DNA of 47,324 bases from Pseudomonadota bacterium (GTDB lineage Bacteria; Pseudomonadota; Alphaproteobacteria; Rhodospirillales; Magnetospirillaceae). The notes beneath the pieces were generated by a model. It had not been told where the DNA came from, did not search any database, and was given only the letters and a program-made list of their open reading frames with translations. Numbering within the stretch: the first letter of the stretch is position 1; every line of letters starts with the position of its first letter. Made by a program: the position numbers and the translations under genes. Shown one piece after another: positions 1-47,324 of the stretch. The stretch spans positions 1-47,324 of the forward strand of contig JAJZUL010000025.1 of the NCBI GenBank assembly GCA_021848545.1, read 5' to 3'.

Positions 1-104
1 ATCCTCGCTTGCGCTCCGAGGCCCCGATGGAGCCTCTCCGCACGCTGCGGCGGCCTCAACGGCCTAGTCGCTCCGCTCCAACGCGCCTTCACCCGATTAC
101 CCTG
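1..104 (-). repeat. MITE-like intergenic repeat, family A, copy 1 (cut by window edge)
   Basis: This is the reverse complement of most of the copy at 33953-34138, almost base for base over about 100 bases. Its outer end (89-104, TCACCCGATTACCCTG) is the same 16-base terminal inverted repeat that bounds the copies at 18346 and 33953. The other end lies outside the window. It sits between the end of glgP and whatever gene lies to the left. Confidence 0.85.
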
Positions 105-217
105 GCCTTTCCCGCTCCAGGGCATGGTCGGCAGCCGGACTGCCGTCATAGGCCAGCACGGCGATGATCCGCACCGTCCGCGTGCCGGTGCTGCCGATGC
201 GGTAGAATCCGATCGGA

Positions 218-2743
218 TCAGGCGCCGCGCGGGTCCACCGGGGTCAGTTTCCAGATATCGGCATTGTAGTCGCCGATGGTGCGGTCGGTGGAGAAACGGC
301 CGCTGCGCGCGGTGTTGATAATGCTCATCGCCGTCCAGCGCTGCGGTTCGGCGAAGGCCCGCGCCGCCCGTTCCTGCGCGGTGACGAAAGCGCGGAAATC
401 GGCCGCCACCAGCCAGGGGTCCGACGGGCTGCGGATGGCATGGACGATGGGGTCGAACAGGCCCGGTTCGCCGTGGTTGAAATGGCCCGATTCCAGCAGC
501 GCCATCACGCGGGCCAGATCGGGATCGCCGGCGATGATGGCGTTCGGGTCGTAATGGTGCCGGGTGGAATCGACCTGGGCGGCGGTCAGGCCGAACAGGA
601 AGAAATTGTCGGCGCCGACCTCTTCCAGGATTTCGATGTTGGCGCCGTCCAGCGTGCCGATGGTCACCGCGCCGTTCATCATGAATTTCATGTTGCCGGT
701 GCCCGACGCCTCCTTGCCGGCGGTGGAAATCTGTTCCGACAGGTCGGTGCCGGGCGCGATCACCTCCATCGCCGAAACCCGGTAATTGGGCAGAAACGCC
801 ATGCGCAGGCGTTCGGCCACCCTGTCGTCGCCATTGATCCGGTCGGCCACCTTGCAGGCCAGGGTGATGATGCGCTTGGCCATGAAATAGCCGGGCGCCG
901 CCTTGCCGCCGATCAGCACCGAGCGCGGGGCCAGCCCCCAATCGTCGCCATCCTTGAGCCGGGCGTAAAGATGGATGACGTGCAACAGGTTGAGGAGCTG
1001 GCGCTTGTATTCGTGAATGCGTTTGACCTGGACGTCGAACAGGGAATCCGGGTCCAGGGTGACGGCGCAATCCTCCAGGACCATCGCCGCCAGCCGTTCC
1101 TTGTTGGCGCGCTTGATGGCGCGCCACTCGTCCCGGAAATTGGCATCGCCGGCGAAATCGGCAAGCTGGCGCAACCGGTCCAGTTTCACCGCCCAGCCGT
1201 CGCCGATGGTCCGGTCGATCAGTCCGGTCAGGCCGGGATTGGCCGAGACCAGCCAGCGCCGGGGGGTGACGCCGTTGGTCTTGTTGTTGAATTTCTCCGG
1301 CCATAATTCGTAAAAATCCCGGAACAATCCCTGGTGCAGCAGCCGGGAATGGAGTTCCGCCACGCCGTTGACCGAGAAGCTGCCGACGATGGCCAGATAG
1401 GCCATGCGCAGATGGGGTTCCGCGCCCTCTTCGATCAGGGACATGCGGGCCAGCCGGTCATGATCGTGGGGCCAGCGCGTCGCCACCTCGGTCAGGAAGC
1501 GGTGGTTGATCTCGTAGACGATGTCCAACAGGCGCGGCAGCAGCCGTCCGAACAGCCGCGTCGGCCATTTCTCCAGAGCCTCGGGCAGCAAGGTGTGGTT
1601 GGTGTAGGCCATGGTGCGCCGGGTGATGTCCCAGGCCTGATCCCACTCCAGGTCGTAGACGTCCATCAGCAGGCGCATCAGTTCGGGCACGGCGCAACTG
1701 GGATGGGTGTCGTTGAGCTGGAAGCAGTTTTTGGAGGCGAAATCGCTGAAATCGGGACCATGAACGGCGGTCCAGCGGTGCAAGGCGTCCTGGAGGCTGG
1801 CCGAAGCCAGGAAATATTGCTGGCGCAGGCGCAATTCCTTGCCGTTTTCGCTGGCGTCGTTGGGATAGAGCACCATGGTGATGTTCTCGGCCGCGTTCTT
1901 GGACGCCACCGATTCGGGATAGGCGCCGGAATTGAATTCGCCGAGATCGAACTCGTCGGTGGCCGCCGCCTTCCACAGGCGCAGCAGATTGACCGTGTCG
2001 TTGTGGTAGCCCGGGATGGCCATGTCGAACGGCACCGCCAGCACGTCGTGGGTGTCCACCCAGCGCGCCCGCGCCCGTCCGTTGGCATCGTGGTGATATT
2101 CGGTCCGCCCGTAGAAATGCACGCGCCGGGTGCGCTCGGGCCGTTCCAATTCCCAGGGATTGCCGTCCCTCAGCCAGTGGTCGGGTTCCTCGACCTGGTG
2201 GCATTCGTCGATCTCCTGGCGGAACATGCCGAATTCATAGCGGATGCCGTATCCCGTCACCGGCAATTGCAGCGTGGCGCAACTGTCGAGGAAACAGGCC
2301 GCCAGCCGTCCCAGGCCGCCATTGCCGAGACCGGCATCATGCTCGGTATCGATCATTTCCTCGATATCCAGCCCCAGCCGCCGCAGGGCGGCGCCGGCCG
2401 CATCCTCCAGCCCCAGATTCATCAAGGCGTTGTTCAGGGTGCGCCCCATCAGGAATTCCAGCGACAGGTAATAGGCCTGGCGGGAATCGTGTTCGTCATA
2501 GGCGTTGTTGGTGCGCCGCCAGCGGGCCATCAGGCGGTCGCGCACCGCCATCACCAAGGCCTGATACGGATAATGGGCGGCGCGGCAATAGCGGTCGCGT
2601 CCCAGGAAATTGCCGTAATAGCGGCGGATGTCCGCCACCAGATCGTCGGCCGCCATGCCCAGCGGCGCCGGCGTGAACAATTCCTCGGTGGGTTGGCTGG
2701 TCAGAAGCTGTTTGAGCCGTTTCGCCGGAACGCTCGATTCCAT
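218..2743 (-). CDS. glgP: Glycogen/starch/alpha-glucan phosphorylase
   Basis: Releases glucose 1-phosphate from alpha-1,4-glucan ends by phosphorolysis, using pyridoxal phosphate; a cytoplasmic glycogen-breakdown enzyme. The 841-residue product matches the usual family length (about 800-850). The PLP site is clear near residue 680: EASGTGNMKFMMNG, whose lysine carries the cofactor. Other family blocks visible are YYLSLEFLMGR, NGGLGRLAACF, QLNDTHP, NNKTNGVTPRRW and QVKRIHEYKRQLLN. I place the start at the ATG at 2743 (MESSVPAKRL), preceded by a GGGACCGAG-like ribosome site. The frame stays open to 3037 but that extension only translates the palindrome at 2777-2920 and has no family resemblance. 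No other glycogen genes are next to it. Confidence 0.97.
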   Translation of the reverse strand: MESSVPAKRLKQLLTSQPTEELFTPAPLGMAADDLVADIRRYYGNFLGRDRYCRAAHYPYQALVMAVRDRLMARWRRTNNAYDEHDSRQAYYLSLEFLMGRTLNNALMNLGLEDAAGAALRRLGLDIEEMIDTEHDAGLGNGGLGRLAACFLDSCATLQLPVTGYGIRYEFGMFRQEIDECHQVEEPDHWLRDGNPWELERPERTRRVHFYGRTEYHHDANGRARARWVDTHDVLAVPFDMAIPGYHNDTVNLLRLWKAAATDEFDLGEFNSGAYPESVASKNAAENITMVLYPNDASENGKELRLRQQYFLASASLQDALHRWTAVHGPDFSDFASKNCFQLNDTHPSCAVPELMRLLMDVYDLEWDQAWDITRRTMAYTNHTLLPEALEKWPTRLFGRLLPRLLDIVYEINHRFLTEVATRWPHDHDRLARMSLIEEGAEPHLRMAYLAIVGSFSVNGVAELHSRLLHQGLFRDFYELWPEKFNNKTNGVTPRRWLVSANPGLTGLIDRTIGDGWAVKLDRLRQLADFAGDANFRDEWRAIKRANKERLAAMVLEDCAVTLDPDSLFDVQVKRIHEYKRQLLNLLHVIHLYARLKDGDDWGLAPRSVLIGGKAAPGYFMAKRIITLACKVADRINGDDRVAERLRMAFLPNYRVSAMEVIAPGTDLSEQISTAGKEASGTGNMKFMMNGAVTIGTLDGANIEILEEVGADNFFLFGLTAAQVDSTRHHYDPNAIIAGDPDLARVMALLESGHFNHGEPGLFDPIVHAIRSPSDPWLVAADFRAFVTAQERAARAFAEPQRWTAMSIINTARSGRFSTDRTIGDYNADIWKLTPVDPRGA

Positions 2744-2776
2744 GTCTCGGTCCCACCGTTTGTTGGACGATTGGTC

Positions 2777-2920
2777 AGACCCCGACCCGAAACTCGCCAT
2801 GGCGGCCTGCAAATGGCGGTTTTCCGCGCTTCCGCTGCTCACGTACAGAAAGTACGCTCCGCTGCGGTTCTCGAAAACCGCCATTTTCGGCTCACCCTGG
2901 CGACTTTCGGGTCGGGGTCT
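2777..2920. repeat. 144-bp near-perfect palindrome upstream of glgP
   Basis: The arms begin AGACCCCGACCCGAAA and end with its exact complement; the middle arms share AAATGGCGGTTTTC/GAAAACCGCCATTT, and the centre is GTAC-AGAAA-GTAC. Roughly 80-90% of bases pair across the whole length, judged by eye. Immediately after it (2921-2937) is another short palindrome, CAAGGGTACGCCCTTTG. The element lies between the glgP start and the divergent gene at 3082, so it would be transcribed into the glgP leader if the promoter is further right. It does not resemble the other repeats in the window. Confidence 0.85.
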
Positions 2921-3081
2921 CAAGGGTACGCCCTTTGGCCGCCATGACGAAATCCAGTTTGCGGTGCAATACATCTTTCTCCGGCGACGCGGTGTCCAGT
3001 TACAATCCGCCTTCATCCCGTCATAGATCGGAGACATGATACTGTTAGCGTGGAACGACGCTGACGGGATGCGAGGGCACC

Positions 3082-4011
3082 ATGAACGGAAAACGGCACG
3101 ACCGCCGCGGCGGCGCTTGGGTGGTTCGGTTGACGTTGGCGGCGGCGTTGGCGGCGGCGGGCGCCGCCGGCGCCCGGGCCGATGGTTGGGGTCGCGGGGG
3201 CGATCATTGGGGCCGCGATCACCGGGGCGGCTATCAGGCGGTCCGGGACTTCCGGGAGCATTGGGGCGATCGCGGGCGCTGGGAGGGGAACCGGTTTCGC
3301 GATCGTGAAAGATTCCGCATCGATTCCTGGCATCGCGGGCGCTGGTTTCACGGCTGGCATGACGGGCGGGGCGGCTGGTGGTGGATCGTCAGCGGTCTCT
3401 GGTACTGGTATCCGTCTCCGATCTATCCCTATCCCGATCCCTATCGTCCGCCCTTGGTATCGGCGCCGCCGCCGGGACAATATTGGTACTATTGCCGCTA
3501 TCCGGCCGGCTATTACCCCTATGTGGGGGTCTGCCGGGTGCCGTGGCAATTGGTCACGGCCAGCCCCGGCATCGCCGGTCCGATGGAAGGCCAGCCGGCG
3601 CCATCGGGCGCCAACACCGTGGGCGGCACCATCCTGGGGGCCATCGGCGGCGGTCTCGCCGGCTCGCAGTTCGGGCACGGTCCCGGCAAGTTGGCCGCCA
3701 CCGCCATCGGCACCTTGCTGGGCGCTTTCATCGGCCACGCGATCGGCCAGTCCCTCGACCGGGCCGACGTTCTGGCGTCGCAGCAGGCGGCCCAGTCCGC
3801 CTATGGGGCGCCGCTCGGTCAATCCATCACCTGGGACAATCCCCAGAGCGGCCACAGGGGAACCATCACGCCCGTTCGCGACGGGACCGATTCCTCGGGC
3901 CACTATTGCCGCGAATTCCAGCAGACGGTGACCATCGGCGGCAAGACCGCCGATGCCTACGGGACCGCCTGCCGGCAGGACGATGGCAGCTGGAAGGTGA
4001 TCGACAAGTAG
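3082..4011 (+). CDS. Glycine-zipper / RT0821-like surface antigen family envelope protein
   Basis: 309 residues. An N-terminal signal peptide (basic MNGKRHDRR, hydrophobic LTLAAALAAAGAAG, then ARA-DG cleavage) predicts export. Residues about 35-165 are rich in Gly, Trp, Tyr, Arg and Pro with YPYPDPYRPP-type runs. Residues about 180-230 hold a glycine-zipper 2TM block (GGTILGAIGGGLAGSQFG, then AATAIGTLLGAFIGHAIG). The C-terminal 75 residues resemble the 17-kDa/RT0821 surface-antigen domain (SGHYCREFQQTVTIGGKTADAYGTACRQDDGSWKV). The specific role is unknown; it is probably anchored in or at the outer membrane. No lipobox cysteine is evident at the cleavage site. Its TAG stop is also the first three bases of the hairpin element that follows. 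Confidence 0.85.
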   Translation: MNGKRHDRRGGAWVVRLTLAAALAAAGAAGARADGWGRGGDHWGRDHRGGYQAVRDFREHWGDRGRWEGNRFRDRERFRIDSWHRGRWFHGWHDGRGGWWWIVSGLWYWYPSPIYPYPDPYRPPLVSAPPPGQYWYYCRYPAGYYPYVGVCRVPWQLVTASPGIAGPMEGQPAPSGANTVGGTILGAIGGGLAGSQFGHGPGKLAATAIGTLLGAFIGHAIGQSLDRADVLASQQAAQSAYGAPLGQSITWDNPQSGHRGTITPVRDGTDSSGHYCREFQQTVTIGGKTADAYGTACRQDDGSWKVIDK

Positions 4012-4100
4012 AGCGGCGTGCCTTAAATACGAGGCACGCCGCAAATACGAGGCACGCCGCTCTTGCGCCCATTGAGGGCGCGGCCAAGCGCGCGGACGCG
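4009..4100 (+). repeat. TAG-bounded hairpin element, type B copy 1
   Basis: Starts at the TAG stop of the preceding gene. Left arm AGAGCGGCGTGCCT (4010-4023) pairs with AGGCACGCCGCTCT (4050-4063). An 18-base segment (AAATACGAGGCACGCCGC) is duplicated in tandem at 4025-4042 and 4043-4060, doubling the right arm. The following GCGCCCATTGAGGGCGCGGCC stretch matches the copy at 33720-33800. It may act as a terminator or transcript-end hairpin, but there is no T-run. Confidence 0.8.
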
Positions 4101-4131
4101 CGCGCTTAGGCAGAGGGAAAAACAAAACGGC

Positions 4132-4168
4132 TTAGAGTGTGATGCACATTTAGGGCATCACACTCTAA
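4132..4168. repeat. Hairpin element, TTAGAGTGTGATGC type
   Basis: 14-bp perfect stem TTAGAGTGTGATGC (4132-4145) with GCATCACACTCTAA (4155-4168), loop ACATTTAGG. The same stem core and loop recur at 5521-5549. It lies between two genes transcribed towards each other (3082 + and 4206 -), so it could end transcription from both sides. Confidence 0.8.
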
Positions 4169-4205
4169 TTCGGCGGGAAGGATCGTATGGGGTGGGAAAC
4201 CCCGG

Positions 4206-4637
4206 TCAGCGGGTAACGGCGAAATCCCGGAGCACGCCCACTTCCAACTGGGTCTGGCGCAAGCGGTCATTGACCGCGTCGCCCATCGAGACCAGACCCA
4301 CCAGCTCGTCGCGGTCGATCACCGGCAAATGGCGGATGCGCCGGCTGTTCATGATTTCCAGCACGTCCTTCATCTGGTCCGAGGGCTTGCAGCTCACCAC
4401 GGGGCTGGACATGATGTTGCGCACCGGCATGTCCACCACGCCCTTGCCGTACTGCGACAGGGCGATGACGATGTCGCGTTCCGAAACCACGCCCAGGACC
4501 CGTCCCTTGGCGTCGCACACCACCGCCACGCCGACCTTCTTGGTGGTCAACAGCACCGCCAATTCCGAAATCGTATGTTCGGGGCGGACGGTGAACACGT
4601 TGTTGCCCTTGGCCTGAAGAATGGCGTCAACGGACAT
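4206..4637 (-). CDS. Tandem CBS-domain protein
   Basis: 143 residues, almost entirely a CBS pair: the first domain at about residues 10-65 (VFTVRPEHTISELAVLL...GVVSERDIV) and the second at about 75-130 (VVSCKPSDQMKDVLEIMNSRRIRHLPVID...GLVSMGDAV). CBS pairs usually bind adenosyl nucleotides such as AMP, ATP or SAM and act as sensors; stand-alone ones of this length are common in proteobacteria with no fixed partner. The start at ATG 4637 (MSVDAILQAKG) is supported by AAAGGGAG about six bases upstream; an in-frame extension to 4727 has no family resemblance. The neighbour upstream is a small heat-shock protein on the same strand, 178 bases away, so shared stress expression is possible but not shown. 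Confidence 0.9.
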   Translation of the reverse strand: MSVDAILQAKGNNVFTVRPEHTISELAVLLTTKKVGVAVVCDAKGRVLGVVSERDIVIALSQYGKGVVDMPVRNIMSSPVVSCKPSDQMKDVLEIMNSRRIRHLPVIDRDELVGLVSMGDAVNDRLRQTQLEVGVLRDFAVTR

Positions 4638-4815
4638 GGCGACTCCCTTTGGACGAATGTCGTGGATCGAAACAAATTCGTGGATTTTGACAGAATGCGG
4701 CCCAGCTTCGCCGAATGCAACACGCAAACGGGGCCGTGCGCTTTCGCGACACGGCCCCGTCTACCCCTCCCGGCCCTTCCGCCGGCTGCGGATGCGTCAC
4801 ATCCGCCCGTAAATG

Positions 4816-5352
4816 TCACCCGCCGGTGATCTCGATGGTCCGGTCCTTGGTTACCGCCTCCGGCCGCTTGGGCACGGTCACGGTCAGAACGCCTTTGGCG
4901 AAATTGGCGGCGATCTTCTCGCTATCGGCCGTTTCCGGCAGGCGGAAGCTGCGGGTAAAGGTGCCGAAGGACCGTTCGGAGACCAGATAATCGGCTTTTT
5001 CCTCGGTGGTTTCGGCCTTTTTCTCGCCGGATATCACCAAAAGGTCGTCGCGCACCGTTACCGTCACGTCCTTTTGGTCCACGCCCGCCAGTTCGGCGGT
5101 GACCACCAGGGTGTCACCCGTATCCTTGACGTCGAATTCGGGCGCCAACCCGTTGCCATGTCCGAAACCGCCAAGCCGGCGGAGACGATCCATGTCCATC
5201 CAGCCCGCGCGACCGAACGGCGCAACCAGATAGGCGTCGAACAGACGGTCCATCTCTTCGCGCAAGGATGCCCAATTGCGCAATGCCTGCGGCGCCCCGG
5301 TTTTCACCTCGGGCACCGGTTTCGTGTCGTGGTGGTGTGTGAGGTCCGACAT
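4816..5352 (-). CDS. Hsp20-family small heat shock protein
   Basis: 178 residues. ATP-independent holdase chaperone that binds unfolding proteins as oligomers in the cytoplasm. The N-terminal arm (residues 1-70) carries the usual WASLREEMDRLFDAY segment. The alpha-crystallin domain spans about 72-165 (APEFDVKDTGDTLVVTAELAGVDQKDVTVTVRDDLLVISGEKK), ending in the diagnostic A-N-F-A-K-GVLTVTVPK motif (family AxxxnGvL). The last residues, RTIEITGG, correspond to the I-x-I tail that docks in oligomers. The start ATG follows a strong AGGAGGAGAG site. I could not identify a sigma-32 promoter with confidence in the 200 bases upstream. Confidence 0.96.
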   Translation of the reverse strand: MSDLTHHHDTKPVPEVKTGAPQALRNWASLREEMDRLFDAYLVAPFGRAGWMDMDRLRRLGGFGHGNGLAPEFDVKDTGDTLVVTAELAGVDQKDVTVTVRDDLLVISGEKKAETTEEKADYLVSERSFGTFTRSFRLPETADSEKIAANFAKGVLTVTVPKRPEAVTKDRTIEITGG

Positions 5353-5520
5353 GCTCTCCTCCTGGACAGCGCTGCTATCCTGACCTGTATTTTCTATGAC
5401 GTTAGTCTAGTCCCCCGGAGGGGGGTCCGGTTTTGCGGAGGCGGCATGGCTGCCGTGCCCGATTAGCGTTTCTGGGCGGGCTCTGGAGCGACGCGCCTGA
5501 AATCTGAAACGTCTGGCTAA

Positions 5521-5549
5521 AGTGTGATGCACATTTAGGGCATCACACT
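5521..5549. repeat. Hairpin element abutting the fliP stop codon
   Basis: 10-bp perfect stem AGTGTGATGC (5521-5530) with GCATCACACT (5540-5549), loop ACATTTAGG, nearly identical to 4132-4168. On the minus strand it begins TAGAGTGTGATGCC, where TAG (5552-5550) is the stop codon of fliP. A role as fliP operon terminator is plausible. Confidence 0.8.
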
Positions 5550-6341
5550 CTAATGGAAGCTCTGCACCAGCGAGCCGACCACCATGTACCAGCCGTCCAC
5601 CAGAACGAAGAAGATCAGCTTGAACGGCAACGAGATCATGGCGGGTGGAATCATCATCATGCCCATGCTCATCAGGATCGACGCCACCACCATGTCGATG
5701 ATGACGAAGGGCAGGAAGATCAGGAACCCCATCTCGAAGGCCCGGCGCAATTCGCTGATCATGAAGGCGGGGATCAGCACCTGGAGGGGCACGTCGGCGG
5801 GCGTGGCCACCGGCTTGGTGTGGGACAGCCGCATGAACAGGCCGAGATCCTTGTGGCGGACGTTGCGAACCATGAAGCCCTCCAGCGGCTTGACGGTGCG
5901 GGTGAACGCCTGGCTTTCGCCGATATCGCCGTTGATGTAGGGATAGACCCCGTCATGCCAGCTTTTGGTGAAGGTGGGGGCCATGACGAAGGCGGTCAGA
6001 AACAGGGCCAGGCTGACCAGCACCATGTTGGACGGCGCGGTCTGCATCCCTAAGGCCTGACGCAGGAACCCCAGCACCACGATGATCCGGGTGAACGAGG
6101 TCACCATGATCAGGATCGAGGGCGCCAGGGACAGAACCGTGGTCAGAGCGATGATCTGGATGATCCGCTCGGTGCTGCTGGCGCCGCCATTGCCGAAATC
6201 GAGGGTGAATTGCTGGGCGCTGGCGGGATCGGCCGCCACCAGGGCGAGGAAGGCCGCCGCGGTCAGCCCCCCCGTCCACAGGGCCGCTTTGCGCCACCGC
6301 GTTTTTCCCGTTTGTTCACGCATCGGCGCGCGCCCCTTCAT
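5550..6341 (-). CDS. fliP: Flagellar type III export gate protein FliP
   Basis: 263 residues. FliP, FliQ and FliR form the export gate of the flagellar type III secretion apparatus in the inner membrane. A cleavable-type signal peptide is visible (RKAALWTGGLTAAAFLALVAADPASA-QQF), typical of FliP. Family blocks follow: TVLSLAPSILIMVTSFTRIIVVL, LRQALGMQTAPSNMVLVSLALFLT, QVLIPAFMISELRRAFEMGFLIFLPFVIIDMVVASILMSMGMMMIPP. The ATG at 6341 overlaps the fliO stop as TGATG, which indicates translational coupling; an ATG at 6323 is an alternative. It is the last gene of the leftward operon, and its TAG stop abuts a hairpin element. Confidence 0.97.
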   Translation of the reverse strand: MKGRAPMREQTGKTRWRKAALWTGGLTAAAFLALVAADPASAQQFTLDFGNGGASSTERIIQIIALTTVLSLAPSILIMVTSFTRIIVVLGFLRQALGMQTAPSNMVLVSLALFLTAFVMAPTFTKSWHDGVYPYINGDIGESQAFTRTVKPLEGFMVRNVRHKDLGLFMRLSHTKPVATPADVPLQVLIPAFMISELRRAFEMGFLIFLPFVIIDMVVASILMSMGMMMIPPAMISLPFKLIFFVLVDGWYMVVGSLVQSFH

Positions 6342-6634
6342 CAGGTCCCTCCCTTCGGGTCCGTTCCGGCGATGTCGCGTTCGACCACCGCCTCGCCGCC
6401 GCCGCCCAGCAGCAGCAGATGTTCGCGGTCGTCCCGACGCACCAGCACCAGACGATGGCGCTGGTCCAGTTGCAGGGCTTCGACCAGGGTCAGCCGGCGC
6501 CGGCTGCCGGGACGGCGGGCGGCGATTCCGGCCAGACCGAAGCGGCGCATCGCCCACAGGGTGGCGACGATCAGGCCGATGACGAGCAGCAGCGACGCGG
6601 CGACGCGGAGATAGGAAAGCGGATTATCGATCAT
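6341..6634 (-). CDS. fliO: Flagellar biosynthesis protein FliO
   Basis: 97 residues. FliO assists assembly and stability of the FliP ring in the flagellar export gate. One N-terminal transmembrane helix (LRVAASLLLVIGLIVATLWAM, about residues 9-29) is followed by a short cytoplasmic domain with the family pattern LTLVEALQLDQRHRLVLVRRDDREHLLLLGGGGEAVVE. It is shorter than the E. coli protein (about 120), as often in alphaproteobacteria. It sits four bases after orf87 and overlaps fliP by one base. Confidence 0.93.
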   Translation of the reverse strand: MIDNPLSYLRVAASLLLVIGLIVATLWAMRRFGLAGIAARRPGSRRRLTLVEALQLDQRHRLVLVRRDDREHLLLLGGGGEAVVERDIAGTDPKGGT

Positions 6635-6638
6635 GCCG

Positions 6639-6902
6639 TCATTTTCCAGGCGCCGACCGCGCGCCCATGCGCTCGTTGATGGCTTCGGCCAGAAGATCGA
6701 GATCGGCGATCAGCGATTCCATCGCCGGAATCAGGGGGCGACCCTCGTCCGGGTCGCCTTCGGCCAAAGCGGTGCAGACCGAACGGATCTTGCCGTTCAG
6801 GGCCGACAGATCGACCATGGTGCCGGTGGCGAACAGGCGCCGGGCGGTGGTGACCAGGGACGCCGCCTTTTCCAGTTCTTCGCGGACGGGGGCGCCGGTC
6901 AC
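6639..6902 (-). CDS. Uncharacterised small protein in flagellar operon
   Basis: 87 residues if translation begins at the GTG (6902-6900) that overlaps the stop of the upstream FlhB-like gene as GTGA, the usual sign of coupling. The product (VTGAPVREELEKAAS..., ending INERMGARSAPGK) is predicted to be mostly helical, soluble and without signal peptide. I do not recognise the family. Position between an FlhB-like domain protein and fliO, with a four-base gap to fliO, implies a flagellar export or assembly role, perhaps chaperone-like. An internal ATG exists (MVDLSALNGK) but would leave a 60-base untranslated gap. Confidence 0.7.
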   Translation of the reverse strand: MTGAPVREELEKAASLVTTARRLFATGTMVDLSALNGKIRSVCTALAEGDPDEGRPLIPAMESLIADLDLLAEAINERMGARSAPGK

Positions 6903-7231
6903 GACGGGGCGCTCGATGGCGGCCGGGTGCCGTTGGCGCGGTAGACGTAGGCCAGGATTTCGGCGACGGCCAGAAAGGCTTCGACGGGAATGATCGTGTC
7001 GATATCGACGGCGGCCAGAACCTGGGCGAGATCGGGATCGGTGCGGACCTTGACCCCGTGGGCGAAGGCGAAGGACAAAATCTGCTCGGCCAGGAAGCCC
7101 TTGCCCGACGCCACCACCTTGGGCGCCGGCGCGATCTTGGGGTCGTAGGAGAGCGCGACCGCCACCTGCCGCGGTGCCGGTTTCGTTTCCGCCTGTTCCT
7201 TGTTCCTCCCGAATTCGCGATCGCCCATCAT
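6899..7231 (-). CDS. FlhB C-terminal-domain paralogue (export switch-like)
   Basis: 110 residues. Residues about 24-100 match the cytoplasmic C-terminal domain of FlhB/YscU (VAVALSYDPKIAPAPKVVASGKGFLAEQILSFAFAHGVKVRTDPDLAQVLAAVDIDTIIPVEAFLAVAEILAYVYRANG); compare the true flhB here at 10658-10921. The autocleavage motif NPTH is absent: the equivalent place reads ALSYDPK, so it corresponds to the CC part after cleavage. Such free paralogues (FlhB2/FlhX, YlqH-like) can partly replace the cleaved FlhB domain in some bacteria. It is the first gene of the leftward operon; starts at ATG 7231 or 7228, or GTG 7237, are possible. Confidence 0.85.
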   Translation of the reverse strand: MMGDREFGRNKEQAETKPAPRQVAVALSYDPKIAPAPKVVASGKGFLAEQILSFAFAHGVKVRTDPDLAQVLAAVDIDTIIPVEAFLAVAEILAYVYRANGTRPPSSAPS

Positions 7232-7276
7232 GTCCACCCGCGGCGCGCACCACGCCGCAATGGTGGTCGGCCGCGC

Positions 7277-7291
7277 TTAAAAAAGGCTTAA
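7277..7291. promoter_or_regulatory. CtrA box (TTAA-N7-TTAA) between flagellar operons
   Basis: TTAA at 7277-7280, seven bases (AAAAGGC), TTAA at 7288-7291: a perfect match to the CtrA consensus spacing. It lies 45 bases before the leftward flhB2-orf87-fliO-fliP operon and 136 bases before flgB. A further lone TTAA is at 7355-7358 in the loop of a GC-rich hairpin (about 7334-7371) nearer flgB. CtrA regulates flagellar genes in many alphaproteobacteria; occupation here is inferred. Confidence 0.65.
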
Positions 7292-7427
7292 ATTCTCCCC
7301 CCGCGCAGGCGGCCGATCCGGCGCTTCCGCCGCGCGCCCGCGCTTCACTTTTTTTTAAGCGGCGCGGGCGCACTCTGTCACCCGAGCTTCGGACTATGGA
7401 TACCCGATCAGCGGGAACGGGGGTACG

Positions 7428-7820
7428 ATGTTTCAGGATTTGACGGTTCTCAACATGGCCTGGCGCAAGCTGGGATGGTTGGCCAAGCGCCAGGAGATTC
7501 TGTCGCAGAACATCGCCAACGTCGATACGCCCGGCTATGTGCCCGAGGATTTGAAGCCGATCGACTTCAAGACGGTGCTGAACCAGACCGGGGCGCCGTC
7601 GGTCGAACCGGTGATCGACAATCCCCGCCAGATCGCGCCCAAGCTCACCGATCCCAATCAGGTGATCATCTCGCAGCATTACCATACCTCACCCGATGGC
7701 AATGGCGTCAGTCTCGACTCCCAGATGGCGGATGTGGGCGCGACCAAGGATGCGTACAGCCAGGTGACCGCTCTGTTTCAGAAGCAGATCGCCATGCTGA
7801 AGACGGCGATCACCGGGTAA
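7428..7820 (+). CDS. flgB: Flagellar basal-body rod protein FlgB
   Basis: 130 residues. FlgB forms the most membrane-proximal part of the flagellar rod and is exported by the type III apparatus. The flagellar rod/hook N-terminal signature is clear: KRQEILSQNIANVDTPGYVPEDLKPIDFK. The C-terminal part (GNGVSLDSQMADVGATKDAYSQVTALFQKQIAMLKTAI) is the usual coiled segment. The length is normal for the family. First gene of the rightward flagellar operon. Confidence 0.97.
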   Translation: MFQDLTVLNMAWRKLGWLAKRQEILSQNIANVDTPGYVPEDLKPIDFKTVLNQTGAPSVEPVIDNPRQIAPKLTDPNQVIISQHYHTSPDGNGVSLDSQMADVGATKDAYSQVTALFQKQIAMLKTAITG

Positions 7821-7856
7821 TAGAGCCGGATGGCAACCGCTTAAGGACGGCGAAGC

Positions 7857-8267
7857 ATGGACGATTTGCAAAAGAGCGCTTTGACGGCCCTGTCGGGAAT
7901 GAACGCCCAGGCCGAGCGTCTGCGGGTCATTTCGGAAAACCTCGCCAATGCCGATTCCCTGGCCCAGACCCCCGGCGGTCTGCCCTATCGGCGCAAGGTG
8001 GTGACCTTCAAGGACGTGCTCAACCAGAGCACCGGGGTCGAAAAGGTCGAAATCAACCATATCCTGCCGGATATGAGCAAGTTTCAGCGCCGCTACGATC
8101 CCCATTATCCGTCCGCCGACCGCAATGGCTACGTGCTGGTGCCCAACGTCAATCCTCTGGTCGAACTGATGGACATGAAGGAAGCGCAGCGCAGCTACCA
8201 GGCCAATCTCGACGTGGTCAGCACCTCGCGTTCGATGTTGCAGCAGACCGTGCAATTGCTGCGCTGA
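7857..8267 (+). CDS. flgC: Flagellar basal-body rod protein FlgC
   Basis: 136 residues. Proximal rod subunit adjoining FlgB. N-terminal signature SGMNAQAERLRVISENLANADS and the C-terminal family block GYVLVPNVNPLVELMDMKEAQRSYQANLDVVSTSRSMLQQTVQLLR are both intact. Follows flgB by 36 bases with an AAGGACGG ribosome site region. Confidence 0.97.
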   Translation: MDDLQKSALTALSGMNAQAERLRVISENLANADSLAQTPGGLPYRRKVVTFKDVLNQSTGVEKVEINHILPDMSKFQRRYDPHYPSADRNGYVLVPNVNPLVELMDMKEAQRSYQANLDVVSTSRSMLQQTVQLLR

Positions 8268-8374
8268 TCGGGGATGGTTTCGTTTCGATGGGGCCGCGGT
8301 GTAAACTGCCCCCGTAGGATGTCGGGCGCCGGCCGAACGGGAGGCCGACGGGAGTTTTCGAGGGGCATACGGCA

Positions 8375-8695
8375 ATGAGTACCATCAGCAACGCCATCAA
8401 TGCCTATCAGGCGTTGTCCAAGGCGGTAACGTTGGAGAACACGGCGTCGACCGATCCGGCGGCGACCGACCATGCGGCATCGAGTTTCGCCAGCGTTCTC
8501 AAGGACGCCACCAAGACCTCGATCAACACCATGAAAAACGCGGAAAACGAGACCGCCGCCGCCATCGCCGGCAAGGCCGACATCCGCGAGGTGGTCGCCG
8601 CCGTCACCAATGCCGAATTGACCCTGCAGACGGTGGTCAACGTTCGCGACAAGGTGATCAGCGCCTATAACGACATCATCCGTATGCCAGTGTGA
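8375..8695 (+). CDS. fliE: Flagellar hook-basal body complex protein FliE
   Basis: 106 residues. FliE joins the MS ring to the rod and is the first rod-type substrate exported. The conserved C-terminal half is present: SFASVLKDATKTSINTMKNAEN...IREVVAAVTNAELTLQTVVNVRDKVISAYNDIIRMPV. A 107-base gap separates it from flgC; I see no clear promoter in it, and the same operon order is common in this class. Confidence 0.95.
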   Translation: MSTISNAINAYQALSKAVTLENTASTDPAATDHAASSFASVLKDATKTSINTMKNAENETAAAIAGKADIREVVAAVTNAELTLQTVVNVRDKVISAYNDIIRMPV

Positions 8696-8713
8696 GAAAT
8701 CCGGGTTAGAGTC

Positions 8714-8980
8714 ATGACGGAAGGCCAGCTGCTCGACATCGCGCGCCAGGGCGTCTGGACCATGGTGGTGATCTCGGCCCCGGTTTTGCTGGTCGGTCTG
8801 GCGGTCGGGCTGGTGATTTCGGTGATCCAGGCGGTCACCCAATTGCAGGAATCCACCCTGACCTTCGTGCCCAAGGCGCTGGCGATGTTCATCGCCCTGG
8901 TCATATTCCTGCCGTTCATGATCAATACCCTGAGCGATTACTGGCGCATGCTGCTCAACCGCATGATGGCCGGCGGCTAG
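8714..8980 (+). CDS. fliQ: Flagellar export gate protein FliQ
   Basis: 88 residues with two transmembrane helices (about 16-38 and 52-74). Part of the FliPQR export gate. Family pattern seen: LDIARQGVWTMVVISAPVLLVGLAVGLVISVIQAVTQLQESTLTFVPKALA. Its TAG stop is the first part of a 13-bp hairpin that separates it from fliR, so the operon may be attenuated here. Confidence 0.96.
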   Translation: MTEGQLLDIARQGVWTMVVISAPVLLVGLAVGLVISVIQAVTQLQESTLTFVPKALAMFIALVIFLPFMINTLSDYWRMLLNRMMAGG

Positions 8981-9010
8981 ATCGCGATGCAGGGTTTCTG
9001 CATCGCGATC
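8978..9010 (+). repeat. Hairpin element starting at the fliQ stop codon
   Basis: 13-bp perfect stem GATCGCGATGCAG (8980-8992) with CTGCATCGCGATC (8998-9010), loop GGTTT. The fliQ stop TAG (8978-8980) overlaps its first base. Core GATGCA and the TAG boundary are shared with the elements at 4132, 5521 and 33825. No T-run follows, so a full terminator is doubtful within this operon. Confidence 0.8.
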
Positions 9011-9066
9011 CGGCCGTTTCGTCTCCGCCCCTGCCGGGCGGGCGCCCCCGCTCCGGGGATGCCGCC

Positions 9067-9831
9067 GTGCTGAACCAGATTCTCAATCTCAATGTCTATG
9101 ATTTCCTGATGATCTTCGTGCGCATCGGCGCGGCGTTGATGGTCATGGTCGGTTTCGGCGGACTCATGGTGCCGGTCCGCGTGCGTCTGCTGTTCGCCCT
9201 GGTTTTTTCCGTGGCGCTGATGCCGGTGTTGGGGCCGTTGCTGCCGGCGCGGCCGGCCCAGCCGGCCTCTCTGACCCTGCTGATCTTCGAAGAGGCGACG
9301 ATCGGCCTGTATATGGGGCTGATCAGCCAGTTCCTTATCACCGCCGTGCAACTGGCCGGCGCCTTCATGAGTTTTCTGATCGGCATCAGCAACGCGTTTT
9401 CCTTTGACGACATCGCCAATCAGCAAAGCGAGGTGCTGACCACTTTCTTAACCAATCTGGCGCTGGTGGCGATCTTCATCACCGGTCTCGATCACCTGAT
9501 GCTGCGCGCGCTGGTCGATTCCTATTCCCTGTTCCCGCCGGGCAAGCCGTTGTTTCTGAACGATTTCTCGTCTGTTCTGGCGCGGACCCTGTCGGCAAGC
9601 TTCGTCATGGGCCTGCGTCTGGCCGCGCCCCTGCTGGTGTTCGGGCTGGTGTTCTATGCCGGCATGGGCCTGCTGTCGCGGCTGGTGCCGCAGATGCAGG
9701 TGTTCTTCGTCGCCATGCCGATACAGGTGCTGTTCGGCCTGTGGCTGGTGATGGTGTCGCTGCCGGTGGTCGTTCTGGTGTTTCTGCGCTATTTCGCCAA
9801 TGGCATCGGCGCCTATGTGGCGCCGGGCTGA
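9067..9831 (+). CDS. fliR: Flagellar export gate protein FliR
   Basis: 254 residues, about six transmembrane helices, third component of the FliPQR gate. Begins with GTG (VLNQILNLNVYDFLMIFVRIGAALMVM...) and carries the family stretch LIFEEATIGLYMGLISQFLITAVQLAGAFMSFLIG and the C-terminal LLSRLVPQMQVFFVAMPIQVLFGLWLVM block. 86 bases after fliQ, 19 before flhB. Confidence 0.96.
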   Translation: MLNQILNLNVYDFLMIFVRIGAALMVMVGFGGLMVPVRVRLLFALVFSVALMPVLGPLLPARPAQPASLTLLIFEEATIGLYMGLISQFLITAVQLAGAFMSFLIGISNAFSFDDIANQQSEVLTTFLTNLALVAIFITGLDHLMLRALVDSYSLFPPGKPLFLNDFSSVLARTLSASFVMGLRLAAPLLVFGLVFYAGMGLLSRLVPQMQVFFVAMPIQVLFGLWLVMVSLPVVVLVFLRYFANGIGAYVAPG

Positions 9832-9850
9832 TACGGAAGGGAGGTGACGG

Positions 9851-10924
9851 ATGGCCGCCGAAGACGACGGCAAAACAGAGAAACCGACACCGAAGAAGCT
9901 GGACGAGGCGCGCGAAAAGGGCGACGTCGCCCAGTCGCAGGAGATTCGCCTGTGGGCGTCCATCGCCGGCGGTTTCGTCATGATCGTCTTTCTGGGGCCG
10001 CTGATCGCGGGCAACGTGGCCAACGCGATCGCGCCGATACTGGAACATTTCGCCACCACCCCGGTCGACCGGATCGACGATCTGCAAACGCTGGTCCTTC
10101 ATCTGGGGTTGGCGGTCATGAAGGCGCTGGCCTGGCCGTTCGCGGCGGTCATCCTGGTCAGCCTGGTCGCCCTGGTGGGACAGACCCAGGGATTCCTGTG
10201 GGTGCCGTCCAAGCTGGTCCCCGATTTCAACCGGTTGAATCCGATCGAGAACATCCAGCGGATGGTCTCCCTCCAGCAGGTGGTGGATCTGGTCAAGCAA
10301 TTGGCCAAGCTGGGGGTGGTCGCGACGGTCCTTTACATCATCATCAAGACCGAGATGGGGGAATACGGCAACCTGCCCCGGATCAGCCTGGGCGGCGTCA
10401 TGCGCTACGCCAGGGACAAGATATTCATCCTGTTTCTGACGGTCCTGGTGGTGGCGACCCTGATCGCCGCCAGCGATTACCTGTTCCAACGGTGGCGCTT
10501 CACCGAAAAAATGAAGATGTCCAAGCAGGATATCCGGGACGAGCACAAGCAGTCCGAAGGCGATCCCATGGTCAAGGGCAAGCTGCGCAACCTGCGGGCG
10601 AAGCGTGCCCGTCAGCGGATGATGCAGGCGGTGCCCGAAGCCGACGTGGTGGTGACCAACCCCACCCATTTCGCGGTGGCGTTGAAATACGACATGGATA
10701 CCATGCCGGCGCCGATGCTGGTGGCCAAGGGGGCCGATCTGATCGCCAAGCGCATCCGCGACGTGGCCGAGGAAAACGAGATTCCGGTGGTCGAAAACCC
10801 GCCTTTGGCCCGCGCGCTGTATGCCACCGTCGAACTGGACCAGGAAATCCCGCCCGAACATTATAAGGCGGTGGCCGAGGTAATCGGCTATGTCATGCGC
10901 CTGAAAGGCAAGCTGGCGCGGTGA
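9851..10924 (+). CDS. flhB: Flagellar export switch protein FlhB
   Basis: 357 residues. Controls substrate switching of flagellar type III export. N-terminus EKPTPKKLDEAREKGDVAQSQEI is diagnostic; four transmembrane helices lie between about residues 30 and 215. The autocleavage motif NPTH is at residues 270-273 (VVTNPTHFAVALKYD), followed by the conserved cytoplasmic C-domain. A good GGGAGGTGA site precedes the ATG. The stop overlaps the cckA start as GTGA. A second copy of the C-domain is encoded across the divergent region (6899-7231). Confidence 0.97.
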   Translation: MAAEDDGKTEKPTPKKLDEAREKGDVAQSQEIRLWASIAGGFVMIVFLGPLIAGNVANAIAPILEHFATTPVDRIDDLQTLVLHLGLAVMKALAWPFAAVILVSLVALVGQTQGFLWVPSKLVPDFNRLNPIENIQRMVSLQQVVDLVKQLAKLGVVATVLYIIIKTEMGEYGNLPRISLGGVMRYARDKIFILFLTVLVVATLIAASDYLFQRWRFTEKMKMSKQDIRDEHKQSEGDPMVKGKLRNLRAKRARQRMMQAVPEADVVVTNPTHFAVALKYDMDTMPAPMLVAKGADLIAKRIRDVAEENEIPVVENPPLARALYATVELDQEIPPEHYKAVAEVIGYVMRLKGKLAR

Positions 10925-13380
10925 CGTCCGGCGACGCGGATGGGGGAGGGATGGTTTCGTCACGGCTTTCGCCGATCGGGGTTCTGGGCGTCGCCGTGAT
11001 CGCGTCGGCGGGCTTGGCGGTCGTCGGCGACGCCGCGGGCGCGCTGGCCCTGCCCAGCGCCGCCGCGGCGCTGGTGGCGCTGGCGGCGCTGATCCGTGTC
11101 GGCTTTGGCGCCAGACGCGATCGCGGCGCCGTCGATCGCGCCGCTTTCCTGGCCGCCGCCCTGGAACGGGAAGGGGTGGCGCGGCTGGTGGTGACGGCGG
11201 ACGGGGCCGAGGTGTTTCGCAGCCGCGCGGCCCACCGCGTGCTGGGACCGGCCGCCGACCCGCTGGCGGTTCTGGCCGAACGGGCGGTCGATAACGAGCA
11301 TGCGCTGGGCGAGATCGAGCGCTTGCGGGCCGCCGCCGCTGCCGGCGTTTTTCTTCGGGCCGATCTGGCGCTGGGCCTGCCGGGCGGCGGTCGCGAATGG
11401 TACGCGGTGGAGGTTCGGCACCTGGAGAGCGCCGGCGGGTGGCTGTGGCAGGCCACCGATGTCAGCGCCCGGCGCGCCGTGGACGATACGTTGCGCCGTG
11501 AAATCGAATTCCTGGGCGATTTCGTCGATCTGTTGCCGGTGGGATGTTACTCCGCCGACGTGTCGGGGAGCGTGCGCTGGGTCAATCAGCGTCTGGCCGA
11601 ATGGCTGGGCCGCCAGCCGGCCGATCTGATGGGGCGGCCCTTGTCCGAGGTGCTGGGAACGGAACCCGATCCCGAGGGCGGACGGACCGAACTCAGCATC
11701 AAGGGGCGCGGCGACGAGGTGTTCCAGGCGGTGGTGGCCCATTCCGTCTTCGACGATGGCGGTGAGATGTTCACCCGTTCGGTGGTGATGCGCGATCTGG
11801 TGCCCGAGCGTCAGTGGGAACGGGCCTTGCGTTCGGCCGAGCGCCGGTTCCGCTGGCTGTTCGACGATGCGCCGGTGGGCATCGCCCTGGTGGACCTGGA
11901 CGGGGTGATCGGCACCTGCAATCTCGCTTTGCAGGCCATGCTGGGGATCGGTTCGGACCAGATGGCGGGGCGGCCGGTGGCCGAGTATATCGCCCCCGAC
12001 CAGCGGGCCGAGGCCGCCGAGCAATTGGCGAAGGTGCTGGGCGGGTCGCTGGCCGGCACCCATCTCGACGTCCGTCTGAAGGGGCGCCGCGATCTGATCG
12101 CCCAATTGTTCGTCAGTCCCACCCACGAGGATGGCGATATCTCCGGTCTGGTGATCCATTTCATCGACGCCACCGAGCAACGCAATCTGGAATTGCAGTT
12201 CGCCCAGTCCCAGAAGATGCAGGCCATGGGGCAGCTCGCCGGCGGCGTCGCCCATGATTTCAACAATCTGCTGACCGCCATGATCGGCTTCTGCGATCTG
12301 CTGCTGCAGCGCCACGGCCCCGGCGATCCCAGTTTCGCCGACATCATGCAGGTCCGCCAGAACGCCAACCGCGCCGCCAGCCTGGTGCGTCAGCTTCTGG
12401 CCTTTTCGCGGCGTCAGGCGTTGCAGCCGCGCCTGCTCAACGTCACCGATTCCCTGGCCGACCTGTCCAATCTGCTGCGCCGGCTGCTGGGCGAGACCAT
12501 CGAGCTGCGCATCGTTCACGGTCGCCATCTGGGGCCGGTGCGGGTCGATCCCGGCCAGTTCGATCAGGTCATCATCAATCTTGCCGTCAACGCCCGCGAC
12601 GCCATGCCCGGCGGCGGGACGCTGACCATCCGCACCAACGCCGTCCAGGTGGCCGATCCGGTGCAGCGCGGCCCCGAATTGATGCCGCCCGGCGATTACA
12701 TCCTGATCGAGGTTTCGGACACCGGCACCGGCATGCCCGGGGAGACCATCGCCCGCATCTTCGAGCCGTTCTTTTCCACCAAGGAGGTGGGGGCCGGCAC
12801 CGGACTGGGCCTGTCCACCGTCTACGGCATCGTGCGGCAGACCGACGGCTTCATTTTCGTCGCCAGCGAACTCGGGCAGGGCACCACTTTTTCCATCTAT
12901 CTGCCGAAAAGCGCGGGCGCGGCCGAAGGGGTCGCCACCGTTCCATCGGTGCCGCCGCCGGCCGTTCCGGCCCCCGACGGCTCTTTCGACGAGACCGATG
13001 CCGATCTGACCGGCAGCGGCACCGTGCTGTTGGTGGAGGACGAGGATGCCGTGCGCATGTTCGGCGCCCGCGCCCTCAAGAACAAGGGCTATCGGGTGAT
13101 CGAGGCCCGGTCCGGCGAACAGGCCCTCGACGTGCTGCGCGGCGACGAGCCCGTCAACGTCCTGGTTTCCGACGTGGTCATGCCGGGCATGGACGGCATC
13201 ACCCTGGCCCGTCTGGTGCGTCTGGAACGACCCCATATCCGGGTGATTTTGATCTCCGGCTATTCCGAGGACGTGTCGCGCGACGGCATCGATCCCAGCG
13301 ACGGCATCCATTTCCTGCCCAAGCCGTTTTCGCTGAAGCAACTGGCGGGCGCCGTCAAGCAGGTGCTGAGCGCCGGCTGA
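10921..13380 (+). CDS. cckA: CckA-type hybrid sensor histidine kinase
   Basis: 819 residues. In alphaproteobacteria CckA passes phosphate through ChpT to CtrA and CpdR and so governs cell cycle and motility. Order of domains: two N-terminal membrane helices (about 17-60), PAS-like regions (about 180-290 and 300-420), HisKA with H445 in [20 protein letters not shown], HATPase with [23 protein letters not shown] and [11 protein letters not shown], a proline-rich linker, and a receiver with D751 in [13 protein letters not shown] and the LPKPFSL lysine. The GTG start overlaps flhB as GTGA; ATG 10951 is a less likely alternative. Assignment as CckA rests on architecture and length. Being coupled to a flagellar operon links the CtrA pathway with motility genes. 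Confidence 0.9.
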
Positions 13381-13399
13381 TACCGCCCGGCGCTCAAAA

Positions 13400-13414
13400 G
13401 AACGTTATGCGAAC
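13400..13414. promoter_or_regulatory. LexA box upstream of recA
   Basis: GAAC (13400-13403), seven bases GTTATGC, GAAC (13411-13414): the alphaproteobacterial SOS box GAAC-N7-GAAC (GTTC-N7-GTTC on the other strand). It ends eight bases before the proposed -35 of recA. Confidence 0.8.
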
Positions 13415-13422
13415 ATTCCCCC

Positions 13423-13451
13423 TTGCCGTATCGGAACAAATGAGGTACATC
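13423..13451 (+). promoter_or_regulatory. Predicted recA promoter
   Basis: -35 TTGCCG (13423-13428), 17-base spacer, -10 TACATC (13446-13451), 50 bases before the recA ATG. Matches the housekeeping sigma-70 pattern moderately and sits just downstream of the LexA box. Confidence 0.5.
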
Positions 13452-13501
13452 AAAGCGCGTTGCATCCTTATCCCGGATCGCCTTTAGTAGGAGGGACGGC
13501 T

Positions 13502-14578
13502 ATGTCGCAGGCCACGTTGCGTCTCGTAGACAAGGATACCATGGACAGACAAAAGGCTCTGGACGCCGCCCTCGGTCAGATCGAGCGCGCGTTCGGCAAG
13601 GGATCGATCATGCGCCTCGGCCAGAAGGAGCATGTGGAGACCGACGTGATCTCCACCGGCTCGCTGGGCCTCGATCTGGCGCTGGGCATCGGCGGCGTGC
13701 CGCGCGGACGCATCATCGAGGTCTATGGTCCGGAAAGCTCGGGAAAGACCACGCTGGCCCTGCATGTGGTGGCCGAAGCCCAGAAGGCCGGCGGCACCTG
13801 CGCCTTCGTCGATGCCGAGCACGCCCTCGATCCAATCTATGCCCGCAAGCTGGGGGTCAATCTCGACGATCTGCTGATCAGCCAGCCCGATGCCGGCGAA
13901 CAGGCCCTCGAGATCGCCGACACCCTGGTGCGGTCCGGCGCGGTGGATGTGCTGGTGATCGATTCGGTCGCGGCCCTGGTGCCCCGGGCCGAACTGGAAG
14001 GCGAAATGGGCGACAGCCATGTCGGCCTGCATGCCCGGCTGATGAGCCAGGCTTTGCGCAAGCTGACCGGGTCGGTGTCGAAATCCCATTGCATCGTCAT
14101 CTTCATCAACCAGATCCGCATGAAGATCGGCGTGATGTTCGGCAATCCCGAAACCACCACCGGCGGCAACGCCCTGAAATTCTACGCCTCGGTGCGTCTG
14201 GAAATCCGCCGCGTCGGCTCCATCAAGGAACGTGACGAGGTGACCGGCAACCAGACCCGGGTCAAGGTGGTGAAGAACAAGCTGGCCCCGCCGTTCAAGG
14301 TGGTCGATTTCGACATCATGTACGGCGAAGGCGTGTCCAAGACCGGCGAATTGATCGATCTGGGCGTCAAGGCGGGGGTGGTGGAGAAATCGGGGGCCTG
14401 GTTCTCCTACAACTCCACCCGTATCGGCCAGGGCCGCGAGAACGCCAAGGTCTATTTGCGGGAGCATCCCGACGTCGCCGCCGAAATCGAATCGGTCATT
14501 CGCGGTCAGGCCGGCCAGATCGCCGAGGCCATGGCCGGCGGCCCCGGCGATCTCGACGGGGTTTCGGTCGAGGATTGA
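13502..14578 (+). CDS. recA: Recombinase RecA
   Basis: 358 residues, normal length. ATP-dependent strand exchange and SOS co-protease. Walker [10 protein letters not shown], the MAW-type region [23 protein letters not shown], Walker [14 protein letters not shown]1 [11 protein letters not shown] and L2 [32 protein letters not shown] are intact. Start ATG 13502 ([10 protein letters not shown]) follows GGAGGGA; an upstream in-frame ATG at 13460 is ignored. The LexA box at 13400 indicates SOS control. No recX follows; instead a restriction-modification island is found downstream. Confidence 0.99.
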
Positions 14579-14632
14579 TGGGGGAGCGGCGCTGCGGGTG
14601 GCTCGCCCGCGTCCGGCTCTACAAAAAAGGCG

Positions 14633-14665
14633 GCGAGAAGTGCCGGCGGCAACCGGCGCTCTCGC
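14633..14665 (+). terminator. Probable recA transcript-end hairpin
   Basis: GCGAGAAGTGCCGG pairs with CCGGCGCTCTCGC (imperfect stem of about 13 pairs, short loop). No T-run follows, so termination strength is uncertain. It lies 55 bases after the recA stop and before the restriction-modification island. Confidence 0.45.
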
Positions 14666-14719
14666 CTAACCACAACCAGCCTTTCAAGGAGGCGCGGCAA
14701 TGGCTGTGGACACTTTTAC

Positions 14720-15538
14720 ATGGCGAATCACCAAGATCCAGATCCGGACAACGGGGGGGAAGAACTCGAGGGTGAGGGGAATGGCGTTGACGACATTACG
14801 CTCCGCCCCGGGCCTAACGCTGACGTCCCCGCCGACATCGAGCGATATATCAACGCCGAAGTGCGGGCTCTATACGACGTGTACAGCTACCGGCACGCGG
14901 CCGCAATTTTAGCTACCGCCTTTCCGATTGAGTTGGCCGAGATCCAAGCAGCCTTACTTGCTTTCCGTATCACCACACGGGACATTGGAATGCCTGGGGG
15001 GAATGAATCGGACGTGCCGAAGAAGTTTTCCCAAATTTTGCGCCCGGCTGGCTGGGTCGAATCTCGAATTCAAGGCGACTTGCTTGTGAGGATGCAGGAA
15101 TATGGTGAACAGTTTTTGGACAATGGCAAGGCAATAAAGGTAAAACACCCGGACCATCAGGCGCGAATTATAAACAATTTTATAGATGGACACAAAATAG
15201 ATTATGTAAAAGGTCGCGTTGCATTCGACCTTGAGTGGAATTCGAAGGACCAAACCTTCGATAGAGATCTGTATGCCCTACGGGCTTTCCATGAATGTGG
15301 CTTGATCAGTGCCGGTATTATGGTAACGCGCAGCGAAAAGCTAAATCCTGTCTTTGACGTTGTGCCTCAACTGAACAAGGCCGGCGAGGATGTTGGCAAG
15401 ACCGTAAGAGCAAAATACGGTGCCAGTACGACATGGATGGGTAAGCTCCTATATCGGCTTAACGCCGGCAGGCACGGCGGTTGCCCCGTTCTGGTGTTCG
15501 GTATCACGCCAAGACTTATTGAGGATTGGAACCCATAA
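14720..15538 (+). CDS. BglII/BstYI-like type II restriction endonuclease
   Basis: 272 residues. A PD-(D/E)XK-type nuclease is suggested by D161...E172-W-N174 in IDYVKGRVAFDLEWNSKDQTF followed by FDRDLYALRAFHECGLISAGIMVTR; the D-Xn-E-x-N/Q arrangement and following block resemble BglII/BstYI enzymes (active site D, E, Q). Recognition site cannot be read from sequence. The adjoining MT-A70 methylase starts three bases after the stop, supporting a restriction-modification pair. The gene is clearly AT-richer than its surroundings (around 15100-15350 especially), pointing to recent transfer. The ATG at 14720 lacks a nearby ribosome site; a strong GGAGG at 14689-14693 instead serves an out-of-frame ATG at 14700, probably part of the older sequence at the insertion edge. 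Confidence 0.75.
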   Translation: MANHQDPDPDNGGEELEGEGNGVDDITLRPGPNADVPADIERYINAEVRALYDVYSYRHAAAILATAFPIELAEIQAALLAFRITTRDIGMPGGNESDVPKKFSQILRPAGWVESRIQGDLLVRMQEYGEQFLDNGKAIKVKHPDHQARIINNFIDGHKIDYVKGRVAFDLEWNSKDQTFDRDLYALRAFHECGLISAGIMVTRSEKLNPVFDVVPQLNKAGEDVGKTVRAKYGASTTWMGKLLYRLNAGRHGGCPVLVFGITPRLIEDWNP

Positions 15539-15540
15539 TT

Positions 15541-16251
15541 ATGGCGAAAAAGAAGGTCAATACGACATCGGAGGCGGCGCGGGATTTGCTGGCCCGGCAT
15601 GGTGGCGGGCGCTTCCATACCATCCTGGCTGATCCGCCGTGGCAGTTTCAGAACCGGACCGGCAAGATGGCCCCGGAACACAAGCGTTTGTCCCGTTACG
15701 GCACGATGACGCTGGAGGACATTTCGGCACTGCCAGTCGGGCAACTGACGGCTGATACGGCGCATCTCTATTTGTGGGTGCCCAATGCGCTGCTTCCTGA
15801 AGGGTTACGGGTTATGGAAGCCTGGGGTTTCGAGTACAAGAGCAATATCGTATGGCATAAGATCCGCAAAGATGGTGGCCCGGATGGCCGCGGCGTCGGG
15901 TTCTACTTTCGGAACGTTACCGAGCTGGTGCTGTTCGGCGTTCGAGGAAAAAACGCCAGGACACTTGCACCGGGGCGGCGACAAGTGAATTTTCTGGCGA
16001 CTCAGAAACGGGAACACTCTCGCAAGCCGGACGAGTTTTATTCCATTGTTGAGGCGTGTAGCCCAGGGCCTTACTTGGAGCTATTCGCACGTGGGCAGCG
16101 TAACGGGTGGGACGTTTGGGGCAATCAGGCGGAGGAATATTGCCCGACTTGGCCAACCTATTCGAATCACTCACAGGCAGAACGAGAGTTTACGGGTATC
16201 GACATGGTCGCGCTGGGCGCGAAGCGAGCCGGTTCTTCCTTTCGTTCTTAG
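15541..16251 (+). CDS. MT-A70-family DNA N6-adenine methyltransferase (modification partner)
   Basis: 236 residues from ATG 15541 (a TTG at 15526 is in frame). Catalytic motif DPPW appears in FHTILADPPWQFQNRTGK; other MT-A70 family blocks are LYLWVPNALLPEGLRVMEAWGFEYKSNIVWHK, FRNVTELVLFGVRGK, QVNFLATQKREHSRKPDEFYSIVEACSPGPYLELFARGQRNGWDVWGNQ. It probably methylates adenine in the site cut by the upstream nuclease, protecting host DNA. It follows the nuclease by two bases, likely one transcript. Composition is less AT-rich than the nuclease but differs from the neighbours. Confidence 0.88.
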   Translation: MAKKKVNTTSEAARDLLARHGGGRFHTILADPPWQFQNRTGKMAPEHKRLSRYGTMTLEDISALPVGQLTADTAHLYLWVPNALLPEGLRVMEAWGFEYKSNIVWHKIRKDGGPDGRGVGFYFRNVTELVLFGVRGKNARTLAPGRRQVNFLATQKREHSRKPDEFYSIVEACSPGPYLELFARGQRNGWDVWGNQAEEYCPTWPTYSNHSQAEREFTGIDMVALGAKRAGSSFRS

Positions 16252-16302
16252 TCGTCCGTGATTATCCGGCGGGAACGATCAAGGTGGCACGGTCCGAGAA
16301 GC

Positions 16303-16480
16303 CTACCGCTCTTCGGACTTTTCACCGTCCAGGCGCAGCCTGGCCCACGCACAGGCGATCTCGGCCTCGTCGCCCTGAAGCCGAGGATGGCCAGCGCGAT
16401 CACCGTCAGGCCGGTTCCGACGTCACCGCGAAACGGGTCCGGAAAGCCGTTGGAGAAGCGTGGTCCAGCTAAACTCGTAA
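16303..16480 (-). pseudogene. Possible decayed gene remnant
   Basis: Between the methylase and ettA, the minus strand shows a coding-like segment in two frames: one reads DPFRGDVGTGLTVIALAILG (hydrophobic), and about where it stops making sense the next frame continues QGDEAEIACAWARLRLDGE and ends in TAG at 16303. Joined by a one-base shift these would make a single short protein tail. I do not recognise it; it may be a remnant cut by arrival of the restriction-modification island. Weak support. Confidence 0.25.
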
Positions 16481-16541
16481 TAGGTGGTCTTCACTTGGCG
16501 GGCTTGCGGGTGCTTCAGAAGAATGGCCGTGGCCAGGATCG

Positions 16542-18221
<1,680 letters not shown>

Positions 18222-18345
18222 ATCGCTCGATCCTCGAAAATTATCGCCGCCGGTGGGTTTCATCGCTGGGTTCGCCGGGCCGGCGTCGCCGCCTCGACTC
18301 ATGCCGGATTTGGTTGGCCGGTTCAAGGGCGCCGGGAGCGGGGAG

Positions 18346-18499
18346 CAGGGTAATCGGGTGAAGGCGACTTGGAGCGGAGCGACCAGGCCGTTGAGGCCGC
18401 CGTAGCGCAAGCGAGGATAGCCCAGGGAGCGGACGCGACCGCCCGGCGATTGAGGGAAAATATATAACCCAGGGGAAGCGGGTTCACCCGATTCCCCTG
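18346..18499 (+). repeat. MITE-like intergenic repeat, family A, copy 2
   Basis: 154 bp, bounded by CAGGGTAATCGGGTGA (18346-18361) and TCACCCGATTCCCCTG (18484-18499), 15 of 16 bases complementary. The interior shares long identical stretches with the copy at 33953-34138 but lacks about 30 bases (the CGTGCGGAGAGGCTCC segment). The 3' end holds its own hairpin (18468-18501, CCCAGGGGA/TCCCCTGGG). No coding capacity. It occupies the gap between ettA and cydA. Confidence 0.85.
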
Positions 18500-18575
18500 G
18501 GGCGGGGAAGGCCGTTTCGGCCGCTCCGGGCCTTTCCGAAAGCCGGAATTACGCCGCTCTATAAAGTTAGTGTTA

Positions 18576-18594
18576 ATACAGTTCGTCTGTGTAT
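18576..18594. promoter_or_regulatory. Dyad ATACA-N9-TGTAT upstream of cydA
   Basis: An AT-rich inverted repeat 195 bases before cydA, in the only AT-rich stretch of the cyd control region. It could be an operator for an oxygen- or redox-responsive regulator. No FNR-type TTGAT-N4-ATCAA box was found. Confidence 0.3.
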
Positions 18595-18717
18595 ATATTG
18601 ACTTCGCGCTTGGGGGGCGGCATCGTCGAATGCGTGTTCACGGGTGCGAACGCCACCCGCGTTACGGATCGTATTCCCGCATCGTCGGGTATGCCGTTTT
18701 CGGCCGATGTGGAGGGC

Positions 18718-18742
18718 CGTTCCGCCGAATGACGGCGGAACG
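18718..18742 (+). promoter_or_regulatory. Leader hairpin before cydA
   Basis: 10-bp perfect stem CGTTCCGCCG/CGGCGGAACG with loop AATGA, ending 46 bases before the cydA start. Too close to the gene, and without T-run, to be an ordinary terminator of an upstream gene; it may shape the cydA leader RNA. Confidence 0.4.
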
Positions 18743-18788
18743 CGGTCCGACGGGGTGGCAAGACGTGGTTCTGCCGGGGAGTACAATC

Positions 18789-20387
18789 ATGATCGATCAG
18801 ACATTCGTCGATCTGTCCCGCATTCAGTTCGCGGCGACGGCGATGTACCATTTTTTGTTCGTACCATTGACGCTGGGGATATCCTGGCTGCTGGTTATCA
18901 TGGAGTCGGTTTACGTCATCACCGGTAAGGAAATCTACCGGGACATGACCAAATTCTGGGGCAAGCTGTTCGGGATCAATTTCGCCCTGGGCGTGGCCAC
19001 CGGACTTACCATGGAGTTCGAGTTCGGCACCAACTGGGCCTATTACGCCCATTATGTCGGCGACATTTTCGGCGCGCCGCTGGCCATCGAAGGGTTGATG
19101 GCCTTCTTCCTGGAATCGACCTTCATCGGCCTGTTCTTCCTGGGATGGGAGCGCCTGTCGAAGCGCCAGCATCTGATGGCGACCTTCTTCACCGCGCTGG
19201 GCTCCAATCTGTCGGCGCTGTGGATCCTGATCGCCAATGCCTGGATGCAGAACCCGGTGGGCGGGGCGTTCTCGCCCCAGACCATGAGCATGCATATGAC
19301 CAATTTCGCCGAGCTGCTGTTGAATCCGGTGGCTCAGGTCAAATTCGTTCATACGGTGGCGGCGGGCTACACCACGGCGTCGATGTTCGTGCTGGCGGTC
19401 AGCGCCTACTACATGCTGAAGGGCCGTGACCTCGCCTTCGCCAAACGGTCGTTCGCCATCGCCGCCGGTTTCGGTCTGGCGGCGTCGCTGTCGGTGATCG
19501 TGCTGGGCGACGAAAGCGGCTATACCCTGGGCGACGTGCAGCGGGTGAAGCTGGCGGCGATCGAGGCCGAATACCACACCGAGCCGGCGCCGGCCTCCTT
19601 CACCCTGTTTGGCATTCCCGACGACAAGGCGATGGTCACCCGCGACGCCATTCGCATTCCCTGGCTGCTGGGGCTGATCGCCACCCGGTCGACCACCGGC
19701 AAGGTGATCGGGCTGACCGAGCTGATGGACCGCAACAAGGCGAAAATCCAATCGGGCATGGTCGCTTATGGCGATTTGATGAAGATCCGCCAGGGCGACA
19801 CCAGTCCGGCGCTGATGACCGATTTCGACGCCCATAAGGCCGACCTCGGCTACGGTTTGCTGCTCAAGCGCTATACCTCCACCGTGACCGACGCCACCCC
19901 GGCCCAGGTCGCCGAGGCCGCGCGCAGCACCATTCCGGAAGTGTGGCCCCTGTTCTTCTCGTTCCGCCTGATGGTCGCCTGCGGCTTCATCATGCTGTTC
20001 CTGATCGGAGCGTCCTTCTATTACACCCTGAAGCGCAATATCGAGCATCAGCGCTGGCTGCTGCGTCTGGTGTTGTGGAGCCTGCCGCTGCCGTGGCTGG
20101 CCTGCGAGATGGGGTGGTTCGTTTCCGAATACGGGCGTCAGCCCTGGGCCATCGGCGGTGTGCTCCCCACCTTCCTGGCCACCTCCAGCCTGACCACCGG
20201 CGATCTGGTCTTCAGCCTGATCGGCTTCGTCGGCTTCTATACCGGGCTGCTCATCGTCGAACTCCTTCTCATGACCAAATACGCCCGCATCGGCCCGGCG
20301 GCGCTGGGTACCGGCCGCTATCACGGCGAGGATGGACCGTCCGACCATGGAGGCTCGTCCGACGCGTCTCCGTACCCGGCCCGCTGA
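18789..20387 (+). CDS. cydA: Cytochrome bd ubiquinol oxidase subunit I
   Basis: 532 residues. Quinol-oxidising haem subunit of the bd oxidase, used at low oxygen. Visible markers: haem-ligand region FAATAMYHFLFVPLTLG, EFEFGTNWAYYAHYVGDIFGAPLAIEGLMAFFLESTF with conserved acidic residues, GRQPWAIGGVLPT near the C-terminus. The long periplasmic Q-loop region (about residues 260-385) is present, like the E. coli CydA type rather than the short-loop CIO type. Start ATG 18789 follows GGGGAG. First gene of cydABXDC. Confidence 0.97.
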   Translation: MIDQTFVDLSRIQFAATAMYHFLFVPLTLGISWLLVIMESVYVITGKEIYRDMTKFWGKLFGINFALGVATGLTMEFEFGTNWAYYAHYVGDIFGAPLAIEGLMAFFLESTFIGLFFLGWERLSKRQHLMATFFTALGSNLSALWILIANAWMQNPVGGAFSPQTMSMHMTNFAELLLNPVAQVKFVHTVAAGYTTASMFVLAVSAYYMLKGRDLAFAKRSFAIAAGFGLAASLSVIVLGDESGYTLGDVQRVKLAAIEAEYHTEPAPASFTLFGIPDDKAMVTRDAIRIPWLLGLIATRSTTGKVIGLTELMDRNKAKIQSGMVAYGDLMKIRQGDTSPALMTDFDAHKADLGYGLLLKRYTSTVTDATPAQVAEAARSTIPEVWPLFFSFRLMVACGFIMLFLIGASFYYTLKRNIEHQRWLLRLVLWSLPLPWLACEMGWFVSEYGRQPWAIGGVLPTFLATSSLTTGDLVFSLIGFVGFYTGLLIVELLLMTKYARIGPAALGTGRYHGEDGPSDHGGSSDASPYPAR

Positions 20388-20400
20388 AGGAGACACCGTC

Positions 20401-21555
20401 ATGATCTTCGACTACGAAACCCTGAAATTCATCTGGTGGGTCCTGATCGGCGTTCTGCTGATGGGGTTCGCCATCACCGACGGCATGGATATGGGGGTCG
20501 GCATGCTGCTGCCCTTCATCGGCAAGACCGATGACGAACGCCGGGTGATGATCAATGCGGTCGGTCCCCATTGGGACGGCAATCAGGTGTGGCTGATCAC
20601 CGCCGGCGGCGCCATTTTCGCCGCCTGGCCGACGGTCTACGCCACCGCCTTCTCCGGCTTCTACATGGCCATGCTGCTGGTGCTGTATTCGCTGTTCTTC
20701 CGTCCGGTGGGCTTCGATTACCGCTCCAAGATCGACAGCAGCGGCTGGCGGTCGACCTGGGATTGGGGCATCTTCGCCGGCAGCGCCATCCCGTCGCTGA
20801 TTTTCGGCGTGGCTTTCGGCAATCTGCTCCAGGGCGTGCCGTTCCACCTCGATTCGCTGATGCGTTCCCATTATCAGGGCGAGTTGCTGGGCGCCCTGTT
20901 GCCGCTGCTCAATCCCTTCGCCATCCTGGCCGGAATTCTCAGCGTCGCCATGCTGGCCATGCATGGGGCGGTGTGGCTGCAATTGCGCACCGACGATGCC
21001 GTCGCCCGACGGGCGAAGCGGACGGTCCTGATCCTGGGCGCGGTGGCGCTGGCGGTCTTCGCCATCGCCGGTTTGTGGGTGGCCTACGGCATCGAGGGCT
21101 ATCGCATCGTCAGCCAGCCGGCTCTGAACAGCACGCCCAATCCCCTGGGCAAGACCGTCACCAGGGCGGTGGGCGCGTGGCTGGACATCTACGGCACGGC
21201 ACCGGTGGCCATTCTGGCGCCGGTGGCGGGTTTCGCCGGCATCGCGCTGGCCATGATCCTGTCGTTGCGCGACCGGGCCGGTCTGGCCTTCATCGCCAGC
21301 GGCACCGGCATCGCCGGCATCATCGCCACGGCGGGCCTGTCCATGTTCCCCTTCGTCATGCCCTCGAACATCGATCCCAACTCCAGCCTGACCCTGTGGG
21401 ATTCCAGCTCCAGCCATCTGACCCTGATGGTGATGTTCTGGGCGGTGGTCATCTTCCTGCCCATCGTTCTGAGCTACAACGTATGGTGCTATGCGCGCAT
21501 GTGGGGCAAGGTGACGGTCGCGGACATTCGTGCCCGCAGCCACGCCGCTTATTGA
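20401..21555 (+). CDS. cydB: Cytochrome bd ubiquinol oxidase subunit II
   Basis: 384 residues, about eight or nine transmembrane helices. Partner of CydA. Family marks: FIWWVLIGVLLMGFAITDGMDMGVGML, VGPHWDGNQVWLITAGGAIFAAWPTVYATAFSGFY, RPVGFDYRSK and SSLTLWDSSSSHLTL. Thirteen bases after cydA with AAGGAGA ribosome site. Confidence 0.98.
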   Translation: MIFDYETLKFIWWVLIGVLLMGFAITDGMDMGVGMLLPFIGKTDDERRVMINAVGPHWDGNQVWLITAGGAIFAAWPTVYATAFSGFYMAMLLVLYSLFFRPVGFDYRSKIDSSGWRSTWDWGIFAGSAIPSLIFGVAFGNLLQGVPFHLDSLMRSHYQGELLGALLPLLNPFAILAGILSVAMLAMHGAVWLQLRTDDAVARRAKRTVLILGAVALAVFAIAGLWVAYGIEGYRIVSQPALNSTPNPLGKTVTRAVGAWLDIYGTAPVAILAPVAGFAGIALAMILSLRDRAGLAFIASGTGIAGIIATAGLSMFPFVMPSNIDPNSSLTLWDSSSSHLTLMVMFWAVVIFLPIVLSYNVWCYARMWGKVTVADIRARSHAAY

Positions 21556-21578
21556 TCCCGGACGAGGAGGATACGCTC

Positions 21579-21689
21579 ATGTGGTATTTCACCTGGATAT
21601 TGGGTCTCTTCGCGGCCGCGGCCCTGGGGATCATCAATGCCCTCTGGTACGAGGCGGACCGTGCCTACGAGCAGTCGCCCGGCGATTGA
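21579..21689 (+). CDS. cydX: Cytochrome bd small subunit CydX
   Basis: 36 residues, too short for most gene callers. Starts MWYFTWILGLFAAAALGIIN and continues ALWYEADRA: a single transmembrane helix followed by a short acidic tail, the pattern of CydX (about 37 residues in E. coli, with conserved W and E/Y). CydX stabilises the haem site of the bd oxidase. GAGGAGGA precedes the ATG. It lies between cydB and cydD and its end overlaps the cydD start. Confidence 0.93.
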   Translation: MWYFTWILGLFAAAALGIINALWYEADRAYEQSPGD

Positions 21690-23412
21690 CCTGCTGAAAG
21701 CCCAGGCCCGGCCGGTCCGATCCCGGCTGGTCCTGGGCACCGGATATGCGGTGCTGTCGGCGGTATTGCTGGTCGTGCAATACCGCCTGCTGGCCGATGC
21801 CATCGCCGCCGTGGTGATGGATGGACGCACTCTGGCCGCGGTCTGGCCGGATTTGTGGCCGGTGCCCGTGATCGCCATTTTCCGCGCCGGCCTGTTCCTG
21901 GCGGCCGACAATGCGGCACGGGCCGCCAGCGCCCTGGTCAAACATCGGATTCGCACCGATCTCGCCGCCCATCTGGCGGCGCTGGGACCGGTGCGGCTGG
22001 GGGGGGAACGCACCGGCGGTCTCGCTGCCCTGCTGGTGGACGGGATCGAGGGGCTGGATTCCTATTACGCCCAATATCTGCCGGCGGCGGCCCAGGCCAC
22101 CCTGGTGCCGCTGGCCATCCTGGCGGCGGTATTGCCGGCCGATTGGCTGACCGGGCTGATCCTGGTTCTGACCGCGCCCTTCATTCCCGTCTTCATGGTG
22201 CTGATCGGCAAGGGCGCCGAAGTGCGCAACCAGCGGCAATGGGCGAAGCTGGCGCGGATGAGCGCCCGTTTCCTGGAGGCGCTGCAGGCGCTGACCACTC
22301 TGAAGCTGTTCAACGCCAGCCGGCGCGAAATCGAAATCGTCGGCCGCCTGTCCGAAGGCTACCGCCAGGCCACCATGGCGGTGCTGCGGGTGGCGTTCCT
22401 GTCGGGGGCGGCGCTGGAATTCTTCGCCACCGCCGGGGTGGCGCTGGTGGCGGTGGCGGTGGGTTTCCGCCTGTTGTGGGGCGATATCGGTTTCGCCACC
22501 GGCCTGTTCGTCCTGTTGGCGGTGCCGGAATTCTATCTGCCGCTGCGCAATCTGGGCGCTCAATATCACGCCCGGATGGAGGCGGTGGCGGTGGCGGGAC
22601 GGCTGGCCGATTTGCTGGAAAGACCGGCCCCTGTGGCGTCCGCCGTCCCGGCGGTGGCCGATGGCTCCCGGGATCGGGCGCCGGCCATCGCTTTTCACGA
22701 CGTCCGTCTCGATTACGGCGAGGGCCGTTTGGGCCTGGACGGCGCCGATTTCGAATTGGCGGCGGGCGAAATCACCGCCCTGGTGGGACCCAGCGGCGCC
22801 GGCAAAAGTTCGGTGGTCAATCTGCTGCTGGGCTTCGCGCCGGTGACCGGGGGCGCCGTTCTGGTGGACGGGGCGCCGCTGGCCGGGATGGACATGGACG
22901 CATGGCGCCGGCACGTCGCCTGGGTGCCCCAGCGTCCCCATCTGTTTCGCGGCACCATCGCCGACAATATCCGCCTGGGCGATGCCGGGGCCGATGACGA
23001 GGCCGTCATGGACGCCGCCCGCAGGATCGGTGCGGACGCCATGATCCGGGGCCTGCCCGGCGGTTACGATCATCCCATCGGCGAACGGGGCGGCGGCCTG
23101 TCGGGCGGGCAGGCGCGGCTGGTGGCCTTGGCCCGCGCCGCGTTGCGGCCGACCGGCCTGCTGATCCTGGACGAACCCACGGCCAGCCTGGACACGGCCA
23201 CCGAACAGGCGATTTCCGAGGCGCTGACCCGTCTGGCCCGGGGGCGCACGGTGCTGATCATCGCCCACCGTCTGGCCAGCGTGCGGGCCGCCGATACCAT
23301 CGTCGTGCTGGATCGGGGGCGGGTGGCGGAACGCGGCACCCGCGAGGCGCTGGTCCGGGCCGGCGGCCTGTACGCCGCCCTGGCCGAGAATGGCGGAGCC
23401 GGTCTGGCATGA
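21661..23412 (+). CDS. cydD: ABC transporter CydD (CydDC thiol exporter)
   Basis: 583 residues from the GTG at 21661, which has GAGGCGG at a suitable distance; the ATG at 21637 lies deeper inside cydX. Six membrane helices (to about residue 310), then an ATPase domain: GPSGAGKSS, Q-loop PQRPHLFRGTIADNIR, signature LSGGQARLVALARAAL, LLILDEPTASLD and IAHRL. CydDC exports glutathione/cysteine (and is reported to bind haem) and is needed for bd oxidase assembly. Overlaps cydX by 29 bases and cydC by four. Confidence 0.95.
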   Translation: MPTSSRPAIDLLKAQARPVRSRLVLGTGYAVLSAVLLVVQYRLLADAIAAVVMDGRTLAAVWPDLWPVPVIAIFRAGLFLAADNAARAASALVKHRIRTDLAAHLAALGPVRLGGERTGGLAALLVDGIEGLDSYYAQYLPAAAQATLVPLAILAAVLPADWLTGLILVLTAPFIPVFMVLIGKGAEVRNQRQWAKLARMSARFLEALQALTTLKLFNASRREIEIVGRLSEGYRQATMAVLRVAFLSGAALEFFATAGVALVAVAVGFRLLWGDIGFATGLFVLLAVPEFYLPLRNLGAQYHARMEAVAVAGRLADLLERPAPVASAVPAVADGSRDRAPAIAFHDVRLDYGEGRLGLDGADFELAAGEITALVGPSGAGKSSVVNLLLGFAPVTGGAVLVDGAPLAGMDMDAWRRHVAWVPQRPHLFRGTIADNIRLGDAGADDEAVMDAARRIGADAMIRGLPGGYDHPIGERGGGLSGGQARLVALARAALRPTGLLILDEPTASLDTATEQAISEALTRLARGRTVLIIAHRLASVRAADTIVVLDRGRVAERGTREALVRAGGLYAALAENGGAGLA

Positions 23413-25043
23413 GCCATCTGTGGCGACTTCTCGGCCTGTATCGTCCGCATTGGCGCTGGCTGGCGTTGGGCGTCGCCGCCGCCCTGGTGGCGCTGCTCGC
23501 CAACATCGCCCTGATGACCATTTCCGGCTGGTTCATCGCCGCCATGGCTTTGACCGGGGCCGCGGGCGGCGCCATGAATTATTTCGGCCCCGCCGCTCTG
23601 ATCCGTCTGGCCGCCATGTTGCGGATCGGCGGGCGTTACGGCGAACGTCTGGCCACCCACGAAGCGGCGTTCCGGGCCATCGCCCGCATCCGCGTCTGGC
23701 TGTTCGGCAAAATCGAGCCGCTGGCGCCGGGCACCCTGGAGCGCTATCACAGCGGCGATCTGTTGTCCCGGTTGCGCGCCGACGTGGACCGGCTGGAGGG
23801 CGCCTATCTCCGTCTGTTCACGCCCCTGGCGGTGGGGCTGGTGGCGATGGCGGTGATGGTGGGCTGGCTGGCGTTCCTGGATTTTCGTCTGGGGGCGCTC
23901 GAAGGCGGTTTTCTGGCCCTGTTCGGGCTGGCGATCCCGGCATTCCTGGCCCGTCTGTCGGCCCTTCGCGGTCGCCGCCGGGTGCGTCTGGCCGCCGATC
24001 TGGAAGTGGCGGCGGTGGATATGGCGCAGGGTCTGCCGGAATTGCTGGTTTTCGGCGCCATGCCCGCCTTTCAGAAGAATTTCGCCGCCACCGGCGGCGC
24101 GCTGGTCGAGGAGACGCGGCGCCTGGACCGTCTGTCGGGCCTGTCCCAGGCGGGCGTGCAACTGGGCGGTCAATGGGCGTTGTGGGGCATGGTGGTGCTG
24201 GGCATCCCGCTGGTGGGCCACGCTTTGACGCCGGCCGATCTGCCCATGGTGGCCCTGGCGGCCCTGGCCACGTTCGAGGCGGTGGCACCCTTGCCCGCGG
24301 CGTTTCTCGGTCTGTCGGGGGTGGTGGAGGCGGCGACGCGCATTTTCGCCCTGGCCGATACGCCGCCGGCCCCGTCGCCGCCGGCCGGGCCGAAGCCGGT
24401 TCCGGGTCGGTGCGACATCGCCGTGTCCGGCCTGGATTTCGCCTATGGCGAGGGTCCGCCGGTTTTCCGGGATTTCGATTTCGACCTGCCGCGGGGCAGG
24501 CGCATCGCCATCGTCGGGCCGAATGGGGTCGGCAAAAGCACCCTGACCCTGCTGCTGGCCGGCCTGCTGGTTCCCAGCGGGGGACGCATCCTGGTGGATG
24601 GCCAGCCGACCACCGCCTATGACGGCGAAATTCTGCGGCGCTGCTTCGCCGTCGCCCCCCAACAGCCGGGGCTGATCAGCGGCACCATCCGCGACATCCT
24701 GCGCCTGGGCGCGCCCGAGGCCGACGACGACGCCCTGATGGCGGCGCTGACGGTGGTGGGGTTGGACGGCTTCGTCGCCGAACTGCCCCAAAAGCTGGGA
24801 ACCTGGATCGGCGAGGCGGGGCTGACCGTGTCCGGCGGTCAGGCCCGGCGCCTGTCCATCGCCCGCGCCTTGTTGCGGGACGCGCCGGTGCTGATTCTGG
24901 ACGAACCGGGCGAGGGGCTGGACCCGCCGGCGGAACGCGCCCTGCTGGCGGCGGTGATGGCCGGTCTCGGCGACCGTTCCCTGCTGTTGATCACCCACCG
25001 CGCCGCCGGACTCGATCTGGTGGATCGGGTGGTGCGGTTATAG
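23409..25043 (+). CDS. cydC: ABC transporter CydC (CydDC thiol exporter)
   Basis: 544 residues. ATGA overlap with cydD indicates coupling. Membrane domain with the CydC-type opening LLGLYRPHWRWLALGVAAALVALLANIALMTISGWFIAAMA and RIGGRYGERLATHEA; ATPase with GPNGVGKSTL, SGGQARRLSIARALL and LILDEPGEGLD (G in place of the usual T in DEPT). Last gene of the cyd cluster; a strong hairpin (25057-25093) follows its TAG stop. Confidence 0.95.
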   Translation: MSHLWRLLGLYRPHWRWLALGVAAALVALLANIALMTISGWFIAAMALTGAAGGAMNYFGPAALIRLAAMLRIGGRYGERLATHEAAFRAIARIRVWLFGKIEPLAPGTLERYHSGDLLSRLRADVDRLEGAYLRLFTPLAVGLVAMAVMVGWLAFLDFRLGALEGGFLALFGLAIPAFLARLSALRGRRRVRLAADLEVAAVDMAQGLPELLVFGAMPAFQKNFAATGGALVEETRRLDRLSGLSQAGVQLGGQWALWGMVVLGIPLVGHALTPADLPMVALAALATFEAVAPLPAAFLGLSGVVEAATRIFALADTPPAPSPPAGPKPVPGRCDIAVSGLDFAYGEGPPVFRDFDFDLPRGRRIAIVGPNGVGKSTLTLLLAGLLVPSGGRILVDGQPTTAYDGEILRRCFAVAPQQPGLISGTIRDILRLGAPEADDDALMAALTVVGLDGFVAELPQKLGTWIGEAGLTVSGGQARRLSIARALLRDAPVLILDEPGEGLDPPAERALLAAVMAGLGDRSLLLITHRAAGLDLVDRVVRL

Positions 25044-25056
25044 AAAACGAATTTAT

Positions 25057-25093
25057 GCCAAATGGTGATGAGCTTTGCTCATCACCATTTGGC
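25057..25093 (+). terminator. 16-bp hairpin after cydC
   Basis: Perfect stem GCCAAATGGTGATGAG / CTCATCACCATTTGGC, loop CTTTG, 14 bases after the stop. It carries the GTGATG core of the TAG-bounded hairpins and is followed by TAG. No T-run, but lying between convergent genes it is a reasonable terminator or transcript-protecting structure. Confidence 0.6.
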
Positions 25094-25190
25094 TAGGCGC
25101 AAGGCGCCGCGCGGCTGATGCCGCGGGAGCCAAGCGAACGGAGTGAGCGCCCGGCGATTGAGGGCGGCGTTGATCGGTTCCGATCAACGC
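25094..25190 (+). repeat. Repeat unit ending CCCGGCGATTGAGG, with extra hairpin
   Basis: GC-rich string of small hairpins (GGCGCAAGGCGCC, GCGCGGCTGATGCCGCG, AGCGAACGGAGTGAGCG) ending GCGCCCGGCGATTGAGGG, the same 3' end found in the repeats at 18438, 33630, 33889 and 34080. Right after it, GGCGTTGATCGG/CCGATCAACGCC forms another hairpin (about 25163-25190). Confidence 0.65.
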
Positions 25191-25198
25191 CCATGGTA

Positions 25199-25996
25199 TT
25201 ACTCCGCGGTCAGGAAACGCCGCTCGGCGCCGTCCAGCACCAGGGCGGTCAGGCGGCCGTTGCAATAGGCGCCGGTATCGATGCCGATGCGGTTGGCGCG
25301 GATGGTCGGGGTTTCGCTGATCGAATGGCCGTGCACCACCATCGCCCCGAACGGTTCGGTGGCGGCGAGAAAGGCGTGCCTGATCCACATCAGATCGTGG
25401 GGGTCCTGGTCCGCCAGGGCCACGCCCGGCCGCAATCCGGCGTGGACGAACAGGTAATCGCCCTCGCGGTGGGCGACGTTCAGGCGCGACAGGAAACGCA
25501 GATGGGCGGGGGGCAGCGCCCAGATCAGCGCCAGTTGCAGGGCGGCCATGTCGGTTTCGGTTTCGGGCGTCAACGGCCCGGTGTAGGAGCGCACGGTTTC
25601 CATGCCGCCATTGCACAGCCAGGACGGTCCCACCCTGGCATTGTCGAGAAAGCGGAGCAGATAATCCTCGTGATTGCCGCGCAGGGCGACCCATTCGGCT
25701 CCGGCCAGCGGCCCCGTGTGGGGCGGTCCCTCGATCAGACGCTCCACCACGCCCCGCGCCTTTGGCCCGCGGTCGATGTAATCGCCGAGAAACACGATGA
25801 CGGGATGGATTTCGGCCGTTTTTTCCACATCGGCGGCGATAAGGTCGAGCAGGCTTTCCATGAGATCGAGCCGGCCGTGGATGTCGCCGATGGCGTAAAT
25901 GCGCCGGCCGGCGGGGACGCGGGGCGGTTCTATGCCGGTCCAGGGCGCATCATCGGCGCCGGTTGGGAAAAGAACGGAACGGGTGTCGGCTTGCAT
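25199..25996 (-). CDS. PPP-family serine/threonine phosphatase-like metallophosphoesterase
   Basis: 265 residues. All PPP metal and catalytic motifs are present: GDIHGRLD (about 37-44), GDYIDRGPKA, RGNHEDYLL, FVHAGLRPG and VVHGHS. Such bacterial enzymes (PrpA/B- or ApaH-like group) dephosphorylate phosphoproteins or dinucleotides; the substrate here is unknown. Stand-alone, transcribed toward the cyd cluster and divergent from the GGDEF-EAL-like pair (176-base shared control region in which I saw no known operator). Confidence 0.9.
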   Translation of the reverse strand: MQADTRSVLFPTGADDAPWTGIEPPRVPAGRRIYAIGDIHGRLDLMESLLDLIAADVEKTAEIHPVIVFLGDYIDRGPKARGVVERLIEGPPHTGPLAGAEWVALRGNHEDYLLRFLDNARVGPSWLCNGGMETVRSYTGPLTPETETDMAALQLALIWALPPAHLRFLSRLNVAHREGDYLFVHAGLRPGVALADQDPHDLMWIRHAFLAATEPFGAMVVHGHSISETPTIRANRIGIDTGAYCNGRLTALVLDGAERRFLTAE

Positions 25997-26172
25997 TTGC
26001 TGGCGCTCTGGGAAATGCTGTAAGAGTTACATGGTCCGTAGCCGGTTCTGCCGCAAGGAAAAACGCGGATGAGGACCGGGCGGACACGGATAGTCAGGCG
26101 TCGAATCGAGGCACCGGTTGACGGGGCCGGACGGCCGCTGGAAGCAGGGAAGTTCCCGCGGACCGGATTGGG

Positions 26173-27510
26173 GTGAGCATGAATGCGACGGCGTTCGGGA
26201 ATCAGAGCCAGGAAACCGTAACGACGGAAAAGCTCCTTTACGATGCGGCCGAACGGGTCGGCCGCATCCGCGAAGGTCGGTTGGCGCTTCACGTCCACAT
26301 GTCCCGGCTTTTGCCGCAAAATCGCGACGAGGGGAAAATCCGCATCGCCTTCCGTTTGATGGAGGGCATGACCGACGCCGTGCGCGGTCAGATGTTCCTG
26401 CTGACCAATTCCGACATCGTGCTGATCTGCAAGGACATGCGCATCGCCGACCTCGACGCCATGGTCTACAAGCTGCGCGCCTTGTTCTCCAAGGATCCCA
26501 TCACTTTCGCCGACCCCGCGATGGAGGGGGATCGCTTCGCCACCTATTACGATCTCGAAACCGAATACGACGCCTTTCTCGCCTTGTGCGGCGAATTGGT
26601 GGTCGAATCCAAGCGGCGGGTGGCCCGCCAGCGCACCGCGCCGGTCATTCGCGAGTTGGACGCCAAGGGACTGACCGATCTGGTCGGCCGCATCACCACC
26701 ACCGACATCACCAGCGTGGTCCGGCGTCAGGCGTGCGTGCGCATCAACGACAAGCGGGCGGCCGAGACGGTCTTCCAGGAATTCTACATGTCGATCGCCG
26801 ACCTGCAGAAGGTGCTGGCGCCCGACGTCAACCTGCTGTCCAACCGCTGGCTGTTTCAGCATTTGTCCCAGATTCTCGACCTTCAGGTGCTGGCGAAATT
26901 GCAGGAGGCCGATTTCCGCGCCCTGCCGGTGGGATTCTCGCTCAATCTCAACCTCGCCACCGTCGATACGCCGGCCTTCAAACGCTTTCTCGCCGCCATG
27001 CGCGCGCGCACCCGGATCTATGTCGAGGTCCAGCTGGTGGACGTGTTCAACAATCTCGACAAGTTCTTTCAGACCCGCGACATTCTTTCGAAACTGGGAT
27101 GCGTCACCATTCTCGACGGCCTCAATCCCATCACCCTGCAATTCCTCGATGCCGAAAGCTACGGCACCGATTACATCAAGGTGACCTGGAGCCCGGAAAT
27201 GGCCACCGATATCCAGACCGCCGAAATCGTCCAGGCCCTGTCGCCCCTGGGCTTCGACAAGGTGATCCTGTCGCGCTGCGATTCCGAGGATGCCATCGCC
27301 TGGGGCCTCGATCTCGGCATCCGCCTGTATCAGGGCCGTTTCCTCGACGCCATGGTCGCCGCGGTGACCATGGCCCAATGTCCCCAGGCGGCGGCCTGCA
27401 CCCTGCAGCAATGCATCCAGCGTCACGGGGTGATCGGCGGGCGTCCGCGGGCCGAATGCGGCGACAACGCCATGCTTGACGCCTTTCCGCCGTTGAAGGC
27501 CCTGTCCTGA
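26173..27510 (+). CDS. Diverged GGDEF-EAL-like protein, copy 1 (predicted inactive)
   Basis: 445 residues from GTG 26173 (ATG 26179 is equally possible). Residues about 35-110 look like a worn GGDEF fold, with TNSDIVLICK where RxGGDEF belongs. Residues about 185-400 follow the EAL pattern: Q187 opening, E203 (QEFY in place of EAL), N258 in FSLNLN, E285, D315 in ILDG (family DDFG), K336, Q387 in YQGRF. The catalytic AEGVE segment is replaced by SRCD (367-370). Loss of that glutamate and of the second Asp predicts no phosphodiesterase activity; nucleotide or protein binding may remain. A cysteine-rich tail follows (about 403-429). No signal peptide or membrane helix. 19 bases before its paralogue. 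Confidence 0.75.
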   Translation: MSMNATAFGNQSQETVTTEKLLYDAAERVGRIREGRLALHVHMSRLLPQNRDEGKIRIAFRLMEGMTDAVRGQMFLLTNSDIVLICKDMRIADLDAMVYKLRALFSKDPITFADPAMEGDRFATYYDLETEYDAFLALCGELVVESKRRVARQRTAPVIRELDAKGLTDLVGRITTTDITSVVRRQACVRINDKRAAETVFQEFYMSIADLQKVLAPDVNLLSNRWLFQHLSQILDLQVLAKLQEADFRALPVGFSLNLNLATVDTPAFKRFLAAMRARTRIYVEVQLVDVFNNLDKFFQTRDILSKLGCVTILDGLNPITLQFLDAESYGTDYIKVTWSPEMATDIQTAEIVQALSPLGFDKVILSRCDSEDAIAWGLDLGIRLYQGRFLDAMVAAVTMAQCPQAAACTLQQCIQRHGVIGGRPRAECGDNAMLDAFPPLKALS

Positions 27511-27529
27511 TCCATGAACACCTGATCCG

Positions 27530-28771
27530 ATGAATACACCGCCGCCTCCCATCGTCGCCAACCGTCTGGCCGCGTCCCAGGAAAGCCTGCTGCTCGATTA
27601 CCTGCAGCGGCTGGAACGCCATCGCCGCGATCGCCGGGCGGTGCAGATCCATCTGTCGGCCCTGGCCGCCGTCAATCGCCGCGAACATCACATGCGCACC
27701 GCGCTGAACGCCTTCGAAGGCCCGGTGAAGATGTTGAACGCCCAGGTCTTCACCCTGACCGGCGGCGATTTCATGGTGATTTACAAGGCGTCGGCCCAGG
27801 ACGAGATCGAAGATTCCATCGTCAAGCTGCGTTACCTGTTCGCCGACGATCCCCTGATCCGCGACGAGGCCATCGGCCAGCCGCTTTTGACCTGGTTCTC
27901 GCTGGACCGCGAATTCGAGCAATTGATGGCTCTGGCCCACCAATTGATCCAGGAGGAGGAATCGCGTCTGCGCGCCGCCGAGGAAAAGGCGGCGCGCGAA
28001 CAGCGGTCCTCGGCGCCGAAGGGGCAGCCCTTCACCCCGGCCGTGCTGGTGCGGACCCAGGCGGCGCTGGCCCAGGCCGATCTCGCCAACCTGTTGCGCC
28101 GCCAGCCGATTTGCGCCATGAGCGAGCATCGACCGGCGCAGCCGGTCTTTTACGAGCTGTTCATCTCCATTTCCGAATTGCGCCAGTCCCTGTGTCCGAC
28201 CGTCAACCTGTCGTCGGCCCCCTGGCTGTTCCAGGAAATGACCGAGACCCTGGACCGCCGGGTGCTGTCGCTGTTGAACAAGCATGACGATGCCACCCTG
28301 GAACGCGACATCAGTCTCAACCTCAACGTTTCGACCATCCTGTCGCCGGAATTCCTGGTTTTCGACGACAACGTCAAGGCCGGCATGCGCGGGACCATCG
28401 TTCTGGAAATGCAGAAGGTGGATATCTATGCCGATCTCGGCGCCTATCTGTTCGCCCGCGATTTCGCCCGCGAACGCGGCTATCGGATCTGCATCGACGG
28501 TCTGACCCACACCATGCTGCCTTTCGTCGATCGCGAACGGCTGGGCGCCGACCTGATCAAGCTGATCTGGGACCCGTCCCTGGTCGAGGAGACCCATCTC
28601 AAAAGCGGGGTCTTGAAGCGCATCGGCATGTCGCGGATCATTCTGTGCCGCTGCGACACGCCCACCGCCCTGGAATACGGGCATTCGGTGGGGATCACCC
28701 TGTTCCAGGGCCGCTATGTGGACGGGCTTCTGGCCAGCCGCCAAGGGATCGGGCGGGCGCGGCCGCGCTGA
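27530..28771 (+). CDS. Diverged GGDEF-EAL-like protein, copy 2 (predicted inactive)
   Basis: 413 residues, paralogue of the upstream gene along its whole length. The GGDEF position still reads GGDF (78-81, TLTGGDFMVIYK), lacking the Glu. The EAL-like part (about 190-400) has QPIC at 192, E209 (ELF for EAL), N264 in ISLNLN, E293, D323 in CIDG, K344, Q393 in FQGRY. CRCD (373-376) replaces AEGVE, matching SRCD in copy 1, so the change predates the duplication. A charged helical segment (140-160, EEESRLRAAEEKAAREQR) links the halves. Probably a cytoplasmic c-di-GMP-related or protein-binding effector. Five bases before the ABC ATPase gene. Confidence 0.75.
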   Translation: MNTPPPPIVANRLAASQESLLLDYLQRLERHRRDRRAVQIHLSALAAVNRREHHMRTALNAFEGPVKMLNAQVFTLTGGDFMVIYKASAQDEIEDSIVKLRYLFADDPLIRDEAIGQPLLTWFSLDREFEQLMALAHQLIQEEESRLRAAEEKAAREQRSSAPKGQPFTPAVLVRTQAALAQADLANLLRRQPICAMSEHRPAQPVFYELFISISELRQSLCPTVNLSSAPWLFQEMTETLDRRVLSLLNKHDDATLERDISLNLNVSTILSPEFLVFDDNVKAGMRGTIVLEMQKVDIYADLGAYLFARDFARERGYRICIDGLTHTMLPFVDRERLGADLIKLIWDPSLVEETHLKSGVLKRIGMSRIILCRCDTPTALEYGHSVGITLFQGRYVDGLLASRQGIGRARPR

Positions 28772-28776
28772 TCCCC

Positions 28777-29541
28777 ATGACCCGATCCGATCCCGTCGTC
28801 GAGGTGGTGGACGTGGTGAAGGCTTTCGGGCCGATCATCGCCGTGGACGGGGTCAGCTTCACCGTGGGGCCGGGGTCGATCACCGCCATCTTAGGGGGCA
28901 ACGGCGCCGGCAAGACCACCACCCTGTCCATGCTGCTGGGTTTGTTGCTGCCCACCTCCGGGCAAATCCGGGTGTTGGGCGAGGATATGGTGCATCATCG
29001 CTACCGGGTGCTGCCCCGGCTCAATTTCTCCAGCCCCTATGTCGATCTGCCCCATCGCCTGACCGTGCGCCAGAACCTGTCGGTCTATGCCGGGCTGTAC
29101 GGTGTCACCGATCACAAGCGGCGCATCGCCGAGCTGGCCGAAGATCTGGATTTCGTCTCCTTCCTCGACCGGCCCACGGGGCGGCTGTCGGCGGGCCAGA
29201 AGACGCGGGTGGCGCTGGCCAAATCGCTGCTCAACCGTCCCGCCCTGCTGCTGCTGGACGAGCCCACCGCCTCTCTGGACCCGGATACGGCCGACGTCAT
29301 CCGCACCTATCTGGCCGATTACGGGCGCGCGACCGGCGCCTCCATTCTGCTGGCCTCCCACAACATGGCCGAGGTCGAGCGCCTGTGCGACCATGTGCTG
29401 ATGATGAAGGGCGGCCGCGTCGTCGATGCCGGGGCGCCGACGGCGCTGACCGGGCGCTATGGGCGGGCCACCATGGAGGAGGTGTTCCTCGACATCGCCC
29501 GCAACCGCGCCCGCGCCGCCGACGGAGCGGACGGGCCATGA
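28777..29541 (+). CDS. ABC-2 type exporter, ATPase subunit
   Basis: 254 residues from ATG 28777. Walker A GGNGAGKTT, Q-loop region, signature LSAGQKTRVALAKSLL, Walker B LLLLDEPTASLD and ASHNMAEVERL (H-loop). The C-terminal GRATMEEVFLDIAR resembles the CcmA/DrrA/NodI class of exporters. Substrate unknown (drugs, polysaccharides and lipids are all exported by this class). It starts five bases after the second GGDEF-EAL-like gene and overlaps the permease by four bases, so the four genes probably share one transcript. Confidence 0.9.
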   Translation: MTRSDPVVEVVDVVKAFGPIIAVDGVSFTVGPGSITAILGGNGAGKTTTLSMLLGLLLPTSGQIRVLGEDMVHHRYRVLPRLNFSSPYVDLPHRLTVRQNLSVYAGLYGVTDHKRRIAELAEDLDFVSFLDRPTGRLSAGQKTRVALAKSLLNRPALLLLDEPTASLDPDTADVIRTYLADYGRATGASILLASHNMAEVERLCDHVLMMKGGRVVDAGAPTALTGRYGRATMEEVFLDIARNRARAADGADGP

Positions 29542-30362
29542 CGGAAGCGATCGTCGGCATGGGGCCGGCCGCCAGCCTGCGCCGGATCGGCGCCCTGGTG
29601 CTGCGCCATCTTTACATCCTGCGCGGCTCGTGGCCGCGGGTGCTGGAAATGGCCTATTGGCCGACCCTCAACATGGTGGTGTGGGGGTTCACCAGCCGCT
29701 TCTTCGCCCATCACAGCGCCCTGATCGCCCAGGCCGCCGGCGTGCTGATCGGCGCGGTGATCCTGTGGGACGTGATGTTCCGCGGCAATCTCGGCGTGGC
29801 CCTGTCGTTTCTGGAAGAGATGTGGTCGCGCAATCTCGGCCATCTCGCCGTCAGTCCGTTGCGGCCGTGGGAATGGGTGGCGGCGATGCTGACCATGAGC
29901 TTCATCCGCACGGTGATCGGGGTGATCCCGGCCGCCTTGCTGGCGATCCCCTTCTACCACTATTCGATTTTTTCCTTAGGCCCGGCTCTGCTGGCCTTTT
30001 GGGCCAATCTGCTGGTGACCGGCTGGGCGGTGGGGCTGGGGGTGTCGGCCCTGGTGCTGCGCTTCGGGCTGGGGGCGGAAAGCCTGGCCTGGGTGGTGGT
30101 GTTCGCCATCGCCCCGGTGGCCGCCGTCTATTACCCGGTCTCGGTGATGCCCGGCTGGTTGCAGGCGGTGGCCTGGTCGCTGCCGCCGGCCTATGTGTTC
30201 GAAGGGATGCGCTCGATCATGTTCGGCCACGGCGTGCGTCTGGACCTGCTGGCCGGGGCGACGGCGCTCAATCTGGTCTATCTGACGGTGACGGGCGCGC
30301 TGTTCCTGCGGACCGTCCATATCGCCCGGCGGCGCGGTCTGCTGCTGAATGTCGGCGAGTAG
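29538..30362 (+). CDS. ABC-2 type exporter, permease subunit
   Basis: 274 residues with six predicted membrane helices and the ABC-2 pattern: LRHLYILRGSWPRVLEMAYWPTLNMVVWGF, FRGNLGVALSFLEEMWSRNLGHLAVSPLRPWEWV, AVYYPVSVMPGWLQAVAWSLPPAYVFEGMRSIMF. ATGA overlap with the ATPase gene. It is the last gene of the four-gene run; inverted REP-like hairpins follow. Confidence 0.88.
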   Translation: MTEAIVGMGPAASLRRIGALVLRHLYILRGSWPRVLEMAYWPTLNMVVWGFTSRFFAHHSALIAQAAGVLIGAVILWDVMFRGNLGVALSFLEEMWSRNLGHLAVSPLRPWEWVAAMLTMSFIRTVIGVIPAALLAIPFYHYSIFSLGPALLAFWANLLVTGWAVGLGVSALVLRFGLGAESLAWVVVFAIAPVAAVYYPVSVMPGWLQAVAWSLPPAYVFEGMRSIMFGHGVRLDLLAGATALNLVYLTVTGALFLRTVHIARRRGLLLNVGE

Positions 30363-30404
30363 GGCGCGGACACGGACGAAAGATTCCTGATGCGTCCCAC
30401 CTCG

Positions 30405-30511
30405 TCATGGCCGGACTTGATCCGGCCATCCCCGTGCTTCCGCATAAAAGTCATTGGAAACAAAGACGTGGGTGGCCGCCACGTGGATGCCCGTGTCAAG
30501 CACGGGCATGA
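30405..30511. repeat. Pair of REP-like hairpins in inverted order
   Basis: TCATGGCCGG-ACTTGA-TCCGGCCATC (30405-30430) and GATGCCCGTG-TCAA-GCACGGGCATGA (30486-30511) are two versions of the same palindrome facing each other; between them ACGTGGGTGGCCGCCACGT (30466-30484) forms a third. The GATGCCCGG-TCAAG-CCGGGCATGAC type is widespread in alphaproteobacteria. It lies in the convergent gap between the permease and the YjfB-like gene (30363-30576), which holds nothing else I recognise. Confidence 0.75.
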
Positions 30512-30576
30512 CGGGGAAAAGGTGGCTCCGTATCCTTTGAATGAGCCGGTGCAGTAGGGGGGCGGCGCGTAGGGGA

Positions 30577-30783
30577 TCAGGCCTTGATGTCGATCATCGA
30601 GCCCACGGCCGACGAGGTCGAAACCGCGCTCTGACCGGGCGCGCTGCCGGTCGCGCCGCTGACCACCGAGGCCAGGGCCTGCTCCGCCGCCGCCACCTGA
30701 CGCAGGGATTGCAGCGCCATGTTCTGGGTCAGTTGCAGGCTCTGAGACAAGGCGGCGTTGGCGCTGATGCCGGAAATAGCCAT
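30577..30783 (-). CDS. YjfB-like small motility protein
   Basis: 68 residues: MAISGISANAALSQSLQLTQ at the start, NMALQSLRQVAAAEQALASVV in the middle, and a GSMIDIKA tail. The length, the helical Gln/Ala/Leu-rich body and the end in M-I-D-I are features of the putative motility protein family YjfB. Function is not established; the family tends to occur in flagellated bacteria. Confidence in the family is moderate because it rests on a short, low-complexity sequence. Confidence 0.6.
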   Translation of the reverse strand: MAISGISANAALSQSLQLTQNMALQSLRQVAAAEQALASVVSGATGSAPGQSAVSTSSAVGSMIDIKA

Positions 30784-31098
30784 GGCTGGGGGCTCCAGGG
30801 CTGAAACGGGGTGTGGAAATTTGGAATGACTCTACACGAAACCCGCGTGTTTGTCACGGACAAGGGCGGTGTGTCGGGATGAAGCGCCGTCTCACCGGAA
30901 CCCGAAATCGCCCTGGTCGGAAAAACGGAACGGGGGGACTGTTGGCACCCAGTCCCCCCAATCCAAGGTGAAAGAAAAATGATCAGAAGCGCAACCAATG
31001 CGCCTTATTTTGGCGGCGATGGCAATCTATGCGCGATAAAGGGGCGTTTGCGTTGCAATGAGCGGGCTTGACCGTTCTCCGCAGCGCCTCCGAAATCG
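30784..31098. other. Non-coding gap with a minus-strand terminator
   Basis: 315 bases. It holds the start region of the YjfB-like gene, the hairpin at 30932-30959 and no credible ORF on either strand; short frames here lack ribosome sites and known patterns. Composition is less GC-rich than the genes, as expected for control DNA. Confidence 0.6.
30932..30959 (-). terminator. Intrinsic terminator, minus strand
   Basis: 9-bp perfect stem GGGGGGACT/AGTCCCCCC, loop of 10. On the minus strand it is followed by GTTCCGTTTTTCC, giving a T-run. It would end transcripts of the gene at 31099-31602. Confidence 0.6.
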
Positions 31099-31602
31099 TC
31101 ACCCTTGCTCCTCGAACAGGGTGCGGACGAGCTGGCCCATCATCTGGCGAAAGCGCGGGTCGGTGGGGTCGCGGGTGCCGACCCAGCCGTCGGCGGCGGC
31201 CATCAGGGCGCCGTCGGCGCAAAAGGCGGCGGTCACCCGCGTTCGTCCCTCCTCGGGCACGGCCGGCGTCGGGGCGTCGTCGCACAGGCGGTTTTGGCCC
31301 AGATCGGCCGGCGGGTCGAAGCGCAGGATCAGCCGGATTTCGGGATGGGCGGCCCGGTCCGCATGGGGGGTGAAGGTCAGGGAACGGCCGATCAGGCAGT
31401 CATCCATGGCCCGGCACACGGCGTCGGATCGGCCGGCGAAGGGTTCGCCCCGGATGACGGCCAGAAGCGGGCCTTTGGCGCTGGCATAGATCATGGTCGC
31501 GAACGCGGCCGGGTCGCGGCGGGTGCCGCTGACCGCCGCCGGCGCCCGCCGCCACGCCGAGGACAGAACGCCCGCGATATGTCCCAATACGGTTTTGGCC
31601 AT
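31099..31602 (-). CDS. Uncharacterised protein
   Basis: 167 residues from ATG 31602 (MAKTVLGHIAG), chosen because GGAGAG lies at the right distance; in-frame ATGs at 31614 and 31644 lack one. No signal peptide or membrane helix. The middle (ATMIYASAKGPLLAVIRGEPFAGRSDAVCRAMDDC) and end (DPRFRQMMGQLVRTLFEEQ) look like a soluble alpha/beta protein. I do not recognise the family. It is monocistronic, between a YjfB-like gene and a receiver-HPt pair on the other strand, which gives only a weak hint of a signalling or motility link. Confidence 0.6.
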   Translation of the reverse strand: MAKTVLGHIAGVLSSAWRRAPAAVSGTRRDPAAFATMIYASAKGPLLAVIRGEPFAGRSDAVCRAMDDCLIGRSLTFTPHADRAAHPEIRLILRFDPPADLGQNRLCDDAPTPAVPEEGRTRVTAAFCADGALMAAADGWVGTRDPTDPRFRQMMGQLVRTLFEEQG

Positions 31603-31787
31603 GGCGCTCTCCATGCCGGTGGCGGTGAAATCCATCCGCTTCAATCAGGGCTTGTGCGGATCGACGATGGTGCGTAAATTGTTAACCCCACGGTAACCAT
31701 TGGTGTCGACCGGCGAATTCCTTATCGGAGATACCGGAAACCGGATGGGTTTGAAATCGGGGAAGCGGGGGCGGAAAGGGGGCATTG

Positions 31788-32210
31788 GTGCGCGGACAGG
31801 GTCTACGGGTGCTTGTGGTGGATGCGAACGCCCATATCCGGCGGCTGATCGCGACTTTGTTGGGAGCCCTTGAAATCACCGATGTGAGCGAGGCGCGCAG
31901 CCCGTCGGCGGCGGCTTCGGTATTGGCCGAACACCGGCCCGATCTGGTGGTGGTCGATTGGACCAATGATCCGGTGGAAACGCTTCTGTTCGTGCATCGT
32001 ATCCGTCGCGGCGAAGGGGCGGACCGGCAGGTTCCGGTTCTGGCGCTGGCCGCGTCCACCCACCATGCGGTGCTGGAGGAAGCCCGCGAGGTCGGCATCG
32101 ACGACGTGATCGCCAAGCCGATTTCGGCGGTGGATTTGATTCACCGCGCCGCCGCTCTGCTCGACGAGCGGGTGAACGGCCGCATGGCGCTGGGGGCCGC
32201 CGCCCAATAG
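31788..32210 (+). CDS. Single-domain response regulator (CheY-like receiver)
   Basis: 140 residues from GTG 31788 (GGGGG five bases before; TTG 31785 also open). A stand-alone receiver: acidic site D12 (VVDAN, only one acidic residue where two are usual), phospho-acceptor D57 in LVVVDWTND, S90/T91 in the Thr/Ser position and K110-P111. No output domain. It probably passes phosphate to or from the HPt protein encoded 14 bases downstream. Confidence 0.85.
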   Translation: MRGQGLRVLVVDANAHIRRLIATLLGALEITDVSEARSPSAAASVLAEHRPDLVVVDWTNDPVETLLFVHRIRRGEGADRQVPVLALAASTHHAVLEEAREVGIDDVIAKPISAVDLIHRAAALLDERVNGRMALGAAAQ

Positions 32211-32224
32211 GGCGGACCGTCGGA

Positions 32225-32644
32225 ATGAGCGACCGGGCGGCGAAAAAAATCGGGGACGACGCCACCTTGCGCGTGGCCCGCATGGTGGAGCGCCTGTCCG
32301 ACGAATACGCGGCGGTTCTGGCCGCCGAAACCGGGCGGATGGAAACCCATCTGGCGCGAATGCGGGCCGCGCCGGAAGATGGCGATGCCCCACGGGCCAT
32401 GTTTCGCATCGCCCATGACATCAAGGGACAGGCGGCGACGTTCGACCGTCCCCTGGCCGGGGCGGTGGCCGGACGCCTGTGCGGCCTGTTGCGGGAGGCG
32501 GCGCCGGGCGACGTGTCCTCCGAAACCATCGCCGCCCATGTGGCGCTGTTGCGCCGGGTGGTGGACGATCGTCTGCGGGGCGCCATCGACGCGGACGGGG
32601 CGGCGCTGCTCGAGCGTCTCGACCGCGCGGCCGGGCTGCGTTAA
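32225..32644 (+). CDS. HPt-domain phosphotransfer protein
   Basis: 139 residues, all helical. H64 lies in AHDIKGQAATF, the HPt phosphohistidine motif (H-x-x-K-G). The flanking helices (MFRIAHDIKG...VAGRLCGLLREA and the C-terminal helix VALLRRVVDDRL) fit the four-helix bundle. With the adjacent receiver it forms a phosphorelay pair with no kinase nearby; a remote hybrid kinase must feed it. Distinct from ChpT, which is larger and has a degenerate ATPase fold. Confidence 0.8.
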   Translation: MSDRAAKKIGDDATLRVARMVERLSDEYAAVLAAETGRMETHLARMRAAPEDGDAPRAMFRIAHDIKGQAATFDRPLAGAVAGRLCGLLREAAPGDVSSETIAAHVALLRRVVDDRLRGAIDADGAALLERLDRAAGLR

Positions 32645-32745
32645 GGTCATAAGCGGTGGCGGCGGCACCGCCGCCTTCCGGGCGATCCCGGTGGAATCAC
32701 AGCCGAATCCGTCCGGCGGCGGACGGGAATGGGGGTCTGGTGGCG

Positions 32746-33504
32746 ATGGGCGTGGCCTATCCCGCGATGCGGACCGATGTCGTCGATCTGCGCGATTTCT
32801 ACGATACCAGCCGGGGGCAGATGGCCCGACGCATGATCCGGCGGCGGCTGCGTTATCTGTGGCCCGACGTGGCCGGCCTGCGGGTGCTGGGGCTGGGCTT
32901 CGCCACGCCCTATCTGCGCACCTTTCAGACCGAGGCCGAACGGGTGCTGGCGATCATGCCGGCCGGGCAGGGGGTTCTGCCCTGGCCGGCGGAAGGGCCG
33001 CGACTGACGGCGCTGGCCGACGATGTCGCCCTGCCTTTGCCCGATTGCTCCATCGACCGGATTTTGATGATCCATGCGGTGGAAACCACCGAACAGGTCC
33101 GCGCGACCATGCGCGAGGTGTGGCGGGTGATGGCCGATGGCGGCCGCCTGATCGTGGTGGTGCCCAACCGTCGCGGCATCTGGGCGCAGATGGAACGCAC
33201 CCCGTTCGGCAGCGGCCGCCCCTATACGCCGCAGCAATTGGACCTGCTGCTCCGGGATTCCATGTTCACGCCCATGGTGCGGACCACCGCCTTGTTCCTG
33301 CCGCCCACCGAACGGCGCATGCTGCTGAAGGCGGCGCCGGCGATCGAGGAGATCGGACGGCGCTGGTTCGAGACCTTCGCCGGGGCGGTGATCGTCGAGG
33401 CGGCCAAGGAAATCTACGCCGCCACCGGCGTCCAGACCGCCGACGGCCGGCGGCGCCGCTACGTGCCGGTGGCTCACGGCATGCCCCGGATCGGTGGATT
33501 ATGA
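32746..33504 (+). CDS. Class I SAM-dependent methyltransferase
   Basis: 252 residues from ATG 32746 (GTG 32740 possible). A methyltransferase fold is indicated by VLGLGFATPYL (motif I, G-x-G-like), DVALPLPDCSIDRILMIHAVETTE (family LPFxDxSFDxV pattern) and MREVWRVMADGGRLIVVVPNRRGIWA. Likely a methyltransferase-11-type enzyme; substrate unknown. About 100 bases after the HPt gene. The gap after it is filled with repeats. Confidence 0.85.
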   Translation: MGVAYPAMRTDVVDLRDFYDTSRGQMARRMIRRRLRYLWPDVAGLRVLGLGFATPYLRTFQTEAERVLAIMPAGQGVLPWPAEGPRLTALADDVALPLPDCSIDRILMIHAVETTEQVRATMREVWRVMADGGRLIVVVPNRRGIWAQMERTPFGSGRPYTPQQLDLLLRDSMFTPMVRTTALFLPPTERRMLLKAAPAIEEIGRRWFETFAGAVIVEAAKEIYAATGVQTADGRRRRYVPVAHGMPRIGGL

Positions 33505-33521
33505 AGCGTGGCAATCGCATA

Positions 33522-33645
33522 AAGCCCGCCGTGGCGGGCGCCTGGGCCATTGAGGCCCCGCGGAGCGGGCTTTTCGCGTGCGAAAAGCGCTTAGCGGAGC
33601 GTAGCCAAGCCACCGGAGGTGGCGCCCGGCGATTGAGGGACGACA
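33522..33645 (+). repeat. Composite repeat E-F, intact copy
   Basis: E part (33522-33592): AAGCCCGCCGTGGCGGGC... ending in GCGAAAAGCGCTT, internally palindromic. F part (33593-33645): AGCGGAGCGTAGCC... ending CCCGGCGATTGAGGGACGACAA. The same E part recurs at 33650-33720 and the same F part at 33859-33913, there separated by an insertion. No coding function. Confidence 0.85.
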
Positions 33646-33649
33646 AATG

Positions 33650-33913
33650 AAGCCCGCCGTGGCGGGCGCCTGGGCCATTGAGGCCCCGCGGAGCGGGCTT
33701 TTCGCGTGCGAAAAGCGCTTAGAGCGGCGTGCCTTAAATACGAGGCATGCCGCTCTTGCGCCCATTGAGGGCGCGGCCAAGCGCGCGGACGCGCGCGCCC
33801 GGCGAGGGCCAAATATAAAGCGATTAGACCGTGATGCAGATTTTCTGCATCACGGTCTAGCGGAGCGTAGCCAAGCCACCGGAGGTGGCGCCCGGCGATT
33901 GAGGGACGACAAT
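33650..33913 (+). repeat. Composite repeat E-F, copy split by an inserted hairpin element
   Basis: E part at 33650-33720 is identical to 33522-33592 up to GCGCTT; F part at 33859-33913 is identical to 33593-33645. Between them lies about 138 bases (33723-33860) comprising a B-type hairpin unit and a 16-bp hairpin. TAG flanks both sides (33720-33722 and 33858-33860) where the intact copy has one TAG, i.e. a target duplication of about three bases. Confidence 0.85.
33723..33860 (+). mobile_element. Inserted TAG-bounded hairpin element (type B plus GATGCA hairpin)
   Basis: Left hairpin AGAGCGGCGTGCCT (33721-33734) / AGGCATGCCGCTCT (33743-33756), then GCGCCCATTGAGGGCGCGGCCAAG (shared with 4064-4090), then a 16-bp perfect hairpin TAGACCGTGATGCAGA (33825-33840) / TCTGCATCACGGTCTA (33844-33859). 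No ORF; movement would need an enzyme supplied elsewhere. See the split E-F repeat for insertion evidence. Confidence 0.6.
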
Positions 33914-33952
33914 AAACAGGGACAATCGGCTTCGCCCGATTGCCCCGTGATA

Positions 33953-34138
33953 CAGGGTCATCGGGTGAAGGCGCGTTGGAGCGGAGCGACTAGGCCGTTG
34001 AGGCCGCCGCAGCGTGCGGAGAGGCTCCATCGGGGCCTCGGAGCGCAAGCGAGGATAGCCAAGGGCGCGGACGCGCCCGCCCGGCGATTGAGGGAAATAT
34101 ACATAATGCAGGGGAAGCGGGGTCACCCGATTCCCCTG
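33953..34138 (+). repeat. MITE-like intergenic repeat, family A, copy 3
   Basis: 186 bp with terminal inverted repeats CAGGGTCATCGGGTGA (33953-33968) and TCACCCGATTCCCCTG (34123-34138). Interior identical over long stretches to 1-104 (inverted) and to 18346-18499. It contains CCCGGCGATTGAGGGA and an AT-rich spacer (AATATACATAATG) before the right end. No coding capacity. It ends 54 bases before ligA, so it may carry or displace the ligA promoter. Confidence 0.88.
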
Positions 34139-34185
34139 CCCCGTGATATGAACCGCATGGCGGCGATGCGTCGGGGCGGCTATAA

Positions 34186-37886
<3,701 letters not shown>

Positions 37887-37889
37887 CCC

Positions 37890-37903
37890 GGCACGCCGCT
37901 CTA
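37890..37903 (-). repeat. Solo hairpin arm at the ELM1-family stop codon
   Basis: On the minus strand TAGAGCGGCGTGCC starts exactly at the TAG stop (37903-37901) of the next gene. It equals the left arm of the type B elements at 4009 and 33720, but no complementary arm follows. A further solo arm, TAGAGCGGCGTAA on the minus strand, lies at about 18551-18563. Confidence 0.65.
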
Positions 37904-38869
37904 TGATCTGGCGTAGAAGCGGCGCCAGGCTTCGGCGGCGACGAAAGCGGTGTCGTCGGGCGCCTGATAGGCCCAATTCTCCAGCCGCCCGTCGAAGGGG
38001 CGGGTCAGGCCGTCGGCCAGCAGGGCGCGGTGGAAAGCATCGAATTTGCGCGATCCGCCGGGCAAACCGGCGACCATCACCGGCTTGCCGGTGGAACAGG
38101 CCTCGGTCACCATATTGACGCTGTCGGCGGTGACGATGATGGCGTCGGCCAGACCCAGCAGGGCGAAATAGGGGTTCTCGCCTTCGCCGTTCCAGATGGT
38201 GGCGGGCAGACCGGCCAGGGCGTCGCGCAGGACCTGTTCGTTCTCGGCGCCGGTGCGGCGCGACGGCGTGACCATCAGCCCGACGCCGTCCTTGCGGGCC
38301 ATGTCGGCCAGTCGCCCGGCGAAATCGGCCATCACCGTTTTGTCGAGACGATAGGCGCCGTTGCTGCCGCCCACCAGAACGGCGACACGCGGGCGCGGCA
38401 AATGGTCGAATTGAGGCGCCATGCGGGCGGCGGCGTCCGCCGTCGCCTGCGGGGTGACGCCGTGCAGCGAGCCCAGGGTCGATATGACGTTATTCCCGCG
38501 CAGCCGGTCATGGCGCGGCACCACCACCAGATCGAACAGGGAGGATCGCACCCCCGGATTCTGGATCTGGATGCGGAAGGTGCCGGGATTGACCTGACGC
38601 AGGAACAGGGACGCGGCCACGCTCTGGCGGCCGGTGGCGATGGCCACGTCGGGCCAGGGCGGGTCCAGCCGGTCGGAATCGGCGGCCAGGGCATGGGCCA
38701 GACCCAGGCGCAGGAAGGTGGGGCTGAGCTGGCGCCAGGGCGCGCGCAGGGACACCCGTTTGACCACCGGGACCAGGCCCATGGCGGCGGCCAGACCCAG
38801 GCATTGGTTTTCCATGCCCGGACGACCGTCGCTCAAGACCCAACAGCTATTGGCGGAAGACCCCCACAC
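37901..38869 (-). CDS. ELM1/GtrOC1-family protein (DUF1022)
   Basis: 322 residues, GTG start. The pattern WVLSDGRPGMENQCLGLAAAMGL, then PDVAIATGRQSVAASLFLRQ, FDLVVVPRHDRLRGNNVISTLGSLHGVTP, VAVLVGGSNGAYRL, LMVTPSRRTGAENEQVLRDAL, NPYFALLGLADAIIVTADSVNMVTEACSTGKPVMV is characteristic of the mitochondrial fission ELM1 family, which has a glycosyltransferase-like fold. Bacterial function is unclear; envelope glycan work is suspected for the family. 19 bases after a 2OG-Fe(II) oxygenase gene, likely co-transcribed. Confidence 0.88.
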   Translation of the reverse strand: MWGSSANSCWVLSDGRPGMENQCLGLAAAMGLVPVVKRVSLRAPWRQLSPTFLRLGLAHALAADSDRLDPPWPDVAIATGRQSVAASLFLRQVNPGTFRIQIQNPGVRSSLFDLVVVPRHDRLRGNNVISTLGSLHGVTPQATADAAARMAPQFDHLPRPRVAVLVGGSNGAYRLDKTVMADFAGRLADMARKDGVGLMVTPSRRTGAENEQVLRDALAGLPATIWNGEGENPYFALLGLADAIIVTADSVNMVTEACSTGKPVMVAGLPGGSRKFDAFHRALLADGLTRPFDGRLENWAYQAPDDTAFVAAEAWRRFYARS

Positions 38870-38888
38870 GATGTCGCTTCCCGGGCGG

Positions 38889-39530
38889 TCAGGCGATCTT
38901 GCCGATGCCGAACGCCCGTTTCAGCTTTTTGACCCCGGCGGAGAAGCGATGGCGGGCGACCTCGCGCTGCAAGGCCGCCTGATCCTTGACGAAATTCATC
39001 ATGACGTAGCGCCGCACCCCTTCATAGGAGGTGTGGCCGTGCCAGGCGTGATCGACGCATTTGAAGGCGACCAGGGTGCCGCCGTTGGGGGGCACTTCCG
39101 CCACGTAATCCTCAAGATCGGTCGGCGAGCGCAGGATGCGCAGGCGCGCGCCCTGGTGCGGCCAGACTTCGTCGTTGAGGTACAGAAGCAGGGTGACTTT
39201 TTTGAAGGTGGCGTCGGCGTGGATCTTGCCGTCGGTGGCCCGGGCGCAGCCGCGCACGGTGATCATGGTGCCGTGATCGTCCAGGGGCACGTCGAATTTC
39301 TCGGCGATGACGTCGCGCAATTCCCGGCTTTGCATATCGGCGACGATCTGGCGAAAGGTGGCCCCGCCTTCGATGGTGTCCAGCGGAAAGACGCCGGCCA
39401 TGTCGATGGCCGGATAATCACGGATGGCGTCGGCCAGATGGGCGCGGGGCAGGAAGAAAGGCAGAACCAGATGGGGATAGGGGGTCTGTTCGACGGGCGC
39501 CGCTTTCAGGGCGTCGATATCGAGAAGCAT
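38889..39530 (-). CDS. 2-oxoglutarate/Fe(II)-dependent oxygenase
   Basis: 213 residues from ATG 39530 with GAGG six bases upstream. Iron ligands: H and D in KIHADATFKKVTLLLYLND, and distal H in CVDHAWHGHTSYEGVRRYVMMNFV, where the nearby Arg would bind 2-oxoglutarate. The prolyl-4-hydroxylase-like superfamily fits; the substrate is unknown. Paired with the ELM1-family gene, which may indicate modification of a surface glycan or protein. Confidence 0.85.
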   Translation of the reverse strand: MLLDIDALKAAPVEQTPYPHLVLPFFLPRAHLADAIRDYPAIDMAGVFPLDTIEGGATFRQIVADMQSRELRDVIAEKFDVPLDDHGTMITVRGCARATDGKIHADATFKKVTLLLYLNDEVWPHQGARLRILRSPTDLEDYVAEVPPNGGTLVAFKCVDHAWHGHTSYEGVRRYVMMNFVKDQAALQREVARHRFSAGVKKLKRAFGIGKIA

Positions 39531-39646
39531 GGAAATCCTCAAAGGAAAATATTAGCGGCCGATCATAATGCAGCCCGCCCCTAACACAAAAGGATAATGG
39601 TGACGAGCGCCACGCCGCACCTTTGGCCAGCCTAATCACCCCTCAA

Positions 39647-39754
39647 CCTACGGCACCCGGAGGCGGCATAGCCGCCGACTATGCGCGTTGAGCGCGCCGG
39701 AGCGAGCGCGAGCCGAGTGAGGATAAGCCAAGCGCGAGCGCCGGCGCTTGAGGC
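39647..39754 (+). repeat. Intergenic repeat family C, copy 1
   Basis: Begins CCTACGGCACCCGGAGG, has a hairpin GGCGGCATAGCCGCC, then GACTATGCGCGTTGAGCGCG, GGATAAGCCAAGCGCG, and ends GCCGGCGCTTGAGGC. About 108 bases; followed by copy 2 at 39791. Confidence 0.88.
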
Positions 39755-39790
39755 CCAACCAACAAAAACCTGCCTACGCTCTCACCCTCT

Positions 39791-39902
39791 CGACCTACGG
39801 CACCCGGAGGCCGCATTAGCGGCCGACTATGCGCGTTGAGCGCGCCGGAGCGAGCGCGAGCCGAGTGAGGATAAGCCAAGCGCGAGCGCCGGCGCTTGAG
39901 GC
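39791..39902 (+). repeat. Intergenic repeat family C, copy 2
   Basis: Nearly identical to copy 1, except that the hairpin reads GGCCGCATTAGCGGCC: both arms changed together (GGCGGC/GCCGCC to GGCCGC/GCGGCC), preserving pairing. Confidence 0.88.
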
Positions 39903-39914
39903 GAACAAAAAAAC

Positions 39915-39965
39915 CAGCGTAAGCGAGTGAGGATAAGCCAAGCGCGAGCGCCGGCGCCTGAGGCT
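39915..39965 (+). repeat. Intergenic repeat family C, copy 3 (partial)
   Basis: Holds only the last part of the unit, GAGTGAGGATAAGCCAAGCGC to GCCGGCGCCTGAGGC. It ends 11 bases before the spoVR stop codon region. Confidence 0.8.
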
Positions 39966-39975
39966 AACCAACAAA

Positions 39976-41514
39976 CTAACCAACCAACGGCACGCTCGGC
40001 CCCACATCATCATATTCATTCAGCGTCATGTCGGTGGTGGCGTCCACCTCGATCAGGCGCACCTCGTAGCCCCACAGATTGGCGATATGGCGCAGCACCG
40101 GCACCGCGTTCTCCTCGTCCAGCAGCACGCCGTCGGTGACCCGGTGGTGCAGAATCAGACGGCGGTCGCCGGCCATGTCCACGTCGATGATCTGGATGTC
40201 GGGTTCCAGCCGGCTGACATCGTAGCTGGCGGCAAGGGCCCGGCGAACCTCGCGATAGCCGCGTTCGTTATGGATGGCGGTGACTTCGAGGCTGGGGGCG
40301 TCGGAATCGTTGTGGACCTTGAACAGCCTCATTTTGCGGATCAGTTCCGGCGACAGATATTGCTGGATGAAGCTTTCGTCGCGGTAATTGGCCCAGGCGT
40401 CGCGGAGCGTCCCCCAGGGATCGCGGTTGCCGGCGAAATCGGGGAACCAGACCCGGTCCTCGTCGGTGGGGTCCAGGCAGATGCGTCGGATGTCCTGCAT
40501 CATGCCGAAGCCCAGGGCATAGGGGTTGATCCCGGAAAAGCGGCGATCGTCGAAATCCGGCTGAAAGACGACGTTGGTGTGGGAATGAAGAACCTCCATG
40601 AAGGTTCCGTCGGTGATCCGGCCCTGTTCGTGAAGACGGTTGAGGATGTGGTAATGAACGCAGGTGGCGCAGCCCTCGTTCATGACCTTGGTCTGCTTCT
40701 GGGGGTAGAAGTACTGGGATATGTTGCGGACGATGCGCAGGATTTCCCGTTGCCATCCATGCAGCCTGGGCGCGCTTTTCTCCAGGAAATAGAGAAGGTT
40801 TTCCTCGGGCAGGCCCAGGCGCTTCTTGCGTTCGGCCAGATCGTGCGACCCGCGCCGCGAGGTGGCGGATTTGGGCACCGTGCGCCACAGATCGTTGTAG
40901 GTCTGTTCGTGATAGGCCCGGCGTTCCTCCTCGCGGCGCTTTTCCTCGCGCAGGTCGTAGACGCGCTTCTTGGGATAGCGGTGGACCCCGTGGCTCATCA
41001 AGGCGTGGGCCGCGTCCAGCACGCGCTCCACCGCCAGATGGCCGTGGCGTTCCTCGCATTGGCTGACGTAGGACTTGGCGAATTCCATGTAATCGAGGAT
41101 GCCGCTGGCGTCGGTCCATTGCTGGAACAGGGCGTTGTTCTTGAAGAAATGATTGTGTCCGAACGCCGCGTGCGCCATCACCAGCGCCTGCATCGACATG
41201 GGGTTTTCCTCCATGATGTAACTGATGCAGGGGCTGGAATTGATAACGATCTCATAGGCCAGGCCGCGCATGCCCTTGCGGTACAGGGTCTCGTCCTGGG
41301 CGAAATGCTTGCCGAACGACCAGTGGTGGTACATCAGCGGCAGGCCGATGGAGGAATAGGCGTCGAGCATCTGCTCGGCGGTGATGACCTCGATCTGGTT
41401 GGGATAGGTGATCAGCCCCAGCTCGGTGCCGGCGATGTCCTCGATGGCGTCGTAGGTGCGCCACAGCAGGTCGAAATCCCAGTCCGCCTGGGAAAACAGC
41501 AGATCCGCGTTCAT
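39976..41514 (-). CDS. spoVR: SpoVR family protein
   Basis: 512 residues. Family identity is clear from DWDFDLLWRTYDAIEDIAGTELGLITYPNQIEVITAEQMLDAYSSIGLPLMYHHWSFGKHF, YEIVINSSPCISYIMEENPMSMQALVMAHAAFGHNHFFKNN, and FYPQKQTKVMNEGCATCVHYHILNRLHEQGRITDGTFMEVLHSHTNV. The many His/Glu residues (HHWSFGKHF, HAAFGHNHFFK) suggest metal binding, not proven. SpoVR (YcgB in enterics) belongs with PrkA and YeaH to a stationary-phase/nitrogen-stress module. Overlaps the yeaH stop by ATGA, so translation is coupled. Confidence 0.96.
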   Translation of the reverse strand: MNADLLFSQADWDFDLLWRTYDAIEDIAGTELGLITYPNQIEVITAEQMLDAYSSIGLPLMYHHWSFGKHFAQDETLYRKGMRGLAYEIVINSSPCISYIMEENPMSMQALVMAHAAFGHNHFFKNNALFQQWTDASGILDYMEFAKSYVSQCEERHGHLAVERVLDAAHALMSHGVHRYPKKRVYDLREEKRREEERRAYHEQTYNDLWRTVPKSATSRRGSHDLAERKKRLGLPEENLLYFLEKSAPRLHGWQREILRIVRNISQYFYPQKQTKVMNEGCATCVHYHILNRLHEQGRITDGTFMEVLHSHTNVVFQPDFDDRRFSGINPYALGFGMMQDIRRICLDPTDEDRVWFPDFAGNRDPWGTLRDAWANYRDESFIQQYLSPELIRKMRLFKVHNDSDAPSLEVTAIHNERGYREVRRALAASYDVSRLEPDIQIIDVDMAGDRRLILHHRVTDGVLLDEENAVPVLRHIANLWGYEVRLIEVDATTDMTLNEYDDVGPSVPLVG

Positions 41515-42812
41515 GCGCCGCCTCCCGCGTTGCCGACACGCTCCTTGGAGAACAGGTCGCGGAAGACCGGAAAGATCTGGCTGCGGACCCGCACCTTGCG
41601 CATGGCCATGTTGGGCGCCACCCGGGCCACCGATTTGTAGGTGCGCCACAGATCGGTTTCGCGGCCCAGCCAATCCTTGTATTCGGCCCCGACCTCGATA
41701 TAGGCGAAATACTGGCACAGCGGCAGGATCAGCCCGGCCAGCATTTCCGCGGCCCGCGCGTTGTCCGACGAGGTGTTGTCGCCGTCCGACGCCTGGGCGG
41801 CGTAGATGTTCCAGTCGCTGGTGGGATAGCGTTCGTCCACCACCCGTTTCATTTCGGTCAGCGCCGTCGAAACCACGGTGCCGCCGGTTTCGGTGGAATA
41901 GAAGAAGGTGTCCTCGTCCACTTCCTTGGCTTCGTGGGTATGGCGGATGAAGACGATCTCCACATGGTGGTAGCGCCGGGTCAGGAACAGGTAGAGCAGC
42001 ATGTAGAAGCGCTTGGCCAGATCCTTCATGTGCTCGGTCATCGATCCCGACACGTCCATCAGGCAGAACATCACCGCCTGGGTCACCGGTTTGGGCACCG
42101 GCTCGAAGCGCGAATAACGGACGTCGAGGGGGTCGATATAGGGAATGCGCTTTGACCGGGCCATCATCCGGTCGAAATCCACCCGCAGTTCGGACAGGCG
42201 TTCGGGATCGTCGCCCGATTCCTCCAGGCGGCGGATTTCCGCTTCCAGTTCGGCGATGTCGTCGGGGCGCGGGCGCTTCAGCGCGATGCGCCGCGACAGG
42301 GAATTGCGCATGGTGCGCACGAGGTTGAGATTGGCGGGCGAGCCCGAAACCGAATAGCCGGCCCGGGCCAGGGAGTGGGATTCGGTCCGGTTGATGTTGG
42401 TCTTGACCAGATCGGGCAGTTCGAGATCGTCGAGAAAGATGTCGAGGAATTCATCCTTGGACAGCAGGAAGCGGAAATCGTCCTCGCCCTCGCCGTCGCC
42501 GCTGCCCCCGCTGCCCCCGCCGCCTTCGCCCTGCGGCCGGGGGATGAGATCGCCTTCCACGTACTCCTTGTTGCCGGGCACGACGTAATCGCGCACGCCC
42601 CCCTCGCCGGACCGGCGGAAGGCCGGTTCCCTGAGCCCGTCCGAGGGGATGGACACCCGTTCGCCGCTGGCGATGTCGGTGATCGACCGGTCGCCCGACG
42701 CTTCGCGCACCGCCCGCAGAATCTGCTGGCGGGCGCGGCGCAGGAAGCGCTGCCGGTTGGCAAGGCTCTTGCCTTTGGGATTGAGCCGCCGGTCGATGAT
42801 GTTCATCCGCAT
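41511..42812 (-). CDS. yeaH: YeaH/YhbH family protein (DUF444, VWA-like)
   Basis: 433 residues. N-terminal IIDRRLNPKGKSLANRQRFLRR and RYSRFEPVPKPVTQAVMFCLMDVSGSMTEHMKDLAKRFYMLLYLFL are diagnostic; DVSGSMT is a von Willebrand A metal-adhesion (MIDAS) motif. A Gly/Ser/Glu-rich flexible stretch lies at about 95-112 (PRPQGEGGGGSGGSGDGEGE). It partners PrkA in the stress module; the molecular job is unsettled. 43 bases after prkA. Confidence 0.95.
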   Translation of the reverse strand: MRMNIIDRRLNPKGKSLANRQRFLRRARQQILRAVREASGDRSITDIASGERVSIPSDGLREPAFRRSGEGGVRDYVVPGNKEYVEGDLIPRPQGEGGGGSGGSGDGEGEDDFRFLLSKDEFLDIFLDDLELPDLVKTNINRTESHSLARAGYSVSGSPANLNLVRTMRNSLSRRIALKRPRPDDIAELEAEIRRLEESGDDPERLSELRVDFDRMMARSKRIPYIDPLDVRYSRFEPVPKPVTQAVMFCLMDVSGSMTEHMKDLAKRFYMLLYLFLTRRYHHVEIVFIRHTHEAKEVDEDTFFYSTETGGTVVSTALTEMKRVVDERYPTSDWNIYAAQASDGDNTSSDNARAAEMLAGLILPLCQYFAYIEVGAEYKDWLGRETDLWRTYKSVARVAPNMAMRKVRVRSQIFPVFRDLFSKERVGNAGGGA

Positions 42813-42855
42813 GCTTCGATGCTCCGCCCCGCCATCCGCCCGTTACGTCAGGATG

Positions 42856-44802
42856 CTAACCGGCCTGCTTGACCCGCATGTACCATTCCACCAGACGCCG
42901 GACTTGGCGTTCGGTATAGCCGCGGGTCATCATCCGTTCGACGAAATCATGGTGCTTCTTCTCGCTGTCGGAATCCTTCTTGGACCCGAAGCTGATCACC
43001 GGCAGCAAATCCTCGACCTGGCTGAACATCCGCTTCTCGATGACCTCGCGAATCTTTTCGTACGAGGTCCAGGACGGGTTGCGGCCATTGTTGTTGGCCC
43101 TGGCCCGAAGCGAGAATTTGACCACTTCGTTGCGGAAATCCTTGGGGTTGGCGATACCCGCCGGCTTTTCCGTTTTCGACAGTTCCTGGTTGAGCAGTTC
43201 GCGATTGAGCAATTGGCCGGTATCGGGGTCCTTGAAATCCTGATCTTCGATCCAGGCGTCGGCGTAATCGACATAGCGGTCGAACAGGTTCTGGCCGTAA
43301 TCGTGATAGGATTCCAGATAGGCTTTCTGGATCTCGTTGCCTATGAATTCGGCATAGCGGGGCGCCAATTCGCCCTTGATGAATTCCAGATAGCGCTTTT
43401 CCGTCTCCTCGGGGAATTGCTCGCGGCGGATGGCCAGTTCCAGCATGTACATCAGGTGAACCGGATCGGCGCCGACCTCGTTGGTGTCGTAATTGAAGGT
43501 CGAGGACAGGACCTTGAAGGCGAAGCGGGTGGAAATGCCCTCCATGCCTTCGTCCACCCCGGCCACGTCCCGGTATTCCTGCATGGGTTTGGCCTTGGGG
43601 TCGGTTTCCTTGACGTTCTCGCCGTCATAGACCCGCATCTTGGAGAACAGGTTGGAATTCTCGTGCTCCTTCAGGCGGGACAGCACCGAGAACCGGGCCA
43701 GCATCTCCAGAGTCGCCGGCGCGCACGGCGCCTCGGCCAGTTCCGAACCCTGGATCAGCTTGTCGTAGATCTGCTGTTCCTCGGTCACCCGCAGGCAATA
43801 GGGGACCTTGATGACGCAGATGCGGTCGATGAAGGCTTCGTTGTTGCGGTTGTTCTTGAAGCTCTGCCATTCCGCCTCGTTGGAATGGGCCAGCACGATG
43901 CCCTGGAACGGCATGGCGCCGATATTCTCGCTGCCCACGTAATTGCTTTCCTGGGTCGCGGTCAGCAGCGGGTGCAGCATCTTGATCGGCGCCTTGAACA
44001 TCTCGACGAATTCGAGGATGCCCTGGGTGCAGCGGTTCAGCCCGCCCGAATAGGAATAGGCGTCGGGGTCGTTCTGGCTGAACATCTCCAGCTTGCGGAT
44101 GTCGACCTTGCCCACCAGGGTCGAGATGTCCTGGTTGTTCTCGTCGCCGGGCTCGGCCTTGGCCACGGCGACCTGCTTCAGGCGCGACGGGAACACCCGG
44201 ACCACCCTGAATTTCGAGATGTCGCCGCCGAATTCCTCCAGCCTTTTCACCGCCCAGGGGCTCATCAGGCCGGGCAGTCGGCGCACCGGAATGCCGTAGC
44301 GGTCGGCCAGTTCCTCGCCCATGATCTGGGGGTCGAACAGGGTCAGCGGGCTTTCGAACAGGGGGCTCAGTTCCTTGCCCGCCTTCAGCACGTAAATGGG
44401 GAATTTCTCCACCAGCGCCTTCAGCCGTTCCGCCAGCGACGATTTGCCGCCGCCCACCGGCCCCAGCAGGTAGAGGATCTGCTTGCGTTCCTCCAGCCCC
44501 TGGGCCGCGTGCCGGAAATAGCCGACGATGCGTTCGATGGTTTCTTCCATGCCGTAGAAATCGGCGAAGGCCGGATAGATCTTGATCGTCCGGTTCATGA
44601 ACACCCGCGACAGGCGGGCATCCTTGGCCGTATCGACGATCTCGGGTTCGCCGATGGCCGCGATCATCCGTTCGGCGGCCGAGGCGTACATCATCGGGTC
44701 GTCGCGGCACCCTTCGAGATAATCGAGCAGCGACAGCTCGACATCCTTGCGGCCCTCATAGGCCTGGGCGAAGCGGGAGAAGATATCGTCTGAAGCGTGC
44801 AT
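42856..44802 (-). CDS. prkA: PrkA family serine protein kinase (YeaG)
   Basis: 648 residues. N-terminal AAA-like domain with Walker A LLGPVGGGKSSLAERLK and the PrkA blocks VFMNRTIKIYPAFADFYGMEETIERIVGYFRHAAQGLEERKQ, GGLNRCTQGILEFVEMFKAPIKMLHPLLTATQE, IGAMPFQGIVLAHSNEAEWQSFKNNRNNEAFIDRI; the C-terminal half (about 420-648) is the PrkA-specific domain. Some family members are reported as Ser/Thr kinases, others as ATP-dependent proteases. First gene of prkA-yeaH-spoVR. The control region lies in 44803-44990. Confidence 0.96.
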   Translation of the reverse strand: MHASDDIFSRFAQAYEGRKDVELSLLDYLEGCRDDPMMYASAAERMIAAIGEPEIVDTAKDARLSRVFMNRTIKIYPAFADFYGMEETIERIVGYFRHAAQGLEERKQILYLLGPVGGGKSSLAERLKALVEKFPIYVLKAGKELSPLFESPLTLFDPQIMGEELADRYGIPVRRLPGLMSPWAVKRLEEFGGDISKFRVVRVFPSRLKQVAVAKAEPGDENNQDISTLVGKVDIRKLEMFSQNDPDAYSYSGGLNRCTQGILEFVEMFKAPIKMLHPLLTATQESNYVGSENIGAMPFQGIVLAHSNEAEWQSFKNNRNNEAFIDRICVIKVPYCLRVTEEQQIYDKLIQGSELAEAPCAPATLEMLARFSVLSRLKEHENSNLFSKMRVYDGENVKETDPKAKPMQEYRDVAGVDEGMEGISTRFAFKVLSSTFNYDTNEVGADPVHLMYMLELAIRREQFPEETEKRYLEFIKGELAPRYAEFIGNEIQKAYLESYHDYGQNLFDRYVDYADAWIEDQDFKDPDTGQLLNRELLNQELSKTEKPAGIANPKDFRNEVVKFSLRARANNNGRNPSWTSYEKIREVIEKRMFSQVEDLLPVISFGSKKDSDSEKKHHDFVERMMTRGYTERQVRRLVEWYMRVKQAG

Positions 44803-45411
44803 CCGTCACTCCATCCAGAATACCAAGCCGAAATGCCGGGATTGGGGGGGCATCGCCGAAAAGACCGCCGCCTGGGCGCGGCTCGCGACGCACGATGTCG
44901 GGGCGGAAAGGGGGCGCCCGGAACGGGAAGAACGGAAAGGTCCGCTTATCCGGAAGGAAGTCTGCATCCTGCATCCCTTCGCATGGCACATGTGTGTCCA
45001 AGTCTTCAGGTATTCTATCCAGATGTCGTTAATGAGTTGCTGTGCCGCAAGACGATCCCCATATTTTTTCGTCATTCCCGCCCTGGTGGAACAGGGGGCG
45101 GCTCCGAGCGGAAATCCCCTCATCCGTCATTGTGCCGCCAGATATGCGACCCAAGTCAAGGGCGCCCAGGAAGTCGTCACGCATGGCACCAATGTTGAAC
45201 TACTGAAGGTTTCGAAATTTCGATAAATCTTGAATCGCCGCAATCGAGCGGGCATAGTCTTCATCAAGACGCACACGCACGTGGCCCTCTTGTGGCCGGA
45301 TGGCGGTGGCGGATGGATTTCGGTCCAATGCCACGCCGGGAACCGTCGGACGCGTCCTTTTTGGTGGAGCAGGCCAACCTGTGGGCCGGCAGCCCCTTAA
45401 GGGAGGTGGAC
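44803..45411. other. Non-coding divergent region between prkA and hss
   Basis: About 609 bases. Moderately AT-rich at 44990-45080 and 45200-45250, consistent with promoters for both directions. No family-recognisable ORF. A minus-strand frame at 45200-45335 ends RVRLDEDYARSIAAIQDLSK and has gene-like codon use but no ribosome site; it may be a small gene or remnant. Confidence 0.5.
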
Positions 45412-45465
45412 ATGGTCGAGAGCCGCGAAACGCCCCGTCTTTTCCAGTCCCGAAAAAGAATGTGA
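45412..45465 (+). CDS. Candidate leader peptide upstream of homospermidine synthase
   Basis: 17 codons, MVESRETPRLFQSRKRM then TGA, with the best ribosome site in the region (GGGAGGTGG five bases before the ATG). Three of the last five codons are basic (R, K, R). Translation ends 260 bases before hss, and the intervening leader is GC-rich with several possible hairpins. Short basic leader peptides control polyamine genes in other bacteria (for example the speF leader of enterics), so a similar role is possible. Not a known family to me. Confidence 0.4.
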   Translation: MVESRETPRLFQSRKRM

Positions 45466-45725
45466 CGCCCGTTCGCCGGGAGCCGGAAGCGGTCTGACCC
45501 GCAGCCGGTTTCGGGCCGCTGTCGTCGGCGCCGTCGTTCCCGTGCCCGTCCTTCCGTCGCCGGAGGGGGGGCGCGAGCGTCGTCGAGGGCTTCGGGCGGT
45601 CGGCGCCAAGGTCGGGACGCCACCCGGGAATTCCCGTTATTTCATCAGCAGAAGGAGCCGGCCGAAAGGACGGCGACGACATCGCAGCCGGAGCAAGGGT
45701 TGCCAGAGGGAAAGGATTTGGCATC

Positions 45726-47138
45726 ATGGACAACAAGCGCACCGCGTTCGGGGGACGCATCGTCATCGTCGGGTTCGGAAGTATCGGCCAGGGGATCCTG
45801 CCGCTTATTTTGCGCCATTTCGATATCGATGCGGAGCGGGTCGCCATAGTGACCGCCGACGAGCGCGGCCGCGACGTAGCCAATGAATACGGGGTGCGGT
45901 TCGATATCACGCCGCTCGATCCCGACAATTTCCGCGCCATCCTGTCGCCGCTGCTGAAGCGCGGCGATTTTTTGCTCAACGTGTCGGTGGACGTGTCCTC
46001 GGTGGCGCTGATCGAATTCGCCCGCGAGGTCGGCGCGCTTTATCTCGACACCTGTATCGAACCCTGGGCCGGCGGTTATACCGATGCGGCGCTGTCGCCG
46101 TCGCTGCGCAGTAATTACGCCCTGCGCGAAAGCGCGCTGACGCTGAAGACCCGCGACCGCGCGCCGACGGCGGTGATCACCCACGGCGCCAATCCCGGTC
46201 TGGTCAGCCATTTCGTCAAACAGGCGCTGCTGGATCTGGCGCAGAAGACCGGGCTTGGCGCCTGGTCGCCGGTGGGACGCGCGGAATGGGGCCTGTTGGC
46301 CGAAAAACTGGGGGTCAAGACCATCCATATCGCCGAGCGCGACACCCAGATCGCGGCCGGGCACCCCAAGCAGGCCGGCGAATTCGTCAACACCTGGTCG
46401 ATCGACGGCTTCATCAGCGAGGGCTGCCAGCCGGCGGAACTGGGCTGGGGCACACACGAGCGCCATTGGCCGAGCGATGGCGGGCGCCACGACTTCGGCG
46501 GCGATGCCGCCATCTTCCTCAATCGTCCCGGCGCCGCCACCAAGGTCCGCAGCTGGACGCCCACCGCCGGCCCGCAGCACGGATTCCTGGTGACCCATAA
46601 TGAATCCATCTCCATCGCCGATTATTTCACCGTGCGCGACGGCGAGCGGGTGCGCTATCGGCCGACCGTCCATTACGCCTATCACCCCTGCGACGACGCA
46701 ATTCTGTCCCTGCACGAACTGGCCGGCCGCAATTGGCTGGCCCAGGAACGCCAGCGTCTGTTGATGGATGAAATCACCGACGGCATCGACGAATTGGGCG
46801 TGCTGCTGATGGGGCACACCGAGGGCGCCTATTGGTACGGCTCGCAATTGTCCATCGCCGAGGCGCGACGTTTGGCGCCCCATAACAGCGCCACCAGCCT
46901 GCAGGTGACCAGCACGGTGCTGGCCGCGATGATCTGGGCTATCGAGAATCCCGAGGAGGGCATCGTCGAGCCCGACGAGATCGATCACGAGCGCATTCTC
47001 GCGCTGGCCAAGCCCTATCTCGGTCCGGTGGTCGGGGTCTATACCGATTGGACGCCGCTGGACGGGCGGGGCAGCCTGTTCCCCGAGGATATCGATCCCA
47101 GCGATCCCTGGCAGTTCAAGAATTTTCGGGTGATGTGA
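45726..47138 (+). CDS. hss: Homospermidine synthase
   Basis: 470 residues. Makes sym-homospermidine from putrescine with NAD+, the main long polyamine of many alphaproteobacteria. N-terminal Rossmann motif IVIVGFGSIGQGILPLI; family blocks YLDTCIEPWAGGY, VITHGANPGLVSHFVKQALLDLA, FVNTWSIDGFISEGCQPAELGWGTHE, PTVHYAYHPCDDAILSLHEL, and C-terminal WTPLDGRGSLFPEDIDPSDPWQFKNFRV. Start ATG 45726 with AAAGGATT. The long leader with a short ORF suggests control at the RNA level. Confidence 0.96.
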   Translation: MDNKRTAFGGRIVIVGFGSIGQGILPLILRHFDIDAERVAIVTADERGRDVANEYGVRFDITPLDPDNFRAILSPLLKRGDFLLNVSVDVSSVALIEFAREVGALYLDTCIEPWAGGYTDAALSPSLRSNYALRESALTLKTRDRAPTAVITHGANPGLVSHFVKQALLDLAQKTGLGAWSPVGRAEWGLLAEKLGVKTIHIAERDTQIAAGHPKQAGEFVNTWSIDGFISEGCQPAELGWGTHERHWPSDGGRHDFGGDAAIFLNRPGAATKVRSWTPTAGPQHGFLVTHNESISIADYFTVRDGERVRYRPTVHYAYHPCDDAILSLHELAGRNWLAQERQRLLMDEITDGIDELGVLLMGHTEGAYWYGSQLSIAEARRLAPHNSATSLQVTSTVLAAMIWAIENPEEGIVEPDEIDHERILALAKPYLGPVVGVYTDWTPLDGRGSLFPEDIDPSDPWQFKNFRVM

Positions 47139-47194
47139 GGGGGGGTATTGGTTGGGCGTCGGGCGCCGGTGCCGGCGCTTAGTTTTTTGGTTGG

Positions 47195-47306
47195 GCCTCA
47201 GGCGCCGGCGCTCGCGCTTGGCTATCCTCACTCGCTCCGCTCGCTCCGGCGCGCTCAACGCGCATAGTCGGCGGCTGACGCCGCCTCCGGGTGCCGTAGG
47301 TCGAGG
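47195..47306 (-). repeat. Intergenic repeat family C, copy 4
   Basis: Reverse complement of the copies at 39647 and 39791, full length. The hairpin reads GGCGGCGTCAGCCGCC on the minus strand: same stem as copy 1 with a changed loop. Located just after hss. Confidence 0.88.
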
Positions 47307-47324
47307 GTTGTGGGGGCGGGGGCG

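Follow-up and report, generated by a model that had tools for sequence, protein, structure and literature searches.

A short, gene-less hairpin element and its probable insertion at a TA within a tandem intergenic repeat of a Magnetospirillaceae genome

The window analysed here is a 47,324-nucleotide stretch of a Magnetospirillaceae genome and contains a gene-less mobile element of 136 bp (33722-33857, plus strand), delimited by its copies in the same genome and by comparison of the repeat units around it. The element is very probably a non-autonomous MITE that inserted at a TA in the downstream copy of a tandem 128-bp repeat and duplicated that TA, with an IS630-family transposase as its likely mover in trans. 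Its anatomy, the shared ends of its dispersed copies, the TA rule, and sister-genome sites empty of other copies were all observed directly. These results fix the ends of an abundant Magnetospirillaceae repeat family to the base, establish its target rule, and name a candidate transposase.

The tandem units lie in a 687-base gap between a methyltransferase-domain gene (32656-33504; PF08241 match, E 8.6e-07) and ligA (34192-36333; identified by the NCBIfam LigA equivalog). Unit 1 is an uninterrupted 128-bp copy (33519-33646, plus strand), termed the E-F unit in an earlier sequence-only reading. Unit 2 abuts it directly and comprises 33647-33721 and 33860-33912; its left part runs through the target TA (33647-33721, plus strand) and its right part runs from TA onward (33858-33912, plus strand). 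The two units differ at a single position in 128, with A at 33521 of unit 1 and G in unit 2. The extra sequence that splits unit 2 is exactly 138 bp long, comprising the 136-bp element and one duplicated TA. The sequence-only reading had described an intact unit followed by a second copy with about 138 bases inserted, and both statements stand, with coordinates displaced by 1-4 bases.

The 128-bp unit is far rarer in its own genome than the element. It has 11 matches, of which three are the local copies, and the other eight cover only parts of query bases 76-128, around a motif of GCCAAG, a hairpin, and CGCCCGGCGA. Unit 1 carries its own copy of this motif at 33604-33632, and the motif recurs in the right part of unit 2 at 33870-33898. 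As a whole, the uninterrupted unit does not fold unusually well (z -0.7; 44 of 200 shuffles as good).

The element and its flanking TA copies (33720-33859), folded as single-stranded RNA, form four hairpins in the order arm 1, core A, core B, and arm 2, with a fold energy of -90.7 kcal/mol against -52.6 for shuffles (sd 3.7; z -10.3; 0 of 200 as good). Arm hairpin 1 (33721-33756, plus strand) has a 15-bp stem, a 6-base loop, and the outer end TA-GAGCGGC. Core hairpin A (33757-33775, plus strand) has a 7-bp stem and the loop ATTGA. It is followed by the core motif, GCCAAG-hairpin B-CGCCCGGCGA (33776-33805, plus strand), in which the hairpin B stem spans 33781-33798 and the fold extends over 33776-33803 with GCC/GGC closing pairs. 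Arm hairpin 2, also called the GATGCA hairpin (33825-33859, plus strand), has a perfect 16-bp stem and the outer end GGTC-TA. The left and right arms match each other only in their outermost few bases (TAGAGCGGC vs TAGACCGTG), and the window element has no long terminal inverted repeat.

The target duplication is TA, in a context that leans toward T-TA-A, and its two copies lie at 33720-33721 and 33858-33859. An end-finding rule applied to the window and the fetched stretches caught 21 copies, four of which were left out of the flank count: the window copy (the rule was anchored on the upstream GAGCGG), L103 (TG), and L110 and L124 (no left TA). Among the 17 own-genome copies with both ends readable, which may be 16 since L121 and L122 have near-identical flanks, both near contig ends, and may be one locus, G follows the left TA in every case. 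The base after the right TA is A in 12, G in four, and T in one, and T precedes the left TA in 11 of the 17. Because the base after the right TA varies while the G after the left TA is fixed, the duplication is read as TA. A target duplication of TAG was rejected by the filled and empty site alignment and by these flank counts. The sequence-only reading had placed TAG on both sides of the insert and taken it as the duplicated target; TAG is indeed present on both sides, but the left G is the first base of the element itself, which begins one base earlier than that reading implied. The TAG reading arose because the target sequence here was, by chance, TTAG.

A genome search for the insert, suggested by the sequence-only reading, found dispersed copies with the same ends, flanked by TA. 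At E<=0.001, the insert with short flanks (33700-33870) matches its own 3.17-Mb genome in at least 69 pieces (best non-self E 2.8e-45), a result beyond chance. This is a number of pieces rather than copies, since it counts the insert itself, unit 1, and opposite-strand double matches of the palindromic arms. Several matches cover the whole length of the element. This search scored 40 of 171 first-look candidates, and the copy listings covered alignments of at least 60 or at least 50 columns. Three types with a common core occur in the genome and are distinguished by their arm starts: GAGCGGC in type 1, GAGCGAC in type 2, and GAGCGGGATG in type 3. Homologous copies occur in 18 of 33 genera; counting the own genome, 25 of 41 genomes have them.

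Two further copies lie in the window. A second type-1 copy at 4009-4167 has a longer arm region, and an open frame of 320 codons ends at its left TAG. A truncated element at about 5485-5552 joins a type-2 arm start to arm hairpin 2 and has lost the core. The element starts with G at both ends, so a stop codon whose TA receives the insertion is restored as TAG. Among 50 element ends from 25 own-genome and genus-g7 copies, 16 have an end codon that closes an open frame of at least 150 codons; the two alternative frames yield 15 of 100. These are raw counts, and six right ends, two of them among the 16, were mis-set and read something other than TAG. The excess of in-frame stops is only a lead.

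Sister genomes provide sites with and without the element. Fifteen copies were taken from three species that belong to one other genus, and their 150-bp flanks on each side were joined and searched in 12 genomes of that genus, which included the three sources. For at least 11 of the 15, the joined flanks align over the junction without a break to a sister genome that lacks the element, and 20 junction-spanning matches for these 11 loci were aligned using the uncut loci. The comparison of L149 with L172 is exact: the empty site reads GCCGCC-TA-AAGGACGG and the filled site GCCGCC-TA-[element]-TA-AAGGACGG. At L154 (against L168 and L169) and L159 (against L186), a TA duplication fits with one substitution at the site. 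The other eight loci lack the block and have further junction changes, so three loci inform on the duplication. Among the matches listed, L151, L160, and L165 have no junction-spanning sister match, and L150 has only partial spanning matches that reach about 30-40 bases left of the junction. Some cut points of the joined flanks were off by some bases (including L157-L160, L162, L165, and L166), and the L159 query kept one arm. Matches at L157, L166, L162, L164, and L159 are split, with the gap filled by sequence other than the same element; the gap at L191 includes a lone TA-flanked hairpin.

At these loci, one species has the element and one to three aligned others lack it, a pattern that fits gain better than repeated clean loss in what is an unrooted comparison. 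At the window locus itself, the inferred order is that the repeat was duplicated first and the insertion followed. Genomes of the same genus were absent from the 40 relatives searched. A check of ligA-linked loci covered nine of 80 (L009-L017), with the core motif sought on both strands with one mismatch allowed and type-1 and type-2 arm starts sought on the plus strand. The core motif was absent from L009, L010, L012, L013, L016, and L017, whereas L011, L014, and L015 each had one motif-like match, located either past the end of ligA or over 1.5 kb away from its start. No type-1 or type-2 arm start was found on the plus strand of any of the nine. Because L009 and L010, the two nearest named ligA loci, lack the core motif, they do not polarise the locus.

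An IS630-family transposase is the likely mover of the element, a link that we infer from the TA target and the terminal bases. The genome itself has a single match to DDE_3, the IS630-type domain, at E<=0.001, a truncated copy adjoining another IS630 piece. This IS630 remnant, L129, matches DDE_3 at E 1e-32; it appears to fuse the 3' portion of one IS630 to the 5' portion of a second. The right end of L129 carries CTTAGAGCGGGATGAAA, 17 terminal bases that recur in the type-3 copies L121 and L122; L116, also type 3, has 16 of them. This long match belongs to type 3, whereas type-1 and type-2 ends have only a short terminus in common with IS630, and type-1 ends match over about 7-9 bases as judged by eye.

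Relatives of the own-genome IS630 occur in 86 of 248 genomes of the order (E<=0.001). A TA-bounded terminal inverted repeat is present in 12 of the 30 relatives kept, and all 12 have a pair starting TAGAG, which in L222 is the second-best pair. Eleven of these 12 are 1044-1070 bp long and one is 806 bp; the remaining 18 relatives had no inverted repeat under the search rule. Among 21 DDE_3 loci, four have an inverted repeat. Three of these have other ends (TAATACC in L130; TAGTGCA in L132 and L143), and the fourth, L127, and L213 are one and the same element. L213 belongs to the (TA)GAG clade, and its two ends lie 1052 bp from each other. In the proposed mechanism, an IS630-family DDE transposase would work in trans at the (TA)GAG/(TA)GAC ends of the arms, excising the element from another site and reinserting it at a TA. 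The two-hairpin core lies between the arms; it also exists without arms in other alphaproteobacteria.

The long form could instead be ancestral, with the element predating the duplication and having been cleanly removed from the upstream copy. No polarity can be read at the window locus, which leaves room for this order of events, but it requires the exact, scarless loss of the element together with one TA. Homologous deletion needs repeats longer than 2 bp, and a footprint is the usual outcome of Tc1/IS630-type excision. The empty sites elsewhere also favour gain, though the comparisons are unrooted, and an ancestral long form is unlikely.

The hairpins could also be independent modules that recombination or replication slippage has rearranged, as happens in BIME mosaics, rather than parts of one transposon. 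Modules do recombine: arms of types 1, 2, and 3 carry one core, cores are repeated within arms (L235, L237), truncated copies occur (L125 and L126, and the window copy with a lost core), and a lone hairpin sits between TAs at the L191 sister site. Both outer ends are nevertheless kept at TA in the 17 own copies and sister sites lack the element as a whole block, which makes module shuffling an improbable origin. A REP/REPIN-like element moved as single-stranded DNA by a RAYT (Y1) transposase would likewise be a hairpin-rich intergenic repeat, with stems that vary and yet stay paired. It is very unlikely here, as the element has a TA target duplication, which is not expected of Y1 transposases. 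Transposition of a whole MITE into one repeat copy is the preferred reading, and the movement of the hairpin element proposed by the sequence-only reading is supported by the dispersed copies with the same ends and by the empty sites in sister genomes.

The core motif is widespread and patchily distributed. GCCAAG-(6 to 26)-CGCCCGGCGA occurs five times in the window and in none of 100 shuffles, and GCCAAG-(8 to 20)-CGCCCGGCGA occurs 98 times in the own genome, with 0 for the reversed control. With the 8 to 20 spacing, the motif is found in 32 of 41 genomes, own included, with 0-2 reversed controls in each of the other genomes. A class-wide sample has matches in 61 of 289 genomes; many of these genomes have one or two matches without the hairpin, which probably arose by chance. 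In three other families, however, genomes contain 21 to 61 core motifs, and one genome of a fourth has 25. The highest count in either genome survey is 260, in one 3.2-Mb genome (G019). Loci L232, L233, and L242, from one other alphaproteobacterial family, contain tandem core units without arms, spaced at 61-68 bases except for a single step of 107. A further relative of the core motif lies outside the element in the same intergenic region (34058-34087, plus strand). Two more relatives occur in the window at 18420-18449 and 25129-25157, the first with GCCCAG replacing GCCAAG.

Hairpin B keeps its pairing while its stem sequence changes. In 43 distinct copies, hand-picked at equal length from among the matches listed, 97.3% of cells are paired, compared with 74.1% when shuffled and 70.2% when slid by two columns; at least two imperfect stems (L167 and window 18420) lie outside this set. 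In the same copies, 47 cells are changed on both sides vs 11.7 when shuffled, and the covariation score is 0.567 vs 0.152, with 0 of 500 shuffles reaching 0.567. Both-side changes occur in five of six pairs, a figure reached by 89 of 500 shuffles and of little weight. In an unpicked set from the fetched loci, 12 distinct hairpin B stems have a paired fraction of 0.967, whereas re-dealt arms average 0.574. Ten distinct hairpin A stems in that set reach 0.90 against 0.74 (highest of 1000, 0.867), and the GCGAGC/GCGAGC form of hairpin A keeps only four of six pairs.

Rfam has 0 matches in the window at gathering scores, and in 33480-34200 at E<=1 it has a single chance-level match (E 0.73; 34108-34139) outside the element and the units. 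The pairing kept between genomes as the stem sequence changes, with no Rfam match, points to a role at the level of RNA or single-stranded DNA; the pairing itself may be maintained by function or by hairpin-templated repair. The core, comprising hairpin A with its ATTGA loop, GCCAAG, hairpin B, CGCCCGGCGA, and GGG, is tentatively proposed as an undescribed structured element with its own function, patchy in alphaproteobacteria, which TA-target arms might have captured and spread. Because the target unit carries the core motif, the insertion site is itself distantly related to the element's core, and under the same tentative proposal the target repeat would be an arm-less relative, so that the element landed in kin.

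The element family seems undescribed. A literature search found no description of it, which is weak evidence of novelty because sequence motifs are not searchable in this way. The event itself is well supported and of an ordinary kind; the core deserves its own study.

Among known systems, RUP of Streptococcus pneumoniae is described as a gene-less 107-bp element with about 108-110 copies and a TA target, for which IS630-Spn1 is the proposed mobiliser (PMC2229807, PMC3049150). Its terminal inverted repeat is described as short, at 9 bp, and as resembling an IS630-family element (PMC2229807). The element is likewise short, gene-less, many-copied, and TA-targeting; it differs in the shortness of the match between its type-1 ends and IS630 and in the empty sites seen in sister genomes. 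RUP, by description, pairs its two ends together, whereas the ends of the element are separate hairpins around a two-hairpin core. The Correia/NEMIS elements of Neisseria are described as MITEs with TA ends and lengths of about 107 and 155 bp, whose filled and empty sites have been aligned and whose 24-bp terminal inverted repeats pair end to end (PMC2229807). They differ from the element in this end-to-end pairing, in place of two separate arms, and in their hosts. The Caulobacter CcrM-associated intergenic repeats (CIRs) are described as about 110 bp long, with two long inverted-repeat arms, a linker, TA termini, and GANTC (PMC2229807). The element is also alphaproteobacterial and also has two arms and a linker with TA termini. 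CIRs, as known from that description, carry GANTC, whereas no GANTC site is present in the 138-bp insert. The element is probably best filed as a variant of the TA-target, IS630-type MITEs, RUP-like with a CIR-like arm-linker-arm shape.
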